Assembly (NCBI GenBank): GCA_000233775.1
Contig: CP003096.1
Coordinates: 766,001-830,000, forward strand
Direction: 5' to 3'
Source of the DNA: Thermovirga lienii DSM 17291
GTDB taxonomy: Bacteria; Synergistota; Synergistia; Synergistales; Thermovirgaceae
Length of the DNA stretch: 64,000 nt
Part shown: in pieces, positions 1 to 64,000 of the stretch
Layout of the letters: the number at the start of each line of letters is the position of its first letter
How positions within the stretch are numbered: the stretch's first letter is position 1
Made by a program: the position numbers and the translations under genes
The notes under the pieces: model-generated
What the model was told of the DNA's origin: nothing
What the model saw: the letters and a program-made list of their open reading frames with translations, nothing else
The model's database searches: none

Positions 1-2
1 AT

Positions 3-131
3 AACGCGGTGGTGTTATTGATAAAAAGGGGCACAGACAAGTTTATTCCCAGAGCGGATACTCGTTTGGGTAGAGAGGACAAATTGATCGTGGCTGCGTA
101 TCGAGAAGATTTGGATAAATTGATAGAATGA
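3..131 (+). CDS. C-terminal fragment of a TrkA_C (RCK_C) domain protein
   Basis: This is an open frame that enters from the left edge and stops at 129-131. The 42 visible residues contain the pattern VLLIKRG, then FIPRADT, then REDKLIV. That matches the end of an RCK_C/TrkA_C domain, the ligand-binding module found on potassium uptake, cation/proton antiport and some chloride channel proteins. The parent protein cannot be identified from this fragment. It runs in the same direction as pheS, 76 bases upstream of the start chosen there. Confidence 0.55.
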   Translation, partial: NAVVLLIKRGTDKFIPRADTRLGREDKLIVAAYREDLDKLIE

Positions 132-207
132 TAAAATAACTTATACTATAGCTTATATTATTATGAGCAAGCCAAACTATCATGAAGAGAAACGAGGTGC
201 AGCCAAA

Positions 208-1248
208 GTGAGTGACATAGAGAAAAAAACAGAGCAAATCAAGGATCTTTTCTGGTCAGAGTTGAGAAAGACAAGAACACCAGAAGATTTAGAGGAGATA
301 AGGGTCAAATTCTTGGGTAAAAAGGGTGAAATAACTAGCCTCCTAAAGAGCATAAAAAATATAGATCCTAGTGAGCGCCCCAGAGCTGGACAAGTTTTGA
401 ATCAGCTCAAAGAGGAAATAGAGCAAGCCATTTCTCAGAAAAAATCGACCTTATTGGAAGAGTTCTATGATAGGAAGGAAGAGGAAGACTCTATAGATGT
501 CTCCCTACCTCCAAGGGGTAGGGAGTGGGGAGGTTTCCATCCTGTAGCTCAGGTGATGGAGGAAGTTGTGGAGATTTTTGCATCAATGGGTTTCACAGTA
601 GCTTATGGGCCAGAGATCGAGAACGACTTCTATAATTTCGAAGCCTTGAACATCCCCCCACATCATCCAGCTAGAGATATGCAGGACACTTTTTATACGA
701 ATAACGGGCTACTTTTAAGGACCCATACTTCCCCTGTGGAAGTAAGGGCAATGCGCCAGATGGGTGCTCCGTTACGCATAGTAGTGCCTGGTAAGGTTTA
801 CAGAAGGGATAACGACCCTACACATTCGCCCATGTTTCATCAATTGGAGGGACTCTTGATCGATGAAGATATTTCCGTTGCCGATCTGAAGGGATGCTTG
901 GAAGCTTTTGCGAACAGGATATTTGAGCGTCCTCTGAAAGTTAGGTACCGAGCCAGTTATTTCCCTTTCACTGAGCCATCCCTGGAAATGGATGTAGAAT
1001 GTGTGGCCTGCTCTGGCCGAAACCCAGAGTGCAGGATATGCAAGGGTACAGGGTGGCTGGAGATTGCAGGTATGGGTATGACTCATCCAAACGTATTGAT
1101 AGCTGGCGGTATAGATCCTCAGAAGTATAACGGTTTTGCATGGGGTATGGGCCTTGACCGTATAGCCATGTTGAAATATGGCCTTGATGATCTTAGGGTC
1201 TTTTTCGAAGGAGATCTTGCATTTTTGATAGGGGGTCGCCAGGAATGA
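208..1248 (+). CDS. pheS: Phenylalanine--tRNA ligase alpha subunit
   Basis: PheS is the catalytic subunit of the alpha2beta2 enzyme that charges tRNA-Phe in the cytoplasm. The N-terminal helical arm (about residues 1-90) is followed by the class II catalytic core, with FHQLEG as motif 2 and GMGLDRIAML as motif 3. A CxxC...CxxC cluster lies near residue 280, as in many bacterial PheS proteins. I chose GTG 208 (346 aa) because GAGGTG at 194-199 is a well-placed ribosome binding site. The in-frame ATG at 163 has none and would add 15 residues atypical for the family. The end overlaps pheT by 4 bases (ATGA), indicating translational coupling. The upstream gap is too short for a T-box leader. Confidence 0.97.
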   Translation: MSDIEKKTEQIKDLFWSELRKTRTPEDLEEIRVKFLGKKGEITSLLKSIKNIDPSERPRAGQVLNQLKEEIEQAISQKKSTLLEEFYDRKEEEDSIDVSLPPRGREWGGFHPVAQVMEEVVEIFASMGFTVAYGPEIENDFYNFEALNIPPHHPARDMQDTFYTNNGLLLRTHTSPVEVRAMRQMGAPLRIVVPGKVYRRDNDPTHSPMFHQLEGLLIDEDISVADLKGCLEAFANRIFERPLKVRYRASYFPFTEPSLEMDVECVACSGRNPECRICKGTGWLEIAGMGMTHPNVLIAGGIDPQKYNGFAWGMGLDRIAMLKYGLDDLRVFFEGDLAFLIGGRQE

Positions 1249-3647
1249 AGATAAGCTGGAATTGGCTCAGGGAAGAGCTCAAAATAGATGTAGATGAAGT
1301 AGAGCAGGTAGCTGAGAGGTTGACGGAAACAGGCTCAGAAGTTGAAGCAGTGGAACGCCCCGTTCCTCTACTTAAGGGAGTCGTCACTGCCAGGGTTAAG
1401 CGTATAGAGCCTCATCCCAGTAATGCTAACCTGCTTGTGGCCAGATTGGACACGGGCATGGGTGAGGCCACGTGTGTCACAGCAGCAAAAAATTTGAAGG
1501 ACGACGATGTGGTGCCTTATGCTGCTTTAGGGGCGACTATAGCAGATGGAACCGTAATGGGCCATAGGGAGTTTGATGGAGTTTTAAGTGAAGGTATGAT
1601 GCTCTCGGCAGAGGAGATCGGGCTGCCGGATATAGCTGACGAATTCGGCATTTTGAGACTCCCAAAAGACGAAAAGTTGGGGAGGGACGTAAGAGAAGTC
1701 CTTGGCTTGGACGATTACGTACTGGATATTTCCATAACACCAAGCAGAGGAGATCTTTTGAGTGTGAGAGGACTTGCCAAGGAGGTCTCAGCCATATTGG
1801 ATATCCCAATGAAGGAGCTTGATGCAAGTATTAGTCAAGAAAGCTTGGGTAACGAGATCCTGAAAGAGTTTAAGGGAATAACCTTAAAAGATGATGGTTG
1901 TTCCGTTTACGCTTTGGGCTTTGCGGACAACGTTAGAATAGCTCCTTCTCCTATCAGGGAGCGGGTTAAGTTGTCTCTTTTGGGTATGCGTCCCATAAAC
2001 AACGTCGTTGATGCTACCAACTTGGTTATGCTCTATCTAGGCCAGCCCCTGCATGCTTTCGACTATGACCTTCTGCCCGATAAGGAGATCACCGTTAGAT
2101 GTGCTTACGATGGTGAGAAAATAGTGACCCTTGATGGAAAGGAAAGACATCTAACTCCGGAGGATCTTCTGATAACCAGTGGAGGTATCCCGGTGGCTCT
2201 AGCAGGAGTGATGGGTGGAGAGAACACCGAGATAAACGAAAACACGAAAAGAATAGCCCTGGAATCTGCTAATTTTGATTCCATAAGGGTGAGCAAGACG
2301 TATAGACGACTTGGCCTTCCCAGCGAAGCCGCTTATAGGTTTGCGAGAAAGGTGGATCCAGCGAAAGTTTCAATTGCCTTACATAAGACCTTTGAGTACC
2401 TGAGTAAATGGGGAGCAGCCCGTCCTCTTGGAGAGATCTTGGAGAGATTAGGCGATGAAAAGCCCCGATACGTAGAGCTGACAAAGAAAAAATTAAAGAA
2501 AGTTTTGTTGTTGGAAGATATGGATTTAGCTTCTGACATTTTGGGCCGGTTAGGTTTTGTAGAGACTTCCAGGGATGAAGATAAGAGGATCTTTCAGGTT
2601 CCTAGCTTCCGTCCAGATATATCGATAGAGGAAGACCTCATTGAGGAGGTTGGCAGGATATGGGGGTACGACAAGATGGAGTCGCGCCTACCTGCCGTTA
2701 CCCGGAAGCCCGGGGATATTACGGAAAGAATGCGAACGGAACGTCAATTGAGAAATGTCGCGATGGGGCGCGGGTACGTGGAGGTAATAACGTATAGTTT
2801 TGTGTCACCAGACATGCTTAGAACGTTGAGAATTCCCGATAATAGTGTATTGGCCAGCTATGTGGCTTTGTCCAACCCTCTGAGCAGGGATCAGTCCATA
2901 ATGAGAACTTCTCTGGCTTTCGGCCTGGTGAAAGCGGCTGTTGCAAACATAAGAAACGGTTGGAGAAAACCCATAAGGATGTTTGAGATAGGTAAGGTTT
3001 TCCATCTGGAAGAAGGAACTGAGCTGGGCGTTAGGGAGCACCTCCGCCTGGGAGGTATAGTATGCCCTGGGAAAGACCCTCGTTCCGTGTGGGAAAAACA
3101 GGAAGATGACTTCTTTTCGGTTAAGGCTGATATCGTTGCCTTGGCTGAAGCCAGGGGCGTCTCCTTGGAGTTCGTCAAAGGTGAATATCCGTTTGGACAT
3201 AGGGGACAAACTGCTCATATACTTTACGGTGACCAAACAATAGGGTATTTGTGCAGGCTCAAACCAAAGATAGCAGAAGAGCTATCTCTCCCTGAACCGG
3301 TCCTTTTGTTTGAAGTGGATCTTGAGGTACTTGAGAGATCAAAAGCCCGTAGCTTTGGGAAAGCTGACAAATATCCGGCCGTTTATAGGGATATATCTAT
3401 CCTCATTGACAAGGATACGACAGTCCAGAAGGTTAAAGAGGACATAAAGGGTTTGGCGTCTCAATATGTAAGAAGCATAAGGTTGTTCGATGTGTATGAA
3501 GGAAAGGGAGTCCCTGAAGGCAAGGTTAGTGTGGCATTTACATTGGAATACCGTTCTGAGGAAGTTACCCTTCGCGACGAAGAAGTGGATAGAGCTCATA
3601 TGGACTTAAGGAAAGCCTTGCAGAAAAAGGGTTACGTTTTGCGCTAA
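1245..3647 (+). CDS. pheT: Phenylalanine--tRNA ligase beta subunit
   Basis: PheT is the partner of PheS in the tetrameric phenylalanyl-tRNA synthetase. At 800 residues it has the full bacterial length. The order seen is an N-terminal tRNA-binding (EMAP-like OB) domain at about 40-150, the B3/B4 editing region around 200-400 with INNVVDATNLVM, the B5 domain, the inactive synthetase-like core, and a C-terminal ferredoxin-fold anticodon-binding domain starting near KADKYPAVYRDISILID. It shares 4 bases with pheS and is followed after 13 bases by a coiled-coil gene with its own strong ribosome binding site. Confidence 0.97.
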   Translation: MKISWNWLREELKIDVDEVEQVAERLTETGSEVEAVERPVPLLKGVVTARVKRIEPHPSNANLLVARLDTGMGEATCVTAAKNLKDDDVVPYAALGATIADGTVMGHREFDGVLSEGMMLSAEEIGLPDIADEFGILRLPKDEKLGRDVREVLGLDDYVLDISITPSRGDLLSVRGLAKEVSAILDIPMKELDASISQESLGNEILKEFKGITLKDDGCSVYALGFADNVRIAPSPIRERVKLSLLGMRPINNVVDATNLVMLYLGQPLHAFDYDLLPDKEITVRCAYDGEKIVTLDGKERHLTPEDLLITSGGIPVALAGVMGGENTEINENTKRIALESANFDSIRVSKTYRRLGLPSEAAYRFARKVDPAKVSIALHKTFEYLSKWGAARPLGEILERLGDEKPRYVELTKKKLKKVLLLEDMDLASDILGRLGFVETSRDEDKRIFQVPSFRPDISIEEDLIEEVGRIWGYDKMESRLPAVTRKPGDITERMRTERQLRNVAMGRGYVEVITYSFVSPDMLRTLRIPDNSVLASYVALSNPLSRDQSIMRTSLAFGLVKAAVANIRNGWRKPIRMFEIGKVFHLEEGTELGVREHLRLGGIVCPGKDPRSVWEKQEDDFFSVKADIVALAEARGVSLEFVKGEYPFGHRGQTAHILYGDQTIGYLCRLKPKIAEELSLPEPVLLFEVDLEVLERSKARSFGKADKYPAVYRDISILIDKDTTVQKVKEDIKGLASQYVRSIRLFDVYEGKGVPEGKVSVAFTLEYRSEEVTLRDEEVDRAHMDLRKALQKKGYVLR

Positions 3648-3660
3648 GGAGGGAATTTTT

Positions 3661-3939
3661 ATGCAGGAACATCTTGTCAACCTTGAAAGTCTTGTGGAGA
3701 GAGTGACAAAACGGATCAATGAGCTGATGGAAGAAAACAGGCAGTTGAAAGAGGAAATAGAGTTACACAGGGAGATTTTGGAGGAAAAGGACAGAGAAGT
3801 AGAGGCAATAAGAGAGGAGCACAGGAGGGTTCTAGAAGAAAAAGAAAAGGAACTTTCTAGCCTCAGGTCAGTGCAAAAGGAAACGGAGGAAAGGATAAAG
3901 GCCCTGTTGGAGAAGATAAAAGAAGCTGTGATGGAGTAG
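3661..3939 (+). CDS. Small coiled-coil protein upstream of zapA
   Basis: This 92-residue protein is made almost entirely of charged heptad-like sequence, with no signal peptide or membrane segment, so a single long cytoplasmic coiled coil is likely. A strong ribosome binding site (AAGGAGGG) lies 7 bases before the ATG. It sits between pheT and a ZapA-like gene, so a role beside ZapA at the FtsZ ring, comparable to ZapB in size and shape, is attractive. That is inferred from shape and position only; low-complexity coiled coils cannot be assigned to a family by eye. Confidence 0.7.
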   Translation: MQEHLVNLESLVERVTKRINELMEENRQLKEEIELHREILEEKDREVEAIREEHRRVLEEKEKELSSLRSVQKETEERIKALLEKIKEAVME

Positions 3940-4000
3940 GGCGTTAATTCGGTTTTAGTGGAAAGCGAAAAGAGCGGCTTTCAGGAGGGAGGCAACCCAA

Positions 4001-4237
4001 TTGCAGGGAGAAGTTCGGCGGGTTAATGTTCTTGTAGGTAAAAAGACGTATTCCATTCTGACTCGACTGGATGAGCAAAAGTTCAAAGCGGTGTTGAGCA
4101 TCGTTAAAGAAGCAGTTGAAAGCGTCGAAAGCTCCGTTGATCAGGAACAGAGGTTGCTTTTGGGTTGCCTCAAAATGGCTTACAAAATAGAGGAAGTTAC
4201 AAGAAAATTGGAAGAAGCTTTAAAAGAGCGAGCGTAA
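4001..4237 (+). CDS. zapA: Cell division protein ZapA-like
   Basis: This 78-residue protein has the ZapA architecture: a short N-terminal beta segment (VNVLVGKKTYSI) followed by a long helix capable of coiled-coil dimerisation. ZapA proteins bind FtsZ and promote protofilament bundling at midcell. The start is TTG 4001, supported by AGGAGGGAGG at 3983-3992; no ATG or GTG fits. A zapA-cvpA-mutS2 order downstream of pheT is common in Gram-positive-type genomes and supports the call. It ends 5 bases before cvpA. Confidence 0.82.
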   Translation: MQGEVRRVNVLVGKKTYSILTRLDEQKFKAVLSIVKEAVESVESSVDQEQRLLLGCLKMAYKIEEVTRKLEEALKERA

Positions 4238-4242
4238 TAGAT

Positions 4243-4845
4243 ATGAGCATAGCGTTTACAGTAGATTTAATAGTGCTTTTCATGACGGTGTATTTTGTGT
4301 CTCGAGGTCTATTGCGCGGTTTGTCTGGAGAGATAATTTCCATCCTTTCCGTAGTAGGAGGTTTCTTGTTTGCATGGTATGCTTCGGGGCACGCTGCGGA
4401 GTTTCTAGTGCAGATGTTTGCCCTGGATGCAGGCTATGCACGGATTTTGTGCCTCTTTTTGATTTATATTATTTGTCTTCTTGTCGGAGGAATCCTTAAA
4501 AGGGTAGTAAAGGCTTTTCTCCGCATTGTTAGCTTATCATTTGTGGACAGAATCCTTGGTGGAGTTGCAGGCCTTGTAAAAAGCACGGTGTTTCTGCTGT
4601 TGTTATTTATGTTGTCATCTTTTGTGGTGCCGTTTACCGGAGACTACTGGGTCAAAAAGTCTGTGTCCATGAACATCGCGGAGGTTATTTTGCCGTACGT
4701 ACAGGATTTGATGAGTAAGGTTGATCCTAAAGAATGGAATACGATCTCGATATATAAAGAATTTTGGAAGGGCGAAGGCATATTGCTCCAAGAGTCCCCA
4801 GCAGAAGACAGCTATAAGGAAGTTCAACAAGAAGGTGACGGATAA
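4243..4845 (+). CDS. cvpA: CvpA family membrane protein
   Basis: This 200-residue integral membrane protein has four predicted hydrophobic segments, a conserved early SRGLLRGLSGEI stretch and a hydrophilic C-terminal tail. This matches the CvpA family, named for colicin V production in E. coli but of unclear general function and linked to envelope stress in several species. The start ATG 4243 follows zapA by 5 bases. A longer frame from 4165 would run inside zapA and give a non-membrane N-terminus. The gene ends 5 bases before mutS2. Confidence 0.85.
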   Translation: MSIAFTVDLIVLFMTVYFVSRGLLRGLSGEIISILSVVGGFLFAWYASGHAAEFLVQMFALDAGYARILCLFLIYIICLLVGGILKRVVKAFLRIVSLSFVDRILGGVAGLVKSTVFLLLLFMLSSFVVPFTGDYWVKKSVSMNIAEVILPYVQDLMSKVDPKEWNTISIYKEFWKGEGILLQESPAEDSYKEVQQEGDG

Positions 4846-4850
4846 AAGCA

Positions 4851-7199
4851 GTGAAGACAGACGCAAAAACCCTCCAACTAGTTGATATACCTAAAGTTTT
4901 GGAACTTATAGAAAAAGAGTGCAGAAGCCCATTGGGTGTTTTATGCCTTAGAGAACAAGAACCTTTACCTTCCATTCAGCATGTGGAAGAAAGGCAGGCT
5001 CTATTTGTTTCTTTCTGCAAATACGAAGACGTATGCGGCAGGTTGCCCTGGGAGAAGGACCTTAACCCTTTGGGTAGATTGTTTGAAGACGCGAAGGTCT
5101 CAGGTCTTCTAAGTGGAGTGGAGCTAGTCCATATAAGAAACATGGTGGGCTTGGCAATAAGAATAAAAGATGTTGTTTCAGACAGGAAGGATGCTTTCGC
5201 GGAGCTCTATTCCCTTACGAGAAGAATACCTGATTTGAGTGAGTTGTTCGATGATTTGCATGTTTTGGCTGACGATGGAAGACTTTACGATAGGGCTTCG
5301 GAGCTTTTGGGGAGACTGCGATCCGCCCATAGAGATTATGCTGCAAAAGCTAGGAAAGCAGCCCAAAACCTTGTGTCCAACCCGTCCGTATCCAGCATGC
5401 TCCAAGATAAAAACGTGCATTACCGCAAAGGGCGAATAGTCCTTTTGGTAAGGCAGGAAAATTTGCATAAGTTCAGAGGCATAGTAATAGACCGATCATC
5501 CAGCGGTAATAGCCTTTATATGGAGCCAGAAGGTTTGATAGAGATAAACAACAGGGTATCGATCCTGGAGAAGGAAATAGAGGAGGAAGAAAGGAGAATT
5601 TTGCGGAGCCTAACTCGTAAAGTCTTGATGAAGCAGAAGCTCCTGGAAAGAACCGAACAAGTGCTGGGCCTTTTGGATCTTATGTATGCCTTGAGGGAGG
5701 TGGCGAGAAAAGACCGTTGGTCCCTTCCGTTGATGAAGAATTCTCCCATGTTGAAATTGAAAGGCGCTAGGCACCCCCTATTGGGTAAACAGTGCGTGCC
5801 CATAGATATATTTTGTGGTACCTCGTTTAAGCAGCTGATAATAACGGGGCCAAACACCGGGGGTAAGACGGTGGCCCTAAAGACAGTGGCTGTTTCGTTA
5901 TATCTTGGCTGGTGTGGTTTTCCTGTTCCCTGTAAAGAGGGTACTGAAATAGGCGATATCGATTGGATGTTGGCGGATATTGGAGATGAACAGAGCATAG
6001 AGCAGAACCTATCCACATTCAGTGCTCACCTAACCAGGTTGATCGACATGCTCCAAAAAGCCAATGAAAGGAGCCTGTTTTTGCTAGATGAGCTGGGAGC
6101 TGGAACTGACCCTCAAGAGGGAGCGGCTTTAGGTATAGCGATTCTTGAAAGGTTTAGATCCATTGGAAGTTTGGTTATAGCAACCACCCACCATAATTCG
6201 ATAAAGAGGTATGCCCTGTCCACCAAGGGAGTAGAGACAGCGAGCATGGAATTTGATTCGGAAACCTTGAAACCTACGTTTCGGCTTCTTATGGGTATGC
6301 CTGGTAAGAGCAATGCCCTGACCATAGCGAGACATTTGGGCATGCCGGAGGAAATACTATCTAAGGCTGAAGAAGTTCTCCTTGAATCCTATTACGGGGA
6401 AGAAAGACTTGTGGACGAGCTGCACGACAAGCATATGGAGCTAGACCAGCTCAAAAAACAGCTGGAATCTAAAGAGGCAGACCTTAAGAGGTTAAAGGAC
6501 GAATTGGAGAGGGAAAAAAGAAACTTGGCACTAGAGAAGGGAAGGATAGTTTCCGAGGCGGAGCGTAAGGCGTTAGAGATGATTGAGGAAGCCCAAAGGT
6601 TGTACCATGAAATGGTCAAAAAAATAGGATTTTTCAACGCCAGAAATATGCATAAATCCACTGAAAAGGACAGACAACGCATGTTGAAAATGAAAAAGGA
6701 GCTTCTTGAGCGACAAGATGTCCACGATGAGAAGATGGAAGCAGAAGAAATTTCTCCGGGGGATCTTGTTGAGATAATAGGTCAATCCACTAAAGGAACT
6801 GTGGAGGCCATAGAGGAGGGAAAGGCTGTGCTCTTATGTGGCCCCATTAAAGTAGAGGTACAGTTGAACAAGCTAAAGCTAGTGAAGAAAAAAGAGGAAG
6901 TCGAAAGGACTGCTGTTCAAGGACCAATTGTAAAAGGAGACTTTAAGAAGGTTTCAGTCCCCCCTTCAATAATGATCAGGGGGATGACAGTTGACGAGGC
7001 GATACCAGAAGTTGAGCTTTACCTAGATAGGGCTTTCAGAGCAGGTTACGGAGAGGTCACCATAATTCATGGACGGGGAGAAGGCATACTCAGGAGGGAA
7101 GTCCATGCCCTATGTAAGAGGCTTCCGTACGTCACAAACTTCAGGTTGGGAGAACCTTCGGAGGGGGGCATCGGAGTCACTATAGTGAGTTTTAGGTAA
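4851..7199 (+). CDS. mutS2: Endonuclease MutS2 (Smr-domain MutS homologue)
   Basis: MutS2 is a MutS-like ATPase with a C-terminal Smr nuclease domain. It is reported to limit homologous recombination by processing branched DNA, and in Bacillus it also rescues collided ribosomes. The 782-residue protein shows the MutS core and clamp helices, Walker A (GPNTGGKT, about residues 333-340), the [11 protein letters not shown] Walker B/signature region, a long coiled coil at about 510-620, and a Smr domain from about residue 705 with the HGRGEG motif. The start is GTG 4851. It ends the pheS-to-mutS2 gene run. Confidence 0.95.
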
Positions 7200-7241
7200 T
7201 AAGTAATTTCCGTGGTGGTTCTTTGGGGCTTCCAAAATCCA

Positions 7242-7270
7242 TTGAATTTAACTTCCTTGCGTGGTAATAT
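7242..7270 (+). promoter_or_regulatory. Sigma-70-type promoter for tRNA-Arg
   Basis: A -35 hexamer TTGAAT (7242-7247) and a -10 hexamer TAATAT (7265-7270) are separated by 17 bases. The expected start of transcription, near 7277, lies about 8 bases before the tRNA. Position and spacing are the support. Confidence 0.5.
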
Positions 7271-7284
7271 TGCTCCTGTCTCGC

Positions 7285-7361
<77 letters not shown>

Positions 7362-7462
7362 TTCCCATCATTTTCTCCATACTGCACATGTTAGAACTTC
7401 TCAAAATCAGCCCTTGGTCTTGCTGTACTTTTATTCAATGTGTTTGTATTTTGTTATTTTTA

Positions 7463-7490
7463 TTGATAATATACCATATTATATTATAAT
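7463..7490 (+). promoter_or_regulatory. Sigma-70-type promoter upstream of the racemase-family gene
   Basis: TTGATA (7463-7468) and a consensus TATAAT (7485-7490) are 16 bases apart in an AT-rich stretch 26 bases before the next start codon. No other gene could use it. Confidence 0.55.
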
Positions 7491-7515
7491 GCTGTAAACC
7501 TATTGGAGGGCAGCC

Positions 7516-8256
7516 ATGGTGATTTATAAAATTAAAAATAGCACCAGATGCTGGGACGGAGAGTCGATAGGTATATTGATTCTGGATGCTCATTATCCGT
7601 GTATTCCTGGGAACGTGGGCAACGCGACCACATTTGATTTTCCTGTGAGGTACAAAAAGGTAAACGGTGCCTCCATAGACAGGCTTCTGAACCAAAGAGA
7701 TCCTTCCTTGGTTAAGCCTTTTGTAGAGGCCGCACTTGAGCTTGAAAGTGAGGGCGTAAGGGCTGTTACCGGAGCTTGTGGATTCATGGCTCTTTTTCAG
7801 GAAGAAGTTGCGGCCGCCTTAAGGATACCCGTTTTTCTATCCAGTTTGCTCCAGGTTCCTTTTATCAGAAGGATTTTAAATCCTTCACTGAGGATTGGCA
7901 TAATAACGGCAAACGCTAGTTGCCTGACGGAGAAACACTTTCGTTCTGTGGGCGTAGATACTTGCGAGGACATAGTAATAAGAGGTATGGAAGAAATGGA
8001 AGAATTCAGGACAGCCATTTTGGAGGAAAAGGGTACTCTGGATTCAGAAAAAATGGAGCAGGAGGTAGTGGAGGTATCCAAAAACTTAGTGGAGGAACAT
8101 CCAGAGGTGGGAGCTATACTACTAGAGTGTAGCGATTTGCCCCCGTATGCAAAGGCAGTTCAGGAAGCCACTGGAAGGCCAGTTTTCGACTTTATAACCA
8201 TGATCCGGTTTGTGCACACAGCGGTTGTACAGCAAAGTTATGAAGGATTTATGTAA
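7516..8256 (+). CDS. Aspartate/glutamate racemase family protein, substrate unknown
   Basis: This 246-residue cytoplasmic protein belongs to the cofactor-independent Asp/Glu racemase superfamily (aspartate, glutamate and hydantoin racemases, arylmalonate decarboxylase, maleate isomerase). The two catalytic cysteines are seen as Cys88 in TGACGF and Cys205 in LLECSDLPPYA, so a two-base racemase or isomerase is plausible. The N-terminus (IGILILDAHYPCIPG) and the loop GNVGNATTFDFPV differ from canonical MurI, and the length is close to hydantoin/aspartate racemase subgroups. The ATG at 7516 has a GGAGGG ribosome binding site. It is transcribed alone from its own promoter; nothing nearby reveals the substrate. 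Confidence 0.8.
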   Translation: MVIYKIKNSTRCWDGESIGILILDAHYPCIPGNVGNATTFDFPVRYKKVNGASIDRLLNQRDPSLVKPFVEAALELESEGVRAVTGACGFMALFQEEVAAALRIPVFLSSLLQVPFIRRILNPSLRIGIITANASCLTEKHFRSVGVDTCEDIVIRGMEEMEEFRTAILEEKGTLDSEKMEQEVVEVSKNLVEEHPEVGAILLECSDLPPYAKAVQEATGRPVFDFITMIRFVHTAVVQQSYEGFM

Positions 8257-8288
8257 TATGTCGTGAATTAATTTATGAACCGCTTCCA

Positions 8289-8313
8289 GAGTAATATCTC
8301 TCTGATATTTCTC
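8289..8313 (+). terminator. Weak hairpin after the racemase-family gene
   Basis: AATATC (8293-8298) and GATATT (8304-8309) can pair around a five-base loop, extended by GAG/CTC across one mismatch. No U-tract follows, so this is at best a weak terminator or transcript-end stabiliser 32 bases after the stop codon. Confidence 0.25.
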
Positions 8314-8361
8314 AGAAAGAAGAGAACCTGTTCAAGGAGTACGAAAAAGTGAATATATCGC

Positions 8362-8390
8362 TTGACGGGGGGAGGTTTTTCCTGTATAGT
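8362..8390 (+). promoter_or_regulatory. Strong sigma-70-type promoter of the cold-shock gene
   Basis: TTGACG (8362-8367) and TATAGT (8385-8390) are spaced by exactly 17 bases. Transcription would start near 8397, leaving a 5' leader of about 53 bases before the csp start. Structured leaders are a known means of temperature control for cold-shock genes, but this one is short and I see no recognisable cold-box. Confidence 0.65.
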
Positions 8391-8449
8391 TCTCCCCATG
8401 GTCAGCCGGCGACCAATTTTCGCTTTTTAAAGCTTTAGGAGGAAATATT

Positions 8450-8653
8450 TTGACAATGAATGGAACAGTTAAGTGGTTTAACGAGTCTAAGGGTTATGGG
8501 TTCATCACGTCCGACGAAGGAACTGATGTGTTTGTACACTTTTCCGCTATAGAGGGAGAAGGATTCAAGACCTTGGCAGAGGGCCAGCAGGTATCCTTTG
8601 ATATCACTCAGGGCAACAAAGGCCCCCAAGCGTCCAACGTCGTAAAACTATAA
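8450..8653 (+). CDS. Cold-shock domain protein (CspA family)
   Basis: This 67-residue single-domain OB-fold protein has both nucleic-acid-binding signatures: RNP1-like KGYGFIT and RNP2-like VFVHFSAI. Such proteins bind single-stranded RNA and DNA and act as RNA chaperones. AGGAGG at 8437-8442 is 7 bases before TTG 8450 and 13 bases before ATG 8456, so I favour the TTG start. The ATG would remove two residues only. It is monocistronic: its own promoter lies upstream and a strong bidirectional terminator downstream. Confidence 0.93.
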
Positions 8654-8714
8654 GAAAAAAAGAAAAACTTTTTCGCGATATATTTAACGATATATTTGAC
8701 ACGAAGAACCGAAC

Positions 8715-8746
8715 AAAGAAATGGCGCCTAAAGGCGCCATTTCTTT
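8715..8746. terminator. Bidirectional intrinsic terminator between csp and the TAXI gene
   Basis: Fourteen perfectly paired bases (8715-8728 with 8733-8746) around a TAAA loop, with a GGCGCC core and A/T-rich ends on both sides. It lies between two convergent genes, 62 bases after csp and 18 bases after the minus-strand TAXI stop, so it can end both transcripts. Confidence 0.85.
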
Positions 8747-8763
8747 TGTGTCAATTTTTGCTC

Positions 8764-9720
8764 TTATTCCACTTCAGGAACTGTTAAACCTATCTCCTTG
8801 TAGTATTTTGCGGCGCCGGGATGAACTGGTACGGATATACCTTCAAGGGCGGTATCAAGGGTTACCATTTTGGCTTTTGCGTGTACTTTGTACAGATCCT
8901 CCACGTTTTCCCAGAAAGCCTTGGTGATCTTGTAAACTACATCCTCACTGAGGTCGGCATCGCATACCCACATGGCCTGGACTGCCACGGTGGTGGTGTC
9001 TTTATCCACGCCCTTGTATGTGCCTGCGGGGATGACGTTCCTTACGAAGAAAGGATATTCGGCATGGAGCTTTTCTATGGTCTCCTCATCAAAGGAAACC
9101 AAGGTGATGTCGTGCATGGTTGCAAGGTCCATTATTGCGGATGTGGGGAATCCGGCTACGACGAAACCTACGTCTATCTGGCCGTCTTTCATGCGCTGGG
9201 CAGTATTGTTAAAGTCCAAGAAATCGGTTTTCATATCGGAGAACTTAAAGCCGAGGGTCCTAAATATTAGCTGAACATCAGCCATGACACCGGAGCCTGG
9301 GGCACCGACAGAAACTCTCTTGCCGGGAAGGTCTTTTATGGTCTTTACTCCCGAATCCTTGAGGGCTACCACTTGTATGGTCTCAGGATAGAGAGTTGCT
9401 ATGGCGCGTACGTTTTTGAAAGGTTTGTCGAACATCATTTTTCCGTGGTAGGCGAAATATGCTACATCGTTCTGAACCAAGGCCATCTCGATCTGGTGGG
9501 TTCCTATCAAGTTCAAGTTTGCCACCGAAGCGTTTCCTGTCTCTGCAGTCATTTGGACGTCAGAAAGGTTCCTGCTTACTATATCGGCTATTCCACCACC
9601 GACGGGGTAATAAGTACCACCTGTGCCGCCCGTTGCGAGGGACACGAATGTCTTGGCGTAAGCCCCACATGCCATAGCCATTACGAGGACCAATGCTAGT
9701 GCCACAACCTTTTTCATCAT
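8764..9720 (-). CDS. TAXI family TRAP transporter solute-binding protein
   Basis: This 318-residue exported receptor belongs to the TAXI branch of TRAP transporters, which deliver substrates (glutamate or other carboxylates in characterised cases) to an ion-driven permease. A signal peptide with a hydrophobic core covers about residues 1-22 and ends in GAYA. The mature protein begins with the TAXI hallmark SLATGGTGGTYYPVGG, and GTHQIEMALVQND and KRVSVGAPGSG follow. ATG 9720 is chosen because AAAGGAGG sits 7 bases upstream; a TTG one codon earlier is also possible. No TRAP membrane subunit is encoded next to it, so its permease must lie elsewhere. Confidence 0.92.
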   Translation of the reverse strand: MMKKVVALALVLVMAMACGAYAKTFVSLATGGTGGTYYPVGGGIADIVSRNLSDVQMTAETGNASVANLNLIGTHQIEMALVQNDVAYFAYHGKMMFDKPFKNVRAIATLYPETIQVVALKDSGVKTIKDLPGKRVSVGAPGSGVMADVQLIFRTLGFKFSDMKTDFLDFNNTAQRMKDGQIDVGFVVAGFPTSAIMDLATMHDITLVSFDEETIEKLHAEYPFFVRNVIPAGTYKGVDKDTTTVAVQAMWVCDADLSEDVVYKITKAFWENVEDLYKVHAKAKMVTLDTALEGISVPVHPGAAKYYKEIGLTVPEVE

Positions 9721-9974
9721 CAAGTCGCCTCCTTTGATATTTTAGTTCTAAAACTCCTCTTCTTTTGCTGTATTACTCTCTTTTACCTCCCCCCCTCACG
9801 TTGTCCATCAAGCTTGTCAATCTACCTGACTGTCAGTTTAAGTATAATTTTATGCAACACATGTTTCAAGCCCCATTTGGGTTCATGGCTTTCCAGTTTC
9901 TACGTGCAAAAGGATGCACCAAGGTCATAAGTTGTGTAAAATAGGTGAAGAATAAGTTCCCGGGGGGCTACGAA
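9721..9974. promoter_or_regulatory. Divergent intergenic region between TAXI receptor and hutP-like gene
   Basis: This 254-base non-coding stretch must hold the start signals for both divergent genes. Apart from the TAXI ribosome binding site I see an 11-base palindrome CTGAC-T-GTCAG (9826-9836) next to a TATAAT-like sequence. Neither strand shows a convincing -35/-10 pair at standard spacing. The palindrome could be an operator; this is a guess. Confidence 0.3.
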
Positions 9975-10520
9975 ATGGATTGGAAAACACTAATAGGATT
10001 TAGCGAACCGTCGAAAGAATATGGGCTGGAGAATAGAGAAGAAGGAACAGGAGAAGGTTGCAGTAATCCTGAAATGGATTATGTTAAGCTCAGCGTGAAA
10101 ATAGATCTCAAACAAAAGAGCCAGGTGGGAAGAGCTGCTCTTTTGCTTGCCCTTACCACCGACGCAGAAGAAGAACAGAACGTAAAAAAGCAGATAGTTG
10201 CAACCGGGTGGAGAGCCGTTGCCACAGAGGTAGGTGGTTTGGCGGGAGAATTGCCTCAGAAGATAACCAGAGCATTGGTGGGTGCCGCACTCAACGCTGG
10301 TGTCGTGGAGAAAAAATGCAACGAGATGCACGCACTGATGCATGCTGCAGTCGAGGCATTGAATGGATTCATAAGCATGAGCATGTTAGAGGCCAGCATA
10401 GGAGCGAAGATAGGCATCGTCAGAAACGATCAGTGGATAGCTGTTGCAGTGTTGGGAGATATGGCCTATCATGCAGTTGCTCACCACGAACGATGTGGGT
10501 TGGGGGTAATGCATTTGTGA
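9975..10520 (+). CDS. hutP: HutP family RNA-binding antiterminator
   Basis: Bacillus HutP binds L-histidine and Mg2+, then NAG-triplet RNA, to prevent termination ahead of the histidine-utilisation genes. This protein aligns by eye along the HutP core: GRAALLLALTTDAEE, then the metal/histidine-site motif HALMHAAVEALNG (His119 and His123, spaced as His73/His77 of Bacillus HutP), IAVAVLGDMAYHAV, and the end GLGVMHL. At 181 residues it carries an N-terminal extension of about 35-40 residues that is acidic and probably disordered. ATG 9975, preceded by a G-rich ribosome binding site, is preferred to GTG 9945. No hut genes are nearby, so the target is unknown. Confidence 0.82.
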   Translation: MDWKTLIGFSEPSKEYGLENREEGTGEGCSNPEMDYVKLSVKIDLKQKSQVGRAALLLALTTDAEEEQNVKKQIVATGWRAVATEVGGLAGELPQKITRALVGAALNAGVVEKKCNEMHALMHAAVEALNGFISMSMLEASIGAKIGIVRNDQWIAVAVLGDMAYHAVAHHERCGLGVMHL

Positions 10521-10529
10521 GTCAGCCTC

Positions 10530-10558
10530 TTGTGCTTTGTGTTTAGGTGTGATACATT
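10530..10558 (+). promoter_or_regulatory. Possible promoter of rpmE
   Basis: TTGTGC (10530-10535) and TACATT (10553-10558) are 17 bases apart, 43 bases before the rpmE start. The match to consensus is moderate. Confidence 0.35.
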
Positions 10559-10601
10559 CACTACTTGTGGTGTAAAGTATGTGTTGGTGGAGGTGTTTTT
10601 G

Positions 10602-10850
10602 TTGAAAAAGGATATTCATCCAGAATACGGTCCCTGTCAGGTGGCTTGTGCTTGCGGTAACAGGTTTGAGACGAGGTCTACATTGAAGGAAATAAAGGTT
10701 GCTGTTTGCTCCTCGTGCCATCCTTTCTACACCGGCAAGAGGGGTGCGGTGGTCATCGAGGCAGGAAGGGTCGAGAAGTTTCAGCGCAAATATGCTGGGA
10801 CCCGTTTTGGGAAGCCTGCACAGGAAACTGAAGAGAAAGAGCAGGGCTAA
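10602..10850 (+). CDS. rpmE: Ribosomal protein bL31
   Basis: This 82-residue protein begins KKDIHPEYGPC, characteristic of bL31 of the large subunit, which bridges the two ribosomal subunits. It is the zinc-binding form: CAC near the start and CSSCHP before FYTGKRG supply the metal ligands. TTG 10602 is the start, with GGTGGAGGTG just upstream; the frame extends further 5' but that sequence is unlike bL31. A C-terminal extension rich in Glu/Lys follows the core. It heads the thyX-DUF1385-prfA-prmC run. Confidence 0.95.
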   Translation: MKKDIHPEYGPCQVACACGNRFETRSTLKEIKVAVCSSCHPFYTGKRGAVVIEAGRVEKFQRKYAGTRFGKPAQETEEKEQG

Positions 10851-10874
10851 AGAGGGAGCGAAGCTCCCTCTTTA
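10848..10874 (+). terminator. Hairpin overlapping the rpmE stop codon
   Basis: Twelve paired bases (10848-10859 with 10863-10874) with a GAA loop. The 5' arm includes the rpmE TAA stop. Only a short T-run inside the 3' arm is present, so it may attenuate rather than stop transcription into thyX, whose start is 15 bases further on. Confidence 0.6.
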
Positions 10875-10888
10875 GAACATAAGTGGTT

Positions 10889-11593
10889 ATGAGTTTATCT
10901 GTAGAGCTTTTAGCTTTCACCCCTGAGCCAGATAAGGTTGTGGCTGCATCTGCGAGGCTTTGTTATAGTGATGTGTCAGCGTGCAGTCTTAAGGAAGGTA
11001 TGGACGAGCGAAAGAGCGAGAAGCTTCTTGAGCATTTGCTTAAATCGGGGCACATGTCTCCCTTTGAGCATGTTGCCTTCACTTTTGCTATGGATGGCCT
11101 AAGTAGAGTGTGCACCCATCAACTTGTAAGGCACAGACTGGCCAGTTACTCTCAACAAAGCCAAAGATACGTGCTGATGGGAAATCCACAGGTGGTAGTA
11201 CCCCCCTCGATAGCAGAAGATGCTGCCTTGAGGGAAAGGTATATGGAGATGGTCCAAAAAAGTTTCGACACGTACAAGTTGCTTGTGGAGAGTGGAGTTC
11301 CAAAGGAGGATGCGAGATATATATTGCCTCATTCATGGGAGACTCGTATAGTGGTTACCATGAACGCCAGAGAACTTCACCACTTTTTCGGTCTGAGGCT
11401 TTGTAAACGAGCTCAATGGGAGATCCGTGAGGTCGCCAGGCGGATGTTGGCCTTGGCCAGGGAGAAAGCACCAATGATATTTAATATGGCAGGCCCAGCA
11501 TGTGTTGTTTCTGGAAAATGTAAGGAGGCAACCTCGTGTGGTAATCCTTATACAACTGTAGAGGAAGTACTGGCGGATGTCCTTGATTTTTAG
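10889..11593 (+). CDS. thyX: Flavin-dependent thymidylate synthase ThyX
   Basis: ThyX converts dUMP to dTMP with methylene-tetrahydrofolate and NADPH through FAD, replacing ThyA in many anaerobes. The signature RHRLASYSQQSQRY lies around residues 81-94, and the later block RELHHFFGLRLCKRAQWEIR is conserved in the family. The length of 234 residues is normal. ATG 10889 is chosen over GTG 10883, two codons upstream; neither has a strong ribosome binding site. The 3' end overlaps the next start by 17 bases. Confidence 0.95.
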   Translation: MSLSVELLAFTPEPDKVVAASARLCYSDVSACSLKEGMDERKSEKLLEHLLKSGHMSPFEHVAFTFAMDGLSRVCTHQLVRHRLASYSQQSQRYVLMGNPQVVVPPSIAEDAALRERYMEMVQKSFDTYKLLVESGVPKEDARYILPHSWETRIVVTMNARELHHFFGLRLCKRAQWEIREVARRMLALAREKAPMIFNMAGPACVVSGKCKEATSCGNPYTTVEEVLADVLDF

Positions 11594-12551
11594 CTATATA
11601 ACAAGATTCATTTACTTCTTTCTTTTTTCCTTGAATGCGGAGCATGAGGTTCCTGTGGGAGGACAGGCAGTACTCGAAGGAGTCCTCATGAAGGGACCTG
11701 CAAGGTGGGGGCTTGCGGTCCGAACTCCAAAGGGTGATATTTGGACTAAAACTTGGGCCAACAGGCCTTGGACAAGCAAAGGTTTGTGGAAATTGCCCAT
11801 TTTAAGGGGTTTGGCCGTAATGGCAGAGATGCTATGTACCGGTGCCAAAGCCCTTTCTCTTTCCGCGGAGGTAGCCCTTCCAGAGGATGAATCTATAGGT
11901 AAAGGAGGGTTCATCCTTTCTGTCGTCATAGCGGTCGTGGCAGTAATAGCATTTTTTGTGGTCTTGCCTCTTTTGATGTCCGATTGGGTAGTAAATTTTT
12001 TGGGTGCCTCTGAAGGGGCAGGAAGGGTTATCGAGGGAATTGCGAGAGGAGCCATTTTTGTTGGTTATGTGGCGTTTATTGGAATGTGGAAAGATATTAG
12101 GCGTGTGTTCGCTTATCACGGGGCAGAGCACAAGACCATAAATGCCTATGAAAATGGGAGTGAGCTCACACCTCTGAATGTAAGTTGTTTTTCCAGGATT
12201 CATCCGAGATGTGGGACCTCCTTTCTCTTGGTTGTAGTAATAGTTAGTGTAGTGGTTTTTTCAGCGATACCTACTGAAGGGCTCGCCATGAGGATTGGCT
12301 CTAGGGTTCTACTGCTTCCTTTTGTTATAGGCATATCCTATGAGATAATAAGATGGTGTGGAAGAAAGGGAACATTAGGCAGGATTTTTATGTCTCCCAC
12401 CCTTTGGCTGCAGTATCTTACGACGAGGGAACCAGACTTGGAACAATTGGAGGTCGCCATAACGGCGCTGAAGGTAGCTCTGGGGAGCGAAGAAGAAAGC
12501 TATAACCAAGAACCGGACGGTGATGTTGATGGACCTGTCGAAAAAACTTAA
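11577..12551 (+). CDS. DUF1385 (YqhQ-like) membrane protein
   Basis: This 324-residue membrane protein carries the DUF1385 hallmark [17 protein letters not shown] near residue 25 and the later [16 protein letters not shown] and [10 protein letters not shown] blocks. Four or so hydrophobic segments follow (about residues 105-130, 150-170, 215-240, 245-265). Its function is unknown; it is commonly found beside prfA and prmC, as here. ATG 11577 has GAGGAA about 10 bases upstream but lies inside thyX. A TTG at 11631 would start just before the conserved block, so the first 18 hydrophobic residues are uncertain. Confidence 0.85.
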
Positions 12552-13602
12552 AGAAGTTGAGGAAACCTACAAGGAAATAGAGAAAAAACTAGCTGATCCT
12601 CAGTACATATCTGATCCAAAGGAGTTGCAGAAGCTTGCCAAGAAGCACGCAACCCTTGAGGAGATAGTCCAAACTTACAGACAGTACAAAGAGGTGGTCG
12701 ATAGAATATCTGAAGCCAGATCGCTGCTTCATGCAAGCGATAAGGAGCTGGCAGAAATGGCCCAAGAAGAGCTCCGTGAGTTGGAACCCGAAGAAGAGAG
12801 GTTGACTGAGAGGTTAAAGGTCTTGCTCTTGCCTAAGGACCCCAATGACGATAAGAGCGTAATAATGGAGATAAGAGCTGGTGCAGGTGGAGACGAGGCT
12901 GCTCTTTTTGCCGGAGACCTGTACAGGATGTACACTCGCTTTGCTGAGCGAAAGGGATGGAACACTGAAATAATGACCATGCACGAAACAGGTATAGGGG
13001 GCTACAAGGAAGTGGTCTTCAGGATAGATGGGGTTGGTGCTTACAGTCAGCTCAAGTACGAAAGCGGAGTCCACAGAGTACAAAGAGTGCCTGTTACTGA
13101 ATCCAGCGGTCGTATACATACATCGACAGCCACCGTGGCTGTACTACCAGAGGCAGAGGACGTGGATGTTGAGATTCGAGAAGAGGATTTGAAGATAGAC
13201 ACCTACAGGGCAAGCGGAGCTGGAGGACAACATGTCAACATGACTGACTCTGCGGTGCGTATTACCCACCTTCCTACAGGTATAGTTGTTACGTGCCAAG
13301 ACGAACGGTCCCAGATAAAAAACAGAGCAAAAGCTATGAAGCTTTTGAGAGCCAAGCTATTAGATAACGAAATTCAAAAACAAACAGCTGAATTGGCTGC
13401 GGAAAGAAAAGGGCAGATTGGCACTGGGGATCGTTCTGAGAGGATTCGAACATACAATTTTCCACAGAACAGGGTAACCGATCATAGGATAGGCTTGACC
13501 TTGTACAAGCTGGATCAGATGCTGGATGGAGACCTGGACGAGATGATTTCAGCCCTTATAATAGCGGATCAGTCGGAGAAACTTAAGGCCTTGGAGAGTT
13601 AG
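12520..13602 (+). CDS. prfA: Peptide chain release factor 1
   Basis: RF1 recognises UAA and UAG stop codons and triggers peptide release. The conserved GGQ tripeptide is in [16 protein letters not shown] around residues 230-246, and the codon-recognition domain precedes it. At 360 residues it is of normal size. Starts at GTG 12520, ATG 12523 and ATG 12529 are all possible, and the sequence does not decide between them. The start lies inside the DUF1385 gene, which implies coupling. prmC, whose product methylates the GGQ glutamine, follows by 3 bases. Confidence 0.96.
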
Positions 13603-13605
13603 ATA

Positions 13606-14454
13606 ATGAATCTGGGCGAGGCGAGATCAAAGGCTTTGGATGTGCTCTCGTCAATAGGTGTATCAAACCCCTTTCTGGAAGCAGATTTCATTCTGGAGTG
13701 GGTTATGGGTAAGGGAAAAAGCTTTATTCATAGCCATCCTGAATACTTGCTCAATGATAGGGAGGAAGAAAAGCTTAAGGAAATTCTGGACAGGAGATCC
13801 AACAGGGAGCCTTGGCAGTATATAGCAGGAGAGGCGGAGTTTTGGGGACTGCCGTTTAAAGTAGGACCGGGCTGTCTAGTACCCAGACCTGATACAGAGG
13901 TGCTGGTTGAGGCTGCATTGGAAGTGATTGACGAAGGGGTTTTTATTGATTGGGGAACAGGCAGTGGCTGTATAACTGCTGCATTGCTTTCAGAGAGGCC
14001 TACATGCAGGGGAATCGCTGTGGATTCCTCCGCTAGGGCATTATGGTATGCCTGGCAAAACTTTAAGAATCTAGATGTTTTGGATAGGGTACTTATTTGG
14101 CATTCCAGCGGGGGATGGGACCTGCCTAAATCATGTGAGAAAGTCGATTTAATAGTGAGCAATCCCCCTTATATACCCACCAATGAGATACCGGGCTTGA
14201 TGCCGGAAGTACGGCTTTACGAGCCGCTAGAAGCTTTGGATGGCGGAAGTGATGGGCTTAAATTTTACAGATTTTTGTTCTCTGTTGCCGAAAAAATTCT
14301 TGGCCGTGGAGGCTACCTTGCCCTGGAGGTTGGTTCTTCGCTACAATGCGACCGATTGTCACTCCTTGGTGGCAAGCTGTTTCAATTAGTCGATGTTAAG
14401 AAAGACCTATCAGGAATGGATAGAGTCATGGTCTTTAAAAGAAGGCAAACGTAA
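13606..14454 (+). CDS. prmC: Release factor glutamine methyltransferase PrmC
   Basis: PrmC transfers a methyl group from S-adenosylmethionine to the glutamine of the GGQ motif in RF1 and RF2. The N-terminal helical domain is followed by LVPRPDTEVLVE, the SAM-binding loop DWGTGSG around residue 108, and the catalytic NPPY near residues 185-188 (VSNPPYIP). The 282 residues match the family. It follows prfA by 3 bases, the usual arrangement. Confidence 0.95.
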   Translation: MNLGEARSKALDVLSSIGVSNPFLEADFILEWVMGKGKSFIHSHPEYLLNDREEEKLKEILDRRSNREPWQYIAGEAEFWGLPFKVGPGCLVPRPDTEVLVEAALEVIDEGVFIDWGTGSGCITAALLSERPTCRGIAVDSSARALWYAWQNFKNLDVLDRVLIWHSSGGWDLPKSCEKVDLIVSNPPYIPTNEIPGLMPEVRLYEPLEALDGGSDGLKFYRFLFSVAEKILGRGGYLALEVGSSLQCDRLSLLGGKLFQLVDVKKDLSGMDRVMVFKRRQT

Positions 14455-14496
14455 ACCCCATTGAGAAAGAAGAACGTTGCAAAAGGAGGAATAGCA

Positions 14497-15687
14497 ATGG
14501 AAAAGAGAGAATTGGTCATCATAGGAGCTGGACCGGCCGGGCTTACTGCCGCAATCTATGGAAGAAGATCTGGACTTGATGTGTTGGTTTTGGAGAAGGG
14601 CGTCCCAGGAGGCCAGATAAACCTAACAGATGAAATAGAAAACTGGACGGGTGTAATCCATGCTTCCGGTCCAGAGTTGGCTGAATCCTTCAGAAAGCAC
14701 GCTGAGCATTTTGGTCCAGAGTTCAGGGAGGCCGAGGTTCAGAAAATAGAGATCAAGGATGGATCCAAGTTGGTTGTAACCGATAATGGCACGATCGAAG
14801 CCGAGGCGATAATAGTCGCTACAGGAGCTAAATTCAAAAAACTAGGCGTACCTGGAGAGGAAGAGTTCACTGGTCGAGGCGTAAGTTATTGTGCCGTGTG
14901 TGATGGAGCCTTCTTCGAGGAACAGGAAGTTGCGGTGATAGGAGGAGGCAACACGGCAGTAGAGGAAGCTTTATATTTGACCCAGTTTGCATCCAAGGTT
15001 TACATAATTCACCGTAGAGACAGCTTCAGGGCCGATAAAGTTGCGGTAGAAAGAGCTATGACCAACGATAAGATAGAGGTCATTTGGAATACCGTGGTGA
15101 AGGAGATCGCAGGGGATGACATGGTGACTCACCTTGTGCTGCATAACGTTAAAACTCAAGAGGATTCAAAGTTGCCGGTCGCAGGTGTATTCGTCTTTGT
15201 CGGAATGGAGCCTAATTCCAAGTTTTTGGGAGACATGGTCGATGCGGCTCCTGGCGGTTGGATAAAGACCAATGAGAAAATGGAGACTTCTGTTGAGGGC
15301 ATATTTGCGGCTGGTGACGTAAGGGATAAATACCTGAGACAAGTGATAACAGCTGCAGGTGATGGAGCAACTGCAGCGATGGCTGCTTACGCTTACATCG
15401 CGGAACAGCTGCACCTGAGGCAGAAAGTCTTTGAGCCTGAGCACGCGTTCATATTCCTCTATTCCAGCATCGATGAAGCTCAAATGAGCTTGGTATCTCA
15501 ACTGGAAGAATTGACCTCTCACGTTAAGGATCTGGCTCTGATTGACGGATATAAGAACGCCCGTATGGTTGAGAAATTAGGTGTAAAGAGTATGCCTGTT
15601 TTACTTGAGCTTTCAAAAGGAAATATTCTCAGATCAGAAAAGATAGAAAGCCTTGAGGACGCAAGAAAGTTCATAGGGATCAACTAA
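14497..15687 (+). CDS. trxB: Thioredoxin reductase with a degenerate C-terminal thioredoxin-like domain
   Basis: Residues 1-305 form a standard low-molecular-weight thioredoxin reductase: FAD-binding GAGPAGL, redox pair Cys132-AVC-135 (YCAVCDGAFF), NADPH-binding GGGNTAVEEAL, and the C-terminal AAGDVR motif. Unlike most family members (about 310-330 residues) this protein continues for about 90 residues with a thioredoxin fold signature: a hydrophobic strand, a helix and the cis-proline region KSMPVLLE. The CxxC expected after the first strand is absent (LYSSIDEAQ). The domain therefore cannot be redox-active in the usual way and may be regulatory or a docking site. ATG 14497 has AAAAGGAGG at a good distance; a TTG 36 bases upstream does not. 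Confidence 0.93.
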   Translation: MEKRELVIIGAGPAGLTAAIYGRRSGLDVLVLEKGVPGGQINLTDEIENWTGVIHASGPELAESFRKHAEHFGPEFREAEVQKIEIKDGSKLVVTDNGTIEAEAIIVATGAKFKKLGVPGEEEFTGRGVSYCAVCDGAFFEEQEVAVIGGGNTAVEEALYLTQFASKVYIIHRRDSFRADKVAVERAMTNDKIEVIWNTVVKEIAGDDMVTHLVLHNVKTQEDSKLPVAGVFVFVGMEPNSKFLGDMVDAAPGGWIKTNEKMETSVEGIFAAGDVRDKYLRQVITAAGDGATAAMAAYAYIAEQLHLRQKVFEPEHAFIFLYSSIDEAQMSLVSQLEELTSHVKDLALIDGYKNARMVEKLGVKSMPVLLELSKGNILRSEKIESLEDARKFIGIN

Positions 15688-15697
15688 AAGGCTATTA

Positions 15698-15730
15698 TGG
15701 AGGCAGGGAAGGTGTCTGGCCCTGCCTCCA
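15698..15730 (+). terminator. Hairpin after trxB
   Basis: Eleven perfectly paired bases (15698-15708 with 15720-15730) around an 11-base loop, 10 bases after the trxB stop. No U-tract follows, so it may stabilise the mRNA end or act as a partial terminator before the PfkB-family gene. Confidence 0.45.
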
Positions 15731-15758
15731 CATTCGAACACTGGAAGGGGGGATGGTG

Positions 15759-16691
15759 ATGATAATAACCGTCACGCTTAACCCAGCAGTTGATGAAGAG
15801 TATGTTGTTCCAGAATTTAGACCAGGTGGTTGGTTTAGAGCTAGTGAGACCAATAGGTCTGCGGGAGGCAAGGGAGTAAATGTGTCGTTGATACTTTCCC
15901 AGTTAGGTTATTCCTCTGCGGCAATGGGGTTCCTTGCTGGTTTCAACGGTGAGTTTATAAGGGATGAACTAAGGAAAAAACGCATAACTACCAATTTTGT
16001 CCATGTGAGGGGCGAAACCCGCACTAATGTGTACATAGTGGACGAAATTGGCCATGTGGAGACAGGAATAACCGAAAGCGGACCATACATTCCTGAAGGA
16101 GCTCTAGCAAGGTTTCTGAATAACTACGATAGAATGTTGACAAGAGCGAAGTTTGTTTACATAGGAGGCTCACTACCACCAGGGGCTCCTCAAGATATAT
16201 ATAGGGAACTAGTGGTCCGGGCAAAAAACAAGGGCATCGTCACCCTAGTTGATGCAGCTGGGCCTTCCTTGATGGAGGCTTTGGAAGTTGGGCCAAGCAT
16301 AGCCAAGATAGATCGACGCTTTATAAACCAAATGGCTGGAATATCCCTTACTTCTTTGGACAGCCTTATATCGCTGGTTTCCAAAGTGCATGAATATGGA
16401 GTTGAATGGGCCACCACATCTTATCGAGCTTATGGGGAAGTTTTTTTTACTCCTAAAGGAGTATACCTTGCCGAGTTCGGCAGAAAAGGCCTTGTGTCCA
16501 TGTTTGGTGCAGGCGAAGCCCTGATGGCAGGATTGATTGTAGGTTTCATAGAGGGTATGGATGTAGAGGATGTTATTCGATTCTCCATGGCTTGCGCATG
16601 GGAAGATGCACTTCATATAGAAAAAGGGGTTTCTAGCAGGGAAAAAGTGGAAGATTTAATGAAGGAAGTGACGTTGGAAAAGATTTCATGA
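15759..16691 (+). CDS. PfkB/FruK family sugar kinase-like protein with altered catalytic motifs
   Basis: The N-terminus MIITVTLNPAVDEEY and the GGKGVNVS block place this 310-residue protein in the 1-phosphofructokinase/tagatose-6-phosphate kinase group of PfkB kinases. Two key motifs deviate. The C-terminal GxGD signature that supplies the catalytic aspartate reads FGAGEALMAG, with Glu253 in place of Asp. The usual KPN-x-E block reads KIDRRFIN. It may have weak or no phosphofructokinase activity, or another role. ATG 15759 is chosen for its spacing from GGAAGGGGGG; an ATG at 15753 is too close. It overlaps the next gene by 4 bases. Confidence 0.85.
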   Translation: MIITVTLNPAVDEEYVVPEFRPGGWFRASETNRSAGGKGVNVSLILSQLGYSSAAMGFLAGFNGEFIRDELRKKRITTNFVHVRGETRTNVYIVDEIGHVETGITESGPYIPEGALARFLNNYDRMLTRAKFVYIGGSLPPGAPQDIYRELVVRAKNKGIVTLVDAAGPSLMEALEVGPSIAKIDRRFINQMAGISLTSLDSLISLVSKVHEYGVEWATTSYRAYGEVFFTPKGVYLAEFGRKGLVSMFGAGEALMAGLIVGFIEGMDVEDVIRFSMACAWEDALHIEKGVSSREKVEDLMKEVTLEKIS

Positions 16692-17257
16692 TGTTCTCCA
16701 AAGGTGTATTTTCTGATAATAAAGAAAGAAAGTTTATGGTTTTCGTCTGTACAGGAAACACCTGTCGCAGTCCAATGGCCGAGGGAATAGCGAACTATCT
16801 CTTCCAGAAAGAGGGCCTTGCTGGGAGATGGTATGCCTTATCGGCTGGTACTGCAGTGTACGGGAGATATCCAGCTGCTTCCTGCGCTATAGAGGTAATG
16901 AGGGAGTTTGGGGTTGATATCTCAGCCCACAGGACGAAAAGCGTTAGGGAGTTGCCTTTGTTTGATGACGCCGTTTTCGTAGGTATGACTGGGGCTCATG
17001 TTCAGGCGGTCATAGCAGAAGGTGTGTGCCATAAAAGCAACGCTATAAGGTTGTTTGATCTGTACTTGAAATGTGGAGGGAGCAAGGAAAGCGCCTCTTC
17101 CATGTTCTTATGTGATAATGGGGACGTTCCTGATCCTGTCGGAAGCAGTTATAAAATCTATCTTGACACTGCAATGACCATAAGGAAATTACTCCTACCA
17201 GTAATTGAGACAATACGGCAATCCCACGGTAATCTACCTCTTTCCACCTTCGTATAA
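16688..17257 (+). CDS. Low-molecular-weight phosphatase, protein-arginine phosphatase (YwlE) type
   Basis: The P-loop VCTGNTCRSPMAEG contains catalytic Cys21 and the arginine that binds phosphate; the general acid is Asp149 in VPDPVGSS. A threonine directly after the catalytic cysteine, as here, is the feature that makes Bacillus YwlE specific for phospho-arginine, whereas tyrosine phosphatases carry other residues. I therefore predict arginine dephosphorylation. The partner kinase McsB is not in this window. The protein has 189 residues, with a 16-residue N-terminal extension before the first strand. The start shares ATGA with the end of the PfkB-family gene. Confidence 0.85.
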   Translation: MMFSKGVFSDNKERKFMVFVCTGNTCRSPMAEGIANYLFQKEGLAGRWYALSAGTAVYGRYPAASCAIEVMREFGVDISAHRTKSVRELPLFDDAVFVGMTGAHVQAVIAEGVCHKSNAIRLFDLYLKCGGSKESASSMFLCDNGDVPDPVGSSYKIYLDTAMTIRKLLLPVIETIRQSHGNLPLSTFV

Positions 17258-17324
17258 AGTGTTTCAATGAACAACTTGATGAATTAGAATTAGTAAAAGT
17301 GGTTTTCTATATTTCTTGGAGGTC

Positions 17325-18419
17325 ATGATAATTTTGGGCAAATTGATTGGTAGGGCCGTTTTTGCATTGGCCGTTTTGATCTTGACAGGGTTTGTTTTGA
17401 GTGGCTCGTCTTTTGCTCATTCGGATGACGAGGATAAGTTGGGCGAGAAAGTAGCAAAGGAAGTTGAACAGCGTTGGGAGGTAGTGACTGACCCTTATAA
17501 GGTTGCCCTTGCGGAGATGGTCCTTGATAAATGTGCGCCCTTTGCGGAAAGAAAACTGAATTACAGGATAAAGGTGATAGAAGAAAAGTCCCCTAACGCC
17601 TTTGCCATTCCGGGAGGCAGGATTTACATCACCACAGGCATGCTGGATTTCGCCAGAAGCGACGATGAACTTGCTGCAGTCATTGCTCATGAGATCGTCC
17701 ATTCGGACAAAAACCATATACTCCGCCAAGCGTCCAGGAACCAAAAGTTGACCATTGGGGCCCTTTTGGTGGCTGTGGCCTCCAAAGGTCAGGGGGCAGT
17801 GATGCTTTTGGCTAATCTTGCGCAGGTTGCCATAATGAACGCTTACAGCAGGGATTTCGAGAGGGAAGCGGACCTAGGGGCCCTTCACATATTACAAGAG
17901 GCAGGTTATGAACCCTCTGCTGCTGTAACCGTTCTTGAACGTTTGAAGATGGAGCAACTGAAACGACCGTACGTGGACCCTGGTATTTTCATGGACCACC
18001 CTAAAACGGAAGAGAGGATAGATTACATCCTTAAGGCCATGGAAAAAGAGGGGTTACAGGTAAACAGAAAAATTCCATTGGGTTTGCTCAGAACCAAGGT
18101 TGTGGAGGTAGCGGAGCGTTATAATCTTTTGGTAGATGATCTGGTGGTGTGTTGGGGGCCCAAGGTGCCCGAGGTATTTGAAATCCTTGAACGCTTAGCC
18201 CATGTTATCGATGAAAACCTAAAGCTCGAGACTGCGCCTTACGATATTGCCATAATGGAGACCAAGGAAGGGAAAGCCTTGAGAATCGGTAGAGCCATAG
18301 CGCTATATAACAAGGACATGAGAGAAGGTATGCCCTCTCTTGAAGAAATAAGGAAGAGACTTGTGTTAGCCTTGGAGAATGCCAAGAAGCAACATCCCAC
18401 AGCAAATTATTTTAGATAA
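17325..18419 (+). CDS. Exported M48 family zinc metalloprotease
   Basis: A hydrophobic signal sequence of about 30 residues ends near FAHSDDED, so the enzyme is probably periplasmic or lipid-facing. The zinc site is HEIVH (His122, Glu123, His126), with the third ligand in the READ motif near residue 180. The order and size of 364 residues match the BepA/LoiP-like soluble M48 peptidases that degrade misfolded envelope proteins. The C-terminal part (about 245-364) is not a recognisable TPR. The start is uncertain: GGAGG at 17318-17322 is too close to ATG 17325 and better spaced for TTG 17334. Confidence 0.85.
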   Translation: MIILGKLIGRAVFALAVLILTGFVLSGSSFAHSDDEDKLGEKVAKEVEQRWEVVTDPYKVALAEMVLDKCAPFAERKLNYRIKVIEEKSPNAFAIPGGRIYITTGMLDFARSDDELAAVIAHEIVHSDKNHILRQASRNQKLTIGALLVAVASKGQGAVMLLANLAQVAIMNAYSRDFEREADLGALHILQEAGYEPSAAVTVLERLKMEQLKRPYVDPGIFMDHPKTEERIDYILKAMEKEGLQVNRKIPLGLLRTKVVEVAERYNLLVDDLVVCWGPKVPEVFEILERLAHVIDENLKLETAPYDIAIMETKEGKALRIGRAIALYNKDMREGMPSLEEIRKRLVLALENAKKQHPTANYFR

Positions 18420-18432
18420 GGGGGCCAGGCCG

Positions 18433-20166
18433 ATGTCCCATATTACGTTATATCGTAAATACAGACCAAAGAGTTTCTCTCAGGTAGTAGGGCAGAACGC
18501 TGTTGTACAGGTAGTGAAAAACAAGATACTTTCTGGTAAGGTGCCCCATGCTTTCCTTTTTTCTGGTCCAAGAGGAAGCGGGAAGACTACTGTCGCAAGG
18601 CTCTTGGCCAAGGCCCTGAATTGCTCTAACCTATCCAATGAAGGGGAACCCTGTGGAGAGTGTAGCAGTTGTAAGGCCATAACCGAAGGCAGCAGTCTTG
18701 ATGTAATAGAGATAGACGGTGCCTCTCATAGGGGGATAGATAATATAAGGGAGCTTAAAGAACACGTATCCCTTGCTCCCTTTTCTTCCCCATATAAGGT
18801 ATACATAATAGATGAAGTTCACATGGTAACCACTGATGGATTCAATGCCCTCCTTAAAACCTTAGAGGAACCTCCATCTTATGTGGTGTTCGTTTTAGCC
18901 ACTACGGAGCCCAAAAAGGTCCCGGTGACCATAAGATCAAGATGTCAGCATGTGCCATTCCATAGAATCAAAAGCGGTGACATTGTAAACTGCCTTAAAA
19001 ATGTGCTTTTGCTTGAAGGTTGCGATGCTGATGACGATGCTCTGTGGGAAATAGCAAGGGAAGCCGATGGCTCCTTGCGCGATGCCTTGTCGATCCTGGA
19101 GCAGGCTTTAGCTTTTGCGGGAGAGGATAAGGTTTTGAGACTTGATGCAGTAAATTCCATGTTGGGTGGCGGCAGTCGCAAAGATATGGAAAGACTTATG
19201 GTTAAATTGCGCACTGACAAAAAAGAGGCGTTTTATTTTCTACAGCAACTTTTAAGTGCAGGACTTACGAGCAAGAGGCTTTTTGAGGGCCTTTACGAGC
19301 TGGCAAGAGATCTATGGGTTTTGGGGAAATGGGGCTCAAACTGTGAGGATGCTTTACCTATATCACAAGAGGAAAAAGATTTTCTCAAGGAAGAAATGGT
19401 CTTTTGGGAAACATCAGATCTTTGGAACATAATGAAATTCTGTGTTGACAACATCGCTAGAGCGAACCTAGGGGTCAGAAGCGATGTCGCTGCCAGCTTG
19501 GTGTTAGGTTTCTTCGAAGAGTTGAAGCCTGCGCAAACCCCGCGAGAGGCGGTTCCAAAAAGTCGAGAAGAAACCAAGCCGGAAGAGTCGAAACCTGTAA
19601 ATGCTAAAAGAGAAGATAATCTTTCCCCGAAGGCAGGTTGGGAAGGGTTCCACGAATGTTTCTATCCCGATGACATAATGATCTATTGTGCGTTGGCATC
19701 TGCTGAACCTGCATTTGGAGAGGGAAAGGTTGAAATCCAATTTTCTCTGGATCATAGATTGGCCTTTGAACTGTTGAAAATTCCTAGGAATCTCAGGAAA
19801 CTGAGGGATGGAGCCAAGAAGCTGTGGGAAGGGAAAAAAGTTTTGCTGCGCCTTGGGGATTGTTCCATTGACCTGGATGAAACAGACTTGCCTCAGGGTG
19901 ACTACGACCCAACTCCCAATATTGCGGAGGTCGTCTCAGAGCCAGGTCAGGGACACAGAAACGAGGACACAGCAAGCAAAACGAGAGAAAAAGTAGACCC
20001 TCCTTACGTAAAAAAACGAGACACAGAGCCTAAGAATGGAAATGGATTAAAAGATACAAACTTACGGAAGCTTATGCAGCTTATAAATGGAGAGATCTTA
20101 TTGATCAGAGAGGAAGACTCGATGGAAGCCAGCCAGGAAAGCGAGGAAGAGGTAGAAAATGAATAA
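18433..20166 (+). CDS. dnaX: DNA polymerase III tau/gamma subunit
   Basis: DnaX is the motor ATPase of the clamp loader. Walker A (GPRGSGKTT, about residues 45-53), the four-cysteine zinc module just after it (CGECSSC), the DEVHM Walker B and the sensor regions are all present. The 577 residues include a C-terminal region after about residue 370 that is Lys/Glu rich, as in tau. ATG 18433 starts the conserved SHITLYRKYRP; the longer frame overlaps the protease gene. The end overlaps dnaE by 8 bases. A run of seven A at 20010-20016 is in the phase needed for -1 slippage (see findings). Confidence 0.95.
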   Translation: MSHITLYRKYRPKSFSQVVGQNAVVQVVKNKILSGKVPHAFLFSGPRGSGKTTVARLLAKALNCSNLSNEGEPCGECSSCKAITEGSSLDVIEIDGASHRGIDNIRELKEHVSLAPFSSPYKVYIIDEVHMVTTDGFNALLKTLEEPPSYVVFVLATTEPKKVPVTIRSRCQHVPFHRIKSGDIVNCLKNVLLLEGCDADDDALWEIAREADGSLRDALSILEQALAFAGEDKVLRLDAVNSMLGGGSRKDMERLMVKLRTDKKEAFYFLQQLLSAGLTSKRLFEGLYELARDLWVLGKWGSNCEDALPISQEEKDFLKEEMVFWETSDLWNIMKFCVDNIARANLGVRSDVAASLVLGFFEELKPAQTPREAVPKSREETKPEESKPVNAKREDNLSPKAGWEGFHECFYPDDIMIYCALASAEPAFGEGKVEIQFSLDHRLAFELLKIPRNLRKLRDGAKKLWEGKKVLLRLGDCSIDLDETDLPQGDYDPTPNIAEVVSEPGQGHRNEDTASKTREKVDPPYVKKRDTEPKNGNGLKDTNLRKLMQLINGEILLIREEDSMEASQESEEEVENE

Positions 20167-23100
20167 TCCCTTTGTTCACCTTCATGTCCACAGCGAATAT
20201 AGCTTACTGGATGGAGCTATTAGGTGTGACAGGCTTGCCAATAGAGTCAGAGAGTGGCAGGTCCCCGCGGTTGCTTTGACCGATCATGGAGCCATGTATG
20301 GCGTAATTGAGTTCTACGGACAATGTATGTCCAAGGGGGTAAAGCCGATAATAGGGTGCGAGGTCTATGTGGATCCCAGAGGGCATACCCTGAAAGATAG
20401 ACAAGGTAAGAATTACCACCTTCTGCTACTTGCCGAGACGCAAGAAGGGTATCAAAATCTTGTGAAGTTGGTTTCAATAGCTAATACTGATGGCTTTTAC
20501 TACAAGCCGAGGGTCGATCATGATCTGCTCGCCCGTTACAGCAAAGGTTTAATTGCCTCGTCTGCGTGCCTTTCTGGGGAGATTCCCTCCCTCATCTTAG
20601 AGGGCAACATTGAGGAGGCCCAATCGAGGGCTTCTCTTTATCGGGACATATTTGGAAAGGACAATTTTTTCCTGGAGGTAATGTATAACGAGGTTTCAGA
20701 TCAGGCGTTGGTCAACAAAAGGTTGGTCGAAATGTCCAAAAAGATGGATATACCGCTCATAGCGACCAACGATGCCCACTATCTAGATAAAAGCGATGCG
20801 TCTTGGCACGATGTCCTTCTTTGTGTGCAGACCAATGCAACTATAAATGCCCCCAACAGGTATCGGTTTGGTTCAAATGATTTTTACTTGCGCTCTCCCG
20901 AGGAGATGTGGGCCATATTCGGAAAGGAACTGCCAGAAGCCCTCACAAACACCGTAAATATAGCGGAAAGGTGCGACGTTAAAATAGAGTTTTCTGGTTA
21001 CCATTTGCCGGAGGTCAGGCTAATGGAGGGTGAGACCTTAGAGCAGGCTCTGAGGCGCAGAGCTGTAGAGGGGCTTGCAGCGAGGTTCCATGGACAGACT
21101 CCTCCAGAAGAATATACTAAGCGCCTGGAGTATGAGTTAGCCGTTATAGAGGAGATGGGGTTTGCCGGTTACTTCCTGATAGTGGCCGACATAATACAGG
21201 AGGCCAAGGCAAAGGGCATTCCAGTGGGGCCAGGAAGGGGTTCCGCTGCGGGTTCCTTGGTTGCCTATGCCCTTAAGATTACAGAGATAGATCCCTTACG
21301 CTACAATCTGCTCTTTGAGCGATTCTTGAACCCTGAAAGGATAAGCATGCCGGATATAGACACAGATATCTCTGACAAGCGCAGGGAAGAGGTCCTCGCT
21401 CAGATAGTGGCAAAGTATGGGAGAGAAAAAGTGGCCCAGATAATCACTTTTGATCGTATGAAGAGCAAAGCAGCAATAAGAGATGTGGGAAGGGCTTTGG
21501 ACATGCCATACGCGGAAGTAGATAAGGTGGCCAAATTGGTGCCTCCAGGAGCTTCGTCTATAGAAGAGGCCATGGAGCAGAGCCCAGAATTGAAGGAGAT
21601 TCACAAAAATGATCCCGCTGTGAGGAGATTGCTTGACTACGCTTCGAGTATAGAGGGTCTTGCCAGACATTGTTCTCAACATGCTGCAGGTGTGGTTATA
21701 GCACCCAAAGCCATAACTGATTACGTACCAGTGAGAAAGATAGGAGAAGACCAGGTAGTGACCCAGTTTGCGATGGAGCATGTAGAAAAATTGGGTCTAG
21801 TCAAAATGGACTTTTTGGGGTTGAGGACCCTTTCAGTTATAGAGGAGACTTTGAAAAACATTAGGAATAATGGAAAGGTGCCACCGGATATAAACAATTT
21901 ACCATTGGACGACGAAGCTACGTACCAATTATTGTCGGATGGGGACACGTTAGGAGTGTTCCAATTAGAATCTTCTGGAATGAGACAGTTGTTAAGAAAG
22001 CTGAAACCAGACTGTTTCGAGGACCTTATAGCTGTTTTGGCTTTGTATAGGCCCGGACCATTGGGCAGTGGCATGGTGGATCAGTATATAGAGTGCAAAC
22101 ACGGACGTCAGGAACCTTCTTACCTTCACCCACTTTTGGAAGACGTGTTGAAGGAGACCCATGGTGTAATTTTGTATCAAGAACAGGTAATGCAATGTGC
22201 ATCCATACTGGCAGGTTATAGTCTTGGGCAAGCAGATCTTCTCAGACGAGCCATGGGTAAGAAAAAAGTGGACGTCATGGCGAAAGAAAGGGAGAATTTC
22301 CTCAAGGGATGTGCTGAGAGAGGAATTGAAGAAAAAAAGGCCGAACAAATTTTCGATATCATCCAGGAGTTTGCTGGCTACGGGTTCAATAAATCTCACA
22401 GCACCGCTTATGCTATGATAAGTTACCAGACGGCCTATCTAAAGGCTCATTTCCCCGTGGAGTTCATGGCAGCGTTTCTCTCCAGCCATGTTCACTCCAA
22501 ACTTGATATATTGGCTAAACACGTGAGGGCGGTGAGGGATTCAGGTATTCACGTCTCTCCTCCTGACATAAACAGGTCCCATGACTCATTTACGGCCAAT
22601 GGAGATGAGATACTTTTTGGTCTTGGAGCGGTTTCCAAGGTAGGAGACGCAGCTGTAGATGCTATTTTGAGAGCGAGAAGCGAAGGTCCCTTCAAGTCCT
22701 TCTGGGACTTTTTAAACAGAGTGGACTTAAGGGTAGTGAGCAAGGGTGTGATAGAGAACCTCATCAAAGCAGGAGCCTTCGACAGCATTTCAAAGAACAG
22801 AAAACAGCTGTTGGAAGCGTTACCTGCATTTGTTGAAATGGTGCAGAAAAGATCGTCAGACGGAAGGCAGCGTTCCTTGTTGGATCTAGTGAGTGATGAG
22901 CAGCCTGACGAAGAACCCGAGCTACCTGATGTGGAGGATTTGGATTTTCATTCTCGATTGGAACTGGAGAAAGAGGCGACAGGGCTTTATATTTCGGGCC
23001 ATCCCTGCGACCAACACAAAAGTGAGTACTGGAAATACGTCACTTGTTCCATTGGAGAGCTTCCTTTCTGGAAGTCAGAAAGAATTAAGCCTGTGGTGGC

Positions 23101-23572
23101 AGGTATAGTGGTGGAAGTGCAGGAAAAATACACGCGCAAAGGGGATAAAATGGCCTTTATAGAGTTGGAGGACAATGACAGCAAAATAGAAGTGGTATGT
23201 TTTCCTGGAGTATGGAATAACCTAGAAAGAAAGCCCTCAAAGGGGGAAGTCTATTTGGTCAATGGTTCGATCCAGGTTAAAGAAGGGCTTTCTTTGATAG
23301 CAGATTCGCTGATTCCCATGGAGGAGGCTGCAGAAAAGTTATGTCCTTGGGTTAGGATAAAGCTTTTCGCAGAGCTTGTAGACGAAAAGTCCCTTCTTGA
23401 CCTTTGTAAGGAGTTGAAAGGTTGTCCTGGAGATGCCAAAGTTATCGTAGAATACCTGTGTGACGGCAAGAAAGTGCTGTTAACGTCATGCTCTCTGAAG
23501 GTCGATGCTCTTTTAGAGAAGAGTAGCATAGTCGATAAACTTAATAGTGACGCAATACAGCTTTGTGTTTAA
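20159..23572 (+). CDS. dnaE: DNA polymerase III alpha subunit
   Basis: This is the main replicative polymerase subunit of the DnaE type, 1137 residues. It starts with a PHP domain (FVHLHVHSEYSLLDGAI), followed by the polymerase core with GPGRGSAAGSLVAY and the catalytic MPDIDTDI segment (about residues 355-405), the helix-hairpin-helix region, and a C-terminal OB fold with AGIVVEVQEKYTRKGDKMAF. The start overlaps dnaX by 8 bases, which probably couples production of two replisome parts. Confidence 0.96.
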   Translation: MNNPFVHLHVHSEYSLLDGAIRCDRLANRVREWQVPAVALTDHGAMYGVIEFYGQCMSKGVKPIIGCEVYVDPRGHTLKDRQGKNYHLLLLAETQEGYQNLVKLVSIANTDGFYYKPRVDHDLLARYSKGLIASSACLSGEIPSLILEGNIEEAQSRASLYRDIFGKDNFFLEVMYNEVSDQALVNKRLVEMSKKMDIPLIATNDAHYLDKSDASWHDVLLCVQTNATINAPNRYRFGSNDFYLRSPEEMWAIFGKELPEALTNTVNIAERCDVKIEFSGYHLPEVRLMEGETLEQALRRRAVEGLAARFHGQTPPEEYTKRLEYELAVIEEMGFAGYFLIVADIIQEAKAKGIPVGPGRGSAAGSLVAYALKITEIDPLRYNLLFERFLNPERISMPDIDTDISDKRREEVLAQIVAKYGREKVAQIITFDRMKSKAAIRDVGRALDMPYAEVDKVAKLVPPGASSIEEAMEQSPELKEIHKNDPAVRRLLDYASSIEGLARHCSQHAAGVVIAPKAITDYVPVRKIGEDQVVTQFAMEHVEKLGLVKMDFLGLRTLSVIEETLKNIRNNGKVPPDINNLPLDDEATYQLLSDGDTLGVFQLESSGMRQLLRKLKPDCFEDLIAVLALYRPGPLGSGMVDQYIECKHGRQEPSYLHPLLEDVLKETHGVILYQEQVMQCASILAGYSLGQADLLRRAMGKKKVDVMAKERENFLKGCAERGIEEKKAEQIFDIIQEFAGYGFNKSHSTAYAMISYQTAYLKAHFPVEFMAAFLSSHVHSKLDILAKHVRAVRDSGIHVSPPDINRSHDSFTANGDEILFGLGAVSKVGDAAVDAILRARSEGPFKSFWDFLNRVDLRVVSKGVIENLIKAGAFDSISKNRKQLLEALPAFVEMVQKRSSDGRQRSLLDLVSDEQPDEEPELPDVEDLDFHSRLELEKEATGLYISGHPCDQHKSEYWKYVTCSIGELPFWKSERIKPVVAGIVVEVQEKYTRKGDKMAFIELEDNDSKIEVVCFPGVWNNLERKPSKGEVYLVNGSIQVKEGLSLIADSLIPMEEAAEKLCPWVRIKLFAELVDEKSLLDLCKELKGCPGDAKVIVEYLCDGKKVLLTSCSLKVDALLEKSSIVDKLNSDAIQLCV

Positions 23573-23574
23573 TG

Positions 23575-23603
23575 TTTATAAAATAGCGGAATGTCATTAT
23601 AAT
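23575..23603 (+). promoter_or_regulatory. Promoter of mtrB-pyk
   Basis: TTTATA (23575-23580) and consensus TATAAT (23598-23603) are spaced by 17 bases, directly after the dnaE stop. The predicted leader of about 50 bases before mtrB contains a few GAG triplets but not a regular TRAP-type array. Confidence 0.45.
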
Positions 23604-23658
23604 TATACTTGTTGAAAGTTTTATAAGAGCTGAGTTTACACTGGAAGGAGAGGGAAGC

Positions 23659-23910
23659 ATGAAAGATAACGAATATCCATCAGTAATGGCAGATTTTATA
23701 GTAGTCAAAGCCTTGGAGAACGGTGTCTCCGTTATAGGTTTGACTAGAGGTGAGGAGACACGATTCTCCCATTCAGAGAAACTGGATGAAGGAGAGGTGT
23801 GGATTTCCCAGTTTACCGAGTTTACATCCGCTATAAAGGTAAGAGGTAAGGCAGAGATATTGACGGCTCATGGAATGATTAAGAGTGGTAAAGATGAAAA
23901 AGAGAGTTAA
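23659..23910 (+). CDS. mtrB: TRAP (trp RNA-binding attenuation protein) homologue
   Basis: In Bacillus, TRAP forms an 11-subunit ring that binds tryptophan between subunits and then wraps (G/U)AG-repeat RNA around itself to shut down trp genes. This 83-residue protein is strikingly similar. The RNA-contacting Lys-Lys-Arg triad is present as Lys41 (HSEKLDEG), Lys60 and Arg62 (SAIKVRG), each shifted by four from Bacillus numbering. The tryptophan-pocket threonines and serine (Thr29, Thr53, Thr56, Ser57) are kept. A GGAAGGAGAGG ribosome binding site precedes the ATG. It overlaps pyk rather than folE as in Bacillus. Confidence 0.9.
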
Positions 23911-25702
23911 GATAGTTTGTACCCTTGGTCCATCTTGCTCAAAATATGATGTTTTAAGGAATATGGTTCAGGCGGGCATGAACGTTGCCCGCCTGAATTT
24001 TAGCCATGGTGACTACGAAAGCCATGGTAGGCTTTTGGATAACGCAAGAAGGGCAGAAAAAGACTTGGGGATGCCCATTCCTATCATGATAGACACTAAG
24101 GGACCAGAAATAAGGACTGGAACATTGGCCGGACACGTACCTGTAGTTTTGAAAGGCGGTGATTTTCTAGTAATCACCACAAGACCGACCGAGGGGAACA
24201 AGGAAAAAATCTACGTGGACTATCCAGGTTTTGTAAGAGAAGTCGCTCCCGGAAGAACTATTTTTATTGACGATGGAAGGATCAGCCTCAAAGTGGAGAA
24301 AATATTATCTGAAGAAGAAACCTTATGCAAGGTCGTGGTTGGTGGAGAGTTGGGCGAGAATAAGGGGGTTTCGGTTCCGGGAGCTTTGAACAACTTGCCT
24401 ATTCTTACGAAGAAAGACATCAATGACATAAAGTGGGCTATTTCAAGGGGAGCAGACTACCTTGCCCTTTCTTTCGTCCGAACTAGGGAAGACGTCTTGA
24501 AGGCGCGAAAGCTCTTAGAGGACCTTGATGGTGATCTCCAGATCATATCTAAGATAGAGACAATGCAGGCTGTGAGGAACCTGGAAGAAATTATAGAGGT
24601 CTCTGATGGAGTAATGGTTGCCCGTGGAGATTTGGGAGTCGAGATCCCCTTGGAGGAAGTTCCAATGCAGCAGAAAAGGATCATAGATTTATGTAGATTT
24701 GTTGGGAAACCTGTAATTGTGGCTACCCAGATGCTGGATTCCATGATAAGAAATCCCAGGGCAACCAGGGCTGAGTGCAGTGATGTGGCTAACGCTGTGC
24801 TTGACGGAGCAGATGCCCTTATGCTTTCAGGTGAGACAGCGCAAGGTAAATATCCTGTAGAAGCAGTTCAAACGATGGCTAAAATAATAGAGAGAACGGA
24901 AAAGGATCCCCTCTTTTGGTCCATTACTTCCAACAAGGGCTATGAAAATATAAAGCGCATATCTGACGCTGTAGGAAACGCAGCAGTGATGATAGCAAAG
25001 AGAATGGATGCCCATGGTATTTTGTGCATGACCCAAAGTGGAAGTACTGCCCAGATAATCAGTAAGTACAGGCCTAAATCTAAAATAATAGGTGCTACCC
25101 CTTCTGAAAAGATTTACAGAAAGCTGGGGCTTGTATGGGGAGTGCACCCCCTTAAGGTCAGCAAGGAAGAGAACCTGGAAAATGCTATAACTGCAGGGAT
25201 CGAAAGGGCCTTGGAAGAAGGAATGTTGAATGAGGGAGACTTGGTAGTGGTTACTGCAGGAGTGCCGGTTGGCATATCTGGTACCACCAATATCATTGAG
25301 GTGGTTTCTGTGGGACAGATATTACTAAAGGGTATGTCGATAATGAAGAAAGTGGCCTGCGGGAAGGTGGTTACGGCACTTGATGGGGCAGAGGCTGCAA
25401 TGAAGATTTCCTATGGAGACATATTGGTATGTAGGCAAACCGATAAGGGGTTCGTCGAAGCGGCCAAGAAAGCGTCTGCAATAATAGCGGAAGAGGGAGG
25501 GCTTACCAGCCATGCAGCCATTTTATCACTGGAGCTGAGGATTCCTTGTATTGTGAGTGCCAAATCAGCCATGACGGTCCTGGAGGATGGTATGATAGTT
25601 ACAGTTGATGGTAATAGAGGGATAGTATATAGGGGTAGGGTCCATTTGGAATCGAAAGGCAATAAATCGGATGAATCAGGGGAGAATGTTGCTGGAAGAT
25701 AA
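23894..25702 (+). CDS. pyk: Pyruvate kinase with C-terminal PEP-utiliser domain
   Basis: Pyruvate kinase makes pyruvate and ATP from PEP and ADP. The core shows [20 protein letters not shown], the active-site region with [13 protein letters not shown], and [14 protein letters not shown]. At 602 residues it is longer than the 470-residue E. coli form. The last about 90 residues are a swivelling phosphohistidine-like domain ending around [16 protein letters not shown], as in Bacillus-type pyruvate kinases. ATG 23894 is used; GTG 23885 is an alternative. The start is inside mtrB, so the two are translated from one mRNA. Confidence 0.95.
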
Positions 25703-26345
25703 AGAAACATTGGTGATAGTAGAGTGGTTGGCCCAGAAAAATCTTAATAAAAGAAACCACAGCGGGGTATGGATTAAAAGCGAAGTTAACGTTGATAATG
25801 TGGTTTCATGGGCCAGCTTGCCTAATACTGGGAGGAGGCAAAGTGCTGTTATAATCCCATATGTAAAAGGTTTAAAAGGGAAAGATGCGTTGCTTCTGAT
25901 AGAGAAGAGCAAAAAACTGAGGCACCACGCTGGTCAAATGGCGTTCCCTGGAGGTGCCCGAGAGGACAAGGACGTAACTCCCCTGGATACTGCTTTGAGA
26001 GAGTTACATGAAGAGGTTGGCATTTCTCCCGAAAGGGTAGAAGTGGTGGAGGCGTTACCGAAGGAATATGTGTATAGCAGTGATTTCGTGATTTATCCAT
26101 ATCTTGCTTATATAGACGGAGAGGATTTGTTTGGTTCCATAACGTTGGATGAAGAGGAACTGGCTGCTGCAGTACTGGTCGACATTAAAAGGTTGCCTGT
26201 GCCTCCCAAGTTTCGCTGGAAGAGAACTCTCCAAGGAGTGATAGTTTATCCTGAATTCTATTTGAGTCCAGAAAGAACGGTGTGGGGTGCTACAGCACGA
26301 ATGTTGTGGCGGTTTTTGAGACGATATTATTATGAACGCAGGTGA
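25686..26345 (+). CDS. Nudix hydrolase, CoA pyrophosphatase (NudL)-like
   Basis: The sequence LRHHAGQMAFPGG directly before the Nudix box (GGAREDKDVTP to LRELHEEVG) is the signature of the NudL/YeaB coenzyme A pyrophosphatases, which split CoA into phosphopantetheine and 3',5'-ADP. The 219-residue length fits. The start is uncertain between ATG 25671 and ATG 25686; AGGGGAG lies just before the second. Either way the gene begins inside pyk. It ends 3 bases before nfo. Confidence 0.85.
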   Translation: MLLEDKETLVIVEWLAQKNLNKRNHSGVWIKSEVNVDNVVSWASLPNTGRRQSAVIIPYVKGLKGKDALLLIEKSKKLRHHAGQMAFPGGAREDKDVTPLDTALRELHEEVGISPERVEVVEALPKEYVYSSDFVIYPYLAYIDGEDLFGSITLDEEELAAAVLVDIKRLPVPPKFRWKRTLQGVIVYPEFYLSPERTVWGATARMLWRFLRRYYYERR

Positions 26346-26348
26346 GCC

Positions 26349-27191
26349 ATGTCTTTAATAGGAGCCCATATGTCCATAGCGGGCGGTCTGTGGAAAGCCA
26401 TAGAAAGAGGAGAACTGTTGGGTTGTGAAGCAATCCAGATCTTTACCAAGAACCAGCTGCAATGGTATTCGTCCCCCTTGCCCCAACACATTGCAGAAAG
26501 GTTTCTGTTGGTCTGGAGTCGTAGCCATATCCGCAAGGTAGTGGCTCATGCTTCTTATTTGATTAATTTGGCTGGGGACGAGGGAGTAAGAAGGAAGAGT
26601 ATAGAGTCCTTGGTTCAGGAGGTAAAAAGGTGTGATCAACTTGGAATTGACGAGTTGGTTTTACACCCTGGATCCCACAGGGGAAAAGGGGTAGAAGAAG
26701 GGCTCAGATTGCTTTCTGAAGCTTTGCGTGATGTGCTTGTCAGGACTGAGGAGACCAGGGTTAGGATTCTTCTTGAAACCATGGCAGGAACTGGAGATGG
26801 TTTAGGTTCCACTCTTGAGGAGCTGGAATGGGTTTTGAATTTCATGGATAGGGATCCCAGACTTGGTGTGTGCGTCGACACTTGTCATGTTTTTGCTTCT
26901 GGTTATGAGTTGCGCACGGCCTTTGCGTATGAGAAGCTTGTGCAGAAGTTGGAGAAGATGTTCGGACTGGAAAGGATAGGATGTTGGCATCTTAATGACA
27001 GCAAGGAAGGACGAGGAAGCAAAAAGGACAGGCACCACCATATTGGAGAGGGTGAAATAGGAGAGCAAGTTTTCGCCAGGATAGTAAGCGACCCTAGATG
27101 GGAAGATGTGCCCTGTATCTTGGAAACGCCGAAAGAAAATGGATCAGATGTACGGAATCTGACCTTGTTGAGGAAGATGAGAGGCTCTTAA
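26349..27191 (+). CDS. nfo: Endonuclease IV
   Basis: This AP endonuclease cleaves 5' of abasic sites during base-excision repair, using three zinc ions in a TIM barrel. The 280-residue protein begins SLIGAHMSIAGGL and carries the metal-ligand motifs VAHASYLINLA, ELVLHPGSH, ILLETMAGTG, CVDTCHVFASG, WHLNDSK and the HHHIGEGEIG block. It follows the Nudix gene by 3 bases and precedes a racemase gene by 26 bases. Confidence 0.95.
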   Translation: MSLIGAHMSIAGGLWKAIERGELLGCEAIQIFTKNQLQWYSSPLPQHIAERFLLVWSRSHIRKVVAHASYLINLAGDEGVRRKSIESLVQEVKRCDQLGIDELVLHPGSHRGKGVEEGLRLLSEALRDVLVRTEETRVRILLETMAGTGDGLGSTLEELEWVLNFMDRDPRLGVCVDTCHVFASGYELRTAFAYEKLVQKLEKMFGLERIGCWHLNDSKEGRGSKKDRHHHIGEGEIGEQVFARIVSDPRWEDVPCILETPKENGSDVRNLTLLRKMRGS

Positions 27192-27217
27192 TTCGCTAAG
27201 GAAGTGGAGGGGGGAAT

Positions 27218-28288
27218 ATGTTTAGCTTCCCAGAACTTGTAATCCGTCTTGATAAGATAAGAGAGAACGCAAAGAAAGTGGCAGGGGTGTGCTCCGAAAG
27301 AGGCATAGCTGTTTGGGGAGTGACAAAGGGGCTTTCTGGCAACGTGGAAGTGGCAAAAGCTATGTTGGAGGGCGGGTGCACCGGAATTGCGGACAGCCGC
27401 ATGAAAAATATAGTTGAAATGAAGGAATCCGGCATCAATGGCCCCTTTATGCTTTTGCGGTTACCGATGTTAAGTGAACTAGATCTAGTCGCAAGATATG
27501 TGGATATAACGTTGATTTCAATGAAGGAGACCATATTCCTTTTGGAGGAAGCCTGCAAGAAGGCGAAGAGAAAATGTGAAGCCATAGTCATGGTGGACGT
27601 AGGAGATTTAAGGGAAGGCATTTGGCCCGATGAGGCCGAAGATATAGGAATGGCTTTTAGGGAATGCGAATTCCTCAAGTTTGCGGGCGTGGGGACCAAT
27701 CTGGGCTGTCTTTCGGGGGTCATACCGACCAGGGAGAATTTGTCGATGCTCGTGGAAACGGGAAAGAAGATAGCTGATGTGGCTGGAAGCTCCCTTAAGT
27801 ATGTTTCAGGGGGAGGGACATCTTCCCTGAAGTTGGTTGAGGATGGCCTTATGCCTTCAGAGGTGAACCAACTTAGGATAGGTGAGGCCATACTTTTGGG
27901 CACAGATGTAACTAGAAACAGAGAGATTCCCTATCTTTCCAACGATGCAATAGAGGTGCGCGCTGAAATAATCGAGTGTAGGAGAAAACCAACTAAACCT
28001 ATAGGAGAGATAGGAGCAGACGCATTTGGGAACGTTCCTCATTTCGAAGACAAGGGTATAAGGTTACGAGCTATTGCGGCCATAGGAAGGCAAGATATAA
28101 GATTAGAAGGGCTGACTGTTTTAGATTCGGGGTTGGAGATAATAGGTGCGTCAAGTGATCACCTTACCATGGATGCAGAAGGCGCCAAGCACAGGCTTAA
28201 AGTGGGAGATATAGTGCGCTTTAGACCTGATTACGGGGCAATGCTGGCAGCCTCCACATCTCGTTACGTAAGAGTTAGAATTGTCTAG
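27218..28288 (+). CDS. Alanine/ornithine racemase family PLP enzyme
   Basis: This 356-residue protein has the N-terminal PLP barrel of alanine-racemase-fold enzymes. The lysine expected to hold PLP is in AVWGVTKGLSGN (about residue 35), and the phosphate-binding region SGGGTSS follows near residue 200. The layout resembles the ornithine racemase of amino-acid-fermenting clostridia rather than the cell-wall alanine racemase. Ornithine racemase feeds D-ornithine to the fermentative pathway through D-ornithine aminomutase, but none of those genes are here. A strong GGAGGGGGG ribosome binding site precedes the ATG. Confidence 0.8.
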   Translation: MFSFPELVIRLDKIRENAKKVAGVCSERGIAVWGVTKGLSGNVEVAKAMLEGGCTGIADSRMKNIVEMKESGINGPFMLLRLPMLSELDLVARYVDITLISMKETIFLLEEACKKAKRKCEAIVMVDVGDLREGIWPDEAEDIGMAFRECEFLKFAGVGTNLGCLSGVIPTRENLSMLVETGKKIADVAGSSLKYVSGGGTSSLKLVEDGLMPSEVNQLRIGEAILLGTDVTRNREIPYLSNDAIEVRAEIIECRRKPTKPIGEIGADAFGNVPHFEDKGIRLRAIAAIGRQDIRLEGLTVLDSGLEIIGASSDHLTMDAEGAKHRLKVGDIVRFRPDYGAMLAASTSRYVRVRIV

Positions 28289-28332
28289 GATGTTTGGATA
28301 GAAACAGAGAGAAAATATAGTCGAGGTACAAC

Positions 28333-29190
28333 ATGTTTTTTGATATGATTCATTGGCGTGATTTCCTGGATATAGCCATAATAGCCTTTATTTTCTACAG
28401 GGCACTACTGCTCCTTGTGGACACCAGGGCCATGCAGCTGGTGAAGGGGCTTATAGTGTTGGGGCTGATAGCGGCTTTAGCCAGGTTAGTGCATCTTGAG
28501 GCACTCTCTTGGGTGCTAGGCAGGTTGTTCGGGGTAATCGTAATAGCCATTCCCATTGTGTTCCAGCCGGAATTGAGGCGCATGCTGGAGGAGTTGGGGA
28601 GAGGTAACATCCTTAGGAGAAAACAGGCAGAGGAAAGGGCAGGCCAGCTGACGGACGAGGTTACCCGCGCTTTGGAGTATTTAAGGAGTCAGAAAATAGG
28701 TGCGATCTTGGTTTTTCAAAGAGATACGGGACTAAAAGATTTTTGGAGGTCCGCCGTTAAGCTAAACGGCGAAATTTCGGAGGATTTGATTGTAACCATA
28801 TTTTGGCCTGGTACACCGCTTCATGATGGGGCAGTCATTCTGGACAGGGAAAAGATCATTGCCGCTGCTTGTTATTTGCCTTTGACCGAAAACAGCAACC
28901 TCTCTAGATGGATAGGGACAAGGCATAGAGCAGCATTGGGCATAACGGAAGTATCTGATGCCATGGCTCTTGTAGTATCAGAAGAAAGAGGAGAAGTTGC
29001 CCTTGCAATAAACGGGCATTTATCTAGGAGACTAAGGGAAGATCAGATCCGGAGGTTGCTCCTTCACTACTTTTCCGCCATGCCGAGGCGGTCTAGTCCT
29101 TGGTGGGAAACTCTCAAAAAAGAACTGAGAAACCTATGGCCTGCAAAGGAAAGCGACAGGAAGGAAAAGGAAAATGCTAAAGGAAATTGA
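28333..29190 (+). CDS. cdaA: Diadenylate cyclase CdaA
   Basis: CdaA makes cyclic di-AMP from two ATP. Three hydrophobic segments in the first 90 residues anchor it in the membrane. The cytoplasmic DisA-N domain carries the catalytic DGA motif (Asp165 in LHDGAVIL) and RHRAALG near residue 197. It is followed by cdaR and glmM, the conserved trio in which CdaR and GlmM modulate the cyclase. GAGGT just upstream supports ATG 28333. Confidence 0.95.
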   Translation: MFFDMIHWRDFLDIAIIAFIFYRALLLLVDTRAMQLVKGLIVLGLIAALARLVHLEALSWVLGRLFGVIVIAIPIVFQPELRRMLEELGRGNILRRKQAEERAGQLTDEVTRALEYLRSQKIGAILVFQRDTGLKDFWRSAVKLNGEISEDLIVTIFWPGTPLHDGAVILDREKIIAAACYLPLTENSNLSRWIGTRHRAALGITEVSDAMALVVSEERGEVALAINGHLSRRLREDQIRRLLLHYFSAMPRRSSPWWETLKKELRNLWPAKESDRKEKENAKGN

Positions 29191-30379
29191 TCGCTTACTT
29201 TCATCCAGAACGTTCCTGAAGGTGATTTCTCTGTTAATGGCCATCGCCATTTGGTATTATGTGGCCTCCGACAGGACATCGGAGACTGTACGAACCTTTT
29301 CTTTCCCAATAGAATACCTTAATGCTCCGGCGGAATATGCCATTAATAGCAACATCAGAAGCGTTGAGGTTCAGGTTGCTGCAAGTAGAGAGCTCTTCCT
29401 TGGCGAGAGTTGGTCTGGGATAGCATGCCAAGCGGACCTAAAGGGATTAGGACCTGGTAAGCATATTGTACCCGTGAAGGTTATATTACCTTCTGGATTT
29501 AAATTGATAAACATTTCTCCAGTGTCCATTGAGGTAAATATAATTAAGACACAAAGCAAGGATGTGCCTGTGAGGTTGAAGCTCTTGGGTGAACTCCCTC
29601 CGGAGTACACCCTGGAAGAAGTTGAAATGGAGCCTGAGAAAATAACTATAAAGGGACCGGAGGACATAATTAATAGCATATCTGAGGCATATGTGGAAGC
29701 AAGCTTTGAAATGCTTAAGGACAGGAACACTTTGGTTTTGCCTGTCAGGGTCAAAAGCGCTACTGAGGGATCATCGGAACTTCTTATGGAGCCACCCAAG
29801 GTCAAGGTAAACTATGTGCTTACAAAGGGAACTCCTAAGAAGACGGTGCCAATTTCTGTAAATATAGAGGGGAAACTAGATCAGGATTATGATATAAAGA
29901 GCATTACCGTTGAGCCTGGCACCGGCGTTGTGGAAGGCTCAATGGATGCTATTAGGGCAATAAGAGAGATAGTGGTGCCGGTCAACGTCGAAGGACTCAA
30001 AAAGACTACTAGTCTGAACGTGCCCTTGCCTGAAAATTACAGGGGAGCAAGAATCAAGTTCCCGAACACGATAACCGTTAACTTGGCGATAGAGCCCAAG
30101 GTGGTCAGGCGTACTTACGATAACGTTCTCATAGTGATCAAAGGCAAAAGTATTTATCCTTCATGGGGAGTAAAGCCGGAAATTGCTTCGGTTACAGTAG
30201 AAGGGCTTCCCTCCGTTGTAGAGAACGAACATGAATTACCAGTGGAGCTTTACGTGGATGTCACCAATTTGGTATCCACCGAACTCAGAGTGCCATTACA
30301 ATACAAGGTTCTAAAACCGCAAGTTAAAGTAATTTCCTTAGAACCTTCCACAGTCACTGTGTTTGCTAACATGGAGTGA
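29174..30379 (+). CDS. cdaR: YbbR-domain protein CdaR
   Basis: CdaR is the membrane-anchored regulator of CdaA. One transmembrane segment (about residues 16-32) is followed by repeated extracytoplasmic YbbR domains; recurring blocks such as VPVRLKLLGELPPEYTLEEV, with a following EPEKITIKGPE, mark the repeats. At 401 residues it should hold about four. The start overlaps cdaA by 17 bases, indicating coupled translation. Confidence 0.9.
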   Translation: MLKEIDRLLSSRTFLKVISLLMAIAIWYYVASDRTSETVRTFSFPIEYLNAPAEYAINSNIRSVEVQVAASRELFLGESWSGIACQADLKGLGPGKHIVPVKVILPSGFKLINISPVSIEVNIIKTQSKDVPVRLKLLGELPPEYTLEEVEMEPEKITIKGPEDIINSISEAYVEASFEMLKDRNTLVLPVRVKSATEGSSELLMEPPKVKVNYVLTKGTPKKTVPISVNIEGKLDQDYDIKSITVEPGTGVVEGSMDAIRAIREIVVPVNVEGLKKTTSLNVPLPENYRGARIKFPNTITVNLAIEPKVVRRTYDNVLIVIKGKSIYPSWGVKPEIASVTVEGLPSVVENEHELPVELYVDVTNLVSTELRVPLQYKVLKPQVKVISLEPSTVTVFANME

Positions 30380-30404
30380 AATAAGTTCCGAAGAGGTGAA
30401 TGAT

Positions 30405-31778
30405 GTGGATAAGAAACATAGCATAAGGTGCCTTTTTGGCACCGATGGAGTGAGAGATGTTGCAAATCGCGGCTTTATGACCCCTGAAATGGTTTTGAGG
30501 CTAGGAAGAGCCTATGTCCTATACCTAATAGAAAAAAAGGGAAATTCTAAGCCTACTATTGTGGTGGGAAGGGATCCTAGGCACTCAGGCAAGATGCTTG
30601 AGTCGGCCCTTATATCCGGAATGGTGTCGGCAGGGGCAAACGTCATAACGCTGGGTATAATACCTACTCCCGGAGTAAGTTACATGGTTAAAAAGCTGGG
30701 AGCAAGTGGAGGGGCGGTGGTGAGTGCTTCCCACAACCCTCCAGAATATAATGGGGTCAAATTTTTGGATGAAGAAGGATGTAAGCTTCTTGATGAGTCC
30801 GAGGCAGAAGTGGAAGAATACATAGGTGACAGCCTCAACGATGATTGGAGGCCCACAGGTGCTTCAATAGGTACGATTGAAGAAATCTCCGATGCATGGC
30901 TGGAATATGCTAAATGGATGGTGAGCCTTTTTGAAAGTTCTGCTTTCGAAGGGCGGAAATTGCTAGTGGATTGTGCCAACGGAGCGGCGGCAGAGCCTGC
31001 AAAGGCGGTTTTTAACAGCATGGGTTGCGAAGTTGATTTCTTGGGGATAAGCCAAGATGGGTTGAGCATAAATGAGCGTTCAGGTGTCATGCACTTGCGC
31101 AACTTGGCAGAAAAGGTTACAGAAGGTGGTTATGACTTTGGAATAGCCTACGATGGTGACGCGGATAGAACGTTGATAGTGGACTCGAAGGGGCGTACGA
31201 TAGATGGAGACATCATGTTATGGGTCCTTGCCAGGTGGCTCAAAAAGTCTCATGCTCTCGGTGCAGGAGTTGTAGCGACTGTGATGAGCAACATGGCCCT
31301 TGAGGAACACCTGAAAGGGGAGGATATATCCGTTTATCGCTCCAACGTAGGTGACAGGTATGTAATGGAGACGATGAACAAATACGGCTCCCTTTTGGGA
31401 GGAGAACAGTCTGGCCATGTAATCATAAAAAAGTTCGCTTCAACAGGGGATGGACTTCTCACTTCCCTGGCATTTGTTAACGCGTGTTTTCTTTTGGGCG
31501 AGGAGATATCTTCTCTTGTCGATAGGTTCCATCGCTATCCTCAATTATTGAGAAACGTCCCATCCGAGAAAAAAGAAAAGATTATGGAAGATCCGGAGTT
31601 GTGGGAAACCATAAGACAAATAGAGGAAGAAATGAAAGGAATCGGTAGAGTCCTTGTGCGCCCATCTGGCACAGAGCCTCTGGTGAGGGTTTTAGTGGAG
31701 GCAAAGGATAATTCTGTGTTGGAATTGTATGCTAAGAGAGTAATTGATGCCATCCTGAAAAGTTCGGCGAAAGCTTGA
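30405..31778 (+). CDS. glmM: Phosphoglucosamine mutase
   Basis: GlmM turns glucosamine-6-phosphate into glucosamine-1-phosphate on the way to UDP-GlcNAc. The phosphoserine is Ser109 in SASHNPPEYNG; the metal loop is DGDADR and the sugar-binding loop is GGEQSGH. GTG 30405 is chosen because AGAGGTGA lies 6 bases before it and it precedes the conserved LFGTDGVRD by a normal distance, giving 457 residues. It lies 25 bases after cdaR in the c-di-AMP cluster. Confidence 0.95.
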   Translation: MDKKHSIRCLFGTDGVRDVANRGFMTPEMVLRLGRAYVLYLIEKKGNSKPTIVVGRDPRHSGKMLESALISGMVSAGANVITLGIIPTPGVSYMVKKLGASGGAVVSASHNPPEYNGVKFLDEEGCKLLDESEAEVEEYIGDSLNDDWRPTGASIGTIEEISDAWLEYAKWMVSLFESSAFEGRKLLVDCANGAAAEPAKAVFNSMGCEVDFLGISQDGLSINERSGVMHLRNLAEKVTEGGYDFGIAYDGDADRTLIVDSKGRTIDGDIMLWVLARWLKKSHALGAGVVATVMSNMALEEHLKGEDISVYRSNVGDRYVMETMNKYGSLLGGEQSGHVIIKKFASTGDGLLTSLAFVNACFLLGEEISSLVDRFHRYPQLLRNVPSEKKEKIMEDPELWETIRQIEEEMKGIGRVLVRPSGTEPLVRVLVEAKDNSVLELYAKRVIDAILKSSAKA

Positions 31779-31790
31779 AGGAGGATCACC

Positions 31791-32690
31791 ATGGAGAAAG
31801 AAGAGGTTTCTGTTAAGACTTGCCTTTTTCCTGTGGCGGGTTTGGGTACCAGGTTTCTTCCTGCTACCAAGGAGATCCCTAAGGAGATGCTACCAGTTTT
31901 AGACAAACCTGTAATAGCGTACGGTGTGGAGGAGGCAGTTTCATCAGGCTGCAAGAAGATGATTTTTGTCACGTCAAAGGGGAAAAATTCGATCTTGGAT
32001 TATTTTGATCGAAACCTTGAATTGGAAAGAGAACTCGAGAGAAGAGGGAAAAAAGATCTGGTGGAAGAGATAAAACGTATTTCGGAGGGGATCGAATGCG
32101 CTTCGGTGCGTCAAAGCCAACCGTTAGGCTTGGGACACGCAGTCCTGATGGGCGAACCCTTTTGTGATGAACCCTTTTTTGGAGTCATACTGCCCGATGA
32201 CATCATGGTCTCCTCTGAAGGATCCCGACCAGTTTTGAGACAGCTTGTCGATGTATGTGAGGTGCGAAAGGCTTCCGTCGTGGCTTTGATGGAGGTTCCA
32301 CCTTCGGAAACTAACAGGTACGGTATAGTAGAGATTGATCAAACCATTGGGGATGGCCTTTTCTCAATAAAGGGAATGGTAGAAAAACCGTCCCCAGAGG
32401 AAGCTCCTAGCAACTTTGCCATAATGGGGCGATACGTCCTTTCTTCGAGGATATTTGAGCATATTAGAAAATGCGCTCCTGGCGCAGGAGGAGAATATCA
32501 ACTTACTGATGCCATAAGATCCCTCCTGGAAGAGGAGCCTGTTTACGGTCTTGTTTTTTCTGGCAAACGGTACGATTGTGGCACCAAGGAAGCTTGGCTT
32601 AGAACCAACGTTGCTTTGGCCTTGAGGGATGAAGCATTGAGGTCCATAGTATTGGAGGAGGTGAAAAAAGTAGAGGAAAATTGTAAGTGA
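31791..32690 (+). CDS. galU: UTP--glucose-1-phosphate uridylyltransferase
   Basis: GalU makes UDP-glucose for envelope polysaccharides. The nucleotide-binding signature LFPVAGLGTRFLPATKE and the substrate region KEMLPVLDKPVIAYGVEEA are intact, as are LPDDIM and EKPSPEEAPSNFAIMGRY. The 299 residues match the family. It follows glmM by 12 bases with a GGAGG ribosome binding site and ends 39 bases before the cleavage site of the glmS ribozyme. Confidence 0.95.
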   Translation: MEKEEVSVKTCLFPVAGLGTRFLPATKEIPKEMLPVLDKPVIAYGVEEAVSSGCKKMIFVTSKGKNSILDYFDRNLELERELERRGKKDLVEEIKRISEGIECASVRQSQPLGLGHAVLMGEPFCDEPFFGVILPDDIMVSSEGSRPVLRQLVDVCEVRKASVVALMEVPPSETNRYGIVEIDQTIGDGLFSIKGMVEKPSPEEAPSNFAIMGRYVLSSRIFEHIRKCAPGAGGEYQLTDAIRSLLEEEPVYGLVFSGKRYDCGTKEAWLRTNVALALRDEALRSIVLEEVKKVEENCK

Positions 32691-32729
32691 GATTTAAGCA
32701 AGGTAAATTGAAGTTGGGATGAGTTTTAA

Positions 32730-32880
32730 GCGCCTGGACTGGTATAGGCCAGTTGACGAGGGCTGGGATTTTCGAGGATTCGGCGGGTGTCCCAGGGGTT
32801 GAGGAGATCAGCCCAGAAAGCCGTTTTACAAAACCACGGAGTGATCTGTGGGACAAAAAAAGCGGCAATCTCCTTTTTTG
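32730..32880 (+). ncRNA. glmS glucosamine-6-phosphate-activated ribozyme
   Basis: This self-cleaving riboswitch uses glucosamine-6-phosphate as a cofactor and lowers glmS expression when the product is abundant. The conserved core is clear: GCGCC at 32730-32734, a hairpin ACTGG...CCAGT, GTTGACGAGG, a stem CTGGGA/TCCCAG (32763-32768 with 32790-32795) enclosing the TTCGGCGGG segment, and P3 GGGTTG/CAGCCC. A P4-like arm GCCG/CGGC carries the hairpin CCACGGA/TCTGTGG. Cleavage is expected between A32729 and G32730. No promoter is visible between galU and this element, so it seems to lie within the operon. Confidence 0.93.
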
Positions 32881-32897
32881 AGTCAACCTGGAAGGAG
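32870..32897 (+). promoter_or_regulatory. Possible Shine-Dalgarno-masking hairpin between ribozyme and glmS
   Basis: CTCCTT at 32870-32875 is complementary to the glmS Shine-Dalgarno AAGGAG at 32892-32897, with two further G-U pairs possible. The same pyrimidine stretch (ATCTCC, 32868-32873) is complementary to GGAGAT at 32803-32808 in the ribozyme P3 loop. The two pairings exclude each other. A functional switch is a hypothesis. Confidence 0.35.
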
Positions 32898-32911
32898 TGA
32901 CTTAAGCATAG

Positions 32912-34744
32912 ATGTGTGGAATTGTTGGATATGTAGGAGATAAAAATGCTTCTTGCGTCATATTGGATAGTTTGAGACGGCTTGAGTACAGAGGATATGA
33001 CTCCGCTGGCATGGCCATAGATGGTGCGGATGGTATAGAAATATACAAAGAAGTGGGTAAGGTTGCCGATTTGGCGAAGCTCGTTGAGGGTAAAAACCCC
33101 AACGCCAAAAGAGGCATAGGTCACACTAGGTGGGCTACCCATGGCGGTGTCACCCTTTTGAACGCACATCCTCACAGCGATAGAAATGGGCAGTTTGCTT
33201 TGGTTCACAATGGAATTATCGAGAATTACATGGACATAAAGGAACAACTTCAACGTGAGGGAGTGGCCTTCAAGTCGGAGACGGACACGGAAGTAATAGT
33301 ACATTTGCTCTCTAATTATTACGACGAAATGAAAGATATGGTCGAGGCGATGGTCAAACTACAGGAAACCTTGTCTGGATCCTATGCTTTGGCTGTAATT
33401 CGAAAGGGAGACGATAGGAAAATTTATTGTGTCCGCAGGGGATCTCCTCTAGTTTTAGGCCTGGGAGAAGGAGAAACGTTCTGTGCGTCTGATGTTCCTG
33501 CTTTTCTGCCATATACTAGATCCGTTGTATACCTGGAAGAAGGAGAGATAGCTGAACTGAGGCCAGATGGAGTTACAGTTTGGAACAGCAAGGGAGAGTT
33601 GGTGAGCAAAGACGTACATACTGTGGAGTGGGATGTGACCATGGCCGAAAAGGCGGGGCATTCCCACTACATGCACAAAGAAATTCATGAGCAGGGAATG
33701 GTTTTGAGAACCACGTTGAAGGGTCGTATCTCTGATGGAAGGGTTGATTTGTCTAAAGATCTGAACTGGACTCAAGAAGATGCCCAAAGGTGGAAGAAGG
33801 TTCACATAATCGCCTGTGGGACATCCTACTACGCAGCCTTAGTAGCTGAGAGAGTTTTTGAAAGATGGACGGATTTGGATATAAGAGTGGACATTGCCTC
33901 TGAATATCGATACAGAAATTTACGGTGCGATCCGGAAACCTTGGCCATTTTCGTCTCTCAGTCGGGGGAGACAGCGGATACCATCGCGGCGCAGCGTAAA
34001 GCAAGAGCGGAGGGCGCCCACTGCATGGCCATAACCAACGTTAGGGGATCCACTTTGGCAAGGGAAGTTCATAGCATCTTGCTTTTGAAAGCCGGTCCCG
34101 AGATAGGTGTGGCTGCCACGAAAACCTTTACCGGCCAAGTCGCTGCTTTGTTTCTCTCTGCATTGTATCTAGGTCGTTTACGCGGCTCCATGACGGCGGA
34201 TGAGGAAGCGAGGTTGGTAAACGAATTTCTCCAGATACCTTACAAGGTAGAAAACGTCTTGGAAAAGGAAAACGAGGTAATAAAGCTGGCACAAAAATAC
34301 CATGACAGGCAGGACTTCCTTTTTATAGGCCGAGGTATATCTTTCCCTGTGGCATTGGAAGGTGCCCTTAAGCTAAAGGAGATATCTTACATCCACGCAG
34401 AGGCCTATGCAGCCGGCGAGATGAAACATGGCCCTATTGCTCTTTTGGACGAAAAAGTTCCTGTAATGGCTATTATCCCTAGGGATATGATGTACGAGAA
34501 GACCCTTTCAAACGTTTTAGAGGCCAAAGCTAGAAAAGCTCCCGTGATAGGCGTTTGCACGGAGGGAGATGAACATGCTTCCAAATACATGGATGATTAT
34601 GTGGAGGTTCCGTGGACGGACGAGGAATTTTCGCCATTTTTAACGGTCATACCATTGCAACTTTTCGCTTTCCACGTAGCAAAGATTCTTGGTAAAGAAA
34701 TAGATCAACCAAGGAATTTGGCCAAGAGCGTGACGGTCGAATAA
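32912..34744 (+). CDS. glmS: Glutamine--fructose-6-phosphate aminotransferase (isomerising)
   Basis: GlmS makes glucosamine-6-phosphate, the first step to UDP-GlcNAc. The start is fixed by MCGIVGYVG, because the cysteine after Met is the nucleophile of the glutaminase domain. Two SIS domains follow (SQSGETADT and the region near KLKEISYIHAEAYAAGE), and the C-terminus LAKSVTVE is typical. The length is 610 residues. The Shine-Dalgarno AAGGAG is 14 bases from the ATG, unusually far. The gene lies directly downstream of the glmS ribozyme. Confidence 0.97.
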   Translation: MCGIVGYVGDKNASCVILDSLRRLEYRGYDSAGMAIDGADGIEIYKEVGKVADLAKLVEGKNPNAKRGIGHTRWATHGGVTLLNAHPHSDRNGQFALVHNGIIENYMDIKEQLQREGVAFKSETDTEVIVHLLSNYYDEMKDMVEAMVKLQETLSGSYALAVIRKGDDRKIYCVRRGSPLVLGLGEGETFCASDVPAFLPYTRSVVYLEEGEIAELRPDGVTVWNSKGELVSKDVHTVEWDVTMAEKAGHSHYMHKEIHEQGMVLRTTLKGRISDGRVDLSKDLNWTQEDAQRWKKVHIIACGTSYYAALVAERVFERWTDLDIRVDIASEYRYRNLRCDPETLAIFVSQSGETADTIAAQRKARAEGAHCMAITNVRGSTLAREVHSILLLKAGPEIGVAATKTFTGQVAALFLSALYLGRLRGSMTADEEARLVNEFLQIPYKVENVLEKENEVIKLAQKYHDRQDFLFIGRGISFPVALEGALKLKEISYIHAEAYAAGEMKHGPIALLDEKVPVMAIIPRDMMYEKTLSNVLEAKARKAPVIGVCTEGDEHASKYMDDYVEVPWTDEEFSPFLTVIPLQLFAFHVAKILGKEIDQPRNLAKSVTVE

Positions 34745-34760
34745 ATCTGGGGGGATGGGT

Positions 34761-35306
34761 ATGGGCTGTTGTAGTTCCGCAGGGAAATGTTGCGGCAATA
34801 ACAAAGCAGGTAAAAGTGATCCTGGCAAAAAGGAAGTCCAGATAGATTTCCTCTATTTGGACTTAGACGTATGCGATAGGTGCACAGGTACCTGGAAAAA
34901 CCTCGAGGAGGCTCTCTCTGATGTTTCCAAGGTTTTGGAAGCAGCAGGGGTAAATGTCGTCCTAAACAAGATCCATATAAGGACTGAGGAGGAAGCCATT
35001 AAACATCAGTTGGTAACTTCTCCCACTATCAGAGTTAACGGCAGGGATATTCAGATGGAGGTTAAAGAAACCCAATGTGACTCTTGCGGCTCCCTTTGCG
35101 GTGAAGAAGTGGATTGCAGGGTCTGGGTTTATGACGGGGTAGAATACCCAGTTCCTCCTAAGGCTATGATAGTGGACGCCATATTGAAGGAAGTGTATGG
35201 AAGCGACAATAAAGAAGCTGAGGCAAAGCCGTATAGCCTTCCAGAAAATTTGAAGAAATTTTTCCAGGCTTTAGAGCAAAAGAAAGGTAACTGTAGCTGC
35301 TCTTAG
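34761..35306 (+). CDS. Cysteine-rich DUF2703 domain protein
   Basis: The core (VQIDFLYLDLDVCDRCTGTW through VTSPTIRVNGRDI) matches DUF2703, a thioredoxin-fold-like domain of unknown function. This 181-residue form adds an N-terminal tail GCCSSAGKCCG, internal CDSCGSLCGEEVDC and a C-terminal CSCS, making 12 cysteines in all. Metal binding or thiol chemistry is plausible; no activity is known. ATG 34761 fits the G-rich ribosome binding site at 34749-34754 better than ATG 34755. It lies 16 bases after glmS and ends at a terminator. Confidence 0.8.
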   Translation: MGCCSSAGKCCGNNKAGKSDPGKKEVQIDFLYLDLDVCDRCTGTWKNLEEALSDVSKVLEAAGVNVVLNKIHIRTEEEAIKHQLVTSPTIRVNGRDIQMEVKETQCDSCGSLCGEEVDCRVWVYDGVEYPVPPKAMIVDAILKEVYGSDNKEAEAKPYSLPENLKKFFQALEQKKGNCSCS

Positions 35307-35320
35307 CGTTTTGTAAATAG

Positions 35321-35354
35321 AAGGCGGCAAGGAAAGTTTGTCTTGCCGCCTTTT
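35321..35354. terminator. Bidirectional terminator after the DUF2703 gene
   Basis: Eleven GC-rich pairs (35321-35331 with 35342-35352) around a 10-base loop, followed by a short T-run on the + strand. On the minus strand A/T sequence also flanks the stem. It sits between converging genes and likely ends both. Confidence 0.8.
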
Positions 35355-36421
35355 CATTCAGAGAGTGGGTGCGTAAACGGGAAGTATATACGTATGTGGG
35401 TTATGCAAGCCAAAGCATTGTCCTTTCTGCCCACGGCTTCCGGCATCCAAGTCCATTTTCCCCCATTTACCCGTACAAGGACCAGCGATTTCCTGCCGTA
35501 AGTGGACCACATATCCCATAATTTTTCTCCTCGTGATGGGCCAGGTACAAAGTAGCCGCTGAAAAGGGGCATACTGCCTACGAACTTGCCAGTGTAAGGA
35601 GCCACTATGAGCCACTGGGTCAAGTCCCATGCGGTGTACATTTCCTTTGAAGCTCCATGCTCCAAGGGGAGGATTTGGAATCCACCAACCTGACCCTTGG
35701 GAGAGGTGCTTATGTCTATGACGCCAGGATGGTTGGCCCTTATACGGCCTCTTTCCTGAAAAATAGTGCCCTGGAATCGCCCGCTTCCTGATACAGCCTT
35801 TATTACTCTTCCAAGGACCTTTGGGCCGTCTTTGCTCCAGGCGACGATTCTCCCTCCAGGTCGGTTTTCAATTTCCACGAAGTATGGGCTCTCCTTGGGT
35901 GCCTGTCGGATTTCCAAAACCATGGGTTTTTTTTGTAGCTTATCTCCCTTAATGTGCAGGATTGGAGTTACTTTGCTTCCCACAGAAGGAGCCCAGGCTC
36001 CGAAGATGCCTTGTCCGGGCGGTATGTTGGTAAGGATATAGGAATTTTCCCCTGCTGCTGGAGCTATAGTATTCCATGGTAGTATGCTGATGGTCCGTCC
36101 AAGGCCTTTTTCTATATTTAAAAGAATGTGTATTGCATTGACGGCGGAAGCTACTACTGTAGACGGCTCTCCCCATTTAGACGCGGTAAATGAAGGCCAT
36201 CTGGCCATTTGGGGTATGGAGATTACCATACCCAAAGATACAGGTTTATCTGCCCCTCTCTGCGCTGTAATAGAGCCTCCAGGGAAGAGCTCTATTTTTA
36301 TCGTGAATCCTTCTGGATCTTTGAAAGCCAGTGCATATGGAGCTGTAATGATTGGTGAAATGAAGTAAAAAAATATTGCTAGTGTAAATAGAATTAATTT
36401 TTTAAGTGTTAGGCTATTCAT
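35354..36421 (-). CDS. Exported protein of unknown function
   Basis: I do not recognise the family. The 355-residue protein starts with a strong signal or anchor sequence (about residues 6-35: KKLILFTLAIFFYF, then a break ending ALAF). The rest has no membrane segment and looks beta-rich, with many Gly, Pro and aromatic residues and phrases such as PPGQGIFGAWAPSVGS and ENRPGGRIVAWSKDGP. ATG 36421 is chosen because it overlaps the stop of the upstream gene by 4 bases (ATGA) and starts the signal sequence. The last codon lies at the terminator. Confidence 0.75.
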   Translation of the reverse strand: MNSLTLKKLILFTLAIFFYFISPIITAPYALAFKDPEGFTIKIELFPGGSITAQRGADKPVSLGMVISIPQMARWPSFTASKWGEPSTVVASAVNAIHILLNIEKGLGRTISILPWNTIAPAAGENSYILTNIPPGQGIFGAWAPSVGSKVTPILHIKGDKLQKKPMVLEIRQAPKESPYFVEIENRPGGRIVAWSKDGPKVLGRVIKAVSGSGRFQGTIFQERGRIRANHPGVIDISTSPKGQVGGFQILPLEHGASKEMYTAWDLTQWLIVAPYTGKFVGSMPLFSGYFVPGPSRGEKLWDMWSTYGRKSLVLVRVNGGKWTWMPEAVGRKDNALACITHIRIYFPFTHPLSE

Positions 36422-36696
36422 AATATGTTCCCACCTTGTTTTTTGCATTTGAAGAGAAGGCCTAATATTAGGGCAGCTGGTATTATGGGGCCCATTGCTA
36501 GCCAGACTTCTGTTTTGTAAAGGAAAATAGCTGAGATGGAGAAAAAAACGAAGAGCACCCCCCAGAAAAGGATGCGCCAAATAGAGGAACTGGACCTTCT
36601 AGCGGCCCAAGAAGTCGCTATTATGGAAAAGAAAATTGGCAAAATAAGTAAGATCTTATAGATATGTGCTGAAGATTCCGCAAACAAGTTTGGCAT
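36418..36696 (-). CDS. Small membrane protein of unknown function
   Basis: This 92-residue protein has about three hydrophobic segments (around residues 13-30, 40-60 and 65-82) and ends in a basic tail KCKKQGG. AGAGG lies a few bases before its ATG. It shares an ATGA overlap with the exported protein gene downstream, so both are probably real and co-translated. No family is recognised. The pair is the only minus-strand operon between the glmS and glmU regions. Confidence 0.65.
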   Translation of the reverse strand: MPNLFAESSAHIYKILLILPIFFSIIATSWAARRSSSSIWRILFWGVLFVFFSISAIFLYKTEVWLAMGPIIPAALILGLLFKCKKQGGNIL

Positions 36697-36783
36697 TTTA
36701 GCCTCTTACTAACTTTTATTGCCCCATAAATAATGATAAAATAGCTGAGGCGCTGGAGTAATGATATCAAAAAACTCAACATC

Positions 36784-36814
36784 TTGACAGATAGTGGGTT
36801 ATCCAATATATAAT
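36784..36814 (+). promoter_or_regulatory. Promoter of tRNA-Gln
   Basis: A consensus TTGACA (36784-36789) is followed after 17 bases by TATATA (36807-36812), or after 19 bases by TATAAT (36809-36814). The tRNA begins 13 bases beyond. Confidence 0.75.
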
Positions 36815-36827
36815 TGCGAAGCTACCT

Positions 36828-36902
36828 TGGGGTGTAGCCAAGTTGGCAAGGCAGCGGACTTTGGATCCGCGATCGCTGGTTCGAGTCCAGCCACCCCAGC
36901 CA
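36828..36902 (+). tRNA. tRNA-Gln (anticodon TTG)
   Basis: A complete 75-base cloverleaf. The acceptor is TGGGGTG/CACCCCA; the anticodon stem CGGA/TCCG and its flanks hold the loop CTTTGGA, giving anticodon TTG. The T-arm CTGG/CCAG holds TTCGAGT. CCA is encoded at 36900-36902. A U at position 1 is usual for bacterial tRNA-Gln. It is followed by a terminator 8 bases on. Confidence 0.96.
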
Positions 36903-36910
36903 GAGTCTAC

Positions 36911-36942
36911 AAATAAGGGGAAGCCCGGGCTTCCCCTTATTT
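36911..36942 (+). terminator. Intrinsic terminator after tRNA-Gln
   Basis: A perfect 32-base inverted repeat: AAATAAGGGGAAGCCC followed at once by its reverse complement. The GC-rich upper stem and T-rich 3' flank make it a good terminator, and its symmetry allows function in both directions. Confidence 0.85.
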
Positions 36943-36953
36943 AATGTTTCTTT

Positions 36954-36982
36954 TTGGCTAAAAGAAATTATCTTTGTATAAT
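36954..36982 (+). promoter_or_regulatory. Promoter of the glmU operon
   Basis: TTGGCT (36954-36959) and consensus TATAAT (36977-36982) are 17 bases apart, immediately after the tRNA terminator and 55 bases before glmU. Confidence 0.65.
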
Positions 36983-37037
36983 GTTTGTGCAAGCTATAAA
37001 ACAAGCTTTTGGGTTTTCGTTTTAAGGAGAGACTCAA

Positions 37038-38432
37038 ATGGAAAAAGTTGCGATAGGAGCAATAATTTTGGCTGCCGGCAAGGGGACACGAATGAAAAGC
37101 AAGAGTCCCAAAGTTATGGTTCCTTTGTTGGGGGAGCCCATACTATATTATCCTTTGAAAGCTCTTTCCTTTGTCCTTTCGATGGATGATGTGGCAGTTG
37201 TGGTGGGATGGAAAAGGGAAGAAGTGGAAAACTATCTGAAGCTTTCTTGGCCTCAGGTGACACCCATACCACAAGAAAAACAGCTAGGCACGGGGCACGC
37301 GGTGCAGATGGCATCAGATTGGTTTTCAAAGTACGATCATGTTCTTGTTATGCCTGGAGACGTTCCCTTGATCTCAGGTAAAACGCTCAAAGGGCTTGTT
37401 GATGAGCACATCAAAGAAAACAACGATTGCACCTTTTTGGCTTTCTGCCCCCCCGATATAAAAGGTTATGGTAGAGTTATTTCATCTGACAACAAGGTAA
37501 GGATAGTGGAGGAAAAGGATGCCACGGAAGAAGAGAAGAAAGTCAACTTAGCCAATACAGGAATATATGTTTTCAAGGCAACATCTTTGGCGGAGGCTTT
37601 AGGCAGTATAAACAATTGCAATGCCCAGGGAGAGTATTATTTGACAGATGTGGTAGAGCTCCTGTCCATAAAAGGCAAGCTGGTTAAGGTCAAAGTTTTA
37701 GATGATAGTTCTGAGGCCAAGGGAATTAATAGTCCATATCAACTGGCTGAGGTCTCAGAAACGCTGCGACTGAAGATTATCGAAGGACATTTGTCCAATG
37801 GCGTTCGCCTTGACGATCTTGTTACCTCATGGATTGGTCCTCAGGTAGTTATTGAGCCTGATGTGCACATAGCTCCCAATGTTCAGATTTGGGGGGAGAG
37901 TGTTATCCGGGAAGGAAGCAGAATTGGAAGTTTCTCGGTTCTGAGGAATGCCCAGGTGGGGCCCCTGGCTGTGGTCAAAGAGCATGTGATCCTGGAAAAC
38001 AGCATTGTTGGTGAGGGAGCTACAGTAGGGCCCTTTGCTTACGTTAGGGAGGGCAGTGAAATTGGTGAAGAAGCTTTTGTCGGCAAGTTCGTCGAGGTCA
38101 AAAAATCGAGGATAGGAAAGAAAAGTAAGGTTCCACACCATTCGTACTTGGGAGATGCGCAGGTTGGTTCAAACACTAATATAGGAGCTGGAACCATTAC
38201 GTGTAATTATGATGGCAAGAAAAAGAACAAAACATTTATAGGTAATAACTGCTTTATAGGTAGCGATACCATGCTGGTTGCACCGGTAAACATAGGGGAT
38301 GGAGCCTATACAGGTGCAGGGTCCGTTATAACCAAGGATGTTCCCCCTGGAAGTCTCGCAATAGGCAGGGCGAAGCAGAAGAATATAGAAGGTTGGTTGG
38401 AAAGGCGCGAAAAGAGAGGGGAGGAAGCTTAA
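37038..38432 (+). CDS. glmU: Bifunctional GlmU: GlcNAc-1-phosphate uridylyltransferase / GlcN-1-P acetyltransferase
   Basis: GlmU acetylates glucosamine-1-phosphate and then forms UDP-GlcNAc. The N-terminal pyrophosphorylase domain has the signature ILAAGKGTRMKS (about residues 9-20) and the LGTGHAV block. The C-terminal half is a left-handed beta helix of hexapeptide repeats, with the acetyltransferase region NIGAGTITCNYDGKKK. The 464 residues are normal. It has a strong AAGGAGAG ribosome binding site and is followed immediately by prs. Confidence 0.96.
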   Translation: MEKVAIGAIILAAGKGTRMKSKSPKVMVPLLGEPILYYPLKALSFVLSMDDVAVVVGWKREEVENYLKLSWPQVTPIPQEKQLGTGHAVQMASDWFSKYDHVLVMPGDVPLISGKTLKGLVDEHIKENNDCTFLAFCPPDIKGYGRVISSDNKVRIVEEKDATEEEKKVNLANTGIYVFKATSLAEALGSINNCNAQGEYYLTDVVELLSIKGKLVKVKVLDDSSEAKGINSPYQLAEVSETLRLKIIEGHLSNGVRLDDLVTSWIGPQVVIEPDVHIAPNVQIWGESVIREGSRIGSFSVLRNAQVGPLAVVKEHVILENSIVGEGATVGPFAYVREGSEIGEEAFVGKFVEVKKSRIGKKSKVPHHSYLGDAQVGSNTNIGAGTITCNYDGKKKNKTFIGNNCFIGSDTMLVAPVNIGDGAYTGAGSVITKDVPPGSLAIGRAKQKNIEGWLERREKRGEEA

Positions 38433-39401
38433 ATGGTTTCGAAGCTAAGAGAAATAAAAATTTTTACAGGTACGGCGCATCCCCTTTTTGCTGAAAGGGT
38501 CTGTGAGAGTTTGGGTACTAAGTTGGCAGCTGCTAGGTTGTTCAGGTTTTCAGATGGGGAGATTGGTGTCTCCATAGAGGAAAGTGTGAGAGGGGCAGAT
38601 GTTTACATCATACAGCCAACTTGTCATCCTGTGAACGAGAACTTGATGGAGCTTTTGATAATGATAGACGTACTGCGCCGCGCGTCTGCTTACAGAATAA
38701 ACGTTGTTACTCCTTACTTTGGATATGCTAGACAAGACAGAAAGACCAAAGCGAGGGAACCCATAACGGCCAAGCTAGTGGCTAACCTAATTGAGAAAGC
38801 CGGTGCGGACAGGCTGATAGCGGCTGATCTGCACGCTGGGCAAATACAGGGTTTCTTTGACATACCCGTGGATCACCTCACAGGTGTACCTCTTTTGGCA
38901 TCATATTTCAAGCAACACCTCAAAGATGAGTTGGAGGAAGATAAAATAGTTGTTGTTTCCCCAGACATAGGTGGTGTTGTGAGGGCCAGGCGTTTTGCCG
39001 TTCATTTAAATGCAGATTTGGCCATAGTGGACAAAAGGAGATCTCATGAGGTGGCAAACCTCAGTGAGGTGATGGAGATCATAGGAAACGTGCAAGGCAA
39101 GACTGCCATTCTTGTCGACGATATAATTGATACTGCGGGGACGGTTGTGCAGGCAGCGGAGGCCCTTTTGGAAAGGGGAGCTTCCAGAGTTTTTGCTTGT
39201 GCAACCCATGGCGTCCTTTCGGGGCCTGCTGTGGATAGAATCAAAAAGTCTCCCATTGAAAAACTGGTCTTGACGGATACAGTAAATATTCCCGAAGAAA
39301 AGCACCTTGACAACATCAAGGAGTTGTCCATAGCTCCTCTTTTTGCGGAGGCTATAAGCCGGATTCATTCAGATCATTCGGTCAGCATACTTTTTAGGTA
39401 A
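38433..39401 (+). CDS. prs: Ribose-phosphate pyrophosphokinase
   Basis: This enzyme makes PRPP from ribose-5-phosphate and ATP for nucleotide, histidine and tryptophan synthesis. The class I features are [33 protein letters not shown], the [14 protein letters not shown] flexible loop, [14 protein letters not shown], and the PRPP-binding loop [10 protein letters not shown]. The 322 residues are normal. Its ATG touches the glmU stop, and glmU-prs adjacency is widespread. Confidence 0.96.
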
Positions 39402-39439
39402 TTGAGCGAAAGCTAGAGTATAAAAAGGAGGAACGAACC

Positions 39440-40090
39440 ATGGCTCTTAGTGCGAAGATATCCATGAAAAAGAGAGAAGGAACAGGTAAAGAAGTAAGCA
39501 GAAAAATAAGAAAAGAAGGTTACATTCCAGGAGTGTTCTACGGCCCAGAACTTGAAGAAGCTATTCCTGTTATGGTTGATGCAAAGGCTTTAAGGCCCTT
39601 CGCAAACTCTGCACACTGGGAAACCATAAGAATTGAATGTCAGTTTGAGGATGGGATGGAAGCTGAATGTTTGATGAAAGAGATTCAGAGGGATCCTTTG
39701 ACCGGAGAGATCCTTCATGTAGATTTTCTCAAGCTTGTCAAAGGGCACAAGGTAATAGTAAACGTTCCAATAGACGTAGTTGGGAAAGATGTTTGTGTTG
39801 GAGTCAAACAGGGCGGAGTATTAGAGGTTCTAATGCACGAAATAGAAATGGAAGTTCTGCCAAGAGAAATCCCTGAGGCTGTAGTTGTAGATGTGTCAAA
39901 GCTAGGTATAGACGACGTGATTCATATTAAAGACCTTAAGTTGCCCGAGAGCGCAGTGGTTGATCAGGATCCCAACGCAGCGGTAGTAATGGTGTCATCT
40001 GCTAGAGTTGCCGTGGAAGAAGAGGGCGAAGAAGGCGAAGAACAAGAAGTAGAAGTCATTGGTAAAGGAAAGAAGAAAGAGGAGGAGTAG
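39440..40090 (+). CDS. rplY: Ribosomal protein bL25, long (CTC) form
   Basis: bL25 binds 5S rRNA. At 216 residues this is the long form, with an N-terminal 5S-binding domain (EGTGKEVSRKIRKEGYIPGV) and a second beta domain (about residues 95-185). An acidic tail rich in Glu follows. AAAGGAGG precedes the ATG. The prs-rplY-pth order is typical. Confidence 0.95.
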   Translation: MALSAKISMKKREGTGKEVSRKIRKEGYIPGVFYGPELEEAIPVMVDAKALRPFANSAHWETIRIECQFEDGMEAECLMKEIQRDPLTGEILHVDFLKLVKGHKVIVNVPIDVVGKDVCVGVKQGGVLEVLMHEIEMEVLPREIPEAVVVDVSKLGIDDVIHIKDLKLPESAVVDQDPNAAVVMVSSARVAVEEEGEEGEEQEVEVIGKGKKKEEE

Positions 40091-40093
40091 TTT

Positions 40094-40672
40094 TTGCTTC
40101 TCATCGTAGGGTTGGGAAATCCAGGCCCCCGTTACGTTTGGACGCGTCACAACGTAGGATGGCTATTCGTTGATTGGTTGGTTGAAGAGACAAAGGCGAA
40201 ACTGCGAACTAATGGGGCGAGTTACATGTTGTGGGGGCCAGTATCCATCAACGGCAGAGATGTAGCCATGATGAAGCCCACTACCTATATGAACAGAAGT
40301 GGATCTGCCTTGAAGGATTTACCTGAAGGATTTATCCAGGATGCTAGTGATGTTTTGGTTGTTTATGATGATGTGGCTATACCCTTTGGTAGGATGAGGC
40401 TTAGAAAAAAGGGTTCAGCAGGTGGGCATAACGGTATGCTGTCCATACTGGCTGCTTTGGGAACACTAGAAGTGCCTCGCTTAAGGATTGGGATAGGCAG
40501 TAATACAGAGCAGCTGGAGTTGTCAGAGTTTGTGTTGTCTGAATTCACTGAGGAAGAGAAAGAAAAATTGCCAATGTTGTTCGACAAGGGAATTGAGGTT
40601 ATAAACTGTGTAGTTAATGGCGACTGGGATAAAGGGATGCAGATAGCCAACTCTTTTGCTTTGAATGCCTAA
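40094..40672 (+). CDS. pth: Peptidyl-tRNA hydrolase
   Basis: Pth frees tRNA from prematurely released peptidyl-tRNA. The conserved start LIVGLGNPGPRYVWTRHNVG includes the catalytic His near residue 19; MKPTTYMNRSG, DDVAIPFG and GGHNGMLS follow. It has 192 residues. The start is TTG 40094, set by GGAGGAG at 40081-40087, which lies in the end of rplY. It precedes mfd, separated by a weak terminator. Confidence 0.95.
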   Translation: MLLIVGLGNPGPRYVWTRHNVGWLFVDWLVEETKAKLRTNGASYMLWGPVSINGRDVAMMKPTTYMNRSGSALKDLPEGFIQDASDVLVVYDDVAIPFGRMRLRKKGSAGGHNGMLSILAALGTLEVPRLRIGIGSNTEQLELSEFVLSEFTEEEKEKLPMLFDKGIEVINCVVNGDWDKGMQIANSFALNA

Positions 40673-40682
40673 TATGTATGAT

Positions 40683-40715
40683 GGGAGGGAGACGGTGCCT
40701 GTTTTCCTCCCTTTT
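40683..40715 (+). terminator. Weak terminator after pth
   Basis: GGGAGG (40683-40688) and CCTCCC (40706-40711) can pair across a 17-base loop and are followed by TTTT. The stem is short, so read-through into mfd is likely. Confidence 0.35.
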
Positions 40716-40735
40716 GCTTGTTATGAAAGGCAAAA

Positions 40736-43700
40736 ATGGTTAGATATATAAACAACTTAAAGGATCTAGACGAAAAAGAGCATAAAGATCGAAGCAGAAT
40801 TCACTTAAAAGGCAAAACTAGTGCCTTGGCTTGGATTTCAAGGGGGTTAACTCCCCCTGTTTTGTTTGTTTTGCCAGATAAAAGGACGCAAGAAGATTTC
40901 TTGGTGGACTGGGCGTCTATATCAGGCAAGGATAAAGAAACGAGCGTTTTATTGGAGTTACCTTTGACCCAAGAGGGGTTTGAAAATGAAGCGCTCAAGA
41001 TAAAAAGAGGTCAGACCCTAGTAGATTGGAACAACGATAAAGGGTATATGGTTGCCACCTCTTCATCTCTTATGGCTCCTTTCATACTTCCTGGAAGAGT
41101 GTTTCAAGTAAAACGACGTAGTCTGGTTGATAGAGACGAACTTTTAGAATGGCTTTCGAAAGAAGGGTATGAGAGGGTAGATATTGTTTGGTTGCCAGGG
41201 CAGTACGTCAGTAGAGGCAGCATAGTAGATGTTTTTAGCCCCGGAGACAAAAACCCTGTCAGAATAGAGTTTTTCGATGACGCTGTGGAGAGCGTTCGTT
41301 TCTTTAGGATCGAAGACCAAAGAAGCATTGAACTAGTAGATGAAGTGTGCCTTTTAAGTTTAAAGGGCAGAGGGAAAACGCCTTTAAGGGATTTGATTCC
41401 GTTGGACACCAAAGTGGTGTTGTATGAACCTAGCGAAATAGACAAAAACGCCAGCGATTGGCGTTGGTTAGCTGAGGCAATTTATAAAGACGCTAAAGGG
41501 GGAGATTTGGTTCCTTTAAGTTGGGGAGAAGTTTTGAGGTCTTTCTCCGATGTCAAAGTTTTCGAGGTCACCAAGAATTTAGCTTTGGCCGATTTCAGGA
41601 CCAAAATAGAGGAAATTCCTCCCTTTAAAGGAGATGTCAGGGCCTATCGGGATTTTGTTAGATACTGGATAGGAAAGAGCTATGATGTGCATGTTTTTTG
41701 TTCTGACAAGGATGAAATTTTGCTGGAGCATAATAACAGTATATGCGTCAAGACAGGTAAAATAACTGGAGGTTTTATAGATCATTGTTCTCAAGTAGTT
41801 TATTTGAGCGAATTTGAGCTGCATGGTATTCCGATCGCAAATGAAAGGGAAGTTTCTTCAGGTCCACCTCTGGAGTGGAATGAGTTGGTAGCTAGGTCCA
41901 CATATGTGGTGCATGAAGATTATGGTATAGCCAAAAATTTGGGTTTAGAGACCCTAACAATAGATGGCATGTCCACCGATTTCGTGGTTCTCGAATTTAC
42001 GGAGAAAAAACGCCTGATGGTTCCCCTTTTGCAGCTTTACAAGATAACGCCTTATTACGTTCCTGAGACGTTGGAGGTAAAGCTAGACAGTCTTAGAGGA
42101 AAGGCGTGGGCCAAGTCCAAAGCCAAGGCAAGGGAAAGGGCTCAAAAAGCTGCAGAAATGCTTGTAGCAATGTACTCCCAGAGGGAAACTATAAAAGCCA
42201 AACCCTGCAGTAAGGATGGGGAGATTATAAAGAAACTTGAATCTGATTGTCCATTCCCACTTACTAAGGACCAAGAAAAGGCCGTAATGGCAATTAAAAA
42301 AGATCTTGAATCGGATAGACCCATGGACCGTTTGCTTGTTGGAGATGTAGGCATAGGAAAAACTGAAGTTGCTATTAGGGCTGCAGTGAAGATGGTAGAA
42401 AATGGGCGGCAGGTTTTTGTATTGGCTCCTACTACGATCCTTTCCCAGCAACACTACAGGACATTCAAGATCAGATGTGCAGGTTTGCCTATAAATATAG
42501 AGCATATATCCAGGTTTTCGTCTTCCTCTGAAGAGAGGCGCATAAAGGAGAAATTGGCCTCTGGAGAAGTGGACATCCTGATAGGAACCCATAAGCTGCT
42601 CCAGAAAGACGTGAAAGTCAAGGATTTGGGCCTTGTTATAATAGACGAAGAACATCGCTTTGGGGTTCTTCACAAGGAGTTACCTAAATTTATAGATCCC
42701 AGTGTACACGTCTTGACCATGACGGCAACCCCCATACCTAGGACCCTGTATCTTGCTTTGGGCGGCCTTAGGGACCTCTCGATAATAAACACCCAACCAT
42801 ACAGACGTAAGCCCGTAATAACTTATATTGGGACTTGGGATCCCTTGTTGGTGAAACAGGCTATATTAAGGGAAAAAAACAGAGGGGGACAGGTCTTCTA
42901 TATCCATAATAGAGTGGAGACCATCAGTCAAAGAGCGTCGTTTTTGTCCAACCTTTTACCTGGCGTCAGACTAGGTGTAGCTCATGGAAGGATGAAGGAG
43001 AAGGAATTGAGCCGGGTCATGGACAAATTCATAGCGAAAGAGATCGATGTCCTGTTATGTACTACCATCGTAGAAAGTGGCTTGGATATCCCCTCCGCCA
43101 ACACTCTAATAGTTGATAATTCTCAGGACCTTGGGTTGGCTCAGCTCTACCAGCTTAGGGGAAGGATAGGAAGAAGAGAGGAACAAGCCTTTGCCTTTTT
43201 TATGTATCCCAAGGAGGAGGTTCTCACTATTGAAGCAAGAGAAAGGTTGGAAGCGATAGCCGATTTGGGAGAGGGCTTGACAGGCTACGAGTTGGCAAGG
43301 CGAGATTTACAAATTAGAGGAGGCGGAGAAATTTTGGGCTTGCGCCAGCATGGACATATGGAAAGAGTGGGGTTCCATCTGTACTGTAAGATGCTAGAGG
43401 AAGAAGTTAGAAAAATTAGAGGGAAAGAGGAGGAGTCTTTGCAGACCCACGTGGATGTGAGGTTGCCGCTATCTTTTCCTTCCCATTTCATGCCCCAGTC
43501 ATCGGTTAGGGTGGCCTTTTTCCGTAGGTTGTTGAGAAGCGAATCGCTGGAAGAGGTGTATGCTTTGGAAGGGGAGGCCAGGGATAGGTTCGGAAAGCTA
43601 CCAGAGAGCATGAAGTTTTTGTTTGCCATAGCAAGGGTAAAGCTCATAGGTCCTAAGGTAGGCATTACAAGTGTAAGATGCACAGAAGAAGAGACATTGG

Positions 43701-43861
43701 TGTGGAGCAAAAGCAAAGATATAATATCTAGGTTGCCATCCAAGGAGTGGTTTTACAAATCTGATGGTAGTATAGTGGGGCCGGGCGGATATCGAGGTTT
43801 GCCTATTTTGGATAGAGCGCTTTTAAGCTTTTTAGGAATGGCCAAGGAGGAAGTTAAATGA
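40736..43861 (+). CDS. mfd: Transcription-repair coupling factor
   Basis: Mfd removes RNA polymerase stalled at lesions and recruits UvrA. The UvrB-like N-terminal region is followed by the RNA-polymerase-interacting domain (STYVVHEDYGIAKNLG to VPLLQLYKITPYY, about residues 385-445) and the RecG-like translocase with Walker A VGDVGIGKTE and the DEEHRFG box. A C-terminal TRCF domain ends the protein. At 1041 residues it is about 100 shorter than E. coli Mfd; most of the deficit is in the N-terminal part. It overlaps mazG by 4 bases. Confidence 0.95.
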   Translation: MVRYINNLKDLDEKEHKDRSRIHLKGKTSALAWISRGLTPPVLFVLPDKRTQEDFLVDWASISGKDKETSVLLELPLTQEGFENEALKIKRGQTLVDWNNDKGYMVATSSSLMAPFILPGRVFQVKRRSLVDRDELLEWLSKEGYERVDIVWLPGQYVSRGSIVDVFSPGDKNPVRIEFFDDAVESVRFFRIEDQRSIELVDEVCLLSLKGRGKTPLRDLIPLDTKVVLYEPSEIDKNASDWRWLAEAIYKDAKGGDLVPLSWGEVLRSFSDVKVFEVTKNLALADFRTKIEEIPPFKGDVRAYRDFVRYWIGKSYDVHVFCSDKDEILLEHNNSICVKTGKITGGFIDHCSQVVYLSEFELHGIPIANEREVSSGPPLEWNELVARSTYVVHEDYGIAKNLGLETLTIDGMSTDFVVLEFTEKKRLMVPLLQLYKITPYYVPETLEVKLDSLRGKAWAKSKAKARERAQKAAEMLVAMYSQRETIKAKPCSKDGEIIKKLESDCPFPLTKDQEKAVMAIKKDLESDRPMDRLLVGDVGIGKTEVAIRAAVKMVENGRQVFVLAPTTILSQQHYRTFKIRCAGLPINIEHISRFSSSSEERRIKEKLASGEVDILIGTHKLLQKDVKVKDLGLVIIDEEHRFGVLHKELPKFIDPSVHVLTMTATPIPRTLYLALGGLRDLSIINTQPYRRKPVITYIGTWDPLLVKQAILREKNRGGQVFYIHNRVETISQRASFLSNLLPGVRLGVAHGRMKEKELSRVMDKFIAKEIDVLLCTTIVESGLDIPSANTLIVDNSQDLGLAQLYQLRGRIGRREEQAFAFFMYPKEEVLTIEARERLEAIADLGEGLTGYELARRDLQIRGGGEILGLRQHGHMERVGFHLYCKMLEEEVRKIRGKEEESLQTHVDVRLPLSFPSHFMPQSSVRVAFFRRLLRSESLEEVYALEGEARDRFGKLPESMKFLFAIARVKLIGPKVGITSVRCTEEETLVWSKSKDIISRLPSKEWFYKSDGSIVGPGGYRGLPILDRALLSFLGMAKEEVK

Positions 43862-44661
43862 CTGACAGGGACAAACTGGGTAAAAAACTAGCCAATCTGC
43901 TTGATGTGATGGAAAAACTTAGAGCTCCTGAAGGGTGCCCGTGGGATAGAGAACAAACTATGGAGAGCTTGAAACCCTACATAATAGAGGAAGCATACGA
44001 ACTTGTGGAGGCAATAGATAGAGAGGACCTCCAAGAGATAGAGGAAGAGTGTGGGGATTTACTCCTGCAGGTAGTGTTTGTCTCTCAACTAGCCAAAGAA
44101 AACAAGGCATTTGACTTTGATTCCGTCATAGAACGGCTGACCTCAAAGTTGATTAGGAGACATCCTCATGTGTTCGGCAGCGTCGAGGTGGACTCAAGTG
44201 ACGCAGTAAGGAAAAACTGGGAAAAGATAAAGAAGGAAGAAAGAAAAGAAGGGAGAAAGGATACTTCCGTCTTGGCTGGAATACCCAAAAAATTGCCTGC
44301 TTTGATAAGAGCACTACAAATACAAGAAAGGGCTGCTAAGGTAGGGTTTGATTGGCCCCATGGGGACTTGGCCCCTCTATTCGATAAGTTGCAGGAAGAG
44401 GTAGAGGAGCTTAAAGAAGCAAAAGAAAAAGGCGAAGACAGCAAAATAGAGGAAGAGTTGGGGGATTTGTTGTTTATAGTTGTGAACTTGGCTAGACACC
44501 TAGGAAAGGATGCTGAGATATGCCTTCAGAAGGCAAACGATAAATTTACCAAGAGGTTTAAGTTCATCGAGGAGACTGTAGAAAAAAGCGGGAAGAGATG
44601 GTCGGACTTTTCCTTGGAAGACTTGGAGGCCCTATGGCAGAGATCCAAGGTTGACATTTAA
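43858..44661 (+). CDS. mazG: Nucleoside triphosphate pyrophosphohydrolase MazG
   Basis: MazG hydrolyses NTPs and dNTPs to monophosphates, cleaning non-standard nucleotides and affecting (p)ppGpp. Both tandem MazG domains are visible: GCPWDREQTMESLKPYIIEE with EEECGDLLLQ, and the second with FDWPHGDLAPLFDKLQEEVE and EEELGDLLF. The length is 267 residues. The ATGA overlap with mfd shows coupling. A TTGACA at 44651 near its end could be the -35 element of a promoter for the next gene, but its -10 is poor. Confidence 0.94.
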   Translation: MTDRDKLGKKLANLLDVMEKLRAPEGCPWDREQTMESLKPYIIEEAYELVEAIDREDLQEIEEECGDLLLQVVFVSQLAKENKAFDFDSVIERLTSKLIRRHPHVFGSVEVDSSDAVRKNWEKIKKEERKEGRKDTSVLAGIPKKLPALIRALQIQERAAKVGFDWPHGDLAPLFDKLQEEVEELKEAKEKGEDSKIEEELGDLLFIVVNLARHLGKDAEICLQKANDKFTKRFKFIEETVEKSGKRWSDFSLEDLEALWQRSKVDI

Positions 44662-44731
44662 TGGTGGAATAAAAATAAACATGAGTATAAAATAGCTAAC
44701 ATTGAAACAGGTATAGCTTGGAGGTGCCTAA

Positions 44732-46228
44732 ATGGAGCCGAGAGAAAAGAAAAACATTAAGAAAGATAGCGTGAAGGGTACATCTGGTGTTGTAATAGAG
44801 GAAAAGGAGCAGGTGGAAATAAAGCCTCCAAAGGAAAAAAGGAAAGTAGGAATAACCGAGACGGCTTTAAGAGATGCTCATCAATCCATAATGGCCACGA
44901 GGTTACGTACTAAGGACATGCTACCAGTTGCGGAGCTGATGGATGAAGTAGGCTATCACTCCTTGGAAGTTTGGGGTGGTGCCACTTTCGATGCTTGTAT
45001 GCGCTTTTTGGACGAGGACCCATGGCAGCGCCTTCGAGAGCTCAGAAAAAGGTTCAAGAAGACCAAGTTGCAAATGCTCTTGAGAGGGCAGAATCTAGTA
45101 GGTTATCGGCATTATGCGGATGACGTGGTCCGTGAGTTTGTGAAAAGGGCCGTGAGCAACGGGTTGGACATCATAAGGGTGTTTGATGCCCTGAATGATT
45201 TGAGGAATATGGAGGTCGCTGCCGACCAGATCAAGAAGGAAGGTTGCCACCTACAGATGTGCATATCATATACCATCTCTCCCGTGCATTCGTTGGAATC
45301 CTTCGCGAAGCTTTCGTTGGAGATGAAAGGGATGGGAGCGGATTCCATATGCATTAAAGACATGGCCGGACTTTTAAGCCCTGTAGATGCGTTCAATTTG
45401 GTTAAGGCGATAAAAGAAAGAACTTCTCTGCCAGTGCAGGTGCATTGCCACTATACGAGTGGAATGGCTTCCATGGCTTACTTCGCAGCCTTAGAGGCTG
45501 GGGCAGATGTTGTGGACTGTGCCATATCGCCTTTAGCAATGGGCACAAGCCAGCCAGCTACCGAAGCGATAGTGGCTGCTTTGAAAGGTGGCGACCTGGA
45601 TACTGGGATAGACCTTAAAAAGTTGGTCCCTGTAGCGGAGCACTTCAAAAAGGTTAAGGAAGAGAATAGGAACCTCGTAATGGGGATAGAAGGGGTGGAC
45701 GTAAACGTTCTAATATACCAAATCCCCGGGGGGATGTATTCGAACCTTGTAAGCCAGCTGAAGGAGCAAAATGCTCTGGACAAATTGCAGGATGTATTGG
45801 AAGAGGTGCCCAAGGTCAGAAAGGAAATGGGTTATCCTCCTCTTGTTACTCCCACTAGCCAAATTGTTGGAACTCAGGCAACATTGAACGTCCTGACGGG
45901 TAAAAGATGGAAGATAGTTCCCAAGGAAGTTAAAAACTACTTTTTAGGTTTTTACGGAAGGCCTCCGGGTGAAATGGATGAGGACATAAAGAAAATAGTG
46001 ATTGGCGATGATAAACCCATAGAGAGCCGCCCGGGAGAGATTCTAGAGCCAGAGCTCGAAAAGGCAAGAGAGGTTATCAAACCTTGGATGGTTGAGCCGG
46101 AGGATGTCCTAAGTTATGTTCTTTTCCCTGCGGTGGCCAAAGATTTCTTGATCAGAAAATATGCGAGAGCGACAAAACGGGACGTAGGTTTTGAGGAGGC
46201 CCTAGAAGGGGTAGCCTACCCAGTGTGA
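44732..46228 (+). CDS. Carboxyltransferase subunit of a biotin-dependent decarboxylase/carboxylase (PycB/OadA type)
   Basis: The protein carries the carboxyltransferase TIM barrel and following domain shared by pyruvate carboxylase subunit B, oxaloacetate decarboxylase alpha and methylmalonyl-CoA 5S transcarboxylase. Markers are ITETALRDAHQSIMATRLRT, the metal-site lysine in CIKDMAGLLSP, and the HCHYTSG histidines. The first about 45 residues are a charged extension. It stops at 498 residues without the MKM biotin-attachment domain that OadA or PycB often bears, so a separate biotin carrier is required. The partners are not nearby, so the exact reaction (oxaloacetate decarboxylation or pyruvate carboxylation) is open. 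Confidence 0.85.
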   Translation: MEPREKKNIKKDSVKGTSGVVIEEKEQVEIKPPKEKRKVGITETALRDAHQSIMATRLRTKDMLPVAELMDEVGYHSLEVWGGATFDACMRFLDEDPWQRLRELRKRFKKTKLQMLLRGQNLVGYRHYADDVVREFVKRAVSNGLDIIRVFDALNDLRNMEVAADQIKKEGCHLQMCISYTISPVHSLESFAKLSLEMKGMGADSICIKDMAGLLSPVDAFNLVKAIKERTSLPVQVHCHYTSGMASMAYFAALEAGADVVDCAISPLAMGTSQPATEAIVAALKGGDLDTGIDLKKLVPVAEHFKKVKEENRNLVMGIEGVDVNVLIYQIPGGMYSNLVSQLKEQNALDKLQDVLEEVPKVRKEMGYPPLVTPTSQIVGTQATLNVLTGKRWKIVPKEVKNYFLGFYGRPPGEMDEDIKKIVIGDDKPIESRPGEILEPELEKAREVIKPWMVEPEDVLSYVLFPAVAKDFLIRKYARATKRDVGFEEALEGVAYPV

Positions 46229-46307
46229 TGCTACAATATAGATTAAATGTTACAATTCCGTCGTGGATACTTGCGATACTTATAAAAACAGATGTGGAGG
46301 GAATATA

Positions 46308-46544
46308 ATGTCGGTAGAAAAGCAGATATTAGAAGTTATTGACGAGAAAGTGAGACCCGCCCTTCAGAGTCATGGTGGAGACATAGAGTTCGTTGAATTT
46401 GATGAGGGAAATGGGGTTTTAAAGGTTAGACTACAGGGGGCATGTGGCAGTTGTCCTTTTGCTCAAGAGACATTGAGAGCCCAAGTAGAGGCTGTCTTAA
46501 AAAGGGACATTCCTGAAATAAAAAGCGTCGTGCGGGAAAGGTAG
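46308..46544 (+). CDS. NifU C-terminal domain Fe-S scaffold protein
   Basis: This 78-residue protein is a stand-alone NifU-like domain with the cluster-binding CxxC in ACGSCPFAQETL and the preceding LQSHGGDIEFV motif. Such proteins assemble or carry [4Fe-4S] clusters. ATG 46308 is preceded by GGAGGG; a longer frame from 46263 lacks support. No isc or suf genes are adjacent. Confidence 0.92.
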   Translation: MSVEKQILEVIDEKVRPALQSHGGDIEFVEFDEGNGVLKVRLQGACGSCPFAQETLRAQVEAVLKRDIPEIKSVVRER

Positions 46545-46616
46545 GACAAGCAAGTTTTGGAATGTGCTTAAGATTTATGAGAGAGGTGGTACGTTATTAG
46601 TTATAGCGCAGTAGTT

Positions 46617-47555
46617 GTGATTCCCGACGAAGCAACTATGGTTCGTTTTTTAGGTCAGCATGATGAGAATTTGCGCATGGTAGAGGAACGCTTCCCTGTA
46701 CAGTTGTTCGTTAAGGAGAGGGAAATAGTTATAGAGGGACCTGATGAGGACGTAGTGACTTTGGTCTCGAATCTTGTTGGCGAAATGATTAAGATTGCCA
46801 AGAAAGGCCATGCGCTCCGAAAGGCAGAAATGACGTACGCTCTTAACGTGTTTTCAGAGAAGGGACAAGCAGATCTTTTGTCTCTGTACGAAGATGTAAT
46901 TTGTATGACCTATAGGGGGAAACCTATAAGGCCTAAAACGGAGGGACAAAAGCGCTACGTTGATGCGATAAGAAAGAACGACGTCGTTTTTGGCATAGGG
47001 CCAGCGGGAACGGGAAAGACCTACTTGGCTGTTGCCCTTGCAGTAGCAGCTTTGAAGGAAGGAGCCATAACGAGAATAGTTTTGGTAAGGCCTGCAGTAG
47101 AAGCTGGCGAAAGCTTGGGTTATTTGCCCGGAGATTTGAGGGAAAAGGTTGAGCCCTACTTGCGCCCCCTTTATGATGCTTTTTATGAAATGTTTTCTCC
47201 AGAGCGTTTCATGAAGTATGTGGAGAAAAAGGTCATTGAGATAGCTCCTCTTGCATATATGAGGGGTAGGACTTTGAACGACAGCTTCATCATATTGGAT
47301 GAGGCCCAAAATACTACGCCCGAACAAATGAAGATGTTTTTGACCAGATTGGGGTTTGGCTCAAAGGCAGTGGTGACTGGAGACGTAACTCAGATAGATT
47401 TGCCTGCAGGTAAGGAATCAGGGCTGAAGATTGTACAGGACGTCCTGAAGGGGATACCAGGTATCGATTTTGTGTTTTTAGATCGCAGTGATGTGGTGAG
47501 ACACGAGATAGTGCAGAGAATAGTGCAGGCCTATGAGAAATATGAACAACGGTGA
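46617..47555 (+). CDS. phoH: PhoH-like P-loop ATPase
   Basis: PhoH proteins are ATPases linked to RNA metabolism. An N-terminal KH-like domain (about residues 1-100) is followed by Walker A GPAGTGKTYLA and Walker B FIILDEAQNTTPEQMK. GTG 46617 gives 312 residues, but no ribosome binding site is near it. GAGAGGTGG at 46581-46589 is well placed for an ATT at 46596, which would add seven residues (see findings). The gene heads the conserved phoH-pgpH-ybeY cluster and overlaps the next gene by 23 bases. Confidence 0.92.
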   Translation: MIPDEATMVRFLGQHDENLRMVEERFPVQLFVKEREIVIEGPDEDVVTLVSNLVGEMIKIAKKGHALRKAEMTYALNVFSEKGQADLLSLYEDVICMTYRGKPIRPKTEGQKRYVDAIRKNDVVFGIGPAGTGKTYLAVALAVAALKEGAITRIVLVRPAVEAGESLGYLPGDLREKVEPYLRPLYDAFYEMFSPERFMKYVEKKVIEIAPLAYMRGRTLNDSFIILDEAQNTTPEQMKMFLTRLGFGSKAVVTGDVTQIDLPAGKESGLKIVQDVLKGIPGIDFVFLDRSDVVRHEIVQRIVQAYEKYEQR

Positions 47556-49581
47556 AGACGGTAAAAAAAACAGATTCTTTGAGAAAAGCAATATAGAGTT
47601 GTTAGCCGCTCTAGCGGTGTGGGTGATAATTTTATGCCTGATCTACTCTAGTGGTTGGTGGTTGAAAGAGCGAGATCATTCCTTTTCTGTAGGTAAGCCA
47701 GCTACTAAAACTTTTTTTGCCCAGTATGGTATGAATTATAGAGATGAAGCCATGGCCCTCTGGCTAAAGGAACAGTGGAGTCAGAGGGTTTTTGGTGTTC
47801 TATTGTATGAGCCTGAGGTTGTCAGTGAAATTGAGGAAAAACTGGAACACCTAGAGAATGGTTATTACAAGAATATTTTGAGCGATCGGCTGATCTATTT
47901 ACTTGATTCCCTTCCAGAAGATAAAAGAGAGGAGATCTTCAAGTTCGTATCTATTGCAGGCAAAAGATTGCTTAAAACCCATCCTATAAGCATCTCGGAG
48001 GAAGATATTTGGTCTGAGCTTGATGTGCCAAATTTTACTGCATCGGAGAAAAATGTGGCTTACCAGGTTTTGCTGGATGTCTTCAAGAGGGCAATGAGGT
48101 TAGATACTAGGTCAACAAAAGCCTACAAGGATTACTTGAAAAATCAAATCAAACCTATCGAAAAAAGTATAAAACCCGGAGATGTAATAGTCTGGAAGGG
48201 AGAGATAGTAACGCCAGAGAGAGCGGAAATGCTCCTGATGCAGGGCTATTTGCCCGAGGAATTTCCTTGGAGATACCTCAGCTTTTTGGCGTCGATCTCT
48301 GCCTTGTGGGGGATTTGGATCCGATGGTACATGAAGAAAAAAGGAATATCGCAACAATTTAAGGATGAGGCCTTGGTTACGATGGCCATGGCTCTTGGGT
48401 GGTTCCTTATAGCTGTAACCACCTATTTCGATGGGGTTGGCGGTGGGGCCTTAGCTTTAATGTTATGGATGTATCTTATACTGGAACCTCAAGTGGCATT
48501 TCACCTTGTATTGGGTGGAGGTGTTTTGGGGGTTTTGGCATCTCCAGCCTATTCTTTGATGGATACCATTTTAGGCTTGACAGCGGTGGGAGCTTGCACG
48601 TGTGGAGGATATCTACTGGTACCTAAAGTCCGGAGTCGAAGAAAATTATATTCGTCAGTCTTTACAGTGGCTGCCTTAGTGATTTTAGCCGTACTTTCAG
48701 CTGTGTTTGGTTTTGCTTTGCCGATGAACTTAAGGGATGTTTTAGTTTTCATCCTGTCCGTTGTAGTATCTTCAATAATTGGAGTCGCAGTGTTGCCATT
48801 ATGGGAAAGAGTTTTCGGAGTTTTGACTCCTCTAAAGCTTTTAGATCTAACTCATCCATCTCACGCCCTTTTGAAGCGCCTGCAGCTTGAAGCGCCAGGC
48901 ACTTATCATCATTCATTGATGGTGGGAACTTTGGCTGAGTCCGCTGCTGAGAAATTAGGCTTAAACTCTCTTTTGGTTAAAGCTGGAGCTTATTTCCACG
49001 ATATCGGTAAACTGAGAAGGCCTCACTTTTTTGTGGAGAATCAAAGACCTGGAGAAAATGTCCATGACGAATTGACCCCTTCAATGTCCGCTTTGGTTAT
49101 AGTTTCCCATGTCAGAGATGGAGTTGAGTTGGCGAAGGATTATCAGTTGCCCGATAGGATCAAAGACTTCATCGTGGAACATCATGGCACAACTTGCCTT
49201 CAATATTTTTACAAAAAAGCCAAGATGGCGGGAGATTATGTATCTGTTGCTCAGTTTTGTTATCCGGGGCCTAAGCCCAAAAGTGCCGAGACAGCTATAG
49301 TAATGTTGGCAGATTCGGTTGAGGCGGCGGTACGATCGGTTTGGCAGGAAGAGCGTACCATGCCCGACATTGAAGGTTTAGTTTATGATGTTGTGGAGAC
49401 TAAGATAAAGGACTCTCAATTGGACGAAGCTCCTTTAACTTTAAGAGATGTTCATATAATAAGAGAAAGTTTCATAGAGTCTCTTAGGCATATGTACCAT
49501 TCGCGAAAGATCGCTTCCCTAGAGCCTGAAAACAATAAAACAGAGGGGGACCAGAGCGGTGACGAAGAGAGTGGAAATTGA
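47533..49581 (+). CDS. pgpH: 7TM-HD family phosphodiesterase, PgpH-like (c-di-AMP)
   Basis: Members of this family degrade cyclic di-AMP to pApA. The 682-residue protein has one N-terminal membrane segment (about 22-42), an extracytoplasmic 7TMR-HDED domain (to about 250), about seven membrane segments, and a cytoplasmic HD domain. The HD metal ligands are in YHHSLMVGTLAE and AYFHDIGKLRRPHFF, with the further histidines in VEHHGT. It is the likely counterpart of CdaA encoded at 28333. The start lies in phoH, and the end overlaps ybeY by 23 bases. Confidence 0.93.
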   Translation: MRNMNNGEDGKKNRFFEKSNIELLAALAVWVIILCLIYSSGWWLKERDHSFSVGKPATKTFFAQYGMNYRDEAMALWLKEQWSQRVFGVLLYEPEVVSEIEEKLEHLENGYYKNILSDRLIYLLDSLPEDKREEIFKFVSIAGKRLLKTHPISISEEDIWSELDVPNFTASEKNVAYQVLLDVFKRAMRLDTRSTKAYKDYLKNQIKPIEKSIKPGDVIVWKGEIVTPERAEMLLMQGYLPEEFPWRYLSFLASISALWGIWIRWYMKKKGISQQFKDEALVTMAMALGWFLIAVTTYFDGVGGGALALMLWMYLILEPQVAFHLVLGGGVLGVLASPAYSLMDTILGLTAVGACTCGGYLLVPKVRSRRKLYSSVFTVAALVILAVLSAVFGFALPMNLRDVLVFILSVVVSSIIGVAVLPLWERVFGVLTPLKLLDLTHPSHALLKRLQLEAPGTYHHSLMVGTLAESAAEKLGLNSLLVKAGAYFHDIGKLRRPHFFVENQRPGENVHDELTPSMSALVIVSHVRDGVELAKDYQLPDRIKDFIVEHHGTTCLQYFYKKAKMAGDYVSVAQFCYPGPKPKSAETAIVMLADSVEAAVRSVWQEERTMPDIEGLVYDVVETKIKDSQLDEAPLTLRDVHIIRESFIESLRHMYHSRKIASLEPENNKTEGDQSGDEESGN

Positions 49582-50047
49582 TGTGGCAAGTGATGACACA
49601 AGCCTTGAAGAAATAAATTTGGAAGTCCTTGAGCAGGCTATTGAGGATATGTGGAGCTGCTTACCTGACTCTGTTGAGGGAGTAATAAAGTGCAGGTTTT
49701 CCCTCAGTTTTGTGGATAAAGAGGTTATTAAAGAGATTAACGGAAGGTACAGAGGGATAGACGAACCTACGGATGTTTTGTCCTTTCCTTTATGGGAGGA
49801 AAAGGGGACCTTCGTACCTCCAAGGCATATGCCTGTGGTCGAGTTAGGTGATGTGGTAGTTTGTCCAGAGGTGGTGGAAGAAAATGCACCGATCAACGGA
49901 AAATCTTACGGTGACGAACTGTTGTTGGTTATAGTGCATGGTTTTTTGCATCTTATTGGGATGGATCATTGTGAAGAGAGAGAAAAGGAGCATATGTGGA
50001 GACTACAAGAAAAAATTATAGATAAATATAAAGAATTGATAAAATAA
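49559..50047 (+). CDS. ybeY: Endoribonuclease YbeY
   Basis: YbeY is a zinc-dependent RNase involved in 16S rRNA 3' maturation and ribosome quality control. The HxxxHxxGxDH zinc motif is HGFLHLIGMDH (about residues 124-134), and the preceding PTDVLSFPL block is conserved. It has 162 residues. GTG 49559 has GAGGGGGA 8 bases upstream. It follows pgpH in the usual order. Confidence 0.95.
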   Translation: MTKRVEIDVASDDTSLEEINLEVLEQAIEDMWSCLPDSVEGVIKCRFSLSFVDKEVIKEINGRYRGIDEPTDVLSFPLWEEKGTFVPPRHMPVVELGDVVVCPEVVEENAPINGKSYGDELLLVIVHGFLHLIGMDHCEEREKEHMWRLQEKIIDKYKELIK

Positions 50048-50063
50048 GATCAGGAGGGCTGGT

Positions 50064-51386
50064 TTGTCTGTGGTAGATGATATTTATACAGGATTTGCGG
50101 TTTTAATTGTCTTGCTTTTTTGTTCGGCTTTTTTTAGTGCTTCTGAGACGGCCATAACAATAGTTGGGCGCGGAAGATTGCTTGCTCTTGAAGAAAGGTT
50201 CCCGCAGAAGAAAAAAACAATTGAATGGCTACTTTCAGACATGCAAAAGGTGCTTTCTGTCATATTGATAGGTAACAACCTAGTGAATATAGCCGCTAGT
50301 GCAGTAGCCACATCGGTTTGCGTATTGCTATTTGGAGAAAAAGGGCTCTTGATAGCGGTGGGAACTATGACCCTTTTCATAGTGATCTTTGGAGAGATCC
50401 TTCCCAAAAGCGTCGCTATCTCGCATTTTGAACGAATAGTATTGTTTGCCTTGCCTGTTTTGAGGTTATTCTCTTATTTAGTGCTCCCTTTTCTGTCCTT
50501 CGTGAGGTTTATCGTTAGATTCATCGGAGCTCTTTTGAAGCTTGATATTTCTGGGGGGCATACCTTCGTTACGCGAGAAGAAATAGAGCAAATGGTGAAT
50601 ATTGGGGAGGCTTCTGGTGTTATAGAGGAAGAGGAAAGGCGAATGATTCACGGTGTTATTTCCTTTGAGGAAACTAGGGTTTACGAGATTATGGTTCCTA
50701 GGACGGATATGGTTGCTGTTTCCGGAGAAACCACTTTGGGTGAAGCTGTTAAAGTTTTTGAAGATTATGGGCACTCAAGGGTGCCGGTTTTTGAGGGGAA
50801 CGTAGATAACATAACAGGAATTCTTTACGTAAAGGATGTCATGAGGGTTATAGTGGCAGGGAAATTGGATGCGCCTGTTAAGGAGTTTAAGAGAGATGCA
50901 TTGTTCGTGCCTGAGACCATGAAAATTGCTGATTTGTTCGATGTCATGCGCAGCAAGAGGGTTCATATGGCGATAGTAGTGGATGAGTATGGAGGTACGG
51001 CGGGATTGGTTACATTGGAAGACCTTCTAGAGGAAATAGTAGGGGAGATACAAGACGAGTATGATAGTGAAACCCCTATGGTTGTAAAGAAAGAAGATGG
51101 TAGTTACATGGTCAAAGGATATATTGGATTGGAAGACTTAAGTGAAGTTTTGGATTACAATTTTGAATCTGATGAAGCTGACACCCTAGGGGGGTTGATC
51201 CTTGCTATTTCTGGTCAATTTCCTGAGCAGGGGCAACATTTTAGATATGGTCCTTGGGACATAGAGGTCGTAGAGGTAAGCAAACATAGGATAAAACAGG
51301 TCAGATTGAGGTACATGGAAGAACCAGAGGAGGAAAAAGCCGATTCAAATGGAAGGGACAAGTCAGATAAAGATAGATTACAATAA
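50064..51386 (+). CDS. CNNM/CBS-domain transporter-like protein (hemolysin C/CorC family)
   Basis: This 440-residue membrane protein has a DUF21/CNNM domain with about four membrane segments (FSASETAI signature near residue 25), a pair of CBS domains (VPRTDMVAVSG to VKDVMRV, then MAIVVDEYGGTAGLVTLEDL), and a C-terminal CorC_HlyC domain. Family members move or sense Mg2+ and other divalent cations. The TTG 50064 start has AGGAGGGC upstream. It is usually found between ybeY and era, as here. Confidence 0.92.
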   Translation: MSVVDDIYTGFAVLIVLLFCSAFFSASETAITIVGRGRLLALEERFPQKKKTIEWLLSDMQKVLSVILIGNNLVNIAASAVATSVCVLLFGEKGLLIAVGTMTLFIVIFGEILPKSVAISHFERIVLFALPVLRLFSYLVLPFLSFVRFIVRFIGALLKLDISGGHTFVTREEIEQMVNIGEASGVIEEEERRMIHGVISFEETRVYEIMVPRTDMVAVSGETTLGEAVKVFEDYGHSRVPVFEGNVDNITGILYVKDVMRVIVAGKLDAPVKEFKRDALFVPETMKIADLFDVMRSKRVHMAIVVDEYGGTAGLVTLEDLLEEIVGEIQDEYDSETPMVVKKEDGSYMVKGYIGLEDLSEVLDYNFESDEADTLGGLILAISGQFPEQGQHFRYGPWDIEVVEVSKHRIKQVRLRYMEEPEEEKADSNGRDKSDKDRLQ

Positions 51387-51777
51387 ATTGCTTTTTGAGG
51401 CCCGAAAGGCAGCCTCTGCAGCATATTGCCCTTATTCTAACTTTGCGGTAGGTGCTGCGGTCTTTTGTGAGAATGGTCAGATTATCCTCGGTTGCAACGT
51501 GGAGAATACTAGTTATGGCCTTACTATATGTGCTGAAAGAAATGCATTGGCTGCTTCAGTAGTGCAAGGATGCAGTAGGCCTTTGGCGATAGCCGTGTAT
51601 TCTCTTAAACAAAACCCCTGTTATCCTTGTGGAGCATGTCTTCAGGTCATGGTAGAGCTTAACAGGCATTTGGAAGTAGTTCTGGAAAATAATGGAAGTC
51701 CCTTGGTGTTGAGTCTGGAACAGTTGTTACCCTTTCCTTTCAACAAAGATGGCCGGATTGGGGGTGACCAAAATTGA
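51349..51777 (+). CDS. cdd: Cytidine deaminase
   Basis: Cdd converts cytidine and deoxycytidine to uridine forms in pyrimidine salvage. The zinc and catalytic motifs are CAERN (about residues 61-65) and PCGAC (about 94-98); YCPYSNFAVGAAV is also typical. The length is 142 residues. The start at ATG 51349 overlaps the CNNM gene by 38 bases, and its ribosome binding site is distant, so a slightly later start cannot be excluded. It overlaps era. Confidence 0.93.
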   Translation: MEGTSQIKIDYNKLLFEARKAASAAYCPYSNFAVGAAVFCENGQIILGCNVENTSYGLTICAERNALAASVVQGCSRPLAIAVYSLKQNPCYPCGACLQVMVELNRHLEVVLENNGSPLVLSLEQLLPFPFNKDGRIGGDQN

Positions 51778-52694
51778 CTTCAGAGAAATTTAGGTCAGGT
51801 ATGGTCGCTCTCGTAGGTAAGCCTAACGTTGGTAAATCTACTTTGATCAATGCCTTATTGGGATGGAAATTCTCCATAGTTTCACCTAAACCTCAGACTA
51901 CTCGTAGGTGTACGAGGTACGTCATAACCCGGGAGTCTGAGGGGCAGGTTGTGTTCATTGATACCCCCGGATTGCATAAAGCGTTGCACCTTCTTGGGAA
52001 AGCCATGGAGAAACAGCTTTGTGAGGTCATGGAGAAGGTGGACCTTATATGCTATATAACGGATGCCCGGACCCAAAGCCTGGGGGCTGAGGACGACATA
52101 ATGATAGAAAGGATGAAAAAGAACTCTTCAGCTCCTGTAGTTCTAGTGATAAATAAGATAGATTTGGTACGGGATCCTTTGGAGGCAAAAGAAAGGTTAG
52201 TTGCCTTATATGGAGAGAGGATCGACATAAAGGCTGTGGTGCTTCTTTCTGCTTTGACTGGAGATGGTGTGGAAGAGTTACTTAGCACGGTAATAGGGAT
52301 GTTGCCGGAGGGAGGACTTTTATACCCTCCAGAGTATGTTGGGGATTTCACGGAAAAATTCGTGGCTGAGGAAATAATAAGGGAAAAAATATTGGAAGAA
52401 ACAGAACAGGAAGTTCCCCATTCAGTTGCCGTGGTAATAGAGGAGTTCAAGAGCCCGGAAGAATATCCAGACAGAAATAGCTTATTCATAAGGGCAGATA
52501 TTTACGTGGAGAGACAGGGGCAGAAGGGCATCCTGATAGGAAAGGGAGGCAGGATGCTCAAAAAGATAGGGCAAAAGGCAAGAGAAGAGATAGAGAAACA
52601 GTTTGGATATCCTGTTTATCTTGATTTGTGGGTCAAGGTCAGGCCAGGATGGAGAAACTCCGAAAGAGAGCTTAAAAGGATGGGATATCTCTAG
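51774..52694 (+). CDS. era: GTPase Era
   Basis: Era is an essential GTPase for 30S assembly that binds the 16S rRNA 3' end. G1 (GKPNVGKSTL), G3 (DTPG), G4 (NKID) and a C-terminal KH domain with GKGGRMLKKIG are present in 306 residues. TTG 51774 overlaps the cdd stop by 4 bases, with a GGGGGTGA ribosome binding site. Confidence 0.96.
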   Translation: MTSEKFRSGMVALVGKPNVGKSTLINALLGWKFSIVSPKPQTTRRCTRYVITRESEGQVVFIDTPGLHKALHLLGKAMEKQLCEVMEKVDLICYITDARTQSLGAEDDIMIERMKKNSSAPVVLVINKIDLVRDPLEAKERLVALYGERIDIKAVVLLSALTGDGVEELLSTVIGMLPEGGLLYPPEYVGDFTEKFVAEEIIREKILEETEQEVPHSVAVVIEEFKSPEEYPDRNSLFIRADIYVERQGQKGILIGKGGRMLKKIGQKAREEIEKQFGYPVYLDLWVKVRPGWRNSERELKRMGYL

Positions 52695-52696
52695 CA

Positions 52697-53449
52697 ATGG
52701 TTTTTGATTTAACGTCTGGGGCCCAACGGCAGGGCACGATACGCGCAAAGGGAGTGGTCTTGAGAAGATTGGAAACTACCACAGGCGACAGAAACATATA
52801 TTTCTTTTTGGAAAAGTACGGCCCCACGTGGATATATGTTCCAGGGGGAGGAAGAGGGAAATTCCGCTTCGGTGGAGCCACTGAACCTTTGGTGTGGGGC
52901 ACAGTAGATATATATAGGACGTCTAACAACAGATGTTATTTAAAAAACCTGGACGTGAAAGAAGATTTTTGGACATTGAGGAAGATGCCTGATCGTCTCA
53001 AATTTGCTATGGAATGGGCGAAGTTATTAGCTCAGGTTTTGCTTCCTCAAGAAAAAAACGACGAAGTTCTTGGGCTTTTTTATTGGTCCATGAAGTTGCT
53101 TGAAGACTTTGAAATTCCCCCAGAGCTTGTCGAGTGGAGATTTTTGTCGAGATGGCTTAAACTTTGGGGCATAGCGCCTGAAACCAGGATGTGTAGCGAA
53201 TGCCGACGTCAAGAAAGTAAGTGGTGGCTCTTGACCTCAGAGGGGATATTTTGTGATGAATGCAAGAGAGAACAAAAAGGCGGAGTCAAAGTGGATTCGT
53301 TCTTTTTGTCAGTTCTTAACAAGTCATCTTTTCTTAAAAGACCGGACTTTGTGGAATGGAGCAAAGGGCTTGATTGGGTTCAATTAAACTTGATAAAAAA
53401 ATGTAATAGGGTTTTGTTGGAGACCCTGCGAGGGAAGTACGCGACCTAA
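52697..53449 (+). CDS. recO: DNA repair protein RecO
   Basis: RecO mediates RecA loading in the RecFOR pathway. An N-terminal OB fold starts at about residue 15 (IRAKGVVLRRLETTTGDRNI), followed by a helical domain and a zinc finger (CSEC ... CDEC, around residues 168-200). The overall sequence is divergent, but the 250-residue length and the era-recO-glyQ order support the call. It starts 2 bases after era. Confidence 0.85.
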   Translation: MVFDLTSGAQRQGTIRAKGVVLRRLETTTGDRNIYFFLEKYGPTWIYVPGGGRGKFRFGGATEPLVWGTVDIYRTSNNRCYLKNLDVKEDFWTLRKMPDRLKFAMEWAKLLAQVLLPQEKNDEVLGLFYWSMKLLEDFEIPPELVEWRFLSRWLKLWGIAPETRMCSECRRQESKWWLLTSEGIFCDECKREQKGGVKVDSFFLSVLNKSSFLKRPDFVEWSKGLDWVQLNLIKKCNRVLLETLRGKYAT

Positions 53450-53488
53450 AAGTCTATATAAAGCCTTTGAATGTGAGGAGGGAATAAA

Positions 53489-54370
53489 TTGAACTTCCAA
53501 GAGATAGTAATGCGACTAGAAAAATTTTGGGCGGACCAGGGATGTATAATCCAACAGCCTTACGATATCGAGGTTGGTGCTGGAACCATGAATCCTGCAA
53601 CCACCTTGAGGGTCCTTGGCCCTGAACCTTGGCGTGTCGCCTATGTTGAACCGTCGAGAAGACCGACAGACGGACGTTACGGAGAAAACCCCAACAGGTT
53701 GCAACATTATTACCAATACCAGGTTATTTTGAAACCCACACCGGCAGACGTTCAGGATATTTATCTGGAAAGCCTGAGGGCTTTAGGTATAGAGCCGGAG
53801 GAACATGATGTGCGGTTTGTGGAAGACGACTGGGAATCTCCCACAATAGGAGCTTGGGGACTAGGATGGGAAGTATGGCTTGACGGCATGGAGGTAACTC
53901 AATTTACCTACTTCCAACAAGTTGGTGGTGTGGATATGAATCCTGTCCCGGTAGAACTTACCTATGGTATCGAGAGGTTGGCCATGTTCGTACAGAAGGT
54001 AGATAGCGTATTCGACCTTACTTGGGTCGGAGATGTGACCTACGGCGATGTTCATTTCCAGGGCGAGGTGGAGCATTCGAAGTATAACTTTGAGATAGCT
54101 GACACTAATATGCTCTTTCAGATGTTTTCCATGTATGAAGCCGAGGCAAAAAGGATACTTGACGAGGGGATCGTTTTGCCAGCATACGACTATGTATTGA
54201 AGTGCTCTCATACTTTTAACCTTCTTGATGCTCGTAATGCAATAAGTGTAACTGAAAGAACAGGATACATTGCTAGAGTGCGTAATTTGGCAAGCCGCTG
54301 CTGTGCAGCCTATTGTGAGCAGCGGAAGGCGTTGGGATATCCTCTCATGGGTAAATTTGAGGCCGAATAG
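53489..54370 (+). CDS. glyQ: Glycine--tRNA ligase alpha subunit
   Basis: GlyQ is the catalytic alpha subunit of the bacterial alpha2beta2 glycyl-tRNA synthetase. The opening [17 protein letters not shown], the motif [12 protein letters not shown] and the [19 protein letters not shown] block are diagnostic. The length is 293 residues. TTG 53489 is the start, with GAGGAGGG just upstream. The 39-base gap after recO is too short for a T-box. Confidence 0.97.
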
Positions 54371-54379
54371 GGAGGTTTT

Positions 54380-56446
54380 ATGATGGACAAGAAAGATTTT
54401 CTGTTTGAAATTGGGACAGAGGAAATACCGGCTCGGTTTGTTTCCTGGGCTGTAAAAGAGATAGAGGAGATAGCGAAAAGCGAGTTTGATGCGGCGAGGC
54501 TGTCCTATGAGTGTATTCAAGGATTTGCTACGCCTCGCAGATTGACGATTTTTGTAAGAGATCTCAAGGAGAGACAAGAAGATTTTGTTGAAGCCTTCAA
54601 AGGTCCTGCGTGGGAACAGGCTTTCGATGCCTATGGGAACCCTACTAAGGCAGCAAAAGGGTTTGCGAAGAGCAAAGGAGTGGATGTGGAGTCTTTGGAG
54701 AAGAGAGAGGTAGGAGGCGGTTATTTTGCCTTTGCTGTCAAGAAGATTGAGGGGAAGAACGTAAGGGATATTTTGCCAGAGGTCTTGGAAAAAATAATCA
54801 AGAGGTTGGTTTTCCCCAAGAATATGTATTGGGACAGCTCTATGATAAGGTTTGCTAGGCCTATAAGGTGGATTGTTTCCCTTTACGGTGAAGAGGTTGT
54901 CCCTTTCTCTTACGGTAATGTACAAGCAGGTAGGAAAACTGCTGGTCATAGATTTATGGGGGCCAAAAGTTTTGAGTTGGATAAAGTTGAAGATTATTTC
55001 CCCAAGCTATATGAGAACTATGTAATAGTGGATCCCCAAAAGAGGAGAGAAAAGATGCTGATGGGCCTTGCCGTGTTGGAAAAAGAAATAAACGGTAAGG
55101 CTCAGTTGGACGAAGAATTGGTGGAGGAAAACCTTTATTTGGTTGAATACCCTGTACCCTTTGTGGGAACGTTTGACGAAAATTTCCTCGAAATGCCTGA
55201 GGAAGTTCTTGTTACGACTATGAAGCATCATCAGCGCTATTTCCCGGTGAGAGATTCTTCAGGGAAACTCAAGCCATACTTCATTGGAGTTAGTAACAAC
55301 AGGGCAACCAATATGGCTAACGTGAGAGAAGGTAACGAACGGGTCCTTAGAGCCAGGTTATCTGATGCTGCTTTCTTCTGGAAGGAAGATTTGAAAGTTC
55401 CCCTGAAAAATAGAGTAGAAGGTCTGAAAAACATAGTGTACCAGGAGAAGTTGGGCTCTGTGTACGATAAGACAATGAAGGTAAAGGAACTTGCTGCTCA
55501 TATATGTGACCTGTTGGATTTGGGAGATGAAAAGCCCTTGGTGGAGCGTGCGGCCTACCTTTCCAAGGCAGATCTATTGACCAACATGGTTTATGAATTT
55601 CCAGAACTTAGGGGAGTCATGGGCAGAGAATACGCGAAAAAGAGCGGAGAACATGAGAGGGTGGCTCTTGCGTTATACGAGCAATACCTGCCAGCATATG
55701 TAGGAGACTCCTTGCCCACTGATATAGTGGGGGCGGTAGTAGGTTTAGCGGAAAGACTAGATACCATAGTGGGTGGGTTTAAGGTCGGATTGCAGCCTAC
55801 GGGCTCTCAGGACCCATATGGATTGAGAAGAGCTGCTAGAGGCATAAATGAGTTAATTTGGGGATTGAACTTAGATTTGGATATTGCCCAAGTTGTCAGA
55901 GCAAGCGGGTGTCTCCATGAGATGGGCGAAGAGAAAATAGATGAGGTTTTGGATTTTCTAAGGCAGAGATTGCTTTTCCAGTTGAAGGAAAAAGGGTTCG
56001 CTCATGAGTTGGTGGAGCTTGCCCTTGATGTTACATGGGCAAATCCTCTTCAGGCTTACAGGTTTGCAGAAGCTTTTTCGAGGGTAACTGGTGAAGAGTG
56101 GTTTAAGGGGTTGGTAACTTCAGCGGTCAGAGTCAACAATATTCTGGAAAAAGCTCATACTGTACCAGAAGCCCCAAACGAATCGCTTTTTGTGGATGTT
56201 CAAGAAAAGGAGCTTTATGAGGGGGTAAAAAGTATAAAGGGTAAAGTTGCCAAGGCTGTAGAACAAAAGGAGTGGGAAGAACTCACCAAGATCCTTTCCC
56301 AGTTGGAGCCTTATGTTTCAGCGTTCTTCGATAACGTATTAGTTATGTCAGAAGATGAGAAGGTAAGAGCAAACAGGTTGGCCCTTTTAAAGGAGACGAA
56401 AGGGTTGTTTTCCACAGTGGGGGATCTGAGTAGGTTAAAAGGTTAG
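54380..56446 (+). CDS. glyS: Glycine--tRNA ligase beta subunit
   Basis: GlyS is the tRNA-binding beta subunit that partners GlyQ. It begins with KDFLFEIGTEEIPARFV, contains the HD-like region and PTGSQDPYGLRRAA, and has a C-terminal anticodon-binding domain. It is 688 residues. GGGAGG lies 4-7 bases before two adjacent ATG codons (54380, 54383). It follows glyQ by 9 bases. Confidence 0.97.
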   Translation: MMDKKDFLFEIGTEEIPARFVSWAVKEIEEIAKSEFDAARLSYECIQGFATPRRLTIFVRDLKERQEDFVEAFKGPAWEQAFDAYGNPTKAAKGFAKSKGVDVESLEKREVGGGYFAFAVKKIEGKNVRDILPEVLEKIIKRLVFPKNMYWDSSMIRFARPIRWIVSLYGEEVVPFSYGNVQAGRKTAGHRFMGAKSFELDKVEDYFPKLYENYVIVDPQKRREKMLMGLAVLEKEINGKAQLDEELVEENLYLVEYPVPFVGTFDENFLEMPEEVLVTTMKHHQRYFPVRDSSGKLKPYFIGVSNNRATNMANVREGNERVLRARLSDAAFFWKEDLKVPLKNRVEGLKNIVYQEKLGSVYDKTMKVKELAAHICDLLDLGDEKPLVERAAYLSKADLLTNMVYEFPELRGVMGREYAKKSGEHERVALALYEQYLPAYVGDSLPTDIVGAVVGLAERLDTIVGGFKVGLQPTGSQDPYGLRRAARGINELIWGLNLDLDIAQVVRASGCLHEMGEEKIDEVLDFLRQRLLFQLKEKGFAHELVELALDVTWANPLQAYRFAEAFSRVTGEEWFKGLVTSAVRVNNILEKAHTVPEAPNESLFVDVQEKELYEGVKSIKGKVAKAVEQKEWEELTKILSQLEPYVSAFFDNVLVMSEDEKVRANRLALLKETKGLFSTVGDLSRLKG

Positions 56447-56482
56447 GGTCTCAAGATCGTCATATGCGAAAGGATGTTATAT

Positions 56483-57283
56483 ATGGAAACTACAGTCTTC
56501 GTGGTGTCAGATTTTACAGGTGAAACTGCTGAGCATGTTGCCAGAGCTGCATCAAGCCAATTTGCCTCAGATTCCATTAAGCTTAAGAGGTTTCGTTACA
56601 TAAACAATAGGGATAGGGCACAGGAAGTTTTGGAGGAAGCAGAGAAGGCTGAAGCAATAATAGTGTGCACCCTGGTAGATCATGAACTTAGAAGGTGGTT
56701 CGTGGAGGAAGCCAACATAAAAGGTTTGGACATTATTGATATTTTGGGGCCGGTCTTGGATTCGCTCCAGAGACGTCTCGGACATGCGCCGCTGGAGACT
56801 CCAGGATTATTGAGGCGCATGGACGAAGAGTATTTCCGGAGGGTGAAGGCCATAGAGTTTGCTATAAAATGCGACGATGGCAGATGCCCTGAAGAGCTAT
56901 TGAATGCCGATGTAGTTATAATTGGAGTCTCCAGGACTAGCAAAACCCCTCTTTGCATGTATCTAGCACACAGAGGGTTCATGGTCGCTAACATTCCCTT
57001 GGTTCCTGAGATTGATCCTCCAAAACAACTTTTTGAGGTTTCCTCGGAGAAAGTTTTTGGCTTGACGGTTCAACCGGAGAAATTGGTCAACATAAGGAGA
57101 GAGAGGCTACGCCTATTAGGCCTTGATGCAGATGTTTCAACGTACGCTCAGTGGGAAAGGGTCGAGGAGGAACTATCATATGCTAGAAATATCATGAGGC
57201 GTATTGGATGTAGAGTTATGGACGTTACTAATAGGGCCATAGAGGAGACAGCTCAGGAAATTCTGGATTATCTGAGGGGATAA
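56483..57283 (+). CDS. Pyruvate, phosphate dikinase regulatory protein (kinase/phosphorylase)
   Basis: This DUF299 enzyme inactivates PPDK by ADP-dependent phosphorylation of the active-site threonine and reactivates it by phosphorolysis. The signature VVSDFTGETAEHVARA and the P-loop GVSRTSKTPLCMYLA (about residue 148) are intact. ATG 56483 is chosen for its spacing from AAAGG; ATG 56474 would add three residues. The target gene ppdK lies 29 bases downstream, which fixes the substrate with good confidence. Confidence 0.93.
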   Translation: METTVFVVSDFTGETAEHVARAASSQFASDSIKLKRFRYINNRDRAQEVLEEAEKAEAIIVCTLVDHELRRWFVEEANIKGLDIIDILGPVLDSLQRRLGHAPLETPGLLRRMDEEYFRRVKAIEFAIKCDDGRCPEELLNADVVIIGVSRTSKTPLCMYLAHRGFMVANIPLVPEIDPPKQLFEVSSEKVFGLTVQPEKLVNIRRERLRLLGLDADVSTYAQWERVEEELSYARNIMRRIGCRVMDVTNRAIEETAQEILDYLRG

Positions 57284-57312
57284 CAATAGTTTTTCCTAAG
57301 GGGGCATTTGCT

Positions 57313-59964
57313 ATGATGAAGGACAAGAAATACATTTATATGTTTGATGAAGGACGAGCGGATATGAGGGATCTATTGGGAGGAAAGGGAGCCAACTTGG
57401 CGGAGATGACCAGGATTGGTCTTCCGGTGCCTCCTGGGTTCACCATAACGACTGAAGCGTGTCTTGCTTTTCTAGAGCGAAAAGATGAGTTCTTGGATGA
57501 GATATGGGATGATGTAGTATCGGCCATAAGGCAACTTGAAGGAATCACGGGGAAAAACTTTGGTGGTGAAAATCCTCTCCTGGTTTCCGTCCGTTCAGGT
57601 GCTGCAATATCCATGCCTGGAATGATGGATACCATTTTGAACTTGGGGTTGAACGATGAAACCGTTAAGATGCTTGCAGAGGAATCCAAGGATGAGCGTT
57701 TTGCCCTAGATAGCTACAGGCGCTTCATACAAATGTTTGGAGATGTAGTGTTAGGTGTTGATGTGAGCTTTTTCGAAAACATACTCCATGAGATAAAAAG
57801 GGAGCTGGGGGTAAATTTCGACTACCAGATACCCCCGGAGGGGCTCTACAAGATAATTGAAAAATACAAAGCCTTGGTTCTACAGGAGAAGGGTTTCCCA
57901 TTCCCCAAAGATGTGTGGGAGCAGCTACGAATGGCCATCATAGCGGTATTCAACAGTTGGAACACCCCTAGGGCAAAAACGTACCGTAAGATCAATAAAA
58001 TTCCTGACAATCTAGGTACCGCTGTAAATGTGGTAACCATGGTTTTTGGCAATTTGGGGGATGATTGCGGTACAGGTGTGTGCTTTACTAGAAATCCCTC
58101 GACAGGGGAAAAGGAGCTTTACGGTGAGTTTCTTATGAACGCCCAAGGGGAAGATGTGGTTGCTGGGATAAGGACTCCTTTGCCCATAAAAGACCTTAAA
58201 GAAGAGCTGCCCTCAGCTTTCAAGGAATTGGTTCAAACTGCTGAACTGTTGGAGAGACACTACAAAGATGTTCAGGATATAGAGTTTACTATAGAGAGAG
58301 GGAAGCTTTACATTTTGCAGACAAGAAACGGCAAAAGAACTGCCCGCGCGGCAGTAAAGATAGCGGTGGACATGTGTGAGGAGGGCTTGATAAGCGCGGA
58401 GGACGCTGTCTCAAGGGTTAAACCTGAACAGGTGGAACAATTGCTGCATAAACAGATAGATCCAGAAGCTAAATATGAACCCATAGCAAAAGGACTCCCG
58501 GCATCGCCAGGAGCTGCCGTGGGCAAAGTTGTTTTCGATGCAGATCATGCCGAGAAACTTGGTAATTCAGGAGAAAAGGTTATTCTGGTTCGACCTGAGA
58601 CTACTCCCGACGATATCCATGGCCTCTTTGCAGCACAGGGTGTCTTGACCAGCAGGGGTGGAATGACAAGTCATGCTGCTGTGGTGGCAAGAGGGCTAGG
58701 TAAGCCTTGTGTCTCGGGATGCGAAGCCTTGGATATTTCAATTGAACGCAAGGAGTTTGTCGTAAACGGAAAGGTAGTGAAGGAAGGAGACATTATCACG
58801 ATAGACGGTAGCAAAGGGGAAGTAATATTAGGTGAAGTTAACCTTGTTCAGCCTTCTTTCACCGAGGATTTTAGGAAACTATTGGATTTGGCTGATAAGG
58901 TGGCCAACCTCCAAGTGTGGGCCAATGCAGATACTCCACAGGATGCTCGAAGAGCAAGAGATTTTGGGGCAAAGGGAATTGGCCTTTGCAGGACTGAACA
59001 CATGTTCATGGAGACAGATAGGCTGCCGGTAATGCAAGAGATGATAGTGGCCGAAACCCTCGATTCCCGTAAGGAAGCCCTTGATAAACTCAAGACGATG
59101 CAAAAGGAAGATTTTTTGGGTATTTTCGAGGCTATGGAAGGACTACCTGTAACCATAAGGCTTCTTGACCCTCCTCTGCATGAATTTTTACCAAAGGAGG
59201 AGGAGCTGGAGGCCAAGCTTGAGGAGTTGGCTAAGGAAGGAAAAGAAAATACCGAGGAACACAAAAAATACAAGAAAACCCTTGGTAGGGTTTTGGCCTT
59301 GAAGGAAAACAACCCAATGCTTGGTTTTAGAGGATGCCGATTGGGAATGATCTATCCCGAGATATATGAAATGCAGATAAGCGCCATTTTGGAGGCTGCT
59401 TGTGAACTCAAGGCCAAAGGAAAGAGGGTTATACCTCAGATAATGATGCCCCTGGTGGGAACGAAGGAAGAAATGAGGCGCCTCAAGGAGATGGTGGAAC
59501 GGGTATCTAAGGAGGTCTTCCAAAAAGAGGATGTGGAGGTTCCTTTTACTGTGGGAACAATGATAGAGGTGCCCAGAGCTGCTTTGGTGGCTGGAGATAT
59601 CGCTGAATATGCCGAGTTCTTCAGCTTTGGAACAAATGACCTTACGCAAACTACCTTTGGTTACTCAAGGGATGATGCGGAGGGCAAATTCCTTGCGCAG
59701 TATATAACCGACGGAGTCCTTCCAGAGAACCCCTTCCATGTGCTTGATCGTGAGGGTGTGGGACGTCTCATGAGTATAGCCGTTCATGATGGACGAAAAC
59801 GGAGGGAAGATATAAAAATTGGTATTTGTGGCGAACATGGAGGGAATCCCAAGAGCATAGCCTTCTGCCATAAATTGGAACTAGCTTATGTTAGCTGCTC
59901 TCCTTTCAGAGTTCCAGTGGCTCGCTTGGCTGCTGCCCATGCTGCGCTAGGCATCATAGACTGA
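57313..59964 (+). CDS. ppdK: Pyruvate, phosphate dikinase
   Basis: PPDK interconverts pyruvate + ATP + Pi and PEP + AMP + PPi. It is used for PEP synthesis or as a PPi-linked glycolytic enzyme in anaerobes. The N-terminal ATP-grasp domain (LLGGKGANLAEMTRIGLPVP) leads to the phosphohistidine domain GGMTSHAAVVARG with His454 and the regulatory Thr452. The C-terminal PEP-binding barrel (GIGLCRTEHMF, SFGTNDLTQTTFG) follows. It has 883 residues. The regulatory protein gene is directly upstream, and a strong terminator follows. Confidence 0.97.
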   Translation: MMKDKKYIYMFDEGRADMRDLLGGKGANLAEMTRIGLPVPPGFTITTEACLAFLERKDEFLDEIWDDVVSAIRQLEGITGKNFGGENPLLVSVRSGAAISMPGMMDTILNLGLNDETVKMLAEESKDERFALDSYRRFIQMFGDVVLGVDVSFFENILHEIKRELGVNFDYQIPPEGLYKIIEKYKALVLQEKGFPFPKDVWEQLRMAIIAVFNSWNTPRAKTYRKINKIPDNLGTAVNVVTMVFGNLGDDCGTGVCFTRNPSTGEKELYGEFLMNAQGEDVVAGIRTPLPIKDLKEELPSAFKELVQTAELLERHYKDVQDIEFTIERGKLYILQTRNGKRTARAAVKIAVDMCEEGLISAEDAVSRVKPEQVEQLLHKQIDPEAKYEPIAKGLPASPGAAVGKVVFDADHAEKLGNSGEKVILVRPETTPDDIHGLFAAQGVLTSRGGMTSHAAVVARGLGKPCVSGCEALDISIERKEFVVNGKVVKEGDIITIDGSKGEVILGEVNLVQPSFTEDFRKLLDLADKVANLQVWANADTPQDARRARDFGAKGIGLCRTEHMFMETDRLPVMQEMIVAETLDSRKEALDKLKTMQKEDFLGIFEAMEGLPVTIRLLDPPLHEFLPKEEELEAKLEELAKEGKENTEEHKKYKKTLGRVLALKENNPMLGFRGCRLGMIYPEIYEMQISAILEAACELKAKGKRVIPQIMMPLVGTKEEMRRLKEMVERVSKEVFQKEDVEVPFTVGTMIEVPRAALVAGDIAEYAEFFSFGTNDLTQTTFGYSRDDAEGKFLAQYITDGVLPENPFHVLDREGVGRLMSIAVHDGRKRREDIKIGICGEHGGNPKSIAFCHKLELAYVSCSPFRVPVARLAAAHAALGIID

Positions 59965-59971
59965 CCTATGT

Positions 59972-60006
59972 TTTAAGGGGCAGACGAAAACGTTCTGCCC
60001 CTTAAA
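59972..60006 (+). terminator. Intrinsic terminator after ppdK
   Basis: About 13 paired bases (59972-59984 with about 59994-60006) with a GGGGCAGA/TCTGCCCC core and a small loop, followed by a T/A-rich tail. It lies 8 bases after the ppdK stop and closes the long phoH-to-ppdK run. Confidence 0.8.
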
Positions 60007-60033
60007 TTTAAGGTTTTGCCTGGAGGGTTCCAG

Positions 60034-61098
60034 ATGGAAGGAAATTCTGTAAGAGAGATGTGCGAAGCCAAAGAGGAGATCCTTTTGGCGTCTTGGGCGA
60101 TGAAAAGCCGAATGAGCAAGGGCAGGCAAAGCCCTGAGGAGCCTTGTAGTGTTAGGACGTGTTTTCAGAGGGACAGAGATAGAATCGTCCACAGCAAGGC
60201 ATTCAGAAGGCTGAAACATAAAACCCAAGTGTTGCTATTGCCCGAGGGAGATCACTACAGAACCCGTTTGACCCACACATTGGAAGTAAGTCAGATCTCG
60301 CGGGTAATAGCTAGATCCCTTTCTCTTAACGAGGACCTGGTAGAGGCTATAGCACTAGGACATGACCTGGGACATACTCCCTTTGGCCACATGGGTGAAA
60401 GAGCTTTGGATAAATTGGCCAAGCAGAACGGCAAGGAAGGATTTTCCCATGCAAAACAAAGTCTTAGGGTTGTAGACGTACTGGAGAAGGATGGTAAAGG
60501 ACTTAACCTTACTGAAGAGGTGAGGGATGGAATATTAAAGCACTCAAAAGGCCAGGTAGATGTGCGGTGTGGGTTTTATAATGACGTTCCTATGACCCTC
60601 GAAGGCTGGGTAGTAAGGGTGGCGGACTCCGTGGCTTATTTGAACCATGATCTTGATGATGCTCTGCGCGCAGGAGTAATAAAGATGAATGAACTGCCAC
60701 CCGAAGTGGTGAAAGTGTTAGGAGACCGACATAGCAAGAGGATAGGGACGATAGTCAAAGACATAGTAGCTAATAGTGGCTCCCACGGTATAAGTATGAG
60801 CGAAAGGATTCTAGAAGCGGTGGAAACTCTAAGGGCTTTTTTGTATGAAAAGGTTTATACAGCAAAGAGAGCTTCCGAGGAGGAGCCGAAAGTAGAACAT
60901 CTTATATGTACTTTATTTAACTTTTTTATGTGTAACCCCCATTTTATACCCGAAAAATACGGTTCAGATCAGGTTCAATCCGTAATTGACTTTATATCGG
61001 GCATGACCGATAGGTACGCCATGCTGCTCTTTAAAAGGATAGCTTTCCCCACCCCTTGGCCACATGATCCCTTAAACGATTTGTTTGTTACTCGGTAA
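60034..61098 (+). CDS. dgt: dGTP triphosphohydrolase-like HD protein
   Basis: This enzyme family cleaves dNTPs to the deoxynucleoside and triphosphate. The HD metal-binding residues are in RLTHTLEVSQISR and ALGHDLGHTPFGHMGE (about residues 85-125), preceded by the family block SKAFRRLKHKTQV. The 354 residues match the shorter dGTPase-like group. ATG 60034 has GGAGGG 7 bases upstream. Its 3' end overlaps the opposite-strand PBP gene by 11 bases. Confidence 0.93.
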   Translation: MEGNSVREMCEAKEEILLASWAMKSRMSKGRQSPEEPCSVRTCFQRDRDRIVHSKAFRRLKHKTQVLLLPEGDHYRTRLTHTLEVSQISRVIARSLSLNEDLVEAIALGHDLGHTPFGHMGERALDKLAKQNGKEGFSHAKQSLRVVDVLEKDGKGLNLTEEVRDGILKHSKGQVDVRCGFYNDVPMTLEGWVVRVADSVAYLNHDLDDALRAGVIKMNELPPEVVKVLGDRHSKRIGTIVKDIVANSGSHGISMSERILEAVETLRAFLYEKVYTAKRASEEEPKVEHLICTLFNFFMCNPHFIPEKYGSDQVQSVIDFISGMTDRYAMLLFKRIAFPTPWPHDPLNDLFVTR

Positions 61099-63433
61099 TC
61101 CCGTATTGCTTTAGAAGTTCCCTGAAGCGTTTGTCTATTTCTTCAGGAGTCCTCTCCTTTGGACGGCTTTCTATCTTTGGAACCAAAGGCGCTTTGGGTT
61201 TTGGAGTTGGTTCCTCTGGCATTTCTATTGGTCTGTCCAGTGAGGGGGGAGCTATATACGGTGTTTGAACAACTATTTGCTCCTCTGTACCTTCAGGAGG
61301 TGCTATGCTGTAAACTGGCGCAGAAGCTACAGTGACCCCCAAGGTTTCTTGGTCTTTCGGAGATAGTAAAAGTTTAGGACTGTTGGGGTCCAAGGCTGCA
61401 GCTTCCCAACTGCCACCTCCATGAATAGGGCAGACAGTTTCAGGAGTGGTGCCTACTGGCATAAGGATACTTGCGCTTGGACACGAATCTCCCGCAAGAA
61501 AGCCTGTCTCCCTACATATTTGTACCTCAACTACGTCGTACGTTGAGGTATCTGGAAAAGTTGTATCTATAGGTATGTATTCTTTAGCCTTCGATACGAA
61601 GTCATGCCATACGGGAGCGGCTATTGTGCCTCCAGTGCCTGCTTTGCCTAAACTCGCATGATCGTCGTTTCCTGCGTAAACCACGGCTACCATGTTCGGG
61701 ATACCTCCGGCGAACCAAGCGTCGCTGTATTCGTTGGTAGTTCCTGTCTTTCCGAAGACCTCATAGCCTTCAATCTTTGCCCTTCTTCCTGTTCCTGACC
61801 TTACCACTTCTTCCATCATAGACCTTATCGTTGTGGTTATTTGTGGTGGTACTGCTTGGAACTTTAATGGTTCAAAGCTTTCCAGGATCTCGCCTGCAGC
61901 CGTTGTGACTTTTCTTATTCCAAAGGGTTGAACTCGGAAACCATCGTTGGCGAAAATGCAGTATGCGGAAGCCAATTCTAAAGGTGTTATACTTGCTGAC
62001 CCCAGCGCAACAGATAAATCGGCGGGAATATGGGGGGACGTGAATCCTGCATCTCGTGCCAAGTTAAGTATCCTTTGGATGCCCGTTATTTGTCCCACCC
62101 TTACTGCAACGGTGTTGTATGAGTGAACCATGGCCTCTAGAATAGTTACTTCTCCGTGATAAGTTCCTCCGTAGTTGCCAGGTGACCAGATGTTTTCTTC
62201 ACCGTTTTCATCTACCCCGTTATCGAATGATAGGGGGGCATCGAAGACGTGGTCTATAGGTCTTAGTCCTTTCTCCAGAGCGGCAGCATAAACGAAAGGC
62301 TTGAAAGCCGAACCTGGCTGCCTATAAGCTTGGGTTGCTCTGTTGAACTTGCTTTTCTTGAAATCCTTTCCGCCGACTAGGGCCAAAATCTCCCCTGTAT
62401 ATGGATCTAATGCTACTATGGCTCCCTCACTTTTTAGATTCTGAATGGCTTCTTCTGCAGCGCGTTGAATATCTAGGTCTATGGTGGTGTATACCCGAAG
62501 ACCTCCTCTATAAACCAGATCGCTTCCATATTTGGGCAAAAGGTGATCGAAAAGAATGTAGGAGATGAAGTAAGGTGCACTGTCGAACATCAAAGAGGGC
62601 TTTTTAAGGCCCTGGAAGTCGAGCTGAATTTTTTTTGCCCTCTCTGCATCTTGTGGGCTTATCATACCCAGTTCAACCATACGCCTTAAAACATATGCTT
62701 GTCTGATGGCGGCTCTTTTAGGATGTCTCTTGGGTGAATAGTACTCTGGGGCCTTTATTATTCCAGCAAGTAGTGTTGCTTCGGATAGCGTTAGGTCTTT
62801 GGGTTCTTTATTGAAGTATAGTTGGCATGCAGAATGAATCCCCCATGCACCATGCCCGAAATATATAACGTTCAGGTACATTTCCAAAATTTTCTCTTTC
62901 GAGAAGGTTTGTTCTAGACGAACTGCTAGGATGGCTTCTTTGATTTTTCGTGCAAGGGTTTTTTCCTGTGTCAAGAACATGTTGCGGGCAAGTTGCTGGG
63001 TTATAGTGCTTGCTCCTTGTTCTACGCGGCCACTGGTTACGTTTTTCCAAAAGGCCCTTATAATAGCGCTGAAATCTACGCCTTTATGCTTGTAAAATTC
63101 ACTGTCTTCCGCTGCGATAACAGCATTTCTCATAACAACAGGAATATCTTCTAAGTTTACCCATGTGCGGTTTTGACGGAAGAGCTTCGTTATTACGCGG
63201 TTGTGACGATCGTAAACTATGGTGGAGAGGTCTGGTTCATATCTTGCTATTTCTTCTGAGGTTGGAAGAGAAGCGGCCAGGCTTCTTATATATAAGGAAC
63301 CTACTACCGCTACTACCGCACTTGCTAATAGAATTACAACAAGGAAGCTGTACAATACAGTTCCTAGGAGAGATCGCTTTTTTTTAGAGCTCTTGGAGCG
63401 GTTTTTTCTGTCTTTATCTCCTTTTTGAGACAT
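61088..63433 (-). CDS. mrcA: Class A penicillin-binding protein 1A
   Basis: This bifunctional peptidoglycan glycosyltransferase/transpeptidase has 781 residues. A basic cytoplasmic tail precedes one membrane anchor (about 22-48). The GT51 domain shows EDSEFYKHKGVDFSAI and GASTITQQLARN. The transpeptidase shows SxxK in GSAFKPF, SYN in the SxN position, and KTGTTNEYSDAWF. A Pro/Glu-rich C-terminal tail of about 100 residues follows. GAGGAGG precedes the ATG. It is transcribed toward dgt, away from an insertion sequence end about 150 bases upstream. Confidence 0.95.
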   Translation of the reverse strand: MSQKGDKDRKNRSKSSKKKRSLLGTVLYSFLVVILLASAVVAVVGSLYIRSLAASLPTSEEIARYEPDLSTIVYDRHNRVITKLFRQNRTWVNLEDIPVVMRNAVIAAEDSEFYKHKGVDFSAIIRAFWKNVTSGRVEQGASTITQQLARNMFLTQEKTLARKIKEAILAVRLEQTFSKEKILEMYLNVIYFGHGAWGIHSACQLYFNKEPKDLTLSEATLLAGIIKAPEYYSPKRHPKRAAIRQAYVLRRMVELGMISPQDAERAKKIQLDFQGLKKPSLMFDSAPYFISYILFDHLLPKYGSDLVYRGGLRVYTTIDLDIQRAAEEAIQNLKSEGAIVALDPYTGEILALVGGKDFKKSKFNRATQAYRQPGSAFKPFVYAAALEKGLRPIDHVFDAPLSFDNGVDENGEENIWSPGNYGGTYHGEVTILEAMVHSYNTVAVRVGQITGIQRILNLARDAGFTSPHIPADLSVALGSASITPLELASAYCIFANDGFRVQPFGIRKVTTAAGEILESFEPLKFQAVPPQITTTIRSMMEEVVRSGTGRRAKIEGYEVFGKTGTTNEYSDAWFAGGIPNMVAVVYAGNDDHASLGKAGTGGTIAAPVWHDFVSKAKEYIPIDTTFPDTSTYDVVEVQICRETGFLAGDSCPSASILMPVGTTPETVCPIHGGGSWEAAALDPNSPKLLLSPKDQETLGVTVASAPVYSIAPPEGTEEQIVVQTPYIAPPSLDRPIEMPEEPTPKPKAPLVPKIESRPKERTPEEIDKRFRELLKQYGITE

Positions 63434-63592
63434 AAAAGTCCTCCTCAGCGAAAGATATAAAAATAATAATAAAGAAAATGAAAGACTAAAACAACAAAGA
63501 AGAATATCAGAAAAACAAGTTTGGGGGAACCCAAGGAGCTAGTGGGTATTATAATTTGAAATCGATTACGAGAAAAAATTAGGGGTGTCAAC

Positions 63593-63644
63593 GGACAGTA
63601 AAAATGTCACCCTAAAAGGTCTTTAACGGGACAGTGAAAATGTC
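63593..63644. repeat. Tandem direct repeats at the insertion sequence end
   Basis: GGACAGTAAAAATGTC (63593-63608) and GGACAGTGAAAATGTC (63629-63644) differ at one base and are spaced 36 bases start to start. Each also contains the imperfect inverted pair GACA/TGTC. Repeated units of this kind near an IS tip are typical of transposase binding sites. Confidence 0.6.
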
Positions 63645-63674
63645 CCCTTTTGGATATTGTTTAGGCATAGATAT

Positions 63675-63722
63675 TAGCCCTGCCAATGTGTTTTTTGTAG
63701 TTTAAGGCAGGGCTAGTTTTTT
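63675..63722. terminator. Hairpin between IS end and transposase gene
   Basis: TAGCCCTGCC (63675-63684) pairs perfectly with GGCAGGGCTA (63706-63715), and six T follow on the + strand. It would stop transcripts entering the element from outside on the + strand, and may also form at the 3' end of the minus-strand transposase mRNA. Confidence 0.5.
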
Positions 63723-63748
63723 AAGTTTGTGTAAGTTTGTGGTAGTTA

Positions 63749-64000
63749 TCAATATGGGGCATGTATTCCCCCCAATTCACCTTCCAGAGGATACCTTTTC
63801 TTGTTTTTATGATCTTTGGTTGTGCTGTTTATACTCCTACGCCATGGGTGATCCATGGATGGTTTATATTTTCCCCTTGGCTTTGCCTTGTTTTCTAGGT
63901 TTTCTTCTTGGATAGCTTTCTTGTTACTGTCACTTGAGATAGCCTTTAGTTTAAAGTAATCGCCACTGTATAAAGCTCCAAGGGAACCATCGAGATGCCT
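63749..64000 (-). CDS. C-terminal part of an insertion sequence transposase
   Basis: The frame enters from the right edge and stops at 63749-63751. Its 83 residues include RHLDGSLGALYSGDYFKLK and YKPSMDHPWRRS. An LDG...Y phrase followed by a PxxDHPWR motif near the end is what I know from the C-termini of DDE/integrase-core transposases of the ISNCY (IS1202-like) group. The family name is tentative; a transposase is likely given the repeats beyond its stop codon. The catalytic part lies outside the window. Confidence 0.65.
   Translation of the reverse strand, partial: RHLDGSLGALYSGDYFKLKAISSDSNKKAIQEENLENKAKPRGKYKPSMDHPWRRSINSTTKDHKNKKRYPLEGELGGIHAPY

Follow-up and report, generated by a model that had tools for sequence, protein, structure and literature searches.

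The genome of Thermovirga lienii carries, between dnaE and the pyruvate kinase gene pyk, an open reading frame that an earlier note on this DNA had taken for a TRAP homologue. This arrangement raises the question of what the protein regulates. Its position beside pyk could reflect a link between PEP use and aromatic amino acid supply, as that note considered, or the protein could act at tryptophan genes, in which case its target sites should be recognizable. The literature searched contained no report of TRAP from Synergistetes. We analyzed the protein, its neighborhood in the window (the whole 64-kb stretch of DNA under study), and the candidate sites in the T. lienii genome (G000; other G numbers designate the genomes of relatives, and L numbers extracted loci). 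The features are listed in Table 1.

Table 1. Features of T. lienii considered in this work (window coordinates, except for trpB2)
Feature	Position	Strand	Basis or remarks
dnaE (DNA polymerase III alpha), upstream neighbor of mtrB	20159..23572	+	Pfam
Promoter-like TTTATA-17-TATAAT in the dnaE-mtrB gap	23575..23603	+	Pattern; weak, matches in the region not above shuffles
mtrB (TRAP), 83 aa	23659..23910	+	PF02081, NF009724, PDB TRAP matches, conserved RNA-contact and tryptophan-pocket residues
pyk (pyruvate kinase, C-terminal PEP-utilizer domain)	23894..25702	+	PF00224, PF02887, PF00391, TIGR01064
NUDIX hydrolase ORF, overlaps the pyk end, next in the co-directional run	25671..26345	+	PF00293
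Racemase ORF resembling ornithine racemase Orr, same gene run	27218-28288	+	382.6 bits, below the cut-off of 480
glmS ribozyme	32718-32876	+	RF00234, 101 bits (gathering 37)
trpB2 (second, stand-alone trpB)	G000:C1:1709329-1710471
trpE start cluster			GAGaaaaagGAGgTAGacGAGgtATGaaGAGtttGAGaaaaGAG; 7 triplets in 44 nt, irregular spacers
trpD start cluster			GAGaaGAGGAGctGAGcaGAG followed by ATG, and two GAG downstream; 7 triplets in 51 nt, irregular spacers
trpB2 leader array			GAGatGAGccTAGatGAG; 4 regular triplets, across the Shine-Dalgarno sequence and start codon

Identification of the mtrB Product

The mtrB product scored 128.8 bits against the Pfam TrpBP model PF02081 (cut-off, 21.3) and 129.1 bits against the NCBIfam MtrB equivalog NF009724 (cut-off, 117), and it matched solved TRAP structures in the PDB with E values between 1e-27 and 2e-51. 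The gene is present in a single copy in the T. lienii genome (2.0 Mb, two contigs). When genome contigs were compared, the nearest named relative was a Thermovirga MAG, with 93% TRAP identity. The seven residues that we take to form the tryptophan pocket (T25, G27, T30, H34, Q47, T49, and S53) are all identical in the T. lienii and B. subtilis proteins, and F32 and D39 are likewise unchanged. The substitutions D29E, near the pocket, and H51F were noted. In B. subtilis TRAP, the mutation H51A lowers RNA affinity about 7-fold, and Glu36, Lys37, Lys56, and Arg58 contact each (G/U)AG (PMC4027176). These four RNA-contact residues are kept in T. lienii and were invariant across 49 Synergistota TRAP loci. 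The substitution T30N was seen in some Synergistota TRAPs (L032, L033, L078, L093, and L106), including some from family f9. These comparisons confirmed the product as a bona fide TRAP/MtrB, as the earlier note had proposed from its RNA-binding residues and its tryptophan pocket, which is nearly whole. Judging from its sequence, it would be expected to form an 11- or 12-subunit ring and to bind tryptophan and RNA.

TRAP was present in 57 of the 185 Synergistota genomes, representing 30 of 62 genera. A search for Anti-TRAP, a partner that is not required of a TRAP family member, found no match in the T. lienii genome. The sole match over the cut-off among the 185 genomes, in G006, was a 144-aa CxxC ORF unlike Anti-TRAP and was rejected.

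Gene Neighborhood of mtrB

If pyk starts at the ATG at 23894, which is likelier than the upstream GTG at 23885 given by the mechanical ORF call, mtrB and pyk overlap by 17 nt (23894-23910). The overlap claimed before is physically there, and the two genes may be translationally coupled, as was claimed with it. In Synergistota, dnaE lies immediately 5′ of mtrB in all 20 loci and pyk lies 3′ of it in 18 (two with a gap the size of pfkA). Outside the phylum, dnaE holds the same place in 14 of 38 loci, and pyk is found within 4.5 kb downstream of mtrB in 28 of the 38. The gap between mtrB and pyk consists of pfkA in the Clostridia checked and of accD-accA-pfkA in Carboxydothermus, and in most other clostridial loci it has the length of one pfkA gene. 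The deep-branching relatives (L094, where the gene is pfkA, L075, and L016) have pfkA or a pfkA-sized gap at this place, as in Clostridia, which suggests that pfkA was lost from the block in Synergistales; such a loss between mtrB and pyk is probable. In a pyk tree, the split between Synergistota and Bacillota had full support, a result that the short and poorly resolved TRAP tree did not contradict. The order dnaE-mtrB-pyk of Synergistota and the order dnaE-mtrB-(accDA)-pfkA-pyk of Clostridia are versions of one old block, and this conserved place suggests an old home for mtrB.

The frequency with which pyk follows mtrB, inside and outside the phylum, is what would be expected if co-expression with pyk tied tryptophan sensing to PEP supply. 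However, the content of the mtrB-pyk gap differs among loci (nothing, pfkA, or accDA plus pfkA), dnaE is equally conserved beside mtrB in Synergistota, and no triplet cluster of score 3.5 or higher was found at any gene start in the window. A functional link between TRAP and pyruvate kinase is, consequently, highly improbable, and the connection between PEP use and aromatic supply raised before found no support. Both the variable content of this gap and the equally conserved dnaE point to inheritance of the gene order as the reason for the adjacency: mtrB and pyk are neighbors as members of the old block shared with Clostridia, and not because TRAP controls PEP use.

Long Triplet Arrays

Long arrays were searched for with a (G/T)AG pattern of six triplets with flexible gaps and with two five-triplet patterns. 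None of the three matched in the T. lienii genome. Of 32 TRAP-bearing genomes that do not belong to Synergistota, which served as a positive control, 20 contained matches to the six-triplet pattern, mostly canonical arrays of 8-12 triplets with a few simple repeats among them. These arrays precede trpD, trpB, a TrpB-like gene, trpG, aroF, and a possible ABC-type tryptophan transporter, the genes being named by sequence inspection. The presence of canonical TRAP sites in Clostridia, where mtrB lies in the same block, identifies this lineage of TRAP as one of tryptophan regulators. Among the 57 TRAP-bearing Synergistota, non-repeat matches to the six-triplet pattern were limited to G184, at the leader of a stand-alone trpB; G024, at the trpE start; and the deep-branching G002, where the array lies directly before a response-regulator gene (L124:1496-1529). 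Matches in TRAP-less genomes were mainly microsatellites.

Two sets of candidates were discarded. A search for six triplets at a constant 2-nt spacing, two mismatches being allowed, gave three matches in T. lienii, in or near unrelated genes, that were not credible. A 10-triplet KAG array before mrpE (Mrp antiporter) in the sister genome G180 (L172:1466-1524, minus strand) is absent from the orthologous T. lienii region and was attributed to chance. T. lienii lacks the 8-11-triplet arrays predicted in the earlier note; its sites are shorter (4-7 triplets). Such long arrays characterize the Bacillus trp leader, and not every TRAP target needs one. That note had named a genome devoid of triplet arrays as evidence against its proposal; T. 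lienii is devoid of long arrays and has short ones.

Short Triplet Clusters at trp Gene Starts

The first clue to the short sites came from G184, where the array TAG-GAG-GAG-GAG-TAG-GAG, with exact 2-nt spacing, lies on the ribosome-binding site of the leader of trpB2, a second, stand-alone trpB. Comparison with G183 showed that the triplets are kept and the spacers changed. Across TRAP-bearing Synergistota, short (G/T)AG clusters with spacings of mostly 2 nt were found where trpE and trpD start; trpB2 has a cluster at the gene start or at a Trp-Trp-Trp leader peptide. An unguided sense-strand scan of 21 trp operons from TRAP-bearing genomes yielded 16 arrays with scores of at least 3.9, all of them at trpE or trpD starts; the same scan of 16 operons from TRAP-less genomes yielded one array, located mid-gene. 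Counting KAG only, scores of at least 3.5 were reached at 21 of 92 trpE, trpD, trpB2, or leader starts in TRAP-bearing genomes, a set in which the trpB2 regions were selected after the G183 and G184 matches had been seen. This score was not reached at other trp starts of TRAP-bearing genomes (0/95), at the target regions of TRAP-less genomes (0/55), or at other gene starts (0/274).

KAG pairs separated by exactly 2 nt occurred 1.02 times per target region versus 0.07 in the null, about 14-fold over ordinary gene starts, and spacings of 1, 4, and 5 showed no rise. The enriched spacing is the one expected for TRAP. When mock trinucleotide pairs were counted, only those containing GAG reached comparable numbers. 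A reversed-pattern control was uninformative for GAG arrays because GAG is identical when read backwards; its place was taken by controls on position, TRAP-less genomes, other genes, and spacing. The excess in TRAP-bearing over TRAP-less genomes persisted after collapse to genera (P = 0.001), the two groups being mostly different clades. Triplet sites at the trp genes are absent from some TRAP-bearing families, mainly f9, where many genomes, and most of those examined, have none.

In T. lienii, eight KAG pairs at 2-nt spacing were found at the four sites (trpE, trpD, trpB2, and leader starts) versus 0.35 expected, a count not reached in any of 200,000 simulated draws. The trpE start, the trpD start, and the trpB2 leader lie near G000:C1 positions 1922788, 1920671, and 1709079, respectively. 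The trpB2 leader array was, except for one selected by pattern match, the only exact four-triplet array in about 221 kb of T. lienii sequence, which comprised pattern matches and selected stretches of the genome. In G180, the trpD cluster is kept, the trpE cluster is absent, and the leader cluster is weakly kept.

TRAP could mainly regulate other genes, such as a tryptophan transporter or the aromatic pathway, in which case the clusters at trpE, trpD, and trpB2 would be secondary, or would arise by chance in ribosome-binding sites rich in purines. The clostridial arrays before aroF, trpG, and the possible transporter fit this explanation, as does the limitation of the four-triplet search in T. 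lienii to about 221 kb of sequence. In addition, the ordinary Shine-Dalgarno sequence GAGAGGAG at trpD, which is also present in the TRAP-less families f7 and f8, supplies baseline pairs and contributes part of the pair signal. Nonetheless, the clusters are absent from the other trp starts, from the 274 other gene starts, and from TRAP-less relatives, and the enrichment is confined to the 2-nt spacing. We consider this explanation unlikely. The proposed role of TRAP at tryptophan genes is supported by the short clusters at trpE, trpD, and the trpB2 leader.

Leader Peptides and the Stand-Alone trpB

Upstream of the T. lienii trp operon, trpEGDCFBA (L122), lie predicted terminators and a leader ORF containing three tandem Trp codons. 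The leader peptide before trpE, MSIKKASLRNWWWQTFAVCPQEPEAM, has a TTG start, and the one before trpB2 is MRKILRNTSYSERNYWWWR. Other TGGTGGTGG sites in T. lienii gave no further convincing leader peptide. Leaders of the RNWWWQAF type precede trpE in many Synergistota, TRAP-bearing and TRAP-less alike, and a WW or WWW leader was found at trpB2 in nearly all genomes examined. Folding predicted terminator hairpins at the trp leaders, and a candidate competing pairing in the trpB2 leader was visible by eye. An Rfam search of the trp regions returned no known leader, and the trpB2 leader region resembles a conserved attenuator that Rfam does not list. Many Synergistota, including genomes without TRAP, combine trpB2 with a Trp-rich leader and predicted tandem terminators (L213:3279-4690, equivalent to G000:C1 about 1709078-1710489; L214-L252).

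The occurrence of the leader peptide irrespective of TRAP could indicate that tryptophan control is wholly by leader-peptide attenuation and that TRAP is a relic kept in Synergistota by its position in the dnaE-pyk operon. The lack of long arrays in T. lienii and the many TRAP-bearing genomes that have neither trpE nor sites point the same way. A relic, however, is hard to reconcile with RNA-contact residues that are invariant across the 49 Synergistota loci and with short arrays that follow the presence of TRAP, and we regard this possibility as quite unlikely.

Proposed Mode of Action

Taken on sequence evidence, a functional TRAP loaded with tryptophan probably binds the short GAG/UAG clusters over the ribosome-binding sites or starts of trpE, trpD, and trpB2 or its leader, lowering their translation. 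At trpE and trpD, tryptophan-loaded TRAP would cover the start codon and the ribosome-binding site; bound at trpB2, or at the start of its Trp-Trp-Trp leader, it would lower translation there too. In E. coli trpL, the early hairpin and the terminator form when no ribosome is present. For this reason, blocking the trpB2 leader start would deprive the attenuator of its ribosome and favor termination. An input from free tryptophan, through TRAP, would be added in this way to the switch that responds to charged tRNA(Trp) at trpB2. Both occlusion and the effect on termination are inferred for the T. lienii sites. In some Synergistota, trpB2 may have a two-input attenuator, in which TRAP bound to free tryptophan covers the ribosome-binding site of the leader, so that it and the leader ribosome control one terminator, with TRAP in addition repressing the translation of trpE and trpD; we advance this version only tentatively.

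There are precedents for binding of this kind. TRAP binds B. subtilis trpG, trpP, and ycbK within their translation initiation regions, where it hinders the ribosome from binding (PMC11255114), and a single repeat overlapping the ribosome-binding site is enough for a TRAP block (PMC4347634). Stable binding of B. subtilis TRAP has been reported for RNAs with seven or more triplets (PMC4027176). Counting against the mechanism, the T. lienii trpB2 leader has four regular triplets, and trpE and trpD reach seven only with irregular spacers. The absence of the trpE cluster in G180, its weakly kept leader cluster, and the TRAP-bearing f9 genomes without sites count against it as well.

Comparison with Known Systems

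The T. lienii protein belongs to the same family as Bacillus TRAP over curated cut-offs, closely matches B. stearothermophilus TRAP in sequence, shares the RNA-contact residues and the tryptophan pocket, and has GAG/TAG triplets mostly 2 nt apart at trp genes. In contrast, mtrB lies between dnaE and pyk and not with folE, as in Bacillus according to the earlier note; Anti-TRAP was not found in the genome; and there are 4-7 triplets at translation starts in place of an 11-triplet trp leader. The proposed mode resembles the control of B. subtilis trpG, trpP (yhaG), and ycbK, where triplets over the translation initiation region would let TRAP block the ribosome (PMC11255114, PMC4347634), and not that of the B. 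subtilis trp leader, which has an 11-triplet terminator switch. It differs in that the targets are trpE, trpD, the stand-alone trpB, and a regulatory leader peptide, with fewer regular triplets. Clostridial TRAPs have the same gene neighborhood and are close protein relatives, but Clostridia have canonical 8-12-triplet arrays before trpD, trpB, aroF, and others that Synergistota do not. As in E. coli trpL attenuation, trpE and the stand-alone trpB are preceded by a short tandem-Trp leader ORF (RNWWWQAF and similar sequences), with predicted terminator hairpins after it. Unlike in E. coli, this arrangement exists alongside TRAP, and the ribosome-binding sites of some trpB2 leaders carry a TRAP-like array.

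Textbooks present TRAP and leader-peptide attenuation as alternative means of controlling tryptophan genes, described in different bacteria. Across Synergistota, they appear together on the same operons. In T. lienii, TRAP most likely would act by occlusion of ribosome-binding sites alongside leader-peptide attenuation; with the two coexisting, control would respond jointly to free tryptophan and charged tRNA-Trp. The short sites of Synergistota are a natural set for asking how few triplets suffice for TRAP.
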